Shown here piece by piece: positions 1 to 35,654 of a stretch of DNA of 35,654 bases (within the stretch, counting starts at the first letter, position 1; each line of letters begins with the position of its first letter). This DNA is from a virus: the IMG/VR virus record IMGVR_UViG_3300028821_000005, positions 1 through 35,654 of that record; one strand, written 5' to 3'. Position numbers and translations under genes: made by a program. Under the pieces are notes generated by a model, which worked only from the letters and a program-made list of their open reading frames with translations, searched no databases and was not told the origin of the DNA.

Positions 1-1
1 C

Positions 2-604
2 ACTACAAGCGTGGCTGGCAGTTCAGGAAGTAATGGCTCAGGCTCTGCAGCATCATCAGCAAACGGTGGAGATGGTTACGACCACCAACAAACAGGCTCT
101 AACTTATCAACCATATTCGCTACAGCAGGAACACGCTCAGGTGGTTCATCAGGATATACCACCTTTGGTGGCGGTGGCGGTGGTGGTGGTTCAGGAGGTA
201 CAACCATCTCTTACTCAAGTGACGGGCAAGGACGTTGGATGTCAGGCTCAGGTGGTGGTGGTGGTGCTTCTAACGGCTCAGGTGGTGCGAAAGGTGTAGC
301 AACAGCTAATGATTGGTGGGGTAACAACGCATCAAGTGCAGGTTCATCAGGTTCATCTACTACAGGTGGCGCAGGTGGTCAATGGGTTTCTAGGTATTAT
401 TGTTGTTGGCATAGCGGTATCGAAGGTGGCGCTGATGGAGGTAATGGAGGCAACTTAGGCTCAAGTGGTAGTACAGGTCAACGCTTACACTCAGGTCAGT
501 GGTATTCATACGCAGCAGGTTCAGGTGGCTCGGCAGGCTCGGCATCTAATGTATATGGTTCGTCAGGTTCAGCATTAACAGGAAACACAGGTCAAATTAG
601 TTAA
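2..604 (+). CDS. Glycine-rich tail adhesin, C-terminal part (continues from 35105 across the circular junction)
   Basis: This is the 3' two thirds of a gene that begins at 35105. The reading frame entering at base 2 is the one leaving at base 35654, and joined over the 98-base overlap it gives about 351 residues. The part here is almost entirely Gly, Ser, Ala and Thr, with runs of seven to nine Gly separated by Ser/Tyr/Trp-containing segments such as TTISYSSDGQGRWM and SRYYCCWHS. Such polyglycine-rich domains are known in distal tail adhesins like T-even gp38, where glycine helices carry variable host-binding loops; applying that here is inference. The GGT/GGC codon runs are near-repetitive DNA and could vary by slippage. 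The next gene follows after nine bases with an AAGGA ribosome site. Confidence 0.7.
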   Translation, partial: TTSVAGSSGSNGSGSAASSANGGDGYDHQQTGSNLSTIFATAGTRSGGSSGYTTFGGGGGGGGSGGTTISYSSDGQGRWMSGSGGGGGASNGSGGAKGVATANDWWGNNASSAGSSGSSTTGGAGGQWVSRYYCCWHSGIEGGADGGNGGNLGSSGSTGQRLHSGQWYSYAAGSGGSAGSASNVYGSSGSALTGNTGQIS

Positions 605-613
605 GGAATTATT

Positions 614-1078
614 ATGAACATACAAGCAAGAAGAACAAGCGGTAGTACATTTTCCGCAGAGGATAAGTTAGAAGTTACATTTAACTCTGATAATCAACCG
701 ATGGCATCAGTCGTACATACTGTTGAATTGATATCAGGAAGCAATGTTACTCACGGTGGTGGTGGTCAACCTGATGAGTACCTACACTATAAAGCAACAG
801 AAAGAGATGCTGACAATGACGGTATTATTGATTACTCAGATATTGAGATGGCATTAATACAAGAAGAACAAGGTACATCAGTTATCAAAGTTAAATGTGG
901 GGCTGTTACTAAAGCAGATGTAGATGCTTCTATTGCTGAAGTTGAGGCTTGGATTGAGCGTAAAGGAGTAGCCGAGGGTTTAGATGAAGAATTTACAGAA
1001 GTAGCCCCTACATTTGAACCAACTATATTAACAACAGGTGAGATTACTTTAGAGTGGTCTGATGATAACTTTGTCTAA
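614..1078 (+). CDS. Hypothetical tail-region protein with an EF-hand-like loop
   Basis: The product is 154 residues and is not recognised. It starts at ATG after AAGGAATTATT, nine bases downstream of the adhesin gene, so it is probably co-transcribed and may be an adhesin partner or assembly factor. Residues 65-76 (DADNDGIIDYSD) fit the Asp-x-Asp-x-Asp-Gly pattern of calcium-binding loops seen in EF-hand, dockerin and thrombospondin type 3 repeats. The segment around residues 85-115 (EEQGTSVIKVKCG, then an acidic helix) looks like a small folded domain, and the C-terminus is acidic. No signal peptide or membrane segment is seen. The protein is clearly coding, but its function is open. Confidence 0.8.
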   Translation: MNIQARRTSGSTFSAEDKLEVTFNSDNQPMASVVHTVELISGSNVTHGGGGQPDEYLHYKATERDADNDGIIDYSDIEMALIQEEQGTSVIKVKCGAVTKADVDASIAEVEAWIERKGVAEGLDEEFTEVAPTFEPTILTTGEITLEWSDDNFV

Positions 1079-1088
1079 GGAATTATGA

Positions 1089-1301
1089 ATGGAATTATCA
1101 GATGTTGTACTCGCACTCGTAGGGATTATCTCGGCAATAACTGGTGGTGTAGTTAAGTCATTAGTGGCTGATTTAAAAGGTGTTGAGAAACAGATAGGTG
1201 CTTTGCCAAAGGAATATGTATTGAAGTCAGAATACCACGATGACATTAAAGAGATTAAACATTTGATTGAGAAGTTATTTGATAAGGTTAATGAGAGGTG
1301 A
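1089..1301 (+). CDS. Small membrane protein, candidate holin
   Basis: The product is 70 residues. Residues 5-26 (VVLALVGIISAITGGVVKSLV) form one hydrophobic segment, followed by a charged helix (residues 30-70) with heptad-like leucines and lysines, giving a membrane anchor with a cytoplasmic or periplasmic coiled coil. Single-span phage holins such as T7 gp17.5 are of similar size, but this shape is also found in unrelated phage membrane proteins. The start at 1089 is chosen over the out-of-frame ATG at 1085 because it sits seven bases after AAGGA and opens the long frame. It is the first of a run of tiny membrane-associated genes that look like a lysis region. Confidence 0.65.
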   Translation: MELSDVVLALVGIISAITGGVVKSLVADLKGVEKQIGALPKEYVLKSEYHDDIKEIKHLIEKLFDKVNER

Positions 1302-1306
1302 TATGG

Positions 1307-1384
1307 GTGTTACTGACTGATGGTTATTATAGAATTTATCTTTTTGACCCTTGGAATTTACCTATTAATTATATGATGATATGA
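1307..1384 (+). CDS. Possible 25-residue micro-protein (GTG start)
   Basis: A GTG start six bases after AGAGGTG opens a 25-codon frame whose TGA overlaps the next ATG as ATGA, the coupling style used throughout this genome. The peptide is aromatic and hydrophobic (GYYRIYLFDPWNLPINY). A nearby ATG at 1303 gives only five codons. The evidence is the ribosome site and the overlap only; the frame is short enough to occur by chance. Confidence 0.3.
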   Translation: MLLTDGYYRIYLFDPWNLPINYMMI

Positions 1385-1482
1385 AGAAATACTTAACAAG
1401 AAACGATAAAGGACAATTCATTCACGCTACTTGGATTGATAAGATTACTATTATGGTTAAGAAATGGTTAAGGTTGCCTTAA
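1381..1482 (+). CDS. 33-residue basic micro-protein
   Basis: The ATG at 1381 opens 33 codons: MKKYLTRNDKGQFIHATW, then a short amphipathic, lysine-rich helix ending KKWLRLP. The gene overlaps the following lipoprotein gene by 19 bases in another frame, so the two would be translationally linked. There is no strong ribosome site of its own, but its start lies in an ATGA overlap with the preceding micro-frame. It is not recognised. Its position in the membrane/lysis cluster suggests a small membrane-associated peptide. Confidence 0.5.
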   Translation: MKKYLTRNDKGQFIHATWIDKITIMVKKWLRLP

Positions 1483-1838
1483 TATTAATGATTACCTTAT
1501 CAGGTTGCAGCTCACTTGAGTTTAGGAACTTAGGTAAGACTGGTGTTACTACAGGTATCGCGTATGTTGTAGCAGGACCTATACCTGCCATAGCAAACTT
1601 AGCTACCTCAATGGCTTATGATGAAATTATTCCTGATAAGCCTAGTATTGATAAGATAGAGAATAAAGAACAAGCAGTAGCGTATGTACTTGAGAAAGGA
1701 ATTGTGTGGGCGGTAGTTGGTTTTATAGCTTTCCTATTAATCACTAATGTTCTAGTTCCACTTATAACTAGAAGATGGGGTTATAACGAAGCTAAGAATA
1801 AGTACAGAGAAGTTGTATTTGAACAAGATAAGGAGTGA
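1464..1838 (+). CDS. Lipoprotein with C-terminal membrane anchor, candidate unimolecular spanin
   Basis: The product is 124 residues. The N-terminus has one Lys, a hydrophobic stretch (residues 4-12) and a lipobox LSGC with Cys15; Ser16 at the +2 position would direct the lipid-anchored protein to the outer membrane. Residues 79-101 form a strong membrane segment followed by Arg-Arg and a charged tail, which by the positive-inside rule faces the cytoplasm. An outer-membrane lipid anchor plus an inner-membrane C-terminal anchor in about 130 residues is the layout of u-spanins such as T1 gp11, which fuse the two membranes at lysis. A weaker hydrophobic patch at residues 29-50 is compatible with a fusion-active ectodomain. 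The function is inferred from architecture and location only. Confidence 0.6.
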   Translation: MVKVALILMITLSGCSSLEFRNLGKTGVTTGIAYVVAGPIPAIANLATSMAYDEIIPDKPSIDKIENKEQAVAYVLEKGIVWAVVGFIAFLLITNVLVPLITRRWGYNEAKNKYREVVFEQDKE

Positions 1839-1841
1839 GTG

Positions 1842-1949
1842 ATGGAAGAGCTAATTAATAAGATTAAATCAATGAAGAAGACTACTCTTGCAGTAATCGG
1901 TATATTCGCAGTAATTGTTATTGTTAATATGCTTGGTTATGGTGGTTAA
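1842..1949 (+). CDS. 35-residue single-span membrane protein
   Basis: The gene starts at ATG 1842, three bases after the lipoprotein stop and downstream of AAGGAG within it. The product is a short charged N-terminus (MEELINKIKSMKK) and one hydrophobic helix (TTLAVIGIFAVIVIVNMLG). It is too short for most gene finders. Its place between a lipoprotein and another tiny membrane protein suggests a lysis role (holin or antiholin), but nothing in the sequence proves that. Confidence 0.55.
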   Translation: MEELINKIKSMKKTTLAVIGIFAVIVIVNMLGYGG

Positions 1950-2007
1950 TGTAGGTACAGAACAAATACCTGTATGGGTGTATGTTCATCATAGGATGAA
2001 GGTATGA
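1939..2007 (+). CDS. Possible 22-residue micro-protein
   Basis: A frame of 22 codons (VNVGTEQIPVWVYVHHRMK) begins inside the end of the preceding gene and ends in an ATGA overlap with the following gene at 2004. No clear ribosome site is present. It fills an otherwise empty 55-base gap in a tightly packed cluster. It is kept only as a possibility. Confidence 0.25.
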   Translation: MVVNVGTEQIPVWVYVHHRMKV

Positions 2008-2171
2008 ATAAATGTTCAATAACAGCGTTTTTAGTAGGCATTACGATAACCGTATCAAGTTTAGCCTTTTTTGGACAGATGATGGAGATGCCAGGTAAGG
2101 CATTTCAAACAGGAAGTCAGATGATGTTTGCTGCACCTGAACCCCCTAAATGTGATTGTAGTTGTAACTAA
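2004..2171 (+). CDS. 55-residue membrane protein with Cys-rich tail
   Basis: The product is 55 residues: MNKCS, a hydrophobic helix (residues 7-24, AFLVGITITVSSLAFFG), a Met-rich stretch and a C-terminus PPKCDCSCN with three closely spaced cysteines. GAAGG lies a few bases before the start. The Cys cluster after a membrane segment could bind metal or form disulphides if it faces the periplasm. It is the last gene before the promoter of the tail operon and belongs to the membrane/lysis cluster. It is not recognised as a known family. Confidence 0.5.
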   Translation: MNKCSITAFLVGITITVSSLAFFGQMMEMPGKAFQTGSQMMFAAPEPPKCDCSCN

Positions 2172-2201
2172 TTGATTTAACTAGATAAATTGTATTATAA
2201 T
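2172..2201 (+). promoter_or_regulatory. Sigma70-like promoter before the tail/adaptor operon
   Basis: TTGATT (2172-2177) and a perfect TATAAT (2196-2201) are separated by 18 bases in the 50-base gap before the adaptor gene. The transcript would start near 2208, just before the CGGAGAACC ribosome site of the gene at 2222. It would drive the adaptor, hub, collar fibre and ejection-protein genes with host RNA polymerase. Confidence 0.6.
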
Positions 2202-2221
2202 GTCAACAAACGGAGAACCTT

Positions 2222-2890
2222 ATGACCTTTAGAGAGCTTATTAACGAAGTCTTAATCAGGTTGAGAGAAGACACCATTGCTACCGACTGGTCGGGTAATA
2301 TCAATGATAGCACAACAGTAACTGACTATCAAAAGGTTATTGGCTCACTGATTAACGACTCTAAACGTAACATAGAATCATATCATGATTGGCTAGTCTT
2401 AAGAGAGACTAAAGACATAGCTACTATATCTGGAACTAGGAACTATAGTTTAGCCTCAGGTCAAGAGATTAAGCTTATTGATGTTATTAATCAAGCTACT
2501 GGTGCTAATTTAGTACAAGTATCGAGACAGTATATCAACTCCACTCTATATCCAAGTGAGAACTCAGGTGAACCTTTGTACTATGCTTTCAATGGTGCTG
2601 ACTCTTCTAATAATCTCAAAGTAGATTTAGAACCTAAACCTAATTCAGTACAGACTATTTCATTTGACATAGTTAAATTCCAAGATGAATTAAAAACAGC
2701 TACGACTGTATTAAAGATACCTGAGAAGCCAGTTATCTTAGGTGCTTGGGCTAGAGCTATTTCTGAACGAGGTGAAGACGGTGGTACACAGACAAGTATC
2801 GTAGCGGCTGAAGTATCTGAATCACTGAACCAAGCTATTATGTTAGATAGTGGAAATACTCAATATGAATCTGATTGGTTTGTTAAGTAA
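2222..2890 (+). CDS. Head-tail adaptor (P22 gp4 / T7 gp11-like role)
   Basis: The product is 222 residues. The N-terminal helix (MTFRELINEVLIRLRED) and the following helical pairs (residues 35-60, DYQKVIGSLINDSKRNIESYHDWLVLR) resemble the helical bundle of podovirus adaptor or tail tubular A proteins, with a central beta-rich insertion (residues 65-150) and a C-terminal helix. Such proteins form a twelve-fold ring under the portal. Its place directly before a gp10-like hub gene supports this. It has a strong promoter and CGGAGAA ribosome site, and its stop overlaps the next start as TAATG. The assignment rests on pattern and order and could not be aligned here. Confidence 0.6.
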   Translation: MTFRELINEVLIRLREDTIATDWSGNINDSTTVTDYQKVIGSLINDSKRNIESYHDWLVLRETKDIATISGTRNYSLASGQEIKLIDVINQATGANLVQVSRQYINSTLYPSENSGEPLYYAFNGADSSNNLKVDLEPKPNSVQTISFDIVKFQDELKTATTVLKIPEKPVILGAWARAISERGEDGGTQTSIVAAEVSESLNQAIMLDSGNTQYESDWFVK

Positions 2891-4437
2891 TGGCTAAAGA
2901 ACTCTCATATAAACCTCTTAACGATATTGGTATTAATGGTCTTAATACTCAATCTAACCCAGCTACATTAGATTCTAGTTGGTTAACAAATGCTGACAAT
3001 ATCATCCTTAGAGAATCAGGTCGTATCTCCTTTAGGAAAGGTTTAAAACAGAATATACTAAAAACAACTGCTAAGATAGGTTCTATTGTAGAACACAAAG
3101 ATGTCTCTACTAATAAGATATTTGCAGGTGTAGGTACTAAGATTTATACAGTTGACTTTACAACCCCTGATGTTCCTTGGACTGGTTCTTTTACAGCAGG
3201 CACAGCTTCTGACTGGCAGTTCGTGAACTTTAATAAAGGTTTATACGGATTCCAAACTGGTAATCCACCTATTAAATATACATCTTCTACATGGGCAGTC
3301 ACTACTAATAAGCCGACAGGTGTAACTACATTCGACCCTAGTTGTGGAATGGGTTACTACGGTAGAAACTGGGTAGGTGGTGTCGCTGAAGAGAAAGATG
3401 TAGTTTACTACTCAGATACTTTACTTGGAGATACATGGGCAGGAGGTTCTTCCGGTTCAGTTGATTTAAAAACTGTATGGGGTACAGATGAGATTGTAGC
3501 TATCGCTCCTTTTTATGGTCAGTTAGTTATCTTCGGTAAACATAATATTGCTATTTATAAAGATGTAACAGACCCATCATCAATGTCATTGACAGAGGTT
3601 ATTAGAGGTGTCGGTTGTACTTCAAGAGATACAGTTATAGCTGTAGGTGATGATTTATTATTCCTATCTGATACTGGACTTAGGTCTTTAAACAGAACAA
3701 CTGAGTTAGATAAAGTACCATTAACTGAATACTCGGTGAATATAAAAGATACATTAATTAGAAATATCTCACAAAGCTCTGCTGTTAAGGGTGTTTATGT
3801 AGAGAATGAAGGTGTGTATGTTATGTCTTTTATTACTCTTAACATTACTTACGTGTTTGATATGAAACACCTTACACCTAATAAAGTACCTAGGATTACA
3901 ACTTGGACATTTGATTCAGATAGAGAACCCGCAAGTTTAGCTTACACAGAGTCTAAGGGTTTTCTAGTAGGACAGCAGGTAGGTTCGATTGCTGCTTATG
4001 AGGGCTACTTTGATAAAGATTATGTGAGTGGTGGTACTTATACATCTTCTTCTTATACTGGTAGTTTTAAGACTATTTGGATTAATTTAGGTGATTCAGT
4101 AGGGGCTTCTTTATTAAAGAAACTAAAGGCTATTATCAATGGAGGGTCTGGAACATCAGTAGGTGTTAAGTGGTATAAAGACTTTAATGTTGTACCTTCT
4201 AAGACGCATACTTTCTTATTAAATCCTACTACTACAGGGACTGTAGCTTTATTTGGAGCTTCTACTTCTTTATATGGAGCAGTCAAGTACACTCCTTTAT
4301 ATGGTTTAAAAGAATACAACATACCGTTAACAGGTAGTGCTAAACATTTACAGGTTGAGATGAGTGCTGAGACTAATGGTTATGTAGCTTCATTACAAGC
4401 TATGACTTTATTATTTAAAAGAGGGAAAATACGATGA
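2890..4437 (+). CDS. Tail hub / packaged-DNA stabilisation protein (P22 gp10-like)
   Basis: The product is 515 residues. It opens with a segment typical of these hubs: GLNTQSNPATLDSSWLTNADN, then a bipartite R-x-S-x-R-K-G motif. Repeated beta-strand blocks with Gly-Asp turns follow (around residues 60-340), including QLVIFGKHNIAIY and GCTSRDTVIAVGDDLLFLS. P22 gp10-type proteins form a propeller-like hub that closes the portal channel and carries the tail needle or spikes. The C-terminal 120 residues are a beta-rich jelly-roll-like domain. The start shares a base with the previous stop (TAATG) and the end overlaps the next gene as ATGA, so it sits in a coupled adaptor-hub-fibre operon. Confidence 0.65.
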   Translation: MAKELSYKPLNDIGINGLNTQSNPATLDSSWLTNADNIILRESGRISFRKGLKQNILKTTAKIGSIVEHKDVSTNKIFAGVGTKIYTVDFTTPDVPWTGSFTAGTASDWQFVNFNKGLYGFQTGNPPIKYTSSTWAVTTNKPTGVTTFDPSCGMGYYGRNWVGGVAEEKDVVYYSDTLLGDTWAGGSSGSVDLKTVWGTDEIVAIAPFYGQLVIFGKHNIAIYKDVTDPSSMSLTEVIRGVGCTSRDTVIAVGDDLLFLSDTGLRSLNRTTELDKVPLTEYSVNIKDTLIRNISQSSAVKGVYVENEGVYVMSFITLNITYVFDMKHLTPNKVPRITTWTFDSDREPASLAYTESKGFLVGQQVGSIAAYEGYFDKDYVSGGTYTSSSYTGSFKTIWINLGDSVGASLLKKLKAIINGGSGTSVGVKWYKDFNVVPSKTHTFLLNPTTTGTVALFGASTSLYGAVKYTPLYGLKEYNIPLTGSAKHLQVEMSAETNGYVASLQAMTLLFKRGKIR

Positions 4438-5063
4438 GTAATTATACGATAGCAGTAGGTTGGAGTGGTAAGGATGCTTTATCAGATTCAGACCCAGCTA
4501 AGGTAATTTCAGGTTCAGACTTTAATACTGAGTTCTCAGCGGTACAGACAGCAGTTAATACTAAAGCAGACCTTAATGGTTCGGCTTCTGAATCATTTAG
4601 TGCTAATACAGCAGTAGCTGGTACTAATACCACACAGGTAGCGACAACAGCTTTTGTTAAGACAGCTACTGATGCTATCTCCCCATCTGCCTACCCAATA
4701 GGCTCTATATTTACAACTGTAACTGCTTATGCAGATTCAGCAGCAGTCGTAGCGATAGTAGGTGGTACAACTTGGGTTTCCTTTGCAGCAGGTAAGATGT
4801 TGATTGGTTTAGACTCTAGTGATACAGACTTTGATACTGTAGAAGAGACGGGCGGTGCTAAGACTCATACATTAACTGAAGCAGAAATGCCAGCACACAC
4901 TCATAGTTATGATGCTCATTTAGGAACAGGGGTCTCAGGTCCAGTTAGTTTGGATGATAGGATGCCTTTAACTACAAGCTCAACAACTTCAACAGGAGGA
5001 GGCGTGGCTCATAACAATATGCCTCCATATATCGCTGTTTATATGTGGAAACGTACAGCTTAA
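4434..5063 (+). CDS. Short tail fibre with phage collar-type C-terminal domain
   Basis: The product is 209 residues. The N-terminal half is a short Ala/Thr-rich coiled or fibrous region (residues 30-80). The C-terminal half has the landmarks of phage tail-collar receptor-binding domains: YPIGSIFTTV, an FAAGKMLIG strand, TLTEAEMPAHTHSY with paired histidines, and a terminal HNNMPPYIAVYMWKR. In T4 gp12-like domains the histidines bind metal along the trimer axis. This is one of three different candidate receptor-binding proteins in the genome. It overlaps both neighbours (ATGA before, TAATG after), so it probably attaches to the hub made by the gene before it. Confidence 0.75.
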   Translation: MSNYTIAVGWSGKDALSDSDPAKVISGSDFNTEFSAVQTAVNTKADLNGSASESFSANTAVAGTNTTQVATTAFVKTATDAISPSAYPIGSIFTTVTAYADSAAVVAIVGGTTWVSFAAGKMLIGLDSSDTDFDTVEETGGAKTHTLTEAEMPAHTHSYDAHLGTGVSGPVSLDDRMPLTTSSTTSTGGGVAHNNMPPYIAVYMWKRTA

Positions 5064-5533
5064 TGAAGGACTTAGATATTCAGTTACCTATATTTAAAGA
5101 TAACCTAAACTACTGGTTACAAGGTAATAGTAACGCTATAGTGTTCTGCTTAGATATGGTTAAAGCTATTCACTTGTGGGATGATTTAATTGATAAAGAT
5201 ACAGAGATTGAGGATGAAGATATTAATGATGTGTTTACCTTCTTAATGGTAGATATGCCTTTAAACCCTTTCTATGCTGTGAACCATAGAGACTTAGCAC
5301 CTATGATGAATACTATAATACTCAAGTGGCACACAGCTAATGTGTTTGAGAAAGAGAAGAAAGTTAATGATGTTGAGAAAGCTTATGTATTAAGAGCTGA
5401 GCTTTACCAACTGTTTGTTTTATGTTCTACCTTAATAGGTGGACGAGAGTGGGGTAGAGATATGTCAGTAAGTATTTGGAGAAGTTACATCGAAACTATT
5501 AAAGAATTAAAGCAGGAGGTGAAAGATGCCTGA
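5063..5533 (+). CDS. Conserved-looking helical phage protein of unknown function
   Basis: The product is 156 residues from the ATG that shares a base with the preceding stop (TAATG). An in-frame ATG at 5045 is rejected because it lies inside the previous gene without a ribosome site. The protein is mostly alpha-helical and acidic (DDLIDKDTEIEDEDINDV at residues 40-57), with several aromatic residues and no membrane segment. It ends inside the ribosome site and start of the next gene. Its place in the ejection/tail operon suggests a virion assembly factor or minor component. No catalytic motif is visible. Confidence 0.75.
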   Translation: MKDLDIQLPIFKDNLNYWLQGNSNAIVFCLDMVKAIHLWDDLIDKDTEIEDEDINDVFTFLMVDMPLNPFYAVNHRDLAPMMNTIILKWHTANVFEKEKKVNDVEKAYVLRAELYQLFVLCSTLIGGREWGRDMSVSIWRSYIETIKELKQEVKDA

Positions 5534-6365
5534 TATCGGAAGTGCGGTAGGTGGTTTTATAAGTTTAAGAGGTCAGAATAAAGCATCATCAGCTCAAGAT
5601 GCTGCAAGTACCTCTGCTGAAAGACAGGCTGAGTTAGCTTATCAAAGGACATTACCTTGGGATGTTGAGGGTTCTTTTGGTCAAGCTACTTTCGATGAGG
5701 CAGGGCGTAAGCTAGATATGGCTATGTCAGGTCCTTGGGAGGAACAGTATGAAGATTACTTAGCAGATGCTCATGCTCAAGAAGAGTTTATAGGTTTATA
5801 TGAAGGAGACCCTACCGAAGCAGCTCAGAAGTATTATGAGATGCAGAAAGAGTTAATGTCTCCTCAGCAAGAGAAAGACAGACTAGCTTTAGAGAATAGA
5901 TTATTAGGTCAAGGTATGCTAGGTTCTACTGGGGGAGCTAGTCAATCAGAAGCTCTTCATAAAGCTCAAGCTATGCAAGACTTAGAGGCTAGGTACACTG
6001 GGATAGATAAAGCTCAAAGTATGATTGATACCTACAGAGGTAGAAAAGCAAGTTCTTTAGGTATGGCTGAAACTATCGGTCAGTTACCTCAGAAGTATGC
6101 TGAGACAGGTAGAGGTATTGGTACTGGTCTTAGTTCTATTGCTGGTACAGCTGCTGAGTTATCAGGACAAGCTGCTCAAGCTAGAGGTGCTTCACAAGCT
6201 AATAAATACTTAGGTTATGCTGACCAGTTTAAGAACTTAATGCAACCTACAGCTACTCCATTTAGCCAAGGTGGTTATAGCGGTAGAGTAGTACAACCAG
6301 GAATGTTTGGAGGGGGAGCTTATGTTCCTACTAGAATGGTAGGCGGTGTTCCCGTTCCACGATAA
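5526..6365 (+). CDS. Putative DNA ejection / internal virion protein (P22 gp7-like)
   Basis: The product is 279 residues with a strong AGGAGGTGA ribosome site. It begins with a Gly-rich hydrophobic stretch (IGSAVGGFISLRG) followed by an Ala/Ser-rich helix and RTLPWDVEGSFG. The middle is helical and Gln/Glu-rich (residues 70-135), then come Ala/Gly-rich amphipathic helices and a Gly/Pro-rich C-terminus (FGGGAYVPTRMVGGVPVP). Small N-terminally hydrophobic, Ala-rich proteins in this position are ejection proteins that leave the capsid with the DNA and help cross the envelope. The call is by context and composition. Confidence 0.55.
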   Translation: MPDIGSAVGGFISLRGQNKASSAQDAASTSAERQAELAYQRTLPWDVEGSFGQATFDEAGRKLDMAMSGPWEEQYEDYLADAHAQEEFIGLYEGDPTEAAQKYYEMQKELMSPQQEKDRLALENRLLGQGMLGSTGGASQSEALHKAQAMQDLEARYTGIDKAQSMIDTYRGRKASSLGMAETIGQLPQKYAETGRGIGTGLSSIAGTAAELSGQAAQARGASQANKYLGYADQFKNLMQPTATPFSQGGYSGRVVQPGMFGGGAYVPTRMVGGVPVPR

Positions 6366-6376
6366 AGGAGAATAAT

Positions 6377-7225
6377 ATGGCATTTACACCAGATGGAATG
6401 TTTTACTTAAGTAAGGAAGATTATGCTCCTTCTATGGATGTACTAGGCGGAGCTGCTAGAGGTATGCTTGGTCTTCAGAATAAAGAAGAAGGTGTTCAAG
6501 CTATCTTAGAAGGTGCTGATTATAAGACACCTGAAGGGCGTAGAGCTGCTTTAGACCAGATTAGAGCTATTGACCCTGATAGATGGGCTACTCTTAATAA
6601 ACAGAATCAGGATTATGAGACTCAAGAGTTAGCACTCACTAAAGGGTATAACACTCCAGTTCTTAAAACAGAGTGGAGATTAGATGTTGGTAAGAAGTGG
6701 ACTAATGATTGGGCTAACATGTACTTACCTGGGCAGCCTAAAGGTATCACTACTCTATCTGAGCTTAATAAATACCTTAGTGATTTAGTTAAATCAGGTT
6801 CTATGAAGAACACAGAAAAGAATGGGTGGTTAAAAACTTATAAAGCTGAAGAGAAAGTTAAGCGTGAAGCTTATGTATCCACTAATGCTTCTCGTTCAGG
6901 TAAGAAATCTTCTAACCTAGTCCCTTCTAAAGATGTGTTTAATGCAAGCAATCTAGGTACTAAGTTAAAACAAACAGGTACTTTTCAATATAAATATAAT
7001 CAACTTCTTAAGGAGCTTAATAGTTTACAAGAAGTGGCAAATAAAGCATCAGCAGCTAACCCTGCAGCTAATGTTATTATTCATACAGAACTAAGGAAAC
7101 GTCAAGACGCGTTGCGTAAGCAGTTGTTAGAACTGCAACCTAAGGTAGAAGAAGAGGCTAACGCCCCTTGGCTTAAAGATGCTACAACTATCTTTGATAT
7201 TAACGCTGCTAAATATAATAAGTAA
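6377..7225 (+). CDS. Putative internal virion protein
   Basis: The product is 282 residues and is not recognised. It begins MAFTPDGMFYLSKEDYAP, has an Ala/Gly helix at residues 20-35, a soluble helical region rich in Lys and Asn, and a long heptad-like segment near residues 200-265 (TELRKRQDALRKQLLELQPK) predicted as coiled coil. It has a GGAGAATAAT ribosome site and its stop overlaps the 1327-residue gene as TAATG. Being locked between two likely ejection proteins, it is probably the middle member of an ejection set like P22 gp7/gp20/gp16 or T7 gp14/15/16. This is inference. Confidence 0.6.
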   Translation: MAFTPDGMFYLSKEDYAPSMDVLGGAARGMLGLQNKEEGVQAILEGADYKTPEGRRAALDQIRAIDPDRWATLNKQNQDYETQELALTKGYNTPVLKTEWRLDVGKKWTNDWANMYLPGQPKGITTLSELNKYLSDLVKSGSMKNTEKNGWLKTYKAEEKVKREAYVSTNASRSGKKSSNLVPSKDVFNASNLGTKLKQTGTFQYKYNQLLKELNSLQEVANKASAANPAANVIIHTELRKRQDALRKQLLELQPKVEEEANAPWLKDATTIFDINAAKYNK

Positions 7226-10200
7226 TGCAACATATCTTTGACCCTTTAAGTAGAAATATAGGTTATGACCCTGAGGTTATGGCTGCTCAACGTACCTTAG
7301 AAGCTACTTACCTACCTACTGAGCTTGATTACGGTGAAGGTTTCTCTGGAGGTCAGAACTTATCTACTGATTTAGGTCAAGAGGCGTGGTTTACTTCAGG
7401 TTTATTTGGCTTAATGTTAAGTAAGTTTGCAGATGAAGACTCTCAGAAAGAGTGGTTTGTTCAACGTAATGCTATTGATTATGGTCATAAAGAATTAGAT
7501 AGACGTATAGAAGCTTATCGTAAGGTTGGTGAGACTAGAGACTTTACCCAGCAAGAAGCTGACCTTATTAAGGAAATGATATCTCGTAGAGACCTTATCG
7601 AAGAAGACTTAGAGTTTGTTTATGAGAACTTCGGTGGTGATTTAGATGCTATTATTGATGATAAAGGTAAATCATTTAATGATAGATGGGGTGTAGAAGG
7701 GGATGAGGAAGCAGGACTACTTGATTTACTTGCTCTGTTTAAAGACAATCCTAGCTATACAGGTGGTGTAATCACAGCTGAAGTTATTAAGGATTTACCT
7801 TTCTTAGGTATAGCCAAGTTATTAGGGATTGCTCATAAAGGACTTAAGTTATCTACGATTGTTAATAACGTAAGTGCTAAGTTAGCTGGTATTGAGTCTA
7901 AAGCTCTTAGAGGTCTTTCTCAGATAACTACTGGTGTTGGTTCTGGTATGGCATTAGGTGCTGGATATGAAGCTGCCTATACTGGTCTAGAGCAAGGAGA
8001 TGTTAAAGGTGATGCTGTATGGGCTGGAGCTAAGTTCGGTGGAGCTTTTGGTGTATTAGGTGGTCTCGGTTTAATGTATAAAGGTAGACCTAAAGAGATG
8101 GGTCCACCTGCTCCTAAAGGAAAGATAATACCTAGACATCCTCTCATCCCTGGTGCAGCTACTGCCACTAAAACTAAAACAAGATTAGCTGGGGCTACAG
8201 CAGGTGGAGGAGTAGCATCAACTGAAGCTGTTGCTGGTTTAGGTGCGGGTACTTTAAGAAAAGTATCTAAAGCTGAGAGAGCAAGTAAAGCTTCACGTCT
8301 AGATGCTGTAGAAAAGATAGACCTTATTAGAAAAGCTGCTGATGAAGCTGATAATGATAGAATCTCAGCTCAAGCTCAAGAGTCTTCTATTCTTACTGAT
8401 ATTCAGCATGACATAGAGATTATCAAAGGTAAGAGAGAAGGTACTGGTCCTGCTTTAGTAACTACTTCTGACCTAGAAGGTAGAATTAAGACTCAAATTG
8501 ATGAGTTTAAACTAGAGCTTGAACATAGACAGTTAATGAAAGAGCTAGATGAAGCTATTAAAAACAATACTCCATTTAGAGGGATAGAGCCAGCTAAGCT
8601 TAATATGCGTAAAGACGCTACTATCCGTAATAAAGATGCTTATCGTTTTATGAGGATAGCGGAAGAGAAGGCTAAAGAAGTAGAACGTATTAAAGCTAGA
8701 TTCAAGGGTGAGCAATTAACAGAATCGGAATTAAACGATAGAGCTTTTGCTACAGCTTTAGCTGAGTTAAACAGAATTGATAACGACTTTGTACAACCTA
8801 GGAAGCTCGATGAAGCTCCTATACTTACTCCAGAAGAAGCAGAGTTTGAAAGTATTAGAAGACAGAACGTAGCTAAAACACCTATAGAAGAAGAACCACT
8901 AACACCTAAAGAACCTGGTGTAATGGAAGCTGTAGGTAGCACTATCAGAGCTAACCCTAAGACAGCTATGGCTGCTGGTGGTTTAGCTGGATATGGTTTA
9001 GCTGATACTGGAGAGAATGAGTTCTTCGGTACTGTACTAGGTATAGCTGCAATGGGCTTAGGTCCTAAAGTTATCAATTCTAAATCATTGAAAGCTTCTG
9101 CGATGAAAGCTAAGATGGCTATATCTAAATCTATTGAAGGCTTTGCTAATGAGTCTAAGATATTAGAGTTCCAGATGCAAGTAGTCTTGAAAGAAGTAGC
9201 TGAGGTATTTCCTACCGATGCTGATGGTTTACGTTTAATTACTGCTATCGAAACAGATTCCATCAAAGGTTTAAATAAGGCTGAGATTGAAGTAAGAGAT
9301 AAAGTCAAAGCAATGCTAGACATTATAGGTAAGGAAGCTGTCCTCTCTGGTGTGATTAAATCTAAAGGTGACGTTACTCAGTTAAAGTTTCATAAGTTTA
9401 AGAAGGATAAGCAAGGTGCTTTCTTACAGAATTACTTCCCTCATATCTTTAATAAAGACATTGATGAAGATACATTACAAGAGCTAGTAGCTATTTACCT
9501 TAAACCTTCTAAGAGTGGTATTCAACGTACTATGATGGAGACTTTAGAAGCTATTGATAATAAGTATTCTGATAAGAATGTCATCACCAGTCCAGTTAGA
9601 GCTTTAGAGTTATACACTCAAGCTATGACTAGAACTATCTATGGTAAGAACTTAATCAATTCATTGTTTGACCTTAACTTAGATACGTCTGGTAGAAAGT
9701 TACCTGCTTTGATGTCTGAAGAAGTATTCAAGAGTCTTAGAAAGACAGATAAAGAAAACGGAGGTTTGACTGACCAAGAAGCTTTGAAGTATGTAGGGTT
9801 TGACCATCCTTCATTACAAGGCTATGTTGCACATACAGATATTAAGAACTTAATCGATGACCAGTTCGCTACCTTGAGAAGAGGTGGTATGGAAGATGTC
9901 AAAGAAAGTATCCTAAAGCTTAATAACGGTCTTAAGAGATTGTTTGTATTTGGTTCTTTATTCCATGCTCAAGCTTTGATGTTATCAGCTGCCTATGCCT
10001 TAGGTCCTTCTGGGATAGTTAAAGGTTTCAAAGGTGGTAAGGTCTCAATTAAAGATGCTGATGGTAATACAATAGGTACTAGAGAAGCTAGTTGGTCTGA
10101 CCTTAAGATTGGTTCTGGAGAGTTTAATGAACTAGCTGAAGAAGCTATTAGACAAGGACTACAGATTATTGCTATTAAGAAACAAGAGTTAGTTAACCCT

Positions 10201-11208
10201 GGTTTCAAAGCAATGGAAGAAGCTCTAGAAAGATTAGGTCCTATGGGTGCTTTAGGTACTAAGGTGTTTAAGAACATTGACTATCTAACTTGGGAATACT
10301 TCCACGATAGATTTAAACTAGCTGCTTATCTTCAGAAGAAGAAACGTCTTATTGAGAAAGATGGTCATACAGATGAGGTAGCTGGAAGATTAGCTTCTGA
10401 GTTTGCTAATGATGCCTTCGGTTCCCTAGATTGGAATAACTTTACTACTAAGCTTTACACCTACGCTTCTAATAATCCTGATAGTCTTAGAGGTAAGACA
10501 GCTGATGCTTTAGCTTCTATACTTCCTGTTAATAAACGTAGGTGGTTAAACCTTGGTTTGTTTGCACCTGACTGGACTGTATCTAATATAAGGATTGTAG
10601 GTAAGACATTTACTACTGCTAAGAACTATACTGAAGGTTTTCTTAAATCATTTCATAGAGGTGATAACGCAGCTTGGCAATCTAAAGAAGGTAAAGAGTT
10701 AGCTTCTTCATTTAGGATGTATGCTGCTTACTCTGCTAGAGCTGGTGTTGTTACCTCTGGTATGTGGTATGCAATGACTGAAGCGTTCAGCGATGAACAA
10801 CCTACAATGGAGAACTTACAAGACTTCTGGTTTGGTGAACAGTCAGGTAAGCTTCAACTAGGCGGTGGAGAGTCGATGGTAATCTCTAAACAGATTGCTG
10901 AACCTATTCACTGGGTTCAACACCCTGCTCATACGTTATTAAATAAAGGTTCTGTAGTACCTAAAACTATCATGGAAGGTATGTTTAATAAACAATGGTT
11001 CTCAATGAAGAAAGGATTCCCAATGGGTCCTGCTATCGTTGACCCTGATGGTACTTACCATTATCCTAAGTGGATACTGGGTAAAGCTGTACCTATTGTT
11101 ACTAAACCTATGTTTGATACTAAACTTAGCTGGGCTGAGAAGTTAGAAAGAACCTTCACTGGTTTCTTCGGCTTCCCTCAATACGGTGAACCTGGTAAAT
11201 ACGATTAA
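7225..11208 (+). CDS. Very large internal virion / ejection protein
   Basis: At 1327 residues this is the largest protein of the genome. Several hydrophobic or Gly/Ala-rich helices occur: around residues 50-60, 175-200, 235-290 (many small residues), 585-625, and 910-935 (LFVFGSLFHAQALMLSAAY). They are separated by long charged coiled-coil regions (residues 350-540). The C-terminal part is aromatic-rich and folded (RWLNLGLFAPDWTVSNIR around residue 1112). That C-terminal pattern resembles domains seen at the ends of large phage 'polyvalent' proteins, which I recall but cannot confirm. No lytic transglycosylase motif was recognised. Start by TAATG overlap. Likely role: DNA translocation through the cell envelope. 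Confidence 0.65.
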   Translation: MQHIFDPLSRNIGYDPEVMAAQRTLEATYLPTELDYGEGFSGGQNLSTDLGQEAWFTSGLFGLMLSKFADEDSQKEWFVQRNAIDYGHKELDRRIEAYRKVGETRDFTQQEADLIKEMISRRDLIEEDLEFVYENFGGDLDAIIDDKGKSFNDRWGVEGDEEAGLLDLLALFKDNPSYTGGVITAEVIKDLPFLGIAKLLGIAHKGLKLSTIVNNVSAKLAGIESKALRGLSQITTGVGSGMALGAGYEAAYTGLEQGDVKGDAVWAGAKFGGAFGVLGGLGLMYKGRPKEMGPPAPKGKIIPRHPLIPGAATATKTKTRLAGATAGGGVASTEAVAGLGAGTLRKVSKAERASKASRLDAVEKIDLIRKAADEADNDRISAQAQESSILTDIQHDIEIIKGKREGTGPALVTTSDLEGRIKTQIDEFKLELEHRQLMKELDEAIKNNTPFRGIEPAKLNMRKDATIRNKDAYRFMRIAEEKAKEVERIKARFKGEQLTESELNDRAFATALAELNRIDNDFVQPRKLDEAPILTPEEAEFESIRRQNVAKTPIEEEPLTPKEPGVMEAVGSTIRANPKTAMAAGGLAGYGLADTGENEFFGTVLGIAAMGLGPKVINSKSLKASAMKAKMAISKSIEGFANESKILEFQMQVVLKEVAEVFPTDADGLRLITAIETDSIKGLNKAEIEVRDKVKAMLDIIGKEAVLSGVIKSKGDVTQLKFHKFKKDKQGAFLQNYFPHIFNKDIDEDTLQELVAIYLKPSKSGIQRTMMETLEAIDNKYSDKNVITSPVRALELYTQAMTRTIYGKNLINSLFDLNLDTSGRKLPALMSEEVFKSLRKTDKENGGLTDQEALKYVGFDHPSLQGYVAHTDIKNLIDDQFATLRRGGMEDVKESILKLNNGLKRLFVFGSLFHAQALMLSAAYALGPSGIVKGFKGGKVSIKDADGNTIGTREASWSDLKIGSGEFNELAEEAIRQGLQIIAIKKQELVNPGFKAMEEALERLGPMGALGTKVFKNIDYLTWEYFHDRFKLAAYLQKKKRLIEKDGHTDEVAGRLASEFANDAFGSLDWNNFTTKLYTYASNNPDSLRGKTADALASILPVNKRRWLNLGLFAPDWTVSNIRIVGKTFTTAKNYTEGFLKSFHRGDNAAWQSKEGKELASSFRMYAAYSARAGVVTSGMWYAMTEAFSDEQPTMENLQDFWFGEQSGKLQLGGGESMVISKQIAEPIHWVQHPAHTLLNKGSVVPKTIMEGMFNKQWFSMKKGFPMGPAIVDPDGTYHYPKWILGKAVPIVTKPMFDTKLSWAEKLERTFTGFFGFPQYGEPGKYD

Positions 11209-11225
11209 TTAAACGGAGAATTAAG

Positions 11226-12056
11226 ATGGAAATGACAGATGCAGAAATGGACGAACTACTAGGTTACTTAGATAAGCATGGTCTAGCAGCTACCAGTAAA
11301 GCATGGGGTATGACAGAAGAAGAGATTTATGATATATACCCAGCTATGGAGTTGATAGATTCTAAGAATGAAGAGGAAATAGTATCTGAATGGGAGCCTG
11401 ATTATTCTAAGACAGCTGAGTATGAAGGTGTTAATACTGACAAAGTTAAGCTAGGTAGTTTAGATATCGACCCTGCTCTCGCTGGTATGTTAGGTGGTAG
11501 AGGTCAAGCTGTTAAGAAAGGAGCTTCTTGGTTAGCTAATAAGCTATTCGCTTCACCTGCTCTTAAAACTAATCAATTAACTAAAGGTGGTAAAGTAGGT
11601 CAACGTATTGACCCTGGTACTATCTCTAAGAATGTAGCTGGCACAGGACTTAAACCTTCAGTAAAGAAGGCTACGACTGATAAGTATAAGACTATGGTTG
11701 GTAATGTAGCTAAGAAGAATGCTACTAAGGTTGCAGCAGGTACTACAGCTGCAGCTATCGTAGGCGGTGCTATTAATAGAGGTCTCCAAGGTAATCGTAA
11801 TGCTCAAGGTGACTTTACTGTGTACGATGAAGAGGCATTAGACCCACCTACAGGTCCTGATATGGTTCCTGAGACTGTTCCTGAGACTATGGGTAATCAA
11901 TATGGTTATCATAAGCAAGAAGGTCAGAACTTCTGGACTGTTAATAATGATGACCCTTACTGGGATACTCATGAAATGGGTACAGGTGATGCTTGGTCAG
12001 ATGCAGATGCTAAAGAAGTAGTTCAAGAGCTAGATTGGTCTAGTTGGTTTAAGTAG
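11226..12056 (+). CDS. Putative virion-associated protein carrying a GLQGNRN motif
   Basis: The product is 276 residues with an ACGGAG ribosome site (11214-11219). It has an acidic helical N-terminus (EMTDAEMDELLGYLDKHG), a basic Ala/Gly/Lys-rich middle with a hydrophobic patch (residues 160-184, KVAAGTTAAAIVGGAIN), then the motif RGLQGNRNAQGDFT at residues 185-198 and an acidic, Trp-rich tail. The same motif occurs near the N-terminus of the product at 13134 and in altered form in the product at 12066. Co-directional with the ejection genes, it may be a further ejected protein or a cargo/assembly factor. It is not a recognised family. Confidence 0.6.
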   Translation: MEMTDAEMDELLGYLDKHGLAATSKAWGMTEEEIYDIYPAMELIDSKNEEEIVSEWEPDYSKTAEYEGVNTDKVKLGSLDIDPALAGMLGGRGQAVKKGASWLANKLFASPALKTNQLTKGGKVGQRIDPGTISKNVAGTGLKPSVKKATTDKYKTMVGNVAKKNATKVAAGTTAAAIVGGAINRGLQGNRNAQGDFTVYDEEALDPPTGPDMVPETVPETMGNQYGYHKQEGQNFWTVNNDDPYWDTHEMGTGDAWSDADAKEVVQELDWSSWFK

Positions 12057-12065
12057 GAGAATAAG

Positions 12066-13121
12066 ATGGCATCAAGAAACCCCCAAACAGGTGACAACTG
12101 GACAAAGAAAGAAGAAGAAGCATTTAACAAGGATGAGTTTGAAAAGAACTTAGCTCGATTTGAATCAATGACACCTAAAGAGTTAGGCTCTACTGGACCA
12201 GTACACGCTGGTATGGGTACTCTATTATCACCTGATAGATGGCAAACATATATTAATTGGTTAATCGAAGCTGGTATGGAAGCTGAGGCCAAAATACTAG
12301 AAACTGCTGTTACTACGAAGACTGAAACTAAGATATTACCCAAAGAGTTATACTGGGATGAAGACGCTACTGAAGCTGAAATCGAAGCTGATATTCAAGC
12401 CTATGAAGAAGGTGGTCCATACGTTGAATCTGACCCTGAAGATGCTTTAATCCATACGTTTGACTCAAAAGACTCTGTACAAGGTCGTAATCTTAGTGGG
12501 AATAGAGATGCTGATGGTAGTTTATTAACTCAAGAAGATAAGGACTTAACTGCTAAGATTAGAGCTGACCAAGAGAAGTTTAAAGGTGAGTTCACTGATA
12601 ATCCTTTAACAGTTGAAAGGTCAAATGCAACAAGTGCTACTAATAAAGAAGCTATTAATAAGAAGTGGGCTAAACGTAGGGCTGATATAAAAGCAGCAGT
12701 AGAAGCTGCAAAGCAAAAAGACTTACACTCAGCTAGAGAAGAAGCATCATTAGAGAATGTCCCTGACTGGTTAGGTCAATCTGAAGGTGCTATCTCTGAT
12801 GAAGATAGAGATAGATTGGTACAAGAAGATGTAGCTAGAGAGGATGCTAAGTTTGATGCTCAATTAGAAGATGCTGATTCAGATAGAGTTATGATGGAAG
12901 CGGATGTTGATGCTGATAAGTTAGATACTGATTATGAAGCTAGTGAGTTTCCTATGCTAGGTATGTCAGATGAAGATAAAGGTATGTTCCAGTTTAAGAA
13001 GACTGAGAGTAAAGAAGATAAGAATATAGATGAAGGTATCAATGTAATTACACAAGATACTGGTATGAATGAACAACAGGCACGTCAGTTAATGACTAAA
13101 TTGAAAGGAATTTGTGGATAA
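12066..13121 (+). CDS. Acidic hypothetical protein, variant GNRD motif
   Basis: The product is 351 residues, strongly acidic and low in hydrophobic residues, with runs such as DEDRDRLVQEDVAREDAKFD. It has an AGGAGAATAAG ribosome site. Residues 141-155 (RNLSGNRDADGSLLT) align with the GLQGNRN motif of the two flanking genes, though with more changes. A possible fold is visible only at the C-terminus (DTGMNEQQARQLMTKLKG). Highly acidic late proteins can act as scaffold-like or DNA-mimicking proteins, but there is no direct evidence for either here. Confidence 0.6.
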   Translation: MASRNPQTGDNWTKKEEEAFNKDEFEKNLARFESMTPKELGSTGPVHAGMGTLLSPDRWQTYINWLIEAGMEAEAKILETAVTTKTETKILPKELYWDEDATEAEIEADIQAYEEGGPYVESDPEDALIHTFDSKDSVQGRNLSGNRDADGSLLTQEDKDLTAKIRADQEKFKGEFTDNPLTVERSNATSATNKEAINKKWAKRRADIKAAVEAAKQKDLHSAREEASLENVPDWLGQSEGAISDEDRDRLVQEDVAREDAKFDAQLEDADSDRVMMEADVDADKLDTDYEASEFPMLGMSDEDKGMFQFKKTESKEDKNIDEGINVITQDTGMNEQQARQLMTKLKGICG

Positions 13122-13133
13122 CAGGAGAATATT

Positions 13134-13469
13134 ATGGGTATTGCAAGAGGCGTAGCCAAAGCAGCTAAGGCAGCTAAGAAACAAACAAGAGGTTTACAAG
13201 GTAATCGTAACTCTCAGGGTGACTTTACACCTATGGAGATGGAGAGTCCTAATACTAAGTTAAAACAAGAAGCTCTTGATATGGACGATGCGGAATTAGA
13301 ACAATTAGCTGCTAAGTTAGATGAAGAGGTTAATCTCGCAGAGCAAGCACAGGACTCAGGTAGAGTTCAAATGCTTTCTGAAAGATTAGATATTGTTAAT
13401 GATGTTATTGAGTCTAGATTACAAAGCAACGCTGAGTTCTCTCTAGATGAAAACCAAGTAATGTATTAG
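13134..13469 (+). CDS. Small protein with basic N-terminus and GLQGNRN motif
   Basis: The product is 111 residues with CAGGAGAATATT before the ATG. The first 18 residues are a basic Ala/Lys amphipathic helix (ARGVAKAAKAAKKQT), followed by RGLQGNRNSQGDFT (residues 19-32) and an acidic helical body with regular leucines. The motif and its DNA (13188-13229) nearly repeat those at 11778-11819, so one was probably copied from the other. It is the last gene of the rightward arm, and its stop overlaps the convergent gene by four bases. Confidence 0.6.
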   Translation: MGIARGVAKAAKAAKKQTRGLQGNRNSQGDFTPMEMESPNTKLKQEALDMDDAELEQLAAKLDEEVNLAEQAQDSGRVQMLSERLDIVNDVIESRLQSNAEFSLDENQVMY

Positions 13470-13651
13470 ATAATAAACCCAGACGAATCTAGACCAGATG
13501 TTTTATATTGGTCTAGTAATTCTTTCTCACTACGTTTCTTACATCTTTCTAGGTAATGATTGTAGGCATCATCGTAGCTACCACTTTTACTTCTAGCTAC
13601 TCTATCTGCGTAATCTTCAGCTAATGCTTCACATAGTTTCTTCTTATTCAT
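13466..13651 (-). CDS. Small hypothetical protein at the end of the early arm
   Basis: The product is 61 residues, basic and helical (MNKKKLCEALAEDYADRVARSK), with a YDDAYNHYLERC segment. It has a GGAGGAATTAG ribosome site inside the end of the resolvase gene and overlaps it by eight bases. It is the last gene of the leftward operon, and its stop overlaps that of the convergent late gene. No family is recognised. Confidence 0.65.
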   Translation of the reverse strand: MNKKKLCEALAEDYADRVARSKSGSYDDAYNHYLERCKKRSEKELLDQYKTSGLDSSGFII

Positions 13652-14036
13652 CTAATTCCTCCTGAGTGTATTCAATCCTAGGAGTCTCAGAGTAGAACTT
13701 TCTACCTCTAATCATTACTATTTGTTTATCATTCTCGTAGTAAGTACCCTCAAGAGAATCTAGAACTGCTTTAATGTAATTATCGATGTCTGCGTTGTTG
13801 TCGCAGTATCGTCCATTCTTCAGAGATTTCTTCTTCTTAGACCAAGACTTTGGTATGTGTACATAGAAGTCTAGTTGAGCGTATATGAGCTTTGTAGATG
13901 GTATGAAGGTAGTATTAGTGAGTGCCATCTCCATATCTTTCTTGAACTGGGTGTACTTCTTAGGAAAGAAGGTACTCCATCTAGTTACTCTTGCTCTTGA
14001 TGCTGGAACTGGTGCTACATAAAACACTACTTTCAT
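13644..14036 (-). CDS. RusA-like Holliday junction resolvase
   Basis: The product is 130 residues, close to the usual 115-135 for RusA. The family signature is clear: NADIDNYIKAVLDSL (residues 81-95) with acidic residues D83, D85 and D93 and Lys89, followed by YYENDKQIV (D103, K104). In E. coli RusA the equivalent aspartates bind magnesium and cut four-way junctions symmetrically. Here it would resolve branched DNA before packaging. It has a strong GGAGGAGAATAAT ribosome site and follows the nuclease and polymerase genes in the leftward replication operon. Confidence 0.85.
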   Translation of the reverse strand: MKVVFYVAPVPASRARVTRWSTFFPKKYTQFKKDMEMALTNTTFIPSTKLIYAQLDFYVHIPKSWSKKKKSLKNGRYCDNNADIDNYIKAVLDSLEGTYYENDKQIVMIRGRKFYSETPRIEYTQEELDE

Positions 14037-14067
14037 ATTATTCTCCTCCGAAAGACTTTACTATAAC

Positions 14068-14916
14068 CTATTTCTCCTCGAAGTAATCATAAATCTCAGG
14101 AACCTTAGGGTAGTTTTCTACTACAGCTAAGAATCTAGGTCCAGTTGAGTAGGCAAATACCTTAACATCTGGGAAGCAATGCTGCTTGTAGATACAATAA
14201 CTACACGCCATAGCTAACTTCATGTTCCCTGACTTACCTTCTGGTACTAAATCATAGCATTGTTCTGGGATGTTATCATCTTCAACCATACACTTAAGGT
14301 AATCAATCCTCTCAGTGATAGGGTCATCGTACTTGAAGCTCTCAAAGTGAGTACAAAGATGTCCTGCTGCTTTATCAATAACTAACCAACCACCTTCATC
14401 ATGTCCTAGTGACTCTGCGTATCCTCGTAGTTGGTCGAGATAACCGAATGGGTCATCGTTTCGTACATTCCCTTCCTTGAACTTCTTAAATCCAAAGCTA
14501 GAGGCAGTCTTAACATCAATCAACATACCATCAATGACACAATCCATAGAACCTTTGACTCCATTTACCTCAGCCTTATGTTGCTGATGAGTAACTTCAT
14601 GTCCAGCTAATGAAGCTAGAGCTAAGACAAGTTCTTCAGTCGCATGACCATATAAGAACTTCATTAGAGTTGCTGGTGTCATAGACTCAGACTTGAATTG
14701 TCTATGTCTATACCAGAGGTATCTATCTTGCTTACCGATGCTACTCATACGAAGTTGTCCACCATCGTCATGCTTCGTAAGTACCTGATTCTTAAGGATA
14801 TTCTTCATAGCCTCACCAAAGTTATCCACAATCTTATCCACATCCACACCTTCGGCTGCTTCATTCTTAACTAACACCTCATAGATGTCATCTACTAAAT
14901 CTTCAATCTTCTTCAT
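14068..14916 (-). CDS. PD-(D/E)XK exonuclease, RecB/Cas4-like
   Basis: The product is 282 residues. The nuclease core shows GHATEE (residues 90-95), GSMD with D125, LIDVKTA with D134 and K136, and YLDQLRGY with Q162, the order found in RecB/Cas4-type nucleases. Near the C-terminus are CSYC and C247 (C238, C241, C247), matching the C-terminal part of a Cas4/AddB iron-sulphur cluster. The usual upstream Cys, expected near SSIGKQDRYLWY (residues 58-69), is missing. It probably does the job of T7 gp6: degrading host DNA, removing primers, or recombination with SSB. It has an AGGAG ribosome site at the polymerase stop and is co-transcribed with polymerase and resolvase. Confidence 0.85.
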   Translation of the reverse strand: MKKIEDLVDDIYEVLVKNEAAEGVDVDKIVDNFGEAMKNILKNQVLTKHDDGGQLRMSSIGKQDRYLWYRHRQFKSESMTPATLMKFLYGHATEELVLALASLAGHEVTHQQHKAEVNGVKGSMDCVIDGMLIDVKTASSFGFKKFKEGNVRNDDPFGYLDQLRGYAESLGHDEGGWLVIDKAAGHLCTHFESFKYDDPITERIDYLKCMVEDDNIPEQCYDLVPEGKSGNMKLAMACSYCIYKQHCFPDVKVFAYSTGPRFLAVVENYPKVPEIYDYFEEK

Positions 14917-14924
14917 AACTACTC

Positions 14925-16667
14925 CTAGTGAGTTTCAGCCCACGTATCTCCTACTTTAAATTCAGCATCAAGAGGACAGTTCATCTCATAGTATGTACCT
15001 GCCTCAATAATGCTCCCTACTGCCAAGCTTCCGAATAGACCAGCTTGTTCTTCTTTTACTTCTGTTTGAATCTCATCGTGGATATTCCCTACGAATCGAT
15101 AATCAATCTTGTAACTCTTAGCATACTCATCCAGTATTACTAAGGCTCTCTTCATTACTATCGCACCAGCTGATTGTAGTAATGTATTAAGAGCAGCGTG
15201 TGGACTTCTGATATGTAACTTCCTATCATCTAATCCTTTAATCGTGCCTTGTTCAGACAGCTTAGTAACTCTGTCTCGTAAATCTTTAAGTGCTGGCGTA
15301 TTAGCAAGGAAGTCTTTCTTAAGTCGTTTACCATCGCCACTTGTTCCTCCGACAATGTCTCCAATCTTTCCATCCCCAGCTCCGTACAAGAAAGCATAGA
15401 TGAAAGTCTTTGCCTGATTTCTTGATTCAAGTCCTGCAGCCATTTGATTTGCTGTGTGTATATCTCCATCTACAACCTCCTTAGTGTAATCTTCATTATC
15501 CATATAGTGTGCCAACATCCTTAACTCTAGACCTGACGCATCCATTCCTACTAACTTGTAACCATCTCTTACTTTAAATAACTTCCTACAATCCTCACCA
15601 TAAGGACTACCACTGGCAGGTACTTGAGCTAGGTTAGGTTTACTGTGTGTCATTCTATTAGTAACAGCACCTATAGGATTGATGTAAGAGTGTATTCTAT
15701 CTAGTAACCCTGCTGCCTCAATCCAAGAAGCTACTAACCCCAGTCTCTTTTGTAACATTAAATACCTAGCTATCAACTTACCTTCAGGGAAATCTACATT
15801 CTTTAGTATAGTCTCTGATACTTGAGGTGTACCTTCTGGTGTGAACTCAGTTGGTTCCCATCCATAATGTATAAGATGTCTAGCTATCTGTTTCCTACTA
15901 CCTAAATTAAAGGCAGGATAGGTAATCTTACCCCACCCTTGTTCAGGGTCTAGGTAAGCTTGAGCATCTAGTTGTCTTTGGAATGAGGCTGCTACACTCT
16001 TATCTTTCTTATAAGGTTTACTTGGAAAGCTAAGTGATACATAAGTAGGTAAAGGTACAAAGACTTCTCTTACCTCATCCTCAGCCTTGAACATCTCAGA
16101 CTTAAGTTCTGCTTGTAAGGTGATAGCATCTCTAGTATTAAACTCCCAACCATTCAGCTTCTGTTGATTGATTATCTTAGCTACCTTATACTCCAGAGCT
16201 ATAGCATCTTTAGATAACTTCTGTTGAAGTAGTAAGTTGTATAGACTGTATGTAACCTTGACATCTTGAATACAATACTCAAGCATCTCTTGGTTATAGT
16301 TACTCCAAGCATCTTCTCTCTTACCGAAGTCACCCTTAGCATTACCTAGTCTCTCACCCCAAGCATCTAAACTATGACCACCCTTACGACTGGGGCTATC
16401 TAACCTAGACAGAACTAAGGTATCTTCAATCTCACCCCACCAAGTAAAGTGTAGTATTCTTTCTATGACTGGTATGTCGAAGTTGATAATGTTATGTCCT
16501 ATTAATACATCTACCTTGTTATCTTGTAACCAAGGTATGAAGTCTCTAACATTACTAGGCTCGAAGGTAGTAGGTTCATCCCATCTACCTACTATCTTGG
16601 CAGCAATACACCAGATGACTGATGGATTAAGACCATTAGTTTCTATGTCGAATACTACCTTTACCAT
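14925..16667 (-). CDS. Family A DNA polymerase with 3'-5' exonuclease (T7 type)
   Basis: The product is 580 residues. The exonuclease domain is intact: FDIETNG (D7, E9), GHNIINFDIPV (D64) and YCIQDVKVTY (Y131, D135). The polymerase domain has motif A MDASGLELR (D376, R383), motif B RNQAKTFIYAFLYGAG (R416, K420, Y424) and motif C NIHDE (H530-E532). Y424 corresponds to T7 Tyr526, so it should accept dideoxynucleotides. It is shorter than T7 gp5 (704 residues), with a shorter thumb region (about 171-254), so a thioredoxin-binding loop like T7's may be absent. The GAGGAG ribosome site lies inside the overlapping 50-residue gene. It is the replicative polymerase of the phage. Confidence 0.95.
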   Translation of the reverse strand: MVKVVFDIETNGLNPSVIWCIAAKIVGRWDEPTTFEPSNVRDFIPWLQDNKVDVLIGHNIINFDIPVIERILHFTWWGEIEDTLVLSRLDSPSRKGGHSLDAWGERLGNAKGDFGKREDAWSNYNQEMLEYCIQDVKVTYSLYNLLLQQKLSKDAIALEYKVAKIINQQKLNGWEFNTRDAITLQAELKSEMFKAEDEVREVFVPLPTYVSLSFPSKPYKKDKSVAASFQRQLDAQAYLDPEQGWGKITYPAFNLGSRKQIARHLIHYGWEPTEFTPEGTPQVSETILKNVDFPEGKLIARYLMLQKRLGLVASWIEAAGLLDRIHSYINPIGAVTNRMTHSKPNLAQVPASGSPYGEDCRKLFKVRDGYKLVGMDASGLELRMLAHYMDNEDYTKEVVDGDIHTANQMAAGLESRNQAKTFIYAFLYGAGDGKIGDIVGGTSGDGKRLKKDFLANTPALKDLRDRVTKLSEQGTIKGLDDRKLHIRSPHAALNTLLQSAGAIVMKRALVILDEYAKSYKIDYRFVGNIHDEIQTEVKEEQAGLFGSLAVGSIIEAGTYYEMNCPLDAEFKVGDTWAETH

Positions 16668-16788
16668 TCTTCTTCTCCTCTTTAGCTGCCTGTCTAGCTT
16701 TAGCTCTTCGGTACTCCCTAGAGTTTAGTAACACAGCATCCTTTAGACTACCAGTGCCACTGTTTTTAGCTGTTGTTTTTCCTCCCAT
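16636..16788 (-). CDS. 50-residue basic protein between helicase and polymerase
   Basis: The ATG overlaps the TAA of the primase-helicase gene (TAATG), and the 3' end overlaps the polymerase start by 32 bases, so the three genes form a coupled unit. The product is rich in Lys and Arg: MGGKTTAKNSGTGSLKDAVL, then SREYRRAKARQAAKEEKKN and a basic tail. A mostly helical, nucleic-acid-binding or adaptor peptide is plausible. It carries the polymerase ribosome site within its own sequence. It is too short for most annotation pipelines. No family is recognised. Confidence 0.7.
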   Translation of the reverse strand: MGGKTTAKNSGTGSLKDAVLLNSREYRRAKARQAAKEEKKNGKGSIRHRN

Positions 16789-18401
16789 TACATCTCCTCT
16801 GGTGCTGTTGTCTCCCTCAGTCTAGCTGTGTCTGAATCATACTGAAGGTATCCTGTTATCCCTGTCTCACCTGTGTATCTATTCTTTAGAATCCTAAGTG
16901 TTGTTGTGTTCCTAGCGATAGGGTCTTCGCTTTGTTGGTTACGTTCTAATGCAATAACTATATTAGATAGTTGAGCAATACCTTGTGAACCTCTTAGATG
17001 ATTTAATGAGATAGCTCCACCTTCTTCATGTGGTGTACCTTGTTGTCTAGATAAGTGAGACACTACAAACAATCCAATGTTAGTTTCAACTACTACCTCA
17101 CGCAGCTTAGTCATTAAAGCATCGATGTTCCTACGCTCATCACCCTTAGCATCACCAGACATTACCAAGTTAAGGTGGTCTAATACAATCCACTTAATAC
17201 CCTGAGCCTTAGCCATCAACCTGATACGACTGACAATCTTCTCAATAGATAACTCCTTACCATCGTATAAGGTTAGAGCTTCTCCATCTTTCCTTTCAAA
17301 GAGTTCATCGAAAGCATCTGAAGCTACCTCTCGTTTAGTTAGAGTTCTACATTCATCTAAGTGATAAGGTCTCTTAAGATGAATACCAACTAGACCATCG
17401 ATAGTTCTTTCAGTAGTTTCTTCTAGGTGAATCACTCCAACCTTGTCAGGCGTTTGTGTCAGTAGGTGGTACTCCAGTTCTCTAACTACAGAAGACTTAC
17501 CCATACCAGTACCTGATGTAATAGTCACCAGCTCCCCTAGTCTAAACCCCTGTGTCTTAGCATTAAGACATACCCAAGGATACATAACCGAGGCTTGCTC
17601 TGGTCTCTCTAGCCAAGTTTCCTTTAGTTGTGTAGCACCGATGATATCAGTAGGCATCCAGCTCTTAGCGTTCCAGAAACATTCAGTAATCTCTTTAACA
17701 AGACCAGCTTGTAACATATCACTGATGTCTTTGTAACCTTCAGGGTAAGACATAATCTTAATCTTCTCTGGTGAGAACAACGCGATAGCTTTATCAATAG
17801 CTTTCTTACCTGCATCATCCTTATCAAAAGCTAGTACGATATGGTCAAAGGAATCAAGGAACTCATAGCTGCCTTGTATAGACTTCTCTACACTGGAGCT
17901 GCCATTCTTCAATGAACATACCGCCCACTTACCATTGAATACCTCAGCTAGGGACAAGGCATCTATCTCACCCTCAGTAACTGTGATGTACTTACCACCT
18001 TTATCCCAGAGACACTCACCAAATAGACCAGTGTCTTTGAAGCTACCTTCCGTATGGAACTTCTTAGTAGGTACGTCTCTTACTTTATAAGCTGTAACTC
18101 TACAAGCTTGGTCAGTGAAAGGATAGTAATGAGTATCACCATCTGAAGATACTCTAACTTGATACTGCTTACAGATAGCTTCAGAGATTCTACGCTTAGG
18201 GATAGCACCCCAAGTACCTTTGATAGGTAGCTCTTCACTTGTTGTTATCTTCCTTGTATAAGAAGTAGATACTTGTGCTGTAGCTTTACCATCCCAGAAG
18301 TTACATCCTTCTGTAAAGCAATGCTTATGGTCATCATAGACCGCTACGTTATCCTCACTTCCACACTTGGGACACGCCTCATGTTTAATAAACTTACTCA
18401 T
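16788..18401 (-). CDS. Primase-helicase (T7 gp4-like)
   Basis: The product is 537 residues, near T7 gp4's 566. An N-terminal zinc ribbon CPKC...C28...C33 (Cys10, 13, 28, 33) is followed by a TOPRIM primase with VTEGEIDALS (E143, D147) and FDKDDAGK (D193, D195). The DnaB/RecA-type helicase has Walker A SGTGMGKS (296-303), EET at 328-330, Walker B WIVLDHL (D408) and SHLSRQQG. It unwinds DNA 5'-3' and lays primers for the adjacent polymerase. GAGGATTCAAA precedes ATG. A 130-base gap upstream with a TATAAA element could hold an internal promoter. Confidence 0.93.
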   Translation of the reverse strand: MSKFIKHEACPKCGSEDNVAVYDDHKHCFTEGCNFWDGKATAQVSTSYTRKITTSEELPIKGTWGAIPKRRISEAICKQYQVRVSSDGDTHYYPFTDQACRVTAYKVRDVPTKKFHTEGSFKDTGLFGECLWDKGGKYITVTEGEIDALSLAEVFNGKWAVCSLKNGSSSVEKSIQGSYEFLDSFDHIVLAFDKDDAGKKAIDKAIALFSPEKIKIMSYPEGYKDISDMLQAGLVKEITECFWNAKSWMPTDIIGATQLKETWLERPEQASVMYPWVCLNAKTQGFRLGELVTITSGTGMGKSSVVRELEYHLLTQTPDKVGVIHLEETTERTIDGLVGIHLKRPYHLDECRTLTKREVASDAFDELFERKDGEALTLYDGKELSIEKIVSRIRLMAKAQGIKWIVLDHLNLVMSGDAKGDERRNIDALMTKLREVVVETNIGLFVVSHLSRQQGTPHEEGGAISLNHLRGSQGIAQLSNIVIALERNQQSEDPIARNTTTLRILKNRYTGETGITGYLQYDSDTARLRETTAPEEM

Positions 18402-18531
18402 TTTGAATCCTCATTCTATTGTTTTATAATTAAGTGGTCACACACTCACACGACTATGACCATCACCGTTCTATAACCTCCCAAGGTCTATGAAGAAACC
18501 TTAGGAAAGTAGTGAGCTTACCAAGGGATTT

Positions 18532-18921
18532 CTAGTTTGACTCATCCTCAAAGAACCCAGCCTCAGCACCATGGTCTCCACCTTCACCCATCTCTAAGAC
18601 TAGCACTCGTTTAACATAAGGCACTTCACCTGCTGTTGGATGCTTCTTAGTGATGTACTCAATGCGTACTTTAGTTCCACTAGGTAGTTCTTTATCCCAG
18701 CGTTCATTAGTACCTGTGAATACCTCGATGTCATAACGACTGGTAAACTTACGGATAGGTTCACCATCATATTCTTTAATGATGACTCCATCTTTAGTTA
18801 ACCTTGAAGCATCCTTACTATCCAGTTGAATCTGAATAGAATACTTACCTGTTGATTGACCTTGATACTCATCATGTGTAGTCAAGTGTGTTTGAAAGAT
18901 AGTAGTTCCTTCTACTAGCAT
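18532..18921 (-). CDS. Single-stranded DNA-binding protein, phage type
   Basis: The product is 129 residues. The body alternates strands (TTIFQTHLTTHDEYQG, KYSIQIQLD, KVRIEYITKKH, YVKRVLVLEM) as in an OB fold, and the C-terminus is a disordered acidic tail ending FFEDESN. An OB core with an acidic, aromatic-tipped tail is the design of SSB and T7 gp2.5, where the tail recruits polymerase and helicase. The gene lies directly before primase-helicase in the leftward operon. It has an AGGAGAAGTAT ribosome site. No exact family could be matched by eye. Confidence 0.7.
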   Translation of the reverse strand: MLVEGTTIFQTHLTTHDEYQGQSTGKYSIQIQLDSKDASRLTKDGVIIKEYDGEPIRKFTSRYDIEVFTGTNERWDKELPSGTKVRIEYITKKHPTAGEVPYVKRVLVLEMGEGGDHGAEAGFFEDESN

Positions 18922-18963
18922 ATACTTCTCCTGTTATTTAAACCCTGCGGGTCTATTGGTTTA

Positions 18964-19179
18964 TTAAATACCTTCAACATAATCAAATGTATCAGGCTCA
19001 CTCTGACCATTGGCATAGCAATCGCCATACCCTTGGTCAAATTCTAGTCTATCTTTTAGATGAACCTCACGCCTAGCAGACAGTGCGTCTTTACTTTCAG
19101 CACAGGCTTGCCATCCTAAAGCGTAAGGTATTGATTTCTTTACAAGATAGTTGTACTCTTCCTCTGGTTTTATTCTCAC
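18964..19179 (-). CDS. Small hypothetical early protein (GTG start)
   Basis: The product is 71 residues. The start is GTG, six bases after AGGAG; the ATG two bases upstream is immediately followed by a stop in its own frame (ATGTGA). The protein has IPYALGWQACAESKDALSAR and FDQGYGDCYANG, giving conserved-looking Gly/Cys/Trp positions, and an acidic end. It is located just upstream of the SSB gene. No known domain; it may be a replication accessory or host-takeover protein. Confidence 0.65.
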   Translation of the reverse strand: MRIKPEEEYNYLVKKSIPYALGWQACAESKDALSARREVHLKDRLEFDQGYGDCYANGQSEPDTFDYVEGI

Positions 19180-19342
19180 ATCTTACTCCTGGTTTATTGT
19201 TTATAGGTGTTACTAATTAGGTAGCTACTTAGGGTAGCAAGTCCCATACTAAAGGATTCTAACGAGGACAACTAAACTGTGAGGAGAGTAGGGAGACCCC
19301 GACTAACTATGTATGAGGTAGTTAACGAATCCATTGTATCAG

Positions 19343-19522
19343 TTAATGTGAAGCGATGGAATCAAATTGCCCTACTGCAAAATCAACCTGCTCTGATAGT
19401 AATTGTACTACCTCTGAATCATTCAATGAGTATAGCTTTTCCTTAGCAGCATCAGCATCCTCAGCTTGTACAGAGATGACAACATGAAGAGTCATAGCTA
19501 CATCGTAGTAATCATTCTTCAT
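19343..19522 (-). CDS. 59-residue early protein
   Basis: A frame of 59 codons begins at ATG 19522 inside the preceding gene (11-base overlap). The GAAGAA stretch nearby gives a weak ribosome site. The sequence looks like a compact alpha/beta domain: strand TLHVVISVQAED, helix ADAAKEKLYSLND, helix EVVQLLSEQVDFAV. Overlap and operon position support it. A 161-base gap follows before the next gene. No family is recognised. Confidence 0.6.
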   Translation of the reverse strand: MKNDYYDVAMTLHVVISVQAEDADAAKEKLYSLNDSEVVQLLSEQVDFAVGQFDSIASH

Positions 19523-19700
19523 TCAGTTCTTCTCCATCGTATAACTTATCACAGTAATCTTCTAAGTCTTTCTTCATGTTCTTATCCCAAGCTGTATCTA
19601 CTATATCTTGTATCACCTCACTACTCAGACCAGTCCTATCGGATGCCCAAGATGCAAGGGTGATGTACTTAGCGTGGTACTCTTCTTCTTTAGTTAACAT
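19512..19700 (-). CDS. 62-residue helical early protein
   Basis: The ATG follows directly on the TAG of the 27-residue membrane peptide gene. The product is acidic and helical (EEEYHAKYITLASWASDRTG, then VIQDIVDTAWDKNMKKDLED). Being adjacent to the gene before it and overlapping the gene after it, it belongs to the tight leftward operon. Function unknown. Confidence 0.65.
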   Translation of the reverse strand: MLTKEEEYHAKYITLASWASDRTGLSSEVIQDIVDTAWDKNMKKDLEDYCDKLYDGEELNEE

Positions 19701-19784
19701 CTAATCATCTCCTAATGTTATGTATGCAAGGAACGCTAGGTATAAGATACCCATCCCTAATAGTAATTCAAAGTAATCAATCAT
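19701..19784 (-). CDS. 27-residue membrane micro-protein
   Basis: The frame fits exactly between two genes: its ATG starts the base after the TAG of the gene at 19785, and its TAG ends the base before the ATG of the gene at 19700. The product is almost all membrane helix (YFELLLGMGILYLAFLAYI) with an acidic end. Exact abutment on both sides makes it more likely than its length suggests. Function unknown. Confidence 0.5.
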   Translation of the reverse strand: MIDYFELLLGMGILYLAFLAYITLGDD

Positions 19785-19994
19785 CTACTTCCCCTTAATA
19801 TATCTTTGATAAACTTGAGCTATGTCTGAATGTGTACACTTGACACCTTCCTCTGTTAACCATTTACTTATTTCTTTATAAGTATATCTCTTCTCCCTTA
19901 ACACCTTAACAACAGGCACTAGCTTTATCCACTTATGTGTCTTAGAATAGGTGCTTGGTTCAGGTGCTTGCTGTGCTTTCTCTAGTAAGTTCAT
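19785..19994 (-). CDS. Small putative DNA-binding protein (helix-turn-helix-like)
   Basis: The product is 69 residues from ATG 19994, whose ATGA overlaps the upstream stop; a GTG at 20006 would add four residues and is less likely. The C-terminal half (residues 24-65: LVPVVKVLREKRYTYKEISKWL, then EEGVKCTHSDIAQVYQRY) has the spacing of a helix-turn-helix found in phage and plasmid regulators. It is the only clear DNA-binding candidate among the small early genes, so it could regulate the divergent control region or bind repeats near the origin. That link is inference. Confidence 0.65.
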   Translation of the reverse strand: MNLLEKAQQAPEPSTYSKTHKWIKLVPVVKVLREKRYTYKEISKWLTEEGVKCTHSDIAQVYQRYIKGK

Positions 19995-20167
19995 TTCTTT
20001 CCCCACTCAGTTGATAAGGTTCTTACTTTATCAAGCATACCTTGTTGCATTTCTATAATCTTATCTTGTTTATCGACTAATGATTCTAGTAATCTAATCT
20101 CTTTATTAAGACCGTTTATCAATGCTATATCTTCCTGTATTAATTGTGCTTTTAAATCTTCCATCAT
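19991..20167 (-). CDS. 58-residue coiled-coil protein
   Basis: The chosen start is ATG 20167, in an ATGA overlap with the preceding stop and eight bases after GAGG; a TTG further upstream would extend it by eight residues without better support. The product is a heptad-rich helix (EDIALINGLNKEIRLLESLV, then KQDKIIEMQQGMLDKVRTL), predicted to dimerise. Small coiled-coil early proteins often bind and inhibit host proteins, but there is no specific evidence here. Confidence 0.65.
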   Translation of the reverse strand: MMEDLKAQLIQEDIALINGLNKEIRLLESLVDKQDKIIEMQQGMLDKVRTLSTEWGKK

Positions 20168-20367
20168 TTCTTTTCCTCTTTTATTGTACAAATCATATTA
20201 GTTTCATAGTATCCTATCACTGAATTATACATAACATAAGCAGCGGTGTATGCTGTTATCCTATCTGATTCAGGTAGTGTTTGTACTATGTCATCTACAT
20301 ATTGTATTGCTTGTTGAATATCTTTAGTCGCAAACAATCCATTCCTCTCAAGTGTATCCCATCTCAT
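20164..20367 (-). CDS. 67-residue early protein
   Basis: The product contains NGLFATKDIQQAIQYVDDIV and a Tyr/Ala-rich helix (ITAYTAAYVMYNSVIGYYE). Its ribosome site GGAGAAC lies at the end of the preceding 40-residue gene and includes that gene's last codons. It overlaps the next gene by four bases. No family is recognised. Confidence 0.65.
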   Translation of the reverse strand: MRWDTLERNGLFATKDIQQAIQYVDDIVQTLPESDRITAYTAAYVMYNSVIGYYETNMICTIKEEKK

Positions 20368-20368
20368 A

Positions 20369-20491
20369 TTAGTTCTCCATTAAATAAACTACAGCACATA
20401 CCATCACAGCTGTAACAACAGGTAACTTGATACAGGTATGACAGTCGCACCACTTCTTATAAGTCTCACTTATGCTTACGTTCTTTAACAT
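20369..20491 (-). CDS. 40-residue membrane protein with CxCHxC motif
   Basis: The ATG at 20491 follows one of the strongest ribosome sites of the operon (AGGAGGAGGAG). The frame overlaps the end of the preceding gene by 26 bases and stops one base before the next ATG. The product is a short soluble N-terminus, WCDCHTC (Cys15, Cys17, His18, Cys20), and a hydrophobic helix (LPVVTAVMVCAVVYLM). The Cys/His cluster next to the membrane could bind a metal ion. It is missed by length cut-offs. Function unknown. Confidence 0.6.
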   Translation of the reverse strand: MLKNVSISETYKKWCDCHTCIKLPVVTAVMVCAVVYLMEN

Positions 20492-20705
20492 AACTCTCCT
20501 CCTCCTTTAATGTGTACTCCAGAAAACCTCCCATGCTTTCAATAGCATCCCATAAACCTTTAGCATTATGGTGTTGGTACTCTTCAGTGACGTGCTGCCT
20601 AAGGTAATAGTCCTGCCTATCCTCATCCCAATCAAAGTAATTGTCAGGTATCTCATCAGTCAGTACCCATCCACTAGCTATCTGGTATCGTCTAGTCTTA
20701 GTCAT
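20466..20705 (-). CDS. 79-residue early protein
   Basis: The start forms an ATGA overlap with the gene before. The product is aromatic and acidic: RRYQIASGWVLTDEIPDNYF, DEDRQDYYLRQHVTEEYQ, then a Lys/Glu-rich C-terminus that overlaps the start of the 40-residue membrane gene. No known domain. It belongs to the leftward array of small unknown genes. Confidence 0.65.
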   Translation of the reverse strand: MTKTRRYQIASGWVLTDEIPDNYFDWDEDRQDYYLRQHVTEEYQHHNAKGLWDAIESMGGFLEYTLKEEESYVKERKHK

Positions 20706-20884
20706 CGCTCCTCCTTATGTGTACGTTCAGCACTATCCCAATCACCATCTACTTGTATCTCTACCCACCACCTTAAATCTCTCAATCTTTGAGTAGCACC
20801 TAAGTTACTTTCAGAGATAGGTAGTCGTTCTATAATATCTATCGCTTCACATACATTATCCATTGCTTCATCGTTAGTAATCAT
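20702..20884 (-). CDS. 60-residue early protein
   Basis: The ATG shares a base with the preceding TGA (TGATG) and the end overlaps the next ATG as ATGA. It is mainly helical (DEAMDNVCEAIDIIERLP, LGATQRLRDLRWWVEIQ) with a paired Trp and an acidic surface. Not recognised. Confidence 0.65.
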   Translation of the reverse strand: MITNDEAMDNVCEAIDIIERLPISESNLGATQRLRDLRWWVEIQVDGDWDSAERTHKEER

Positions 20885-21126
20885 CAGAAACCTGCATCCC
20901 TGAGCCAGTCATTCTCTTGTGCAGGTGTCATCTCACCTGACTCAACATCAACTGTATATGTAATCTCATAGACAATCTCTAACTCATCAGCTTTAGGTAC
21001 AACATTACCTGCTGTATCTAATACCCTGAGAATATCTAACTCAGTATTACCCTCACCTACATAGTCATCTAGCAAATCCCATAGGTAGACTACCTTTGTT
21101 CTTTTAATATCTTTACTGATTATCAT
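20884..21126 (-). CDS. 80-residue acidic early protein
   Basis: The start overlaps the preceding stop as ATGA. The N-terminus is basic (IISKDIKRTKVVYLWDLLDD); the remainder is acidic and beta-rich (ELEIVYEITYTVDVESGE) with an acidic helix. A small acidic early protein could mimic DNA or bind a host regulator; this is only a possibility. Confidence 0.65.
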   Translation of the reverse strand: MIISKDIKRTKVVYLWDLLDDYVGEGNTELDILRVLDTAGNVVPKADELEIVYEITYTVDVESGEMTPAQENDWLRDAGF

Positions 21127-21332
21127 CCTAACATCTCCTCTAATCGTTTAGGTATCACTACCTTATCATTACACTCATCGCAACACTCGTCATCTTCCTT
21201 AAAGAACTTTCCATTCTCATCTGTTACAGGGTCAGGGTTATTACCCCACCCTTTATCTTCTTTGCCACAGATACAACAAGTAAATGGTACTCCGTCTTCA
21301 CCTAGTGTAAAGAACTCTGGTAATTCAACCAT
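21123..21332 (-). CDS. 69-residue zinc-ribbon-like protein
   Basis: The chosen start is ATG 21332 after GGAGGAAAGCTA; a TTG 18 bases upstream is rejected. The product has TCCICGKED (two Cys two residues apart, residues 18-21) and DECCDEC (residues 47-53), the paired CxxC pattern of a zinc ribbon, separated by an acidic Gly/Asn/Pro loop. Such proteins often bind nucleic acid or RNA polymerase. It overlaps both neighbours. Specific role unknown. Confidence 0.65.
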   Translation of the reverse strand: MVELPEFFTLGEDGVPFTCCICGKEDKGWGNNPDPVTDENGKFFKEDDECCDECNDKVVIPKRLEEMLG

Positions 21333-21759
21333 TAGCTTTCCTCCGTTCAACTATATCTTTTAATATATCCTGAACCACGTAGTCCATACTGATTGCTTGA
21401 CCTGAGGTTTGTCTACCCCATACAGTCATACCTAACATATCACCTACCAATTCACCTCGTTCCTTTAAGTCTTGAGCAAACCAATCTGTTACAATCCAAT
21501 GCTCTAATGCCTCAACTAACTCAGGCTCACCACCATCATCCTCGTAAGGGTTCTCGTACTTGTAACTAATATCAATCAAGTCATCAGCATATTCAGTAGA
21601 CAGTAACTGATTGAAGGCATAGCTTACGTTGTAGATAATAACTTCACCTACCATCTGGTCTAGCTCTCGCTCATGGTACTGATACCACGTAGGTAAGTCT
21701 TCCTCCCAATCAGTAGCGTGTTCACTACGCCACATCATTTGTTCTTTAACTCTACCCAT
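21325..21759 (-). CDS. 144-residue early protein
   Basis: It has a strong GAGGAGGATTAAG ribosome site. The product is acidic and Trp/Tyr-rich (ATDWEEDLPTWYQYHEREL, EALEHWIVTDWFAQDLKERG, LGMTVWGRQTSG), predicted to be alpha-helical, with no membrane segment. It is larger than its neighbours. No family is recognised. It is part of the small-gene early array. Confidence 0.7.
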   Translation of the reverse strand: MGRVKEQMMWRSEHATDWEEDLPTWYQYHERELDQMVGEVIIYNVSYAFNQLLSTEYADDLIDISYKYENPYEDDGGEPELVEALEHWIVTDWFAQDLKERGELVGDMLGMTVWGRQTSGQAISMDYVVQDILKDIVERRKANG

Positions 21760-21760
21760 C

Positions 21761-22183
21761 TTAATCCTCCTCTATAGTTAACTTGAACTTAACTTCATTG
21801 AGTTTATCTGTGATAATATCTTCTACTCTAGATTCAAACGTCACTGAGTCAACTACATTATCAACAATCTCATAGTCATCAGGCTTGTTCTCATTCTCAT
21901 ACTCAACATCAGATATTCTAGAATCTAAATCATCAAGGTCAGGTAGTCCAACTAATACCTCATCCTTAATAGTGTCCATCACATCATAATCATCTAATGC
22001 TTTAAGTAACATATCCTTGAATAGAAAGTAAGGTCCGTTCTCTCCTTGATACTCATTAAGACGTTCAAGTACCTTAGCTTTACTTCCACCTAACACCTTT
22101 ATCTTTGACTCTAACTCATTGATATAATCCTGAGCAGCTGACTCAGTTAGCATTGACGTACCATCTTCTTTAATTGTTGACAT
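21761..22183 (-). CDS. 140-residue acidic early protein
   Basis: The chosen start is ATG 22183, after AGGAGAAAGAAG; the longer frame to 22252 overlaps the upstream gene and lacks a ribosome site. The product is acidic, with a coiled-coil N-terminal half (AAQDYINELESKIKVLGGSK) and a C-terminal half of repeated Asp/Val patterns (LVGLPDLDDLDSRISDVEYE, VDSVTFESRVEDIITDKLNE). Function unknown. Confidence 0.68.
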   Translation of the reverse strand: MSTIKEDGTSMLTESAAQDYINELESKIKVLGGSKAKVLERLNEYQGENGPYFLFKDMLLKALDDYDVMDTIKDEVLVGLPDLDDLDSRISDVEYENENKPDDYEIVDNVVDSVTFESRVEDIITDKLNEVKFKLTIEED

Positions 22184-22196
22184 CTTCTTTCTCCTA

Positions 22197-22418
22197 TTAA
22201 TAGTATTGTTGCATCTTAGCACCGTGAAACTCAATGAACTTATCACTGACATATCTATCTAAGTCAGACCATTGATTCTCCCAGACTTTTCCTAACTTCA
22301 TTACATCATCTTCAACAGTAGAATGAACACTGAATAACTTCTCACTCAGTATCATTCTAGTTGACGATTCCTTTACAAGCTTATCTAAGTAAGCTCTTTG
22401 TTTCTTATTAAACTTCAT
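22197..22418 (-). CDS. 73-residue early protein
   Basis: The start overlaps the preceding stop as ATGA. The basic N-terminus (MKFNKKQRAYLDKLVKESS) could bind nucleic acid. The rest is helical with several Trp/Tyr (VWENQWSDLDRYVSDKFIEF). No known domain. Confidence 0.65.
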   Translation of the reverse strand: MKFNKKQRAYLDKLVKESSTRMILSEKLFSVHSTVEDDVMKLGKVWENQWSDLDRYVSDKFIEFHGAKMQQYY

Positions 22419-22681
22419 ACATCCTCCTCTACAAATGCTACGATTTGGTAGCTAATAATATCTATACCATTCTTAATGTCTTCAGCTACATCAGCTCTCA
22501 TGTGAGCAATAGCATCAACACTATTACTGGCTGTGTAATCTACCTTAATATTAATAAGGTGTATTCGTTCTGCGGAAAGACCTAATAATGTAATAGCATC
22601 TCGGTATTTAATCTCAAGCTCCATCACATAACAGTATTCAGTCTTACCTTTACCTGCTAACTCTGTGTCTCTTGGTCTCAT
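22415..22681 (-). CDS. 88-residue early protein
   Basis: The ATG follows directly on the TGA of the first operon gene. The product looks like an alpha/beta fold with a central strand and helix (LEIKYRDAITLLGLSAERIH, NIKVDYTASNSVDAIAHMRA), ending in a hydrophobic strand (ISYQIVAFVEED). Not recognised. Confidence 0.65.
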   Translation of the reverse strand: MRPRDTELAGKGKTEYCYVMELEIKYRDAITLLGLSAERIHLINIKVDYTASNSVDAIAHMRADVAEDIKNGIDIISYQIVAFVEEDV

Positions 22682-22912
22682 TCAAATCTCCTCTATTGAT
22701 ATGTAAGTAGAGTGCTTAACACCCTTATCATTTACTTTATTATGGAAGTAGTAACCATCTTCTAATAAACCTACGGCTATGCTCTCTGCAGGGTGTTCCT
22801 TTTCAACAGTGTAGTCATGAAACCTACGGACTATGCCTTCAAAGGTAGCACATACTGAAGTAGTTACTAACCAATCTTTATCCGATGTGCTTGTTAAAAC
22901 AAATACTCTCAT
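22682..22912 (-). CDS. First gene of the leftward early operon, 76 residues
   Basis: The ATG follows AGGAGAATACT. The product has strands and a helix (MRVFVLTSTSDKDWLVTTSV, ATFEGIVRRFHDYT) and an Ile-rich end. It is the first of about 17 small genes read leftwards, so it should be among the earliest products. Its upstream region contains paired 17-bp direct repeats and a palindrome that may control the operon. No family is recognised. Confidence 0.68.
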   Translation of the reverse strand: MRVFVLTSTSDKDWLVTTSVCATFEGIVRRFHDYTVEKEHPAESIAVGLLEDGYYFHNKVNDKGVKHSTYISIEEI

Positions 22913-22945
22913 AGTATTCTCCTATATATATATTAATTGTAAAAT

Positions 22946-22988
22946 CCCAGACTAATCCATCCCCCGAAACGCCCAGACTAATCCATCC
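22946..22988. repeat. Two 17-bp direct repeats before the early operon
   Basis: CCCAGACTAATCCATCC occurs at 22946-22962 and again, without mismatch, at 22972-22988, a period of 26 bp. The pair lies 34-76 bases upstream of the first early start codon. Repeated identical sites in this position suggest tandem binding sites for an activator or repressor, or duplicated promoter elements. Confidence 0.65.
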
Positions 22989-23067
22989 AAGGGAACGGGT
23001 GGCAGTAAAGGAATTATGTGAGCCGATGCTCTGCTGTTTTTAAAACTTGCTCTTTAGTTTTATCTTA

Positions 23068-23087
23068 GGACAAACTTTAGTTTGACC
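23068..23087. promoter_or_regulatory. Operator-like palindrome
   Basis: The 20 bases ggacaaactttagtttgacc are symmetrical at eight of ten base pairs. The site lies about 160 bases upstream of the early operon start and about 50 bases past the terminator of the divergent-region cassette. The form suggests a dimeric repressor site; nothing shows which protein would bind. Confidence 0.4.
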
Positions 23088-23135
23088 TTACTCGAAGCGA
23101 ACGAAGTGAGCGAGCCGATTTAAAATGGGCGATAA

Positions 23136-23157
23136 AAAGCCCCAATTAAGGGGCTTT
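23136..23157 (-). terminator. Rho-independent terminator of the 55/179-residue gene cassette
   Basis: An eight-base-pair stem AAAGCCCC/GGGGCTTT has a six-base loop. Read leftwards it is followed by five T in a row, 13 bases after the stop of the gene at 23170. It isolates that cassette from the early operon. In the other direction it is weaker (TTTATT). Confidence 0.8.
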
Positions 23158-23169
23158 ATTATCTATGGT

Positions 23170-23709
23170 TTAAAACATATCTTCAAACCTTGTACCTGCG
23201 TAAGGTTCGGGTTGCCCTGCTTGGGTTAAGTCTTGCGGGGCATGGGGGCAAATACTTTCGAGTGTTGTTTCTTCGTGTTCTGCTCCGTTCCAAATGGCGG
23301 GATAGATTGCCACGCCTTGCTCATGGTTTAAATCGTGTATTTCTGCATCCCATTTCTTTGCAACGTCTTGGGTTATCTGATACGCTTTAGAAACTAACGC
23401 CTTGGAGATTACATTATCGTAAACCATAGCCAAACCATTGCGATTAAAATCACTGTGGTTTTGTTCTAGTTCGCATTGACTTCTAATATAGTGGTATCTA
23501 TTTTCCCAAAGTTTGGCAAGGCTTGCACCGCCTTTGACCTTTGAAAGTTTATCGATTAAGTTTCCTTTCCTTTCTTGAAAGACTAACTGAGCCGATGTCT
23601 TGGGTTGTTGTTGTTGTTCGTCTTGTTTTGCCATGCGTTGTAGTTGTCCATCTGTTTTATTTATTGTTGATGGTGTTATCTTTGCAAATTGTAATATAAA
23701 GTCTTTCAT
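23170..23709 (-). CDS. 179-residue protein beside the origin-like region, candidate initiator or regulator
   Basis: The product is 179 residues with a GGAG ribosome site. The N-terminus has a polyGln patch (KQDEQQQQPKT), then a basic helical region (ERKGNLIDKLSKVKGGASLAKLWENRYHYI), helices with NHSDFNRNGLAMVYDNVISKAL, and a Pro-rich end (PHAPQDLTQAGQPEPYAG). No known domain is recognised. By eye the gene is richer in G+C and uses different codons from the neighbouring early genes, hinting at separate origin. It has its own terminator and lies next to iterons and DnaA boxes, so a replication-initiator or copy-control role is a reasonable guess only. Confidence 0.65.
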   Translation of the reverse strand: MKDFILQFAKITPSTINKTDGQLQRMAKQDEQQQQPKTSAQLVFQERKGNLIDKLSKVKGGASLAKLWENRYHYIRSQCELEQNHSDFNRNGLAMVYDNVISKALVSKAYQITQDVAKKWDAEIHDLNHEQGVAIYPAIWNGAEHEETTLESICPHAPQDLTQAGQPEPYAGTRFEDMF

Positions 23710-23713
23710 TTTC

Positions 23714-23881
23714 TTATATCTCCGTAAGTGTTAAAAGTTGGCTTTGTAGTTGTTGCTTGAGGGTTGCCAATTCCATCAAACGCCTTGGTTTTGTTATCAC
23801 CTTGGTTAAGGTATCGATAGTGTTTAAATCATCAGTGATGGCTATTTTTAGAGTTTTTAAAATCATTCTGTCTTTTATCAT
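23714..23881 (-). CDS. 55-residue basic helical protein, partner of the 179-residue gene
   Basis: The chosen start is ATG 23881 after AGGAAATAGACC; a GTG at 23914 would extend it into the long inverted repeat and is less likely. The product is a basic helix pair (MIKDRMILKTLKIAITDDLN, ITKPRRLMELATLKQQLQ). It ends four bases before the 179-residue gene, so the two form an operon. The upstream region is a long palindrome. Small basic proteins before replication genes can be copy-control or partition factors; no proof is seen here. Confidence 0.6.
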   Translation of the reverse strand: MIKDRMILKTLKIAITDDLNTIDTLTKVITKPRRLMELATLKQQLQSQLLTLTEI

Positions 23882-23912
23882 TGGTCTATTTCCTATTAGT
23901 TTAAAAAGCGAC

Positions 23913-23999
23913 ACCCTTTATTTGGTACTTGATTAAATAAATTGAAGTGTCAACCTCCTCGACTTTAATTTATTTCAGCACGTACCAAAGAAAGGGATA
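23913..23999. repeat. Long imperfect inverted repeat upstream of the 55/179-residue cassette
   Basis: Arms of about 37 bases (23913-23948 and 23963-23999) are complementary at about 32 positions around a 14-base loop. They share CCCTTT, TTGGTAC and AAATAAATT blocks. Unlike the repeat at 24165, most mismatches are transversions, so pairing in RNA is not specially preserved. It could be a DNA cruciform, a protein-binding site, or the 5' leader of the leftward cassette. Confidence 0.65.
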
Positions 24000-24164
24000 C
24001 AAAAGATGTTCTTTATCTTTTGTTATTAACTCAACACAACAACTTACTTAATAGTATTAAGGGTCATTAGGTTTAACCTCCGCTTTATCTTAATAACAAT
24101 CCTTTAATCTTTAATATCAACATCATGTCTTTAGTAGTTACCTACATAGGTAGTCAAGCACACC

Positions 24165-24318
24165 ACAAGAGTTATCCATAATTGTTTGTAACTATCGGAA
24201 ACAACCTCGGTGATAACTAAATAGCGTAAGCGGTCTTTAGCCCCCTAAAAAGGGGCTTAAGAATTTAGTTATGCTGGGGTTGTTCTGATAGTTATGAACA
24301 ATTGTGGATAACTCTTGT
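24165..24318 (+). ncRNA. Candidate structured RNA: 57-base stem with internal hairpin and DnaA boxes in both arms
   Basis: The left arm 24165-24221 and right arm 24264-24318 are complementary at about 47 of 57 positions. Six mismatches are transitions, and all six become G-U pairs if the + strand is transcribed (they would be A-C mismatches from the other strand), which hints at selection for a rightward RNA. The 42-base loop contains a second stem (TCTTTAGCCCC with GGGGCTTAAGA, 24234-24262). The arms also carry TTATCCATA (24172-24180) and a perfect DnaA box TGTGGATAA (24303-24311), so it may instead be an origin element. Existence of the RNA is inference. Confidence 0.45.
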
Positions 24319-24340
24319 CCTCGATATAAAGGTGGTTTAC

Positions 24341-24428
24341 TTAGTTGATAACCATAGGTTTGTTAGTTAATAACCACTGGTTAATTAGTTTATAACCATA
24401 GGTAAACATAATCATAACCATAGGTAAT
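24341..24428 (+). repeat. Four tandem 22-bp iterons
   Basis: The core ATAACCATAGGT occurs at 24348, 24370 (as ATAACCACTGGT), 24392 and 24414, spaced exactly 22 bp each. In the first three, TTAGTT precedes the core at the same distance; the fourth has CATAATC. A degenerate unit with ATAA in phase may precede them at 24326. Direct repeats of about 20-22 bp, two helical turns, next to DnaA boxes and AT-rich DNA are the hallmark of theta-replicating plasmid origins, where Rep binds each unit. Confidence 0.8.
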
Positions 24429-24431
24429 GAA

Positions 24432-24505
24432 GGAAGACCGAAGGGCTTGCCTGAATCCGTAGCAAGACCTCGGCTTGCGTAGGCAACACAAGACCTTGGC
24501 TTGGG
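24432..24505. repeat. Three imperfect AAGACC...GGCTTG repeats
   Basis: Three related segments follow the iterons: 24432-24451, 24462-24479 and 24488-24505, each containing AAGACC and then GGCTTG. The second and third are also partly palindromic (CAAGaCCtcGGcTTG). The spacing is irregular. They are locally GC-rich in an AT-rich zone and may be sites for a second protein or small hairpins. Confidence 0.5.
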
Positions 24506-24708
24506 TTGAACCTCATTCAATATTAATTAATATAGGTAATGGTATAGGTAGTTTGACTGTCTATCATTACTTCACACACTCAAGGATACTACGATACCTC
24601 GAATCACTCGAGTATCTACATCAGTCATAGCAACACCTAGGGGGAGGCTCATGTGACACGTCCAGACTATTAATAAACTATCATAAGTAGATGAGAGAGG
24701 GGTTTGGG

Positions 24709-24772
24709 TTTATTCAATTAATTATAGATTTAATTAAGTAATTGTGGATAACTATGTGGATAACTTTAATTA
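24709..24772. other. AT-rich element with two perfect DnaA boxes (origin unwinding candidate)
   Basis: TGTGGATAA, the complement of the consensus DnaA box TTATCCACA, occurs at 24743-24751 and 24755-24763, 12 bases apart, inside DNA that is otherwise nearly all A and T. A third perfect box lies at 24303-24311. Together with the iterons about 300 bases away this forms the standard set of a plasmid replication origin: initiator sites, DnaA sites and an easily melted region. Confidence 0.6.
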
Positions 24773-24998
24773 CGTGAGAAAAGCGGGTTTCGGCTTTACT
24801 TTAGCTTGTTTATCAGCTACAATCGAACCTAAGTTCCTACTTAAGTAAACATGAGTTCTGCGGACAACTTTCATTACCTTTAGAGGATAACCTTTAGTAA
24901 TCACCTATCCCCTTTCAGGGAATCTAGGATGGCTCTAAAGCTATCAACGAAAGTGAGAGAAAACACCTCACAACACTTCATACAACTTAAGTTAACTT

Positions 24999-25050
24999 AA
25001 GTATCTTAAGTAGAAGTAACTCCCTCGTCTTTAGTCTACTTAAGATACTT
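24999..25050. repeat. Perfect 16-bp inverted repeat before the terminase genes
   Basis: AAGTATCTTAAGTAGA at 24999-25014 is exactly complementary to 25035-25050, with a 20-base loop. No T-run follows on either strand, so it is not a standard terminator. It ends 20 bases before a TATAAT box, a position suited to an operator or to a packaging recognition site near the small terminase gene. Confidence 0.65.
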
Positions 25051-25069
25051 AGGTGGTTCGATTGATGTT

Positions 25070-25075
25070 TATAAT
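25070..25075 (+). promoter_or_regulatory. -10 element of a probable rightward late promoter
   Basis: A perfect TATAAT lies 25 bases before the first terminase-region start codon. No good -35 is present at the usual distance, so the promoter may need an activator, and the inverted repeat immediately upstream could supply its site. It would start the packaging/head operon. Confidence 0.4.
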
Positions 25076-25100
25076 GTTTAGCCCTATATAGGATAACTAG

Positions 25101-25472
25101 ATGGTTGATAAAAGAAAGACTATGCCTCACCTTTTTAAGAAAGGTCAAATCCCTAACCCTAATGGAAGACCTAAAGGTTCTGTTAATAAATACACTCAAC
25201 TTGCTAGAGAACTCTTAAGCTCCAGAGGAGAAGAGATTGTTGAGGTGGTCATTGCTAAGGCGTTGAAAGGTGATGTTCATTGTTTAAAGATGTGTATGGA
25301 TAGAATCGTTCCTGCTCAGAAAGCTATTGAGATTAAACATACTAAGAGTGAAGGTGGGTTGACTATTAATGTTGGCACGACTGAACAAATAGAAGAGATG
25401 GCTAAGGTTAATAAACCTAAGAGATTAAAGACTAAGAAAGATGATGAGGTCATTGCTGAGGTCTTAGACTAG
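25101..25472 (+). CDS. Small terminase-like protein with DUF5681-type N-terminus
   Basis: The product is 123 residues with AGGATAACTAG before ATG. Residues 11-30 (LFKKGQIPNPNGRPKGSVNK) match the basic Gly/Asn/Pro motif typical of DUF5681 proteins, which are common in phages, followed by helices (TQLARELLSSRGEEIVEVVI) and a basic tail. Its position directly before the large terminase gene, ending the base before that start, suggests it is the small terminase subunit that recognises DNA. The function of the motif itself is not established here. Confidence 0.7.
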   Translation: MVDKRKTMPHLFKKGQIPNPNGRPKGSVNKYTQLARELLSSRGEEIVEVVIAKALKGDVHCLKMCMDRIVPAQKAIEIKHTKSEGGLTINVGTTEQIEEMAKVNKPKRLKTKKDDEVIAEVLD

Positions 25473-26723
25473 ATGGGTACTTTAAATGTTGAGCTACATC
25501 CTGCTCAGTTAGAGATATTCCAATCAAAGGCTAGATTTAAGGTAATTGCTGCTGGAAGACGTTTTGGTAAGTCTAGATTAGCTGCTTGGATTCTACTTCT
25601 TAAGGCGTTAGAGTCTGATTCTAAGGATGTCTTCTACATCGGTCCTACCTTCCAACAATCTAAAGACATTATGTGGAATATGTTGAAAGAGTTAGGCGGA
25701 GACCTGATTCAAGACACGTATGAGAATACTGCTAGAATAACACTAACAAATGGTAGAAGAATCTACTTAAAAGGTTCTGATAGACCCGATACCCTACGTG
25801 GTGTTGGTTTAGCCTACGTTGTTATGGATGAGTACGCTTCAATGCGACCTGATGTGTGGGAAATGATTATTAGACCTACACTTGCTGACGTAAGAGGTGG
25901 TGCTATGTTTATTGGTACACCTGCTGGTAAAAATCACTTCTATGACCTTTATATGGATGCTGAGAAAGATGAAGACTGGGAAGCCTTCTCTTTTAACTCT
26001 ACTGATAACCCCTATATTCCTGAAGATGAGATAGAATCTGCAAGAGCTGCTATGTCATCTATGGCATTTAGACAAGAGTTCGAGGCATCCTTTGAAACCT
26101 TCTCTGGTGGTATCTTTAAAGAGGAATGGTTCTTACAAGGTAAGGAACCTGAAGAAGGTAATTACGTTATTGCTGTGGACCCTGCTGGTTTTGAGGCTTC
26201 TGAGAAGGAAAGAGGGCTTAAATCCTCTAAGTTAGACGAGACTGCTATTGCTATTGTTAAGATTAATAGAGATAAGTGGTGGGTTAAAGATATTATGCAC
26301 GGTAGGTGGTCTATTAAAGAGACTGCCTCCAAGATACTAAAGGCTGCAGCTGTAAATGAAGCTACAACTGTGGGTATTGAGACTGGTTCTTTGAAGAATG
26401 CTATACTTCCTTACCTAGAAGACGAGATGAGGGCTACTAATCGCTTTGTTCATATCGATGAGCTGCGACATGGCGGTAAAAAGAAGTCAGAACGTATCAC
26501 TTGGTCTCTTCAAGGTCGTATGGAACACCAACAAATCACCTTTAATGAGGATAAAGACTGGAGATTCTTCATTTCACAGATGCTTGACTTCCCCTCACGT
26601 TTATCACACGATGACCTGCTGGATGCCTTGTCCTATATAGACCAAGTATCTATTTCAGACTTCGCTCACTCCATACAATTCGAGGAAGATTGGGAACCTG
26701 AGGATGTTATTTCAGGTTATTAA
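25473..26723 (+). CDS. terL: Terminase large subunit
   Basis: The product is 416 residues. The ATPase domain has Walker A AAGRRFGKS (residues 26-34) and Walker B YVVMDE (D119, E120) with a coupling motif FIGTPAG (147-152). The nuclease domain has VDPAG (D236), GIETGS (E303) and SHDDLLDALSY (D380, D381, D384), the usual RNase H-fold metal triad. It cuts concatemeric DNA and drives it through the portal. It starts immediately after the small terminase-like gene's stop with no separate spacer, so the two are probably translationally coupled. Confidence 0.95.
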   Translation: MGTLNVELHPAQLEIFQSKARFKVIAAGRRFGKSRLAAWILLLKALESDSKDVFYIGPTFQQSKDIMWNMLKELGGDLIQDTYENTARITLTNGRRIYLKGSDRPDTLRGVGLAYVVMDEYASMRPDVWEMIIRPTLADVRGGAMFIGTPAGKNHFYDLYMDAEKDEDWEAFSFNSTDNPYIPEDEIESARAAMSSMAFRQEFEASFETFSGGIFKEEWFLQGKEPEEGNYVIAVDPAGFEASEKERGLKSSKLDETAIAIVKINRDKWWVKDIMHGRWSIKETASKILKAAAVNEATTVGIETGSLKNAILPYLEDEMRATNRFVHIDELRHGGKKKSERITWSLQGRMEHQQITFNEDKDWRFFISQMLDFPSRLSHDDLLDALSYIDQVSISDFAHSIQFEEDWEPEDVISGY

Positions 26724-26732
26724 TGAAATTAG

Positions 26733-26762
26733 TTGATATTTCTATTTACTTTATGATATATT
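26733..26762 (+). promoter_or_regulatory. Sigma70-like promoter before the portal gene
   Basis: TTGATA (26733-26738) and TATATT (26757-26762) are 18 bases apart in the 70-base gap between the terminase stop and the portal start. It would give extra transcription of the portal, scaffold and capsid genes. Confidence 0.5.
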
Positions 26763-26793
26763 GTGCCTAAATTCCTAGAGAAATCAATAACTT

Positions 26794-28752
26794 ATGTTCA
26801 ATGACAAGGAAACTCAATACCAAGCTTTAGCCTCATGGTTGACATATCGCTTAGAGAGCTGGAGAACACATAGAGATATTAACTATGTTACACAATGGGA
26901 TGAGTATTACCGACTTTGGCGTGGTATTTGGTTACAATCAGATAGAACTAGAGAATCCGAGAAATCAAGAATCATTGCCCCTGCTTTACAACAGGCAGTT
27001 GAGTCCTCAGTTGCAGAATTAGAAGAAGCTACCTTTGGTAGAGGTAAATGGTTCGACATTCAAGACGATATGTTAGACCAAGATAAGACTGATGCTGAAT
27101 ATGTCCGTAATCTACTACAAGAAGACCTAGAAAAGACTGGTGTTAAAGATGCTGTCTGTGAGATATTCCTTAATGGTGCTATTTATGGTACTGGTATTGG
27201 TAAGATTGTTGTTGAACAGAATATAGAGCGTTCTCCTGTAGAACAACCTGTTGAAGGTACTATGACTACAACTAGGCAGCTCACTGAGTACCCATCTATT
27301 GATGTTAAACTAGAACCTATCTCTCCTAAAGAGTTTTTAATTGACCCTTCTGCTAATTCTATTAATGATGCTTTGGGTGTTGCACATGAAGTTATTAAAC
27401 CTAGATACCATGTTGTTGAAGGTATTAAGTCTGGTATTTATCGTGATGTTCCTTTAGATGGTGACTACGATACTGTTAGATTCGGCTATGACCCTGAAGT
27501 TAAACAGGCAGATGAGTCAGATTCAGTTAAGATTACAGAATACTGGGGTCTTGTACCTAAAAGGTTCCTTAAAGCTAAGACTGATAAGGATGATTTTGAA
27601 TATACTAAGAAAGATGAGCTTGTTGAAGCTGTCGTTACTTTAGTTAATGGCGAATACATACTAAGAGCAGAGGAAAATGCTTTCATGATGGTAGATAGAC
27701 CGTTTATAAGTTACCAACATGACATTGTTCCTAATAAATTCTGGGGTAGAGGTGTCTGTGAGAAAGGTTACAACCCTCAAAAGGCACTAGATGCTGAGAT
27801 GAGAGCAAGAATTGACTCTCTCGCCCTAACAACTACACCTATGATGGCAGCAGATGCGACTCGACTGCCTCGTGGTATTAAGTTTGAGGTTAGACCTGGT
27901 AAGACAATACTAACAAATGGTTCACCACGCGATGCTCTTATGCCATTGGACTTGGGAACCACAGACCAAAGCACGTTTACTCAGGTTGCCTCACTTCAAA
28001 ACATGATACAGATGGGTACTGGCTCTTCTGATGTCGGTACAGCTGAAAGAGCTACGTCTTCAGGTATGTCGATGGCACAGTCTGCTTCTATTAAGAGACA
28101 GAAGCGTACATTAATGAATTTCCAGAACACTTTCCTTATTCCTTTGATTAATAAATCAATGTGGCGTAAGATTCAGTTTGATGTTGAGCGTTACCCTGTA
28201 TCAGATTATAAGTTTGTTCCATATTCTACAATGGGAATCATGGCTAAAGAGTTAGAAATGACTCAGATGGTGCAAATGTTGCAAGCTATTCCTAAAGATT
28301 CACCTGCTTTCAATGTTATCTTGTTATCAATGATGCAGAACTCATCTATTCATAATAGAGACCAGATTGTTCAACAACTTATGCAAGGTAATCAACCTAA
28401 TCCAGAAGCAGAGCAGATGCAACAACAGCAAATGATGCTTCAGATGCAGAAGTTACAAGCTGAAGTTAAGAAGTTAAATGCTGAAGCTGATGAAGAAGCT
28501 GCTAAAGCTACTAAATGGTATGCGGAAGCACAAGAGAAAGCTCCAGATGAACTTAAATATCAAGAGAAAGCTCTTAAGATACAGAAAGAGATGATGGCTA
28601 TTGAGAAAACTAAGGCTGATATTATAAATAAGAACTCTGAGACTGCTAGGAATGTTCCTGAGGTAGAACACTTGAAGTCAGAGACTATATTAAATATGGC
28701 TACCGCTAGAGAAAAGGCAGCTAGGACACCTATTACTGGAACTTATCAGTGA
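26794..28752 (+). CDS. Portal protein
   Basis: The product is 652 residues. The N-terminal helices (YQALASWLTYRLESWR, DEYYRLWRGIW), the crown/stem region with YWGLVPKRF (around residue 250) and FWGRGVCEKGYNPQ (around 315), and a long C-terminal Gln/Met-rich coiled coil (residues 530-620) fit podovirus-type portals. The order terminase, portal, scaffold, capsid confirms it. The portal is the dodecameric ring at one capsid vertex through which DNA enters and leaves. No ribosome site is strong. Its stop overlaps the next GTG as GTGA. The exact portal subfamily could not be settled by eye. Confidence 0.85.
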   Translation: MFNDKETQYQALASWLTYRLESWRTHRDINYVTQWDEYYRLWRGIWLQSDRTRESEKSRIIAPALQQAVESSVAELEEATFGRGKWFDIQDDMLDQDKTDAEYVRNLLQEDLEKTGVKDAVCEIFLNGAIYGTGIGKIVVEQNIERSPVEQPVEGTMTTTRQLTEYPSIDVKLEPISPKEFLIDPSANSINDALGVAHEVIKPRYHVVEGIKSGIYRDVPLDGDYDTVRFGYDPEVKQADESDSVKITEYWGLVPKRFLKAKTDKDDFEYTKKDELVEAVVTLVNGEYILRAEENAFMMVDRPFISYQHDIVPNKFWGRGVCEKGYNPQKALDAEMRARIDSLALTTTPMMAADATRLPRGIKFEVRPGKTILTNGSPRDALMPLDLGTTDQSTFTQVASLQNMIQMGTGSSDVGTAERATSSGMSMAQSASIKRQKRTLMNFQNTFLIPLINKSMWRKIQFDVERYPVSDYKFVPYSTMGIMAKELEMTQMVQMLQAIPKDSPAFNVILLSMMQNSSIHNRDQIVQQLMQGNQPNPEAEQMQQQQMMLQMQKLQAEVKKLNAEADEEAAKATKWYAEAQEKAPDELKYQEKALKIQKEMMAIEKTKADIINKNSETARNVPEVEHLKSETILNMATAREKAARTPITGTYQ

Positions 28753-28985
28753 AGACTGATGAGCAATTCCTAAAAGATAGATTAGATTTATTTGAAACTG
28801 AAGGTTGGTTAGACCTGATGGAAGAATTAAAGAACATTGACCGTAGTGTACGAGACGTCGACACTATGAAGAATGAACAAGACCTTTGGCACGCTAAGGG
28901 TCAGTTACAACAACTAGGTTTATTATTAAGCTTAGAAGTTGCAACTAAACTAGCGATGGATAACCTGGAAACAGACCCATCATAA
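28749..28985 (+). CDS. Small helical protein between portal and scaffold (GTG start)
   Basis: The product is 78 residues, started by GTG in a GTGA overlap with the portal stop. It is an acidic helical protein (EQFLKDRLDLFETEGWLDLM, DLWHAKGQLQQLGLLLSLE) and likely a dimeric coiled coil. Its position suggests a head-assembly helper. A small hairpin with a UUCG loop (28999-29008) lies just after it. Confidence 0.65.
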   Translation: MKTDEQFLKDRLDLFETEGWLDLMEELKNIDRSVRDVDTMKNEQDLWHAKGQLQQLGLLLSLEVATKLAMDNLETDPS

Positions 28986-28998
28986 AATAACTTCATAA

Positions 28999-29008
28999 CC
29001 CTTCGGGG
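28999..29008 (+). other. Small CCC-UUCG-GGG hairpin before the scaffold gene
   Basis: CCC, TTCG and GGG form a very stable tetraloop hairpin in the 37-base gap before the scaffold start, partly next to its GGAG ribosome site. It could protect or process the mRNA or tune scaffold translation relative to portal. The short stem makes a terminator unlikely. Confidence 0.4.
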
Positions 29009-29022
29009 CGGAGACCGAGAAA

Positions 29023-29823
29023 ATGAGTATAGTAGTAGATAGCACTCCTGAAAGTGTAGAACAGGTAACAGAAACTCCTGTGGTAGAGCAAGAGGTTCAG
29101 CAAGAAGTACAAGAAGTACAAGTAGAACCAGAATATTCACCACCAGAGAAGTATGCTGGGAAGACATTAGAGGATGTGATTGGGATGCACCAAAATGCCG
29201 AGAAGGTATTAGGTAAACAAGGTCAAGAGGTTGGACAACAAAGACAGTTGATTCAACAGTTGATGGAACAATCACAGGCTGGTCAAGCTACTGAAACGAC
29301 AGAAGAAGTTGTCAGTTTCGAGGATAGTTTTTACGATGACCCTGCTAAGGCAGTAAACTCAGCGATAGAAAACCATCCAGAGATTGTCAAAGCTAGAGAA
29401 GGTAATGTTAAGTCAGCCCAAACAGCTAACTTAACTCAACTTGAGTCAACACATCCTGATTTTATGGCTGTTGTTGGTGATAGTAACTTTCAAAAGTGGG
29501 TAGGAGAGAGTGGTATTCGTACCGAGCTGTTCCGCAGAGCCGATGCTGACTATGATTTTAATGCTGCAAACGAGTTATTAGGTACTTGGAAACAAATATC
29601 AATGATTGGTAAGACTCAAGAGGTCAAAGCGCAGCAGAAGAAGTCTAGACAGAAGGCAATGCGACAAACCAGTTCAGAGACTCGCTCCTCAGGTGACTCG
29701 GTTGGTGGTAAAAAGATATACCGAAGAGCTGATTTAATTCAGCTTCAGGTAAGCGACCCTTCAAGGTACGCAAGTTTGTCTGATGAGATTCATTCAGCTT
29801 ATGTAGAAGGAAGGGTTAAATAA
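29023..29823 (+). CDS. Scaffolding protein
   Basis: The product is 266 residues, highly charged, with an acidic Glu/Gln/Val N-terminus (EQEVQQEVQEVQVEPEYSPP), the motif PEKYAGKTLEDVIGMHQNAE, a helical middle and a basic C-terminal part (KKSRQKAMRQTSSE). The low-hydrophobic, coiled, acidic-then-basic pattern and its place directly before the major capsid gene are typical of podovirus scaffolds, whose basic C-terminus binds coat protein. Ribosome site GGAG after the small hairpin. Confidence 0.8.
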   Translation: MSIVVDSTPESVEQVTETPVVEQEVQQEVQEVQVEPEYSPPEKYAGKTLEDVIGMHQNAEKVLGKQGQEVGQQRQLIQQLMEQSQAGQATETTEEVVSFEDSFYDDPAKAVNSAIENHPEIVKAREGNVKSAQTANLTQLESTHPDFMAVVGDSNFQKWVGESGIRTELFRRADADYDFNAANELLGTWKQISMIGKTQEVKAQQKKSRQKAMRQTSSETRSSGDSVGGKKIYRRADLIQLQVSDPSRYASLSDEIHSAYVEGRVK

Positions 29824-29849
29824 TATAAAACTCAATAAGGAGAAATAAG

Positions 29850-30710
29850 ATGGCTTTAGGTACTAATAATACTACCGCTGCAATCGCTGGAAATTTCATC
29901 CCTGAACTCTGGTCGGATGAAGTTATTGGCGCATATAAATCAAACTTAGTTTTAGCTAACTTAGTTACAAAGATGTCTCACAAAGGTAAGAAGGGTGATA
30001 CTATTCATATCCCTAAACCTACTCGTGGTTCAGCTTCAGTTAAGGCAGCTGGCGCGCAAGTTACATTAAGCGCACCTACTAATACAATCGTTGATATTTC
30101 AATCAACAAACACTACGAATACTCGAAGTTAATCGAGGACATCGCAGAGGTTCAAGCACTTGCTTCAATGCGTAAGTTCTACACTGATGATGCTGGTTAC
30201 GCGCTAGCTACTCAAGTAGAGACTGACTTATTTGATGCTATGACTGCTGGTTCTTTTGTTAAAGCTGATGGTACTGCGTGGACTTCAGGTGCTGGTGGTG
30301 CAATCACTGACGCTGGTCTTCGTAAGATGATTCTTGCTTTAGATAATGCTGATGTTCCTATGGACAATCGTGCTTTAGTTCTACCTCCGGTAGCTTCTAA
30401 TGACTTGTTAGGTATCAATCGTTTCACTGAGCAACAGTTCATTGGTAATGGTGATGCAATCAAGACTGGTAAGATTGGTCAAATCTACGGTATCGATGTG
30501 TTCGTTACTAATGCTGCTCCATCCGACTCAACAAACCGTGAAGGTTTGATGTTCCATCGTGATGCTGCTGTATTTGCAGAGCAAGTTGGTGTGCGTACAC
30601 AGACTCAGTACAAACAAGAATACTTAGGTGACTTGTTTACTGCTGATACTATCTACGGTGTTAAGGAACTACGTTCTGAAGCTTCAGTAGCTATTAAACT
30701 TACTAAGTAA
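29850..30710 (+). CDS. Major capsid protein (HK97-like fold expected)
   Basis: The product is 286 residues, with the best ribosome site of the region (AAGGAGAAATAAG). It begins NNTTAAIAGNFIPELWSDEV, then VTKMSHKGKKGDTIHIPKPT; residues 150-190 contain the helix DAGLRKMILALDNADVPMDN and RALVLPPVA; and a conserved-looking GQIYGIDVFVTNAAP follows near 205. The layout matches small HK97-fold coat proteins of tailed phages. By eye its codons are of the highly expressed kind (GGT, CGT, AAC). A weak terminator-like hairpin follows it. Confidence 0.88.
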   Translation: MALGTNNTTAAIAGNFIPELWSDEVIGAYKSNLVLANLVTKMSHKGKKGDTIHIPKPTRGSASVKAAGAQVTLSAPTNTIVDISINKHYEYSKLIEDIAEVQALASMRKFYTDDAGYALATQVETDLFDAMTAGSFVKADGTAWTSGAGGAITDAGLRKMILALDNADVPMDNRALVLPPVASNDLLGINRFTEQQFIGNGDAIKTGKIGQIYGIDVFVTNAAPSDSTNREGLMFHRDAAVFAEQVGVRTQTQYKQEYLGDLFTADTIYGVKELRSEASVAIKLTK

Positions 30711-30724
30711 TAGTTAGTTAAATG

Positions 30725-30750
30725 TAACCCTTGTCTAGTTGAGAGGGTTA
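30725..30750 (+). terminator. Weak terminator-like hairpin after the capsid gene
   Basis: TAACCCT (30725-30731) pairs with AGGGTTA (30744-30750) around a 12-base loop, followed by TCTTGAATT with few T. It may attenuate read-through so that capsid mRNA exceeds downstream transcripts, or stabilise the 3' end. Confidence 0.4.
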
Positions 30751-30774
30751 TCTTGAATTAATTACAGGTTAGTT

Positions 30775-31011
30775 ATGCCAATATTTAGTTATAAATGTAA
30801 CAATGAACATGATTATGAGACTATAGTATCTTATAACACACGCGAAGAACCTCAAGTCTGTCCTGACTGCGGAGAACCTTCTTACTTTAAACAGACATTC
30901 TGTACTAATTTCCAATATGGTGATAAATATGAAAGCTTTGGAGCTGACAGACATAGGTGGAATCTTAGAGAGAATAAGAGAATGAAGACTAGAGGTAGAA
31001 GTTATGCTTAG
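30775..31011 (+). CDS. FmdB-like zinc ribbon protein
   Basis: The product is 78 residues. MPIFSYKCNNEH begins as FmdB-family zinc ribbons do (MPxYxYxC), and the second half has VCPDCGEPSYFKQTF (Cys29, Cys32). In place of the usual CxxC at the start, Cys8 and His12 are seen, so the metal ligands may be Cys-His-Cys-Cys. The C-terminus is basic (ENKRMKTRGRS). FmdB-like proteins are putative regulators, and phages often carry them beside capsid genes; their role is unknown. Confidence 0.75.
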   Translation: MPIFSYKCNNEHDYETIVSYNTREEPQVCPDCGEPSYFKQTFCTNFQYGDKYESFGADRHRWNLRENKRMKTRGRSYA

Positions 31012-31020
31012 GAGAATCAA

Positions 31021-31602
31021 ATGAGTTGTGGAATGCCGCATCCTTGCGATATGGATATATTACAAGATACTGCTATGAGTGGTGGTCTTGAGTTAGATAG
31101 GTTTAAATCTAAACTTAGAGAAATCTGGGGTCGTATGCTCAATGAGACTTACGTTAAGTACGATGAAGAGATGTCTAAAGAAGAGTATATGAAAGCTAAT
31201 TCTCTTTCTTTTGCAGATGAGCCTGAGGAAGAAACTGAGATTGACAACTTAATGGCAATGTTAGAAGAGATGATGGAGACTGGTGAAGAGCATGAGGATG
31301 TTACTTCTGGTGGTAAAGCTCCTTCATATTCAGGTTCTCAGCTTAAAGCTAACAATGAAAAGGGCAAAGTTGAATCTACTAAATATGAAGTTAAACATAC
31401 TTCAACCAAGACCCCTGGTGATTCTAAAAGTACAGTTAAATCAAGCACTTACGACACTCCTACTGATGGTAAGATAGCTCCAAGAAAAGACTCAAGAGTG
31501 ATTAGAAGTTTCTCCCCAATGGCAGAAATGATGCGTGATGAATTAGTAGCCCTTAAAGCTAGACAAGCAATAGGGCGTAGAGAAATGTTGTATAGAATGT
31601 AA
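31021..31602 (+). CDS. Hypothetical structural-region protein
   Basis: The product is 193 residues with AGGAGAATCAA before ATG. It has a Cys/Met-rich N-terminus (MSCGMPHPCDMDILQD), an acidic helical stretch (residues 45-90), a disordered Lys/Ser/Thr segment (95-155, EVKHTSTKTPGDSKSTVKSS) and a helical end (MAEMMRDELVALKARQAIGR). It could be a minor head protein or assembly factor. No family is recognised. Its stop overlaps the next start as TAATG. Confidence 0.65.
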   Translation: MSCGMPHPCDMDILQDTAMSGGLELDRFKSKLREIWGRMLNETYVKYDEEMSKEEYMKANSLSFADEPEEETEIDNLMAMLEEMMETGEEHEDVTSGGKAPSYSGSQLKANNEKGKVESTKYEVKHTSTKTPGDSKSTVKSSTYDTPTDGKIAPRKDSRVIRSFSPMAEMMRDELVALKARQAIGRREMLYRM

Positions 31603-31844
31603 TGGCTAAAAGTAGAATAGACAGAAGAGGTAAGATACGGAGTTTAACTCGTAAACCTAATCCTATAGTTAGGCATTATTGGCGTAAAGCTAAAGCTCTT
31701 GCAATGCTTGCAAATAGAAAACAATGGATTGGTGAGTATGATATTCAATACACGCCAGATACAGAGATAGCTACTGGTGAAGGTTTTGGTATTATGATTG
31801 AAACATCTAGTCAAAGCTTACCAACATACATAGTAATAGAATAG
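31602..31844 (+). CDS. Small basic hypothetical protein
   Basis: The product is 80 residues. The N-terminal half is strongly basic (AKSRIDRRGKIRSLTRKPNP, RHYWRKAKALAM), the rest beta-like (GEYDIQYTPDTEIATGEGFG). It could contact DNA or a negatively charged virion surface. It starts by TAATG overlap with the gene before and is ten bases upstream of the large fibre gene. Function unknown. Confidence 0.65.
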   Translation: MAKSRIDRRGKIRSLTRKPNPIVRHYWRKAKALAMLANRKQWIGEYDIQYTPDTEIATGEGFGIMIETSSQSLPTYIVIE

Positions 31845-31853
31845 GAGTAATAA

Positions 31854-34727
31854 ATGCCTTCAATTAAGATTTCAGCATTAACCGAAAAAGCAACAATGGC
31901 AGGTACTGAGGAAGTCCTGATTAATGACAGTGGTACTTCTAAGAAGTTCTCCACACAAAGATTCCTAGATATTAAGACAGGAGCTGAAACAGCTCAAACT
32001 GCCGCTGAAACAGCAGAGACAAACGCTGAAACAGCAGAAACAAACGCCAGTGGTAGTGCTACATCAGCTTCAGGTAGTGCTACAACCGCTACCTCTCAAG
32101 CAGTAATTGCAACTACTAAAGCAGGTGAAGCAGCTACAAGTGCTACAAGTGCTTCGGGAAGCGCATCTACCGCTACTACACAGGCAACTTCAGCTACAAG
32201 TTCAGCTACAAGTGCTACAGGTTCTGCTTCTACCGCCACTACTCAGGCTGGAATAGCAACTACTAAAGCTAGTGAAGCTAGTACATCCGCTACTAACGCA
32301 GCTACATCGGAAACTAATGCTGGAAATTCAGCTACAAGTGCTTCTGGTTCAGCTACATCGGCAACATCATCAGCAGGTACAGCCACAACTCAGGCAACAG
32401 CAGCTTCTGGTTCAGCTACGAGTGCTAGTAGTTCAGCTTCTAGTGCTACAACTGCTCAATCGGCAGCAGAGAGTGCTAGAGATTCAGCTTTAGCTGCTTT
32501 TGATTCATTTGATGATAGATATTTAGGACAGAAATCTTCTGGTCCTACATTAGATAATGATGGTAATGCTTTAGTAGCAGGTACTTTGTACTTCAATACT
32601 ACCAGTGATGCTATGTTTGTATATGAAGGCTCTGCTTGGGTTGCTGCTTACGCTTCTTTATCAGGTGCTTTATTACAAACTAATAACTTATCAGACTTAA
32701 ATAGTGCAGGTACGGCTAGAACTAACCTAGGTGTGGATGCTGCTGGTACAGTGAACTACTCACTACCTACTTCAAGTGCTTCAGTATTAGGTGGTATAAA
32801 GGTAGGTACAAATCTAAGCATTGCTTCAGGTGTACTATCTTCAACTGATACAAACACTACTTACACAGTAGGAGATGGCGGGCTTACAGCTAAGAACTTT
32901 ACTACTACTTTAAAGACTAAGTTAGATGGTATTGAAACCAGTGCCGATGTAACAGATACAACTAATGTATCTAGTGCTGGTGCTTTAATGACATCTGGTG
33001 GCACACTAACTGGCAACCTATCTCTAGGTGATAACGATAAGGCACAGTTTGGTGCTGGTAATGATTTACAGATATATCACGATAGTATAGGTGGTAATAG
33101 TTATATACAAGATGTAGGCACTGGTAACTTATATATTGATGCTGCCAACAATCTACAACTGCGAAGTGCTGCAGATTCATCTTTATTTGCCTCTTTTGCT
33201 GCTGGCGGTAACGCTCAGTTATATCATGCAGGTTCAACTAAACTAGCCACAACCTCAACAGGTATTAATGTTACTGGTAGTGTTACTTGTGATGGTTTGA
33301 CTGTACAAAATGATAACTTAAACCTATCATCAAGCTATATTGATTTCTCTGGCTCTATTTCAACCCCAGCTACCGCAGCTGCAATATTTAGACCAGCTGA
33401 TAATACATTAGCCTTTTCCACGGCTAACACAGAACGTATGCGTATCACCTCATCTGGCAACGTGGGTATCGGGACTTCGTCGCCAGCATATAACCTTGAT
33501 GTCAATTCAACAAGTAATACAACCCTTAGAGTAGACAGTCCTAACACAGCAAAACTCTTGTTAGATAATGGTGGTGGTGGAGAAGTTAGTCGTGTTACGA
33601 CAAAAGGAAACGACACCTTAATCTTCGACAGAACTGTTGGTGGTGAGAGTATGCGTATCGACTCATCTGGCAACGTGGGTATTGGTGTTGTTCCTGCCAG
33701 TTGGAGCAGTTCTTATACGGCACTACAGATAGGACGAGATGCTTCAATTGCTGGTCAGGACAATGCTGCTGCGTTAAAGGTATCAAATAATGTTTATGTA
33801 AATACATCACACGCAGATGCTTATATAAGCTCTGATTATGCAGCACAGCATATGCAAAGAGACGGCACGCACCAATTCAGAGTAGCACCTTCAGGCACAG
33901 CAGACACAGCTATCTTGTGGACTACTGCGATGACTATTGATAATAGTGGCAACGTAGGTATTGGGACGAGTAGTCCTGCTGGCACACTTGATGTAAAAGG
34001 TGCTGGTCATACTTATTTTCAAGTCACTTCTGGTTCAGAATCAACAAAAGCGTTTATACAGACTATTCAAGATTCTGATATCCGTATTGGCTCTGCTACA
34101 AATCATCCAGTTAATATCTATACCAATGGCACAGAACGTATGCGTATCGACTCATCTGGCAACGTGGGTATCGGGACTTCGTCGCCTTCGTCTATTCTTG
34201 ATATAGATTCAGGTGCTTCAGGAACGGCTGCTTATTTAAAAATAGGAAATGCCGCTACAACTGGATATATAGGTGTAGCTGGAGATAATAATGTTTATAT
34301 AGGTAGTTACACAAGTGACCAAGTAAGATTCGCTATTGGCACTTCTACAAAAATGACTTTAAGCACGGCTGGCAATTTAGGTATTGGAACTTCATCACCT
34401 TCAGAGAAACTATACGTCTCAGGTAACATCTACGCTACAGGTAACATCACAGCATACTCAGATGAACGTATCAAAGAGAACATCAACGTAGTACCTAATG
34501 CTTTAGACGCAGTAGATGCTATCAGAGGTGTTACATATACTAGAACTGATACTAAGGAAGATGGTGTTGGTGTTATCGCACAGGAAGTAGAAGCTCTATT
34601 CCCTGAGTTAGTTGTAGAGAATAACGAAGGTATGAAGTCAGTAAATTACAACGGTCTAGTCGGTGTGTTATTCGCAGCAGTGAAAGAGTTATCAGCAGAA
34701 GTTAAATTATTAAAGGAGAACAAGTAA
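31854..34727 (+). CDS. Long tail fibre with S74 intramolecular chaperone
   Basis: The product is 957 residues. The N-terminus (residues 1-42, EEVLINDSGTSKKFSTQRFL) is a likely virion-attachment segment; residues 44-220 are an Ala/Ser/Thr low-complexity coiled region (repeats like SATSASGSA). The middle is beta-rich, with several copies of ERMRI-SSGNVGIGTSSP. The last 89 residues, from Ser869 (SDERIKENI), form a peptidase S74 domain, which trimerises the fibre and then cleaves itself off before that serine. The DNA of two repeat units is 55/57 identical. It is a receptor-binding fibre, probably linked to the adhesin encoded after it. Confidence 0.9.
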   Translation: MPSIKISALTEKATMAGTEEVLINDSGTSKKFSTQRFLDIKTGAETAQTAAETAETNAETAETNASGSATSASGSATTATSQAVIATTKAGEAATSATSASGSASTATTQATSATSSATSATGSASTATTQAGIATTKASEASTSATNAATSETNAGNSATSASGSATSATSSAGTATTQATAASGSATSASSSASSATTAQSAAESARDSALAAFDSFDDRYLGQKSSGPTLDNDGNALVAGTLYFNTTSDAMFVYEGSAWVAAYASLSGALLQTNNLSDLNSAGTARTNLGVDAAGTVNYSLPTSSASVLGGIKVGTNLSIASGVLSSTDTNTTYTVGDGGLTAKNFTTTLKTKLDGIETSADVTDTTNVSSAGALMTSGGTLTGNLSLGDNDKAQFGAGNDLQIYHDSIGGNSYIQDVGTGNLYIDAANNLQLRSAADSSLFASFAAGGNAQLYHAGSTKLATTSTGINVTGSVTCDGLTVQNDNLNLSSSYIDFSGSISTPATAAAIFRPADNTLAFSTANTERMRITSSGNVGIGTSSPAYNLDVNSTSNTTLRVDSPNTAKLLLDNGGGGEVSRVTTKGNDTLIFDRTVGGESMRIDSSGNVGIGVVPASWSSSYTALQIGRDASIAGQDNAAALKVSNNVYVNTSHADAYISSDYAAQHMQRDGTHQFRVAPSGTADTAILWTTAMTIDNSGNVGIGTSSPAGTLDVKGAGHTYFQVTSGSESTKAFIQTIQDSDIRIGSATNHPVNIYTNGTERMRIDSSGNVGIGTSSPSSILDIDSGASGTAAYLKIGNAATTGYIGVAGDNNVYIGSYTSDQVRFAIGTSTKMTLSTAGNLGIGTSSPSEKLYVSGNIYATGNITAYSDERIKENINVVPNALDAVDAIRGVTYTRTDTKEDGVGVIAQEVEALFPELVVENNEGMKSVNYNGLVGVLFAAVKELSAEVKLLKENK
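33428..34186 (+). repeat. 57-bp repeats inside the fibre gene (33428-33484 and 34130-34186)
   Basis: The two segments differ at only two of 57 bases; a third partial copy is at 33651-33682. All encode the MRI-SSGNVGIG block. Such long near-identical repeats allow recombination or module exchange in the receptor-binding part of the fibre. Confidence 0.8.
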
Positions 34728-35101
34728 TGGCAACAATAACGTGGTCAGTGAGTGACCTAGAATCTAACGTATCAGATGGTGTAGTAACAGCAGTTCATTA
34801 CAGATTAGATGCGGTAGATGGTGAAGAAACAATAGGTGCTTATGGCTCTATTGGTTTAAACAGAACAGAAGATAGCCCAACACTGATTGAGTTCTCAGCA
34901 CTGACAGAAGATGCTGTACTCAACTGGGTTAAGTCTAGCTTTGATTCATCAGAAGATGTAACAGATGAAGAAGGTAACACGACAACTACAACGAAAGACT
35001 TTACTAATGTTGAAGCAGAGTTAGTGGCACAACTAGAATTAAAAAAGACACCTGTTACAACTAAAGGTATGCCTTGGGTAACTGAAACTCCAACGGAATA
35101 A
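34727..35101 (+). CDS. Tail-fibre-associated hypothetical protein
   Basis: The product is 124 residues. It begins MATITWSVSDLESNVSDGVV with a beta-rich domain (VVTAVHYRLDAVDGEETIGA), has a Thr/Asp linker (EEGNTTTTTKDF), and ends in a helix and GMPWVTETPTE. Small proteins of this shape often lie between fibre and adhesin genes in aquatic phages; I do not know the function (perhaps a fibre chaperone or connector). AAGGAGAACAAG precedes a TAATG start overlap with the fibre gene. Confidence 0.7.
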   Translation: MATITWSVSDLESNVSDGVVTAVHYRLDAVDGEETIGAYGSIGLNRTEDSPTLIEFSALTEDAVLNWVKSSFDSSEDVTDEEGNTTTTTKDFTNVEAELVAQLELKKTPVTTKGMPWVTETPTE

Positions 35102-35104
35102 ATA

Positions 35105-35654
35105 ATGGCACTACCAAGTTCAGGAAGTATATCCCTAAACCAAGTTAATGTAGAACTAGGTAACTCAGGTACTGCTACCATCAATATGGGTAGTAGTGCT
35201 GTACGTGGGTTGTTTGATAGGGCATCAGGTTCTATTGGTATGGGTCACGGTCACGGTAAAGCTAATGCTACAGCTTTAACTATCTCGTCTAATGTAAACA
35301 ACTATGATATTGGTGCATCTGCTATCGCAGCAGGTGGTGACAAATCTACTTCTGTTACTTTAACTATTAACTCAGGTGTTACTGTAGGCTCTACTTCTGC
35401 AGGCACAGCAGCGATGTACACAGGCACAGGTTGGTCATCAGGAACAATCATTACGATTACTAATAATGGTTCTATTGTGGGCGCTAGTGGCTCTAATTCT
35501 ACAGGCTCAGGCGGTGGTGCAGGTGGTACAGGTGGTGGTGGCACAAATGGCTATTCCACTACAAGCGTGGCTGGCAGTTCAGGAAGTAATGGCTCAGGCT
35601 CTGCAGCATCATCAGCAAACGGTGGAGATGGTTACGACCACCAACAAACAGGCT
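35105..35654 (+). CDS. Glycine-rich tail adhesin, N-terminal part (continues at base 2)
   Basis: The N-terminal 45 residues (MALPSSGSISLNQVNVELGN, then SAVRGLFDRASGSIGMGHGH) form a segment I recall from many phage tail proteins and take as the virion-binding part. It is followed by a beta-rich stretch (ALTISSNVNNYDIGASAIA, SVTLTINSGVTVG) and a glycine-rich region that runs on past the contig end into 2-604. The joined product is about 351 residues. GGAATAAATA gives a weak ribosome site four bases after the previous stop. It probably forms the distal host-binding tip together with the S74 fibre. Confidence 0.75.
   Translation, partial: MALPSSGSISLNQVNVELGNSGTATINMGSSAVRGLFDRASGSIGMGHGHGKANATALTISSNVNNYDIGASAIAAGGDKSTSVTLTINSGVTVGSTSAGTAAMYTGTGWSSGTIITITNNGSIVGASGSNSTGSGGGAGGTGGGGTNGYSTTSVAGSSGSNGSGSAASSANGGDGYDHQQTG
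35557..35654 (+). repeat. Terminal overlap identical to bases 1-98 (circular assembly)
   Basis: All 98 bases match the start of the window, and the adhesin frame continues without a break when they are merged. This is most simply an assembler overlap from a circular or circularly permuted genome rather than a biological end repeat, because it lies in the middle of a gene. Confidence 0.95.

Follow-up and report, generated by a model that had tools for sequence, protein, structure and literature searches.

The window analysed here, a complete-looking viral contig of 35,654 nucleotides from a marine phage, contains a gap of ~1.2 kb (positions 23915-25100) that separates the leftward early genes from the rightward structural genes. 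Conserved tandem DnaA boxes next to a short AT-rich stretch share this gap with an array of four dyad repeats at an exact 22-bp phase. Our preferred reading, put forward tentatively and with somewhat less than even confidence, is that the gap represents a compound origin and control region with a DnaA core and an accessory array, the core being the likelier origin of the two. We infer that replication may start at this position, that DnaA may be used there, and that the array may act in replication. Specifically, host DnaA would bind the tandem boxes beside the AT-rich stretch in the conserved half of the gap, and would help to open the DNA for the phage primase-helicase and polymerase. Dimers of a putative DNA-binding protein, aligned on one face of the helix, would occupy the array and thereby modulate opening or helicase entry.

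The ends of the window are joined by a 98-bp direct repeat (1-98 and 35557-35654), which lies within a glycine-rich gene and closes a circle of about 35,556 bp. The repeat probably arose as an overlap in the assembly of a genome that is circular or permuted. The leftward gene block (13.5-23.9 kb) encodes RusA, a Cas4-like exonuclease, a family A DNA polymerase (14925-16667, minus strand), which was identified by family scan and by similarity to isolate polymerases, and a T7 gp4-type primase-helicase (16788-18401, minus strand), identified by family scan. The rightward block encodes TerL, portal, capsid and tail proteins. The initial annotation had noted a T7-like helicase and polymerase and the lack of an integrase; indeed, both enzymes were found, and the family search for an integrase in the window was negative. 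A family search for a Rep_3 initiator was negative as well, a tRNA search returned none, and no partition or repressor genes were seen among the proteins that were family-scanned. A phage RNA polymerase was not recognised in the gene list, and its absence rests on that list since the corresponding family search matched nothing, its control included. The nearest isolate DNA polymerases, from pelagiphages and roseophages, are less than 50% identical to that of the window, and its large protein of 1327 aa had no match among phage records. The window therefore belongs to a group without a close isolate. The GC skew follows gene direction and was for that reason rejected as evidence for an origin; the lack of a switch opposite the gap is a point against a compound origin.

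DnaA boxes and a long hairpin in the intergenic gap

Perfect DnaA boxes (TTATCCACA, minus strand) are located at 24303, 24743 and 24755, as initially annotated. The presence of three such boxes in the gap compares with a mean of 0.0135 in shuffled sequences. Two of them form a tandem pair, 12 bp apart (24743-24751 and 24755-24763), and this exact pair was retrieved from ~30 relatives, where the spacing is kept down to ~70% gap identity. The third box (24303-24311) is part of the outer stem of the 154-nt hairpin described below and has a mirror copy, TTATCCATA, at 24172-24180. The looser motif TTWTNCACA is not enriched genome-wide, with 6 occurrences versus 3.9 expected, so it is the clustering that matters. 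Directly to the left of the tandem boxes lies a stretch with 90% A+T (24708-24745), a candidate unwinding element, and the flanking sequence is conserved in relatives. Clustered and conserved boxes beside AT-rich DNA, as expected of a DnaA-dependent origin, are thus present in the gap. Of the earlier description of the region as AT-rich and free of genes, the latter part holds, in that no convincing gene was found between 23915 and 25100, whereas the former applies only locally to 24708-24745, the gap having a GC content of about 36% as against about 38-39% and being overall not unusually AT-rich. Against a compound origin, the DnaA boxes are down to one or none in six relatives (L016-L018, L020, L036 and L040).

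Inside the exonuclease gene, at 14822-14842, two further perfect TTATCCACA boxes form another tandem pair, again 12 bp apart. It is kept in ~10 relatives and may reflect protein-coding constraint (VDKIVDN).

Repeat scans revealed two further elements at the borders of the gap. One is a cluster of CTTAAG palindromes together with an inverted repeat (24995-25054), which spans 24838-25054 and precedes TerS; the other is a second long inverted repeat (23914-23996), located where the leftward gene block begins. CTTAAG sites cluster upstream of TerL also in the 15 relatives checked. The sites before TerS are conserved as a cluster in relatives, and have a 9-bp spacing in L024. An Rfam search of the gap gave weak sub-threshold matches only, which we treated as chance, a BLAST search of the gap against phages and plasmids gave no match, and the fold of 24420-24720 was no better than that of shuffled sequences.

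A near-perfect hairpin of 154 nt (24165-24318, plus strand), which the initial annotation had overlooked, has a folding energy of -91 kcal/mol and a z-score of -14. When the hairpins of the window and L021 were compared, 20 of the 68 pairs had changed: pairing was kept by two-sided changes in 10 cases and by one-sided changes in 7, and it was broken in 3. Furthermore, most G-U pairs in the hairpins of the window, L021, L037 and L041 fall on the plus strand (7 v 2, 10 v 1, 8 v 1 and 9 v 1, respectively), which suggests that the hairpin is an RNA read rightward. Other relatives have long hairpins of unrelated sequence in the same position. Conceivably, the gap could chiefly be a transcription leader, in which the hairpin is made as a rightward RNA, for example for RNase III processing or as a leader, while the DnaA boxes tune a promoter. 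The stability of the hairpin, its pair-keeping changes and the G-U bias all favour this possibility. However, it leaves the array unexplained, the G-U bias could partly stem from strand-biased mutation, and a leader RNA is compatible with the compound-origin explanation. We consider a role chiefly as leader to be quite improbable.

A 22-bp-phased dyad array with counterparts in DUF6291 genes

The array (24348-24425) consists of four dyad repeats of the form ATAACC-NNN-GGT(T). Copies of ATAACCANWGGT begin at 24348, 24370, 24392 and 24414, with a step of exactly 22 bp. The sequence ATAACCATAGGT is present in three of the four copies, while the second copy reads ATAACCACTGGT. Four direct repeats at this spacing had already been proposed, and the proposal was borne out by a column agreement of 46/48 over the four copies. 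By comparison, 200 dinucleotide shuffles scored no higher than 37 at period 22, and 60 shuffles gave the same maximum when any period from 15 to 30 was allowed. The array is beyond chance expectation. What the earlier reading had missed is that the core of each repeat is a dyad, AACC-N3-GGTT, with palindromic cores starting at 24350, 24372, 24394 and 24416. Judged by this architecture, the array looks like a set of putative initiator-binding sites. The strongest AT-rich stretch in the window lies ~280 bp away, by the DnaA boxes, whereas in L085 AT-rich repeats directly follow the array.

In a blind scan of IMG/VR for two copies of the window's own motif, four contigs were recovered: L085 and L087, which represent one TerL relative, and L084 and L086, which are unrelated to the window and carry the repeats inside a DUF6291 gene. 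The neighbours of these DUF6291 genes encode a DnaB helicase (L084) and a G39P-type helicase loader (L086). A scan for three copies of AACC-N3-GGT at 22-bp phase returned 22 viral contigs, five of which were simple tandem repeats. In fifteen of the 17 others, the array lies within a DUF6291 gene or next to one, the remaining two being L085 and L087 again. In L092 and L102 the array is located just upstream of the DUF6291 gene, and in the rest of the fifteen it lies inside the gene. By eye, on protein similarity, these fifteen contigs represent about eight lineages. A step of 22 bp shifts the reading frame from each copy to the next, so that the repeats in a single DUF6291 gene are translated in all three frames (KPVV, TSGY and NNQWL in L091), which indicates selection on the DNA rather than on the protein. 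In addition, AT-rich low-complexity DNA or codons follow the arrays in DUF6291 genes.

When 80 DUF6291 genes were collected by protein similarity, only two proved to carry the motif at 22 bp, so the motif represents one variant among several types of DUF6291 sites. Bacterial chromosomes, too, commonly contain repeats of this motif and phase; these occur mainly in Prevotella and, among the matches listed, mostly away from DUF6291. Both the small fraction of DUF6291 genes with the motif and its frequency in Prevotella chromosomes without DUF6291 (among the matches listed) argue against a compound origin. AACC-N3-GGT arrays at this phase are widespread in the chromosomes of Prevotella and other Bacteroidales (L110-L226, among the matches listed). 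No homologue of DUF6291 was recovered from the window or the L085 phage with a family search, hhalign or hmmsearch, where hhalign covered the early proteins of the window; the lack of a DUF6291 or Rep_3 homologue likewise counts against a compound origin. The literature searched contained no mention of DUF6291. The link to AACC-N3-GGTT at 22 bp would propose both a function and a binding site for this uncharacterised family.

The main rival to the compound origin is that the array is a set of operators. A phage regulator bound to the in-phase dyads would then control divergent transcription of the early and structural genes without taking part directly in replication, and the first early gene, hairpin and operators would be swapped together like an immunity or control cassette. 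Dyads spaced by 22 bp in a divergent intergenic gap would suit a dimeric regulator, and the window encodes a protein of 73 aa (19785-20006, minus strand) that is tri-helical and HTH-like. On the other hand, no sigma-70-like promoter was found inside the array, which lies more than 400 bp from the first leftward start, and arrays of matching motif and phase occur within DUF6291 genes, a position in which a promoter would not be expected. The 73-aa protein was found only in the window and was absent from all other phages, plasmids and viral contigs searched, the other array carriers included; the fragments L021 and L041 end before that locus, so that co-occurrence with the array cannot judge it. 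It is a weak candidate for the binder of the array. Altogether, we regard the operator explanation as a serious contender, but a doubtful one.

A conserved core and a swappable cassette

Comparison with relatives, most of which are metagenome fragments and several near-duplicates, divides the gap into two modules, an organisation that the initial annotation had overlooked. The first is a conserved core (24546-25100) with the tandem DnaA boxes, the AT-rich stretch and the CTTAAG cluster, which is common to essentially all close relatives. The second is a swappable cassette (23170-24545) that comprises the first early genes, the hairpins and the array. In L028, L029 and L032 the core is 98-99% identical, yet each of the three phages has a first gene of its own, with differing upstream sequences and hairpins, which we take to indicate that cassettes were exchanged recently.

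The window, L021 and L041, all of which have a first gene of type A, share the array in synteny and in the same register. The more distantly related L085/L087 phage has an array of the same phase and motif. In three other type A relatives (L006, L013 and L043), positions 24360-24542 are missing and at most one site is left, and L008 and L012 share the deletion of the L006/L043 lineage. The type A-like L032 has no array, and the same is true for eight relatives with other first-gene types and for most other relatives. The comparison of related contigs that the initial annotation had called for thus speaks in part against its reading: the 22-bp spacing holds for L021, L041 and L085, and fails for L006, L008, L012, L013 and L043, which have at most one site, and for most others, where the array is absent. 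Since the array was found only with type A among the synteny relatives and is lost in close relatives, it moves together with the cassette and can be dispensed with. This dispensability argues against a compound origin, and the confinement to a variable cassette would also fit a set of operators. By these comparisons, the DnaA core appears as the more conserved origin-like element.

Alternatively, the array might be a relic or hitchhiker that was recombined from an initiator-type origin and is unused, with replication from the DnaA core or from elsewhere. This would agree with the lack of a cognate initiator gene in the window, the loss of the array in the L006/L043 lineage, and the cassette swaps between phages that are 98-99% identical in the core. 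However, register and 22-bp phase are kept in the window, L021 and L041 despite ~70% identity elsewhere in the gap, which suggests selection on the array, and we consider a relic unlikely. A broader form of the compound-origin reading would be that a group of lytic-looking marine podoviruses with T7-type fork enzymes and no recognised RNA polymerase initiates replication from a compound origin, made up of a conserved host-DnaA core and a cassette (first early gene, long hairpin RNA and array) that is swapped as a unit between near-identical phages. This broader reading seems to us rather unlikely, more so than the operator explanation and less so than a relic.

The first sizeable gene of the type A cassette (23170-23709, minus strand) encodes a protein of 179 aa, which had been put forward as a possible Rep. 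Structure and homologue searches showed a helical bundle with no match in the PDB, no match to a DNA-binding fold and one marine viral homologue, and the protein was rejected as a Rep. A search for further type A cassettes returned only loci already known.

Comparison with known replication origins

The earlier interpretation of the locus as a plasmid-type origin is retained in part: the array looks like a set of initiator-type sites and the tandem DnaA boxes are conserved, so it is reasonable to suppose that host DnaA plus another factor are used at the gap. The term 'plasmid-type', in contrast, does not fit the dyads, the likeness to DUF6291 genes or the lack of a plasmid match. A true iteron origin, used by a phage-plasmid with a Rep, would share with Rep_3-type plasmid origins the 22-bp phase, the DnaA boxes and the AT-rich DNA, and the contig closes into a circle through its 98-bp end repeat. 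Yet the sites are dyads rather than plain direct repeats, the array is dispensable in relatives, and neither a Rep_3 protein nor an integrase was found in the window, nor a partition or repressor gene in the family scans. Nothing similar was present in 72,556 plasmid records. We hold it to be most improbable that the phage persists as a plasmid. The array is real, but no proof of a plasmid-like lifestyle, as the segment that holds it can be swapped and has been lost from some close relatives.

With T7 the window shares the fork enzymes (gp4 primase-helicase and family A polymerase). T7, however, initiates from promoters of its own RNA polymerase, whereas the window has no recognised RNA polymerase and conserved DnaA boxes instead. 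To our knowledge, the start of replication in phages with T7-like fork enzymes but without an RNA polymerase of their own has been little studied, and for such phages the locus offers a testable, modular candidate. Another parallel is offered by the cluster A mycobacteriophages with their RNA-based prophage origins (PMC7157519), where the control region likewise includes a probable noncoding RNA between genes. Those phages, however, are temperate and carry parABS (PMC7157519), while no parABS gene was seen in the window and a role of its RNA in replication is putative.

The origin of phage lambda has AT-rich DNA beside its sites, which are imperfect inverted repeats recognised by dimers of O (PMC7466680). 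The array of the window resembles it in having four imperfect inverted-repeat sites, about two helical turns apart, suited to a dimeric initiator. It differs in that the lambda iterons lie within gene O, whereas this array is intergenic, with DnaA boxes near and no O-like gene; moreover, lambda recruits host DnaB, while the fork proteins here are T7-like. A further comparison is with the phage genes of the DUF6291 family (PF19808) that contain internal arrays (such as those of L084, L086 and L091), which have the same AACC-N3-GGTT core and exact 22-bp phase as the window. On our analysis, a DUF6291 gene with its array has the layout of the lambda origin, and judging from their context, DUF6291 proteins would be initiators that bind their own arrays and look to be of the lambda O type. 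The window differs from these phages in that it has no DUF6291 gene and its array lies outside any gene. As a further variant, seven AT-rich 9-bp repeats follow the 22-bp array in L085, and a DnaA-box-like run is located ~150 bp before TerS (L085:2331-2398 / L085:199-294).
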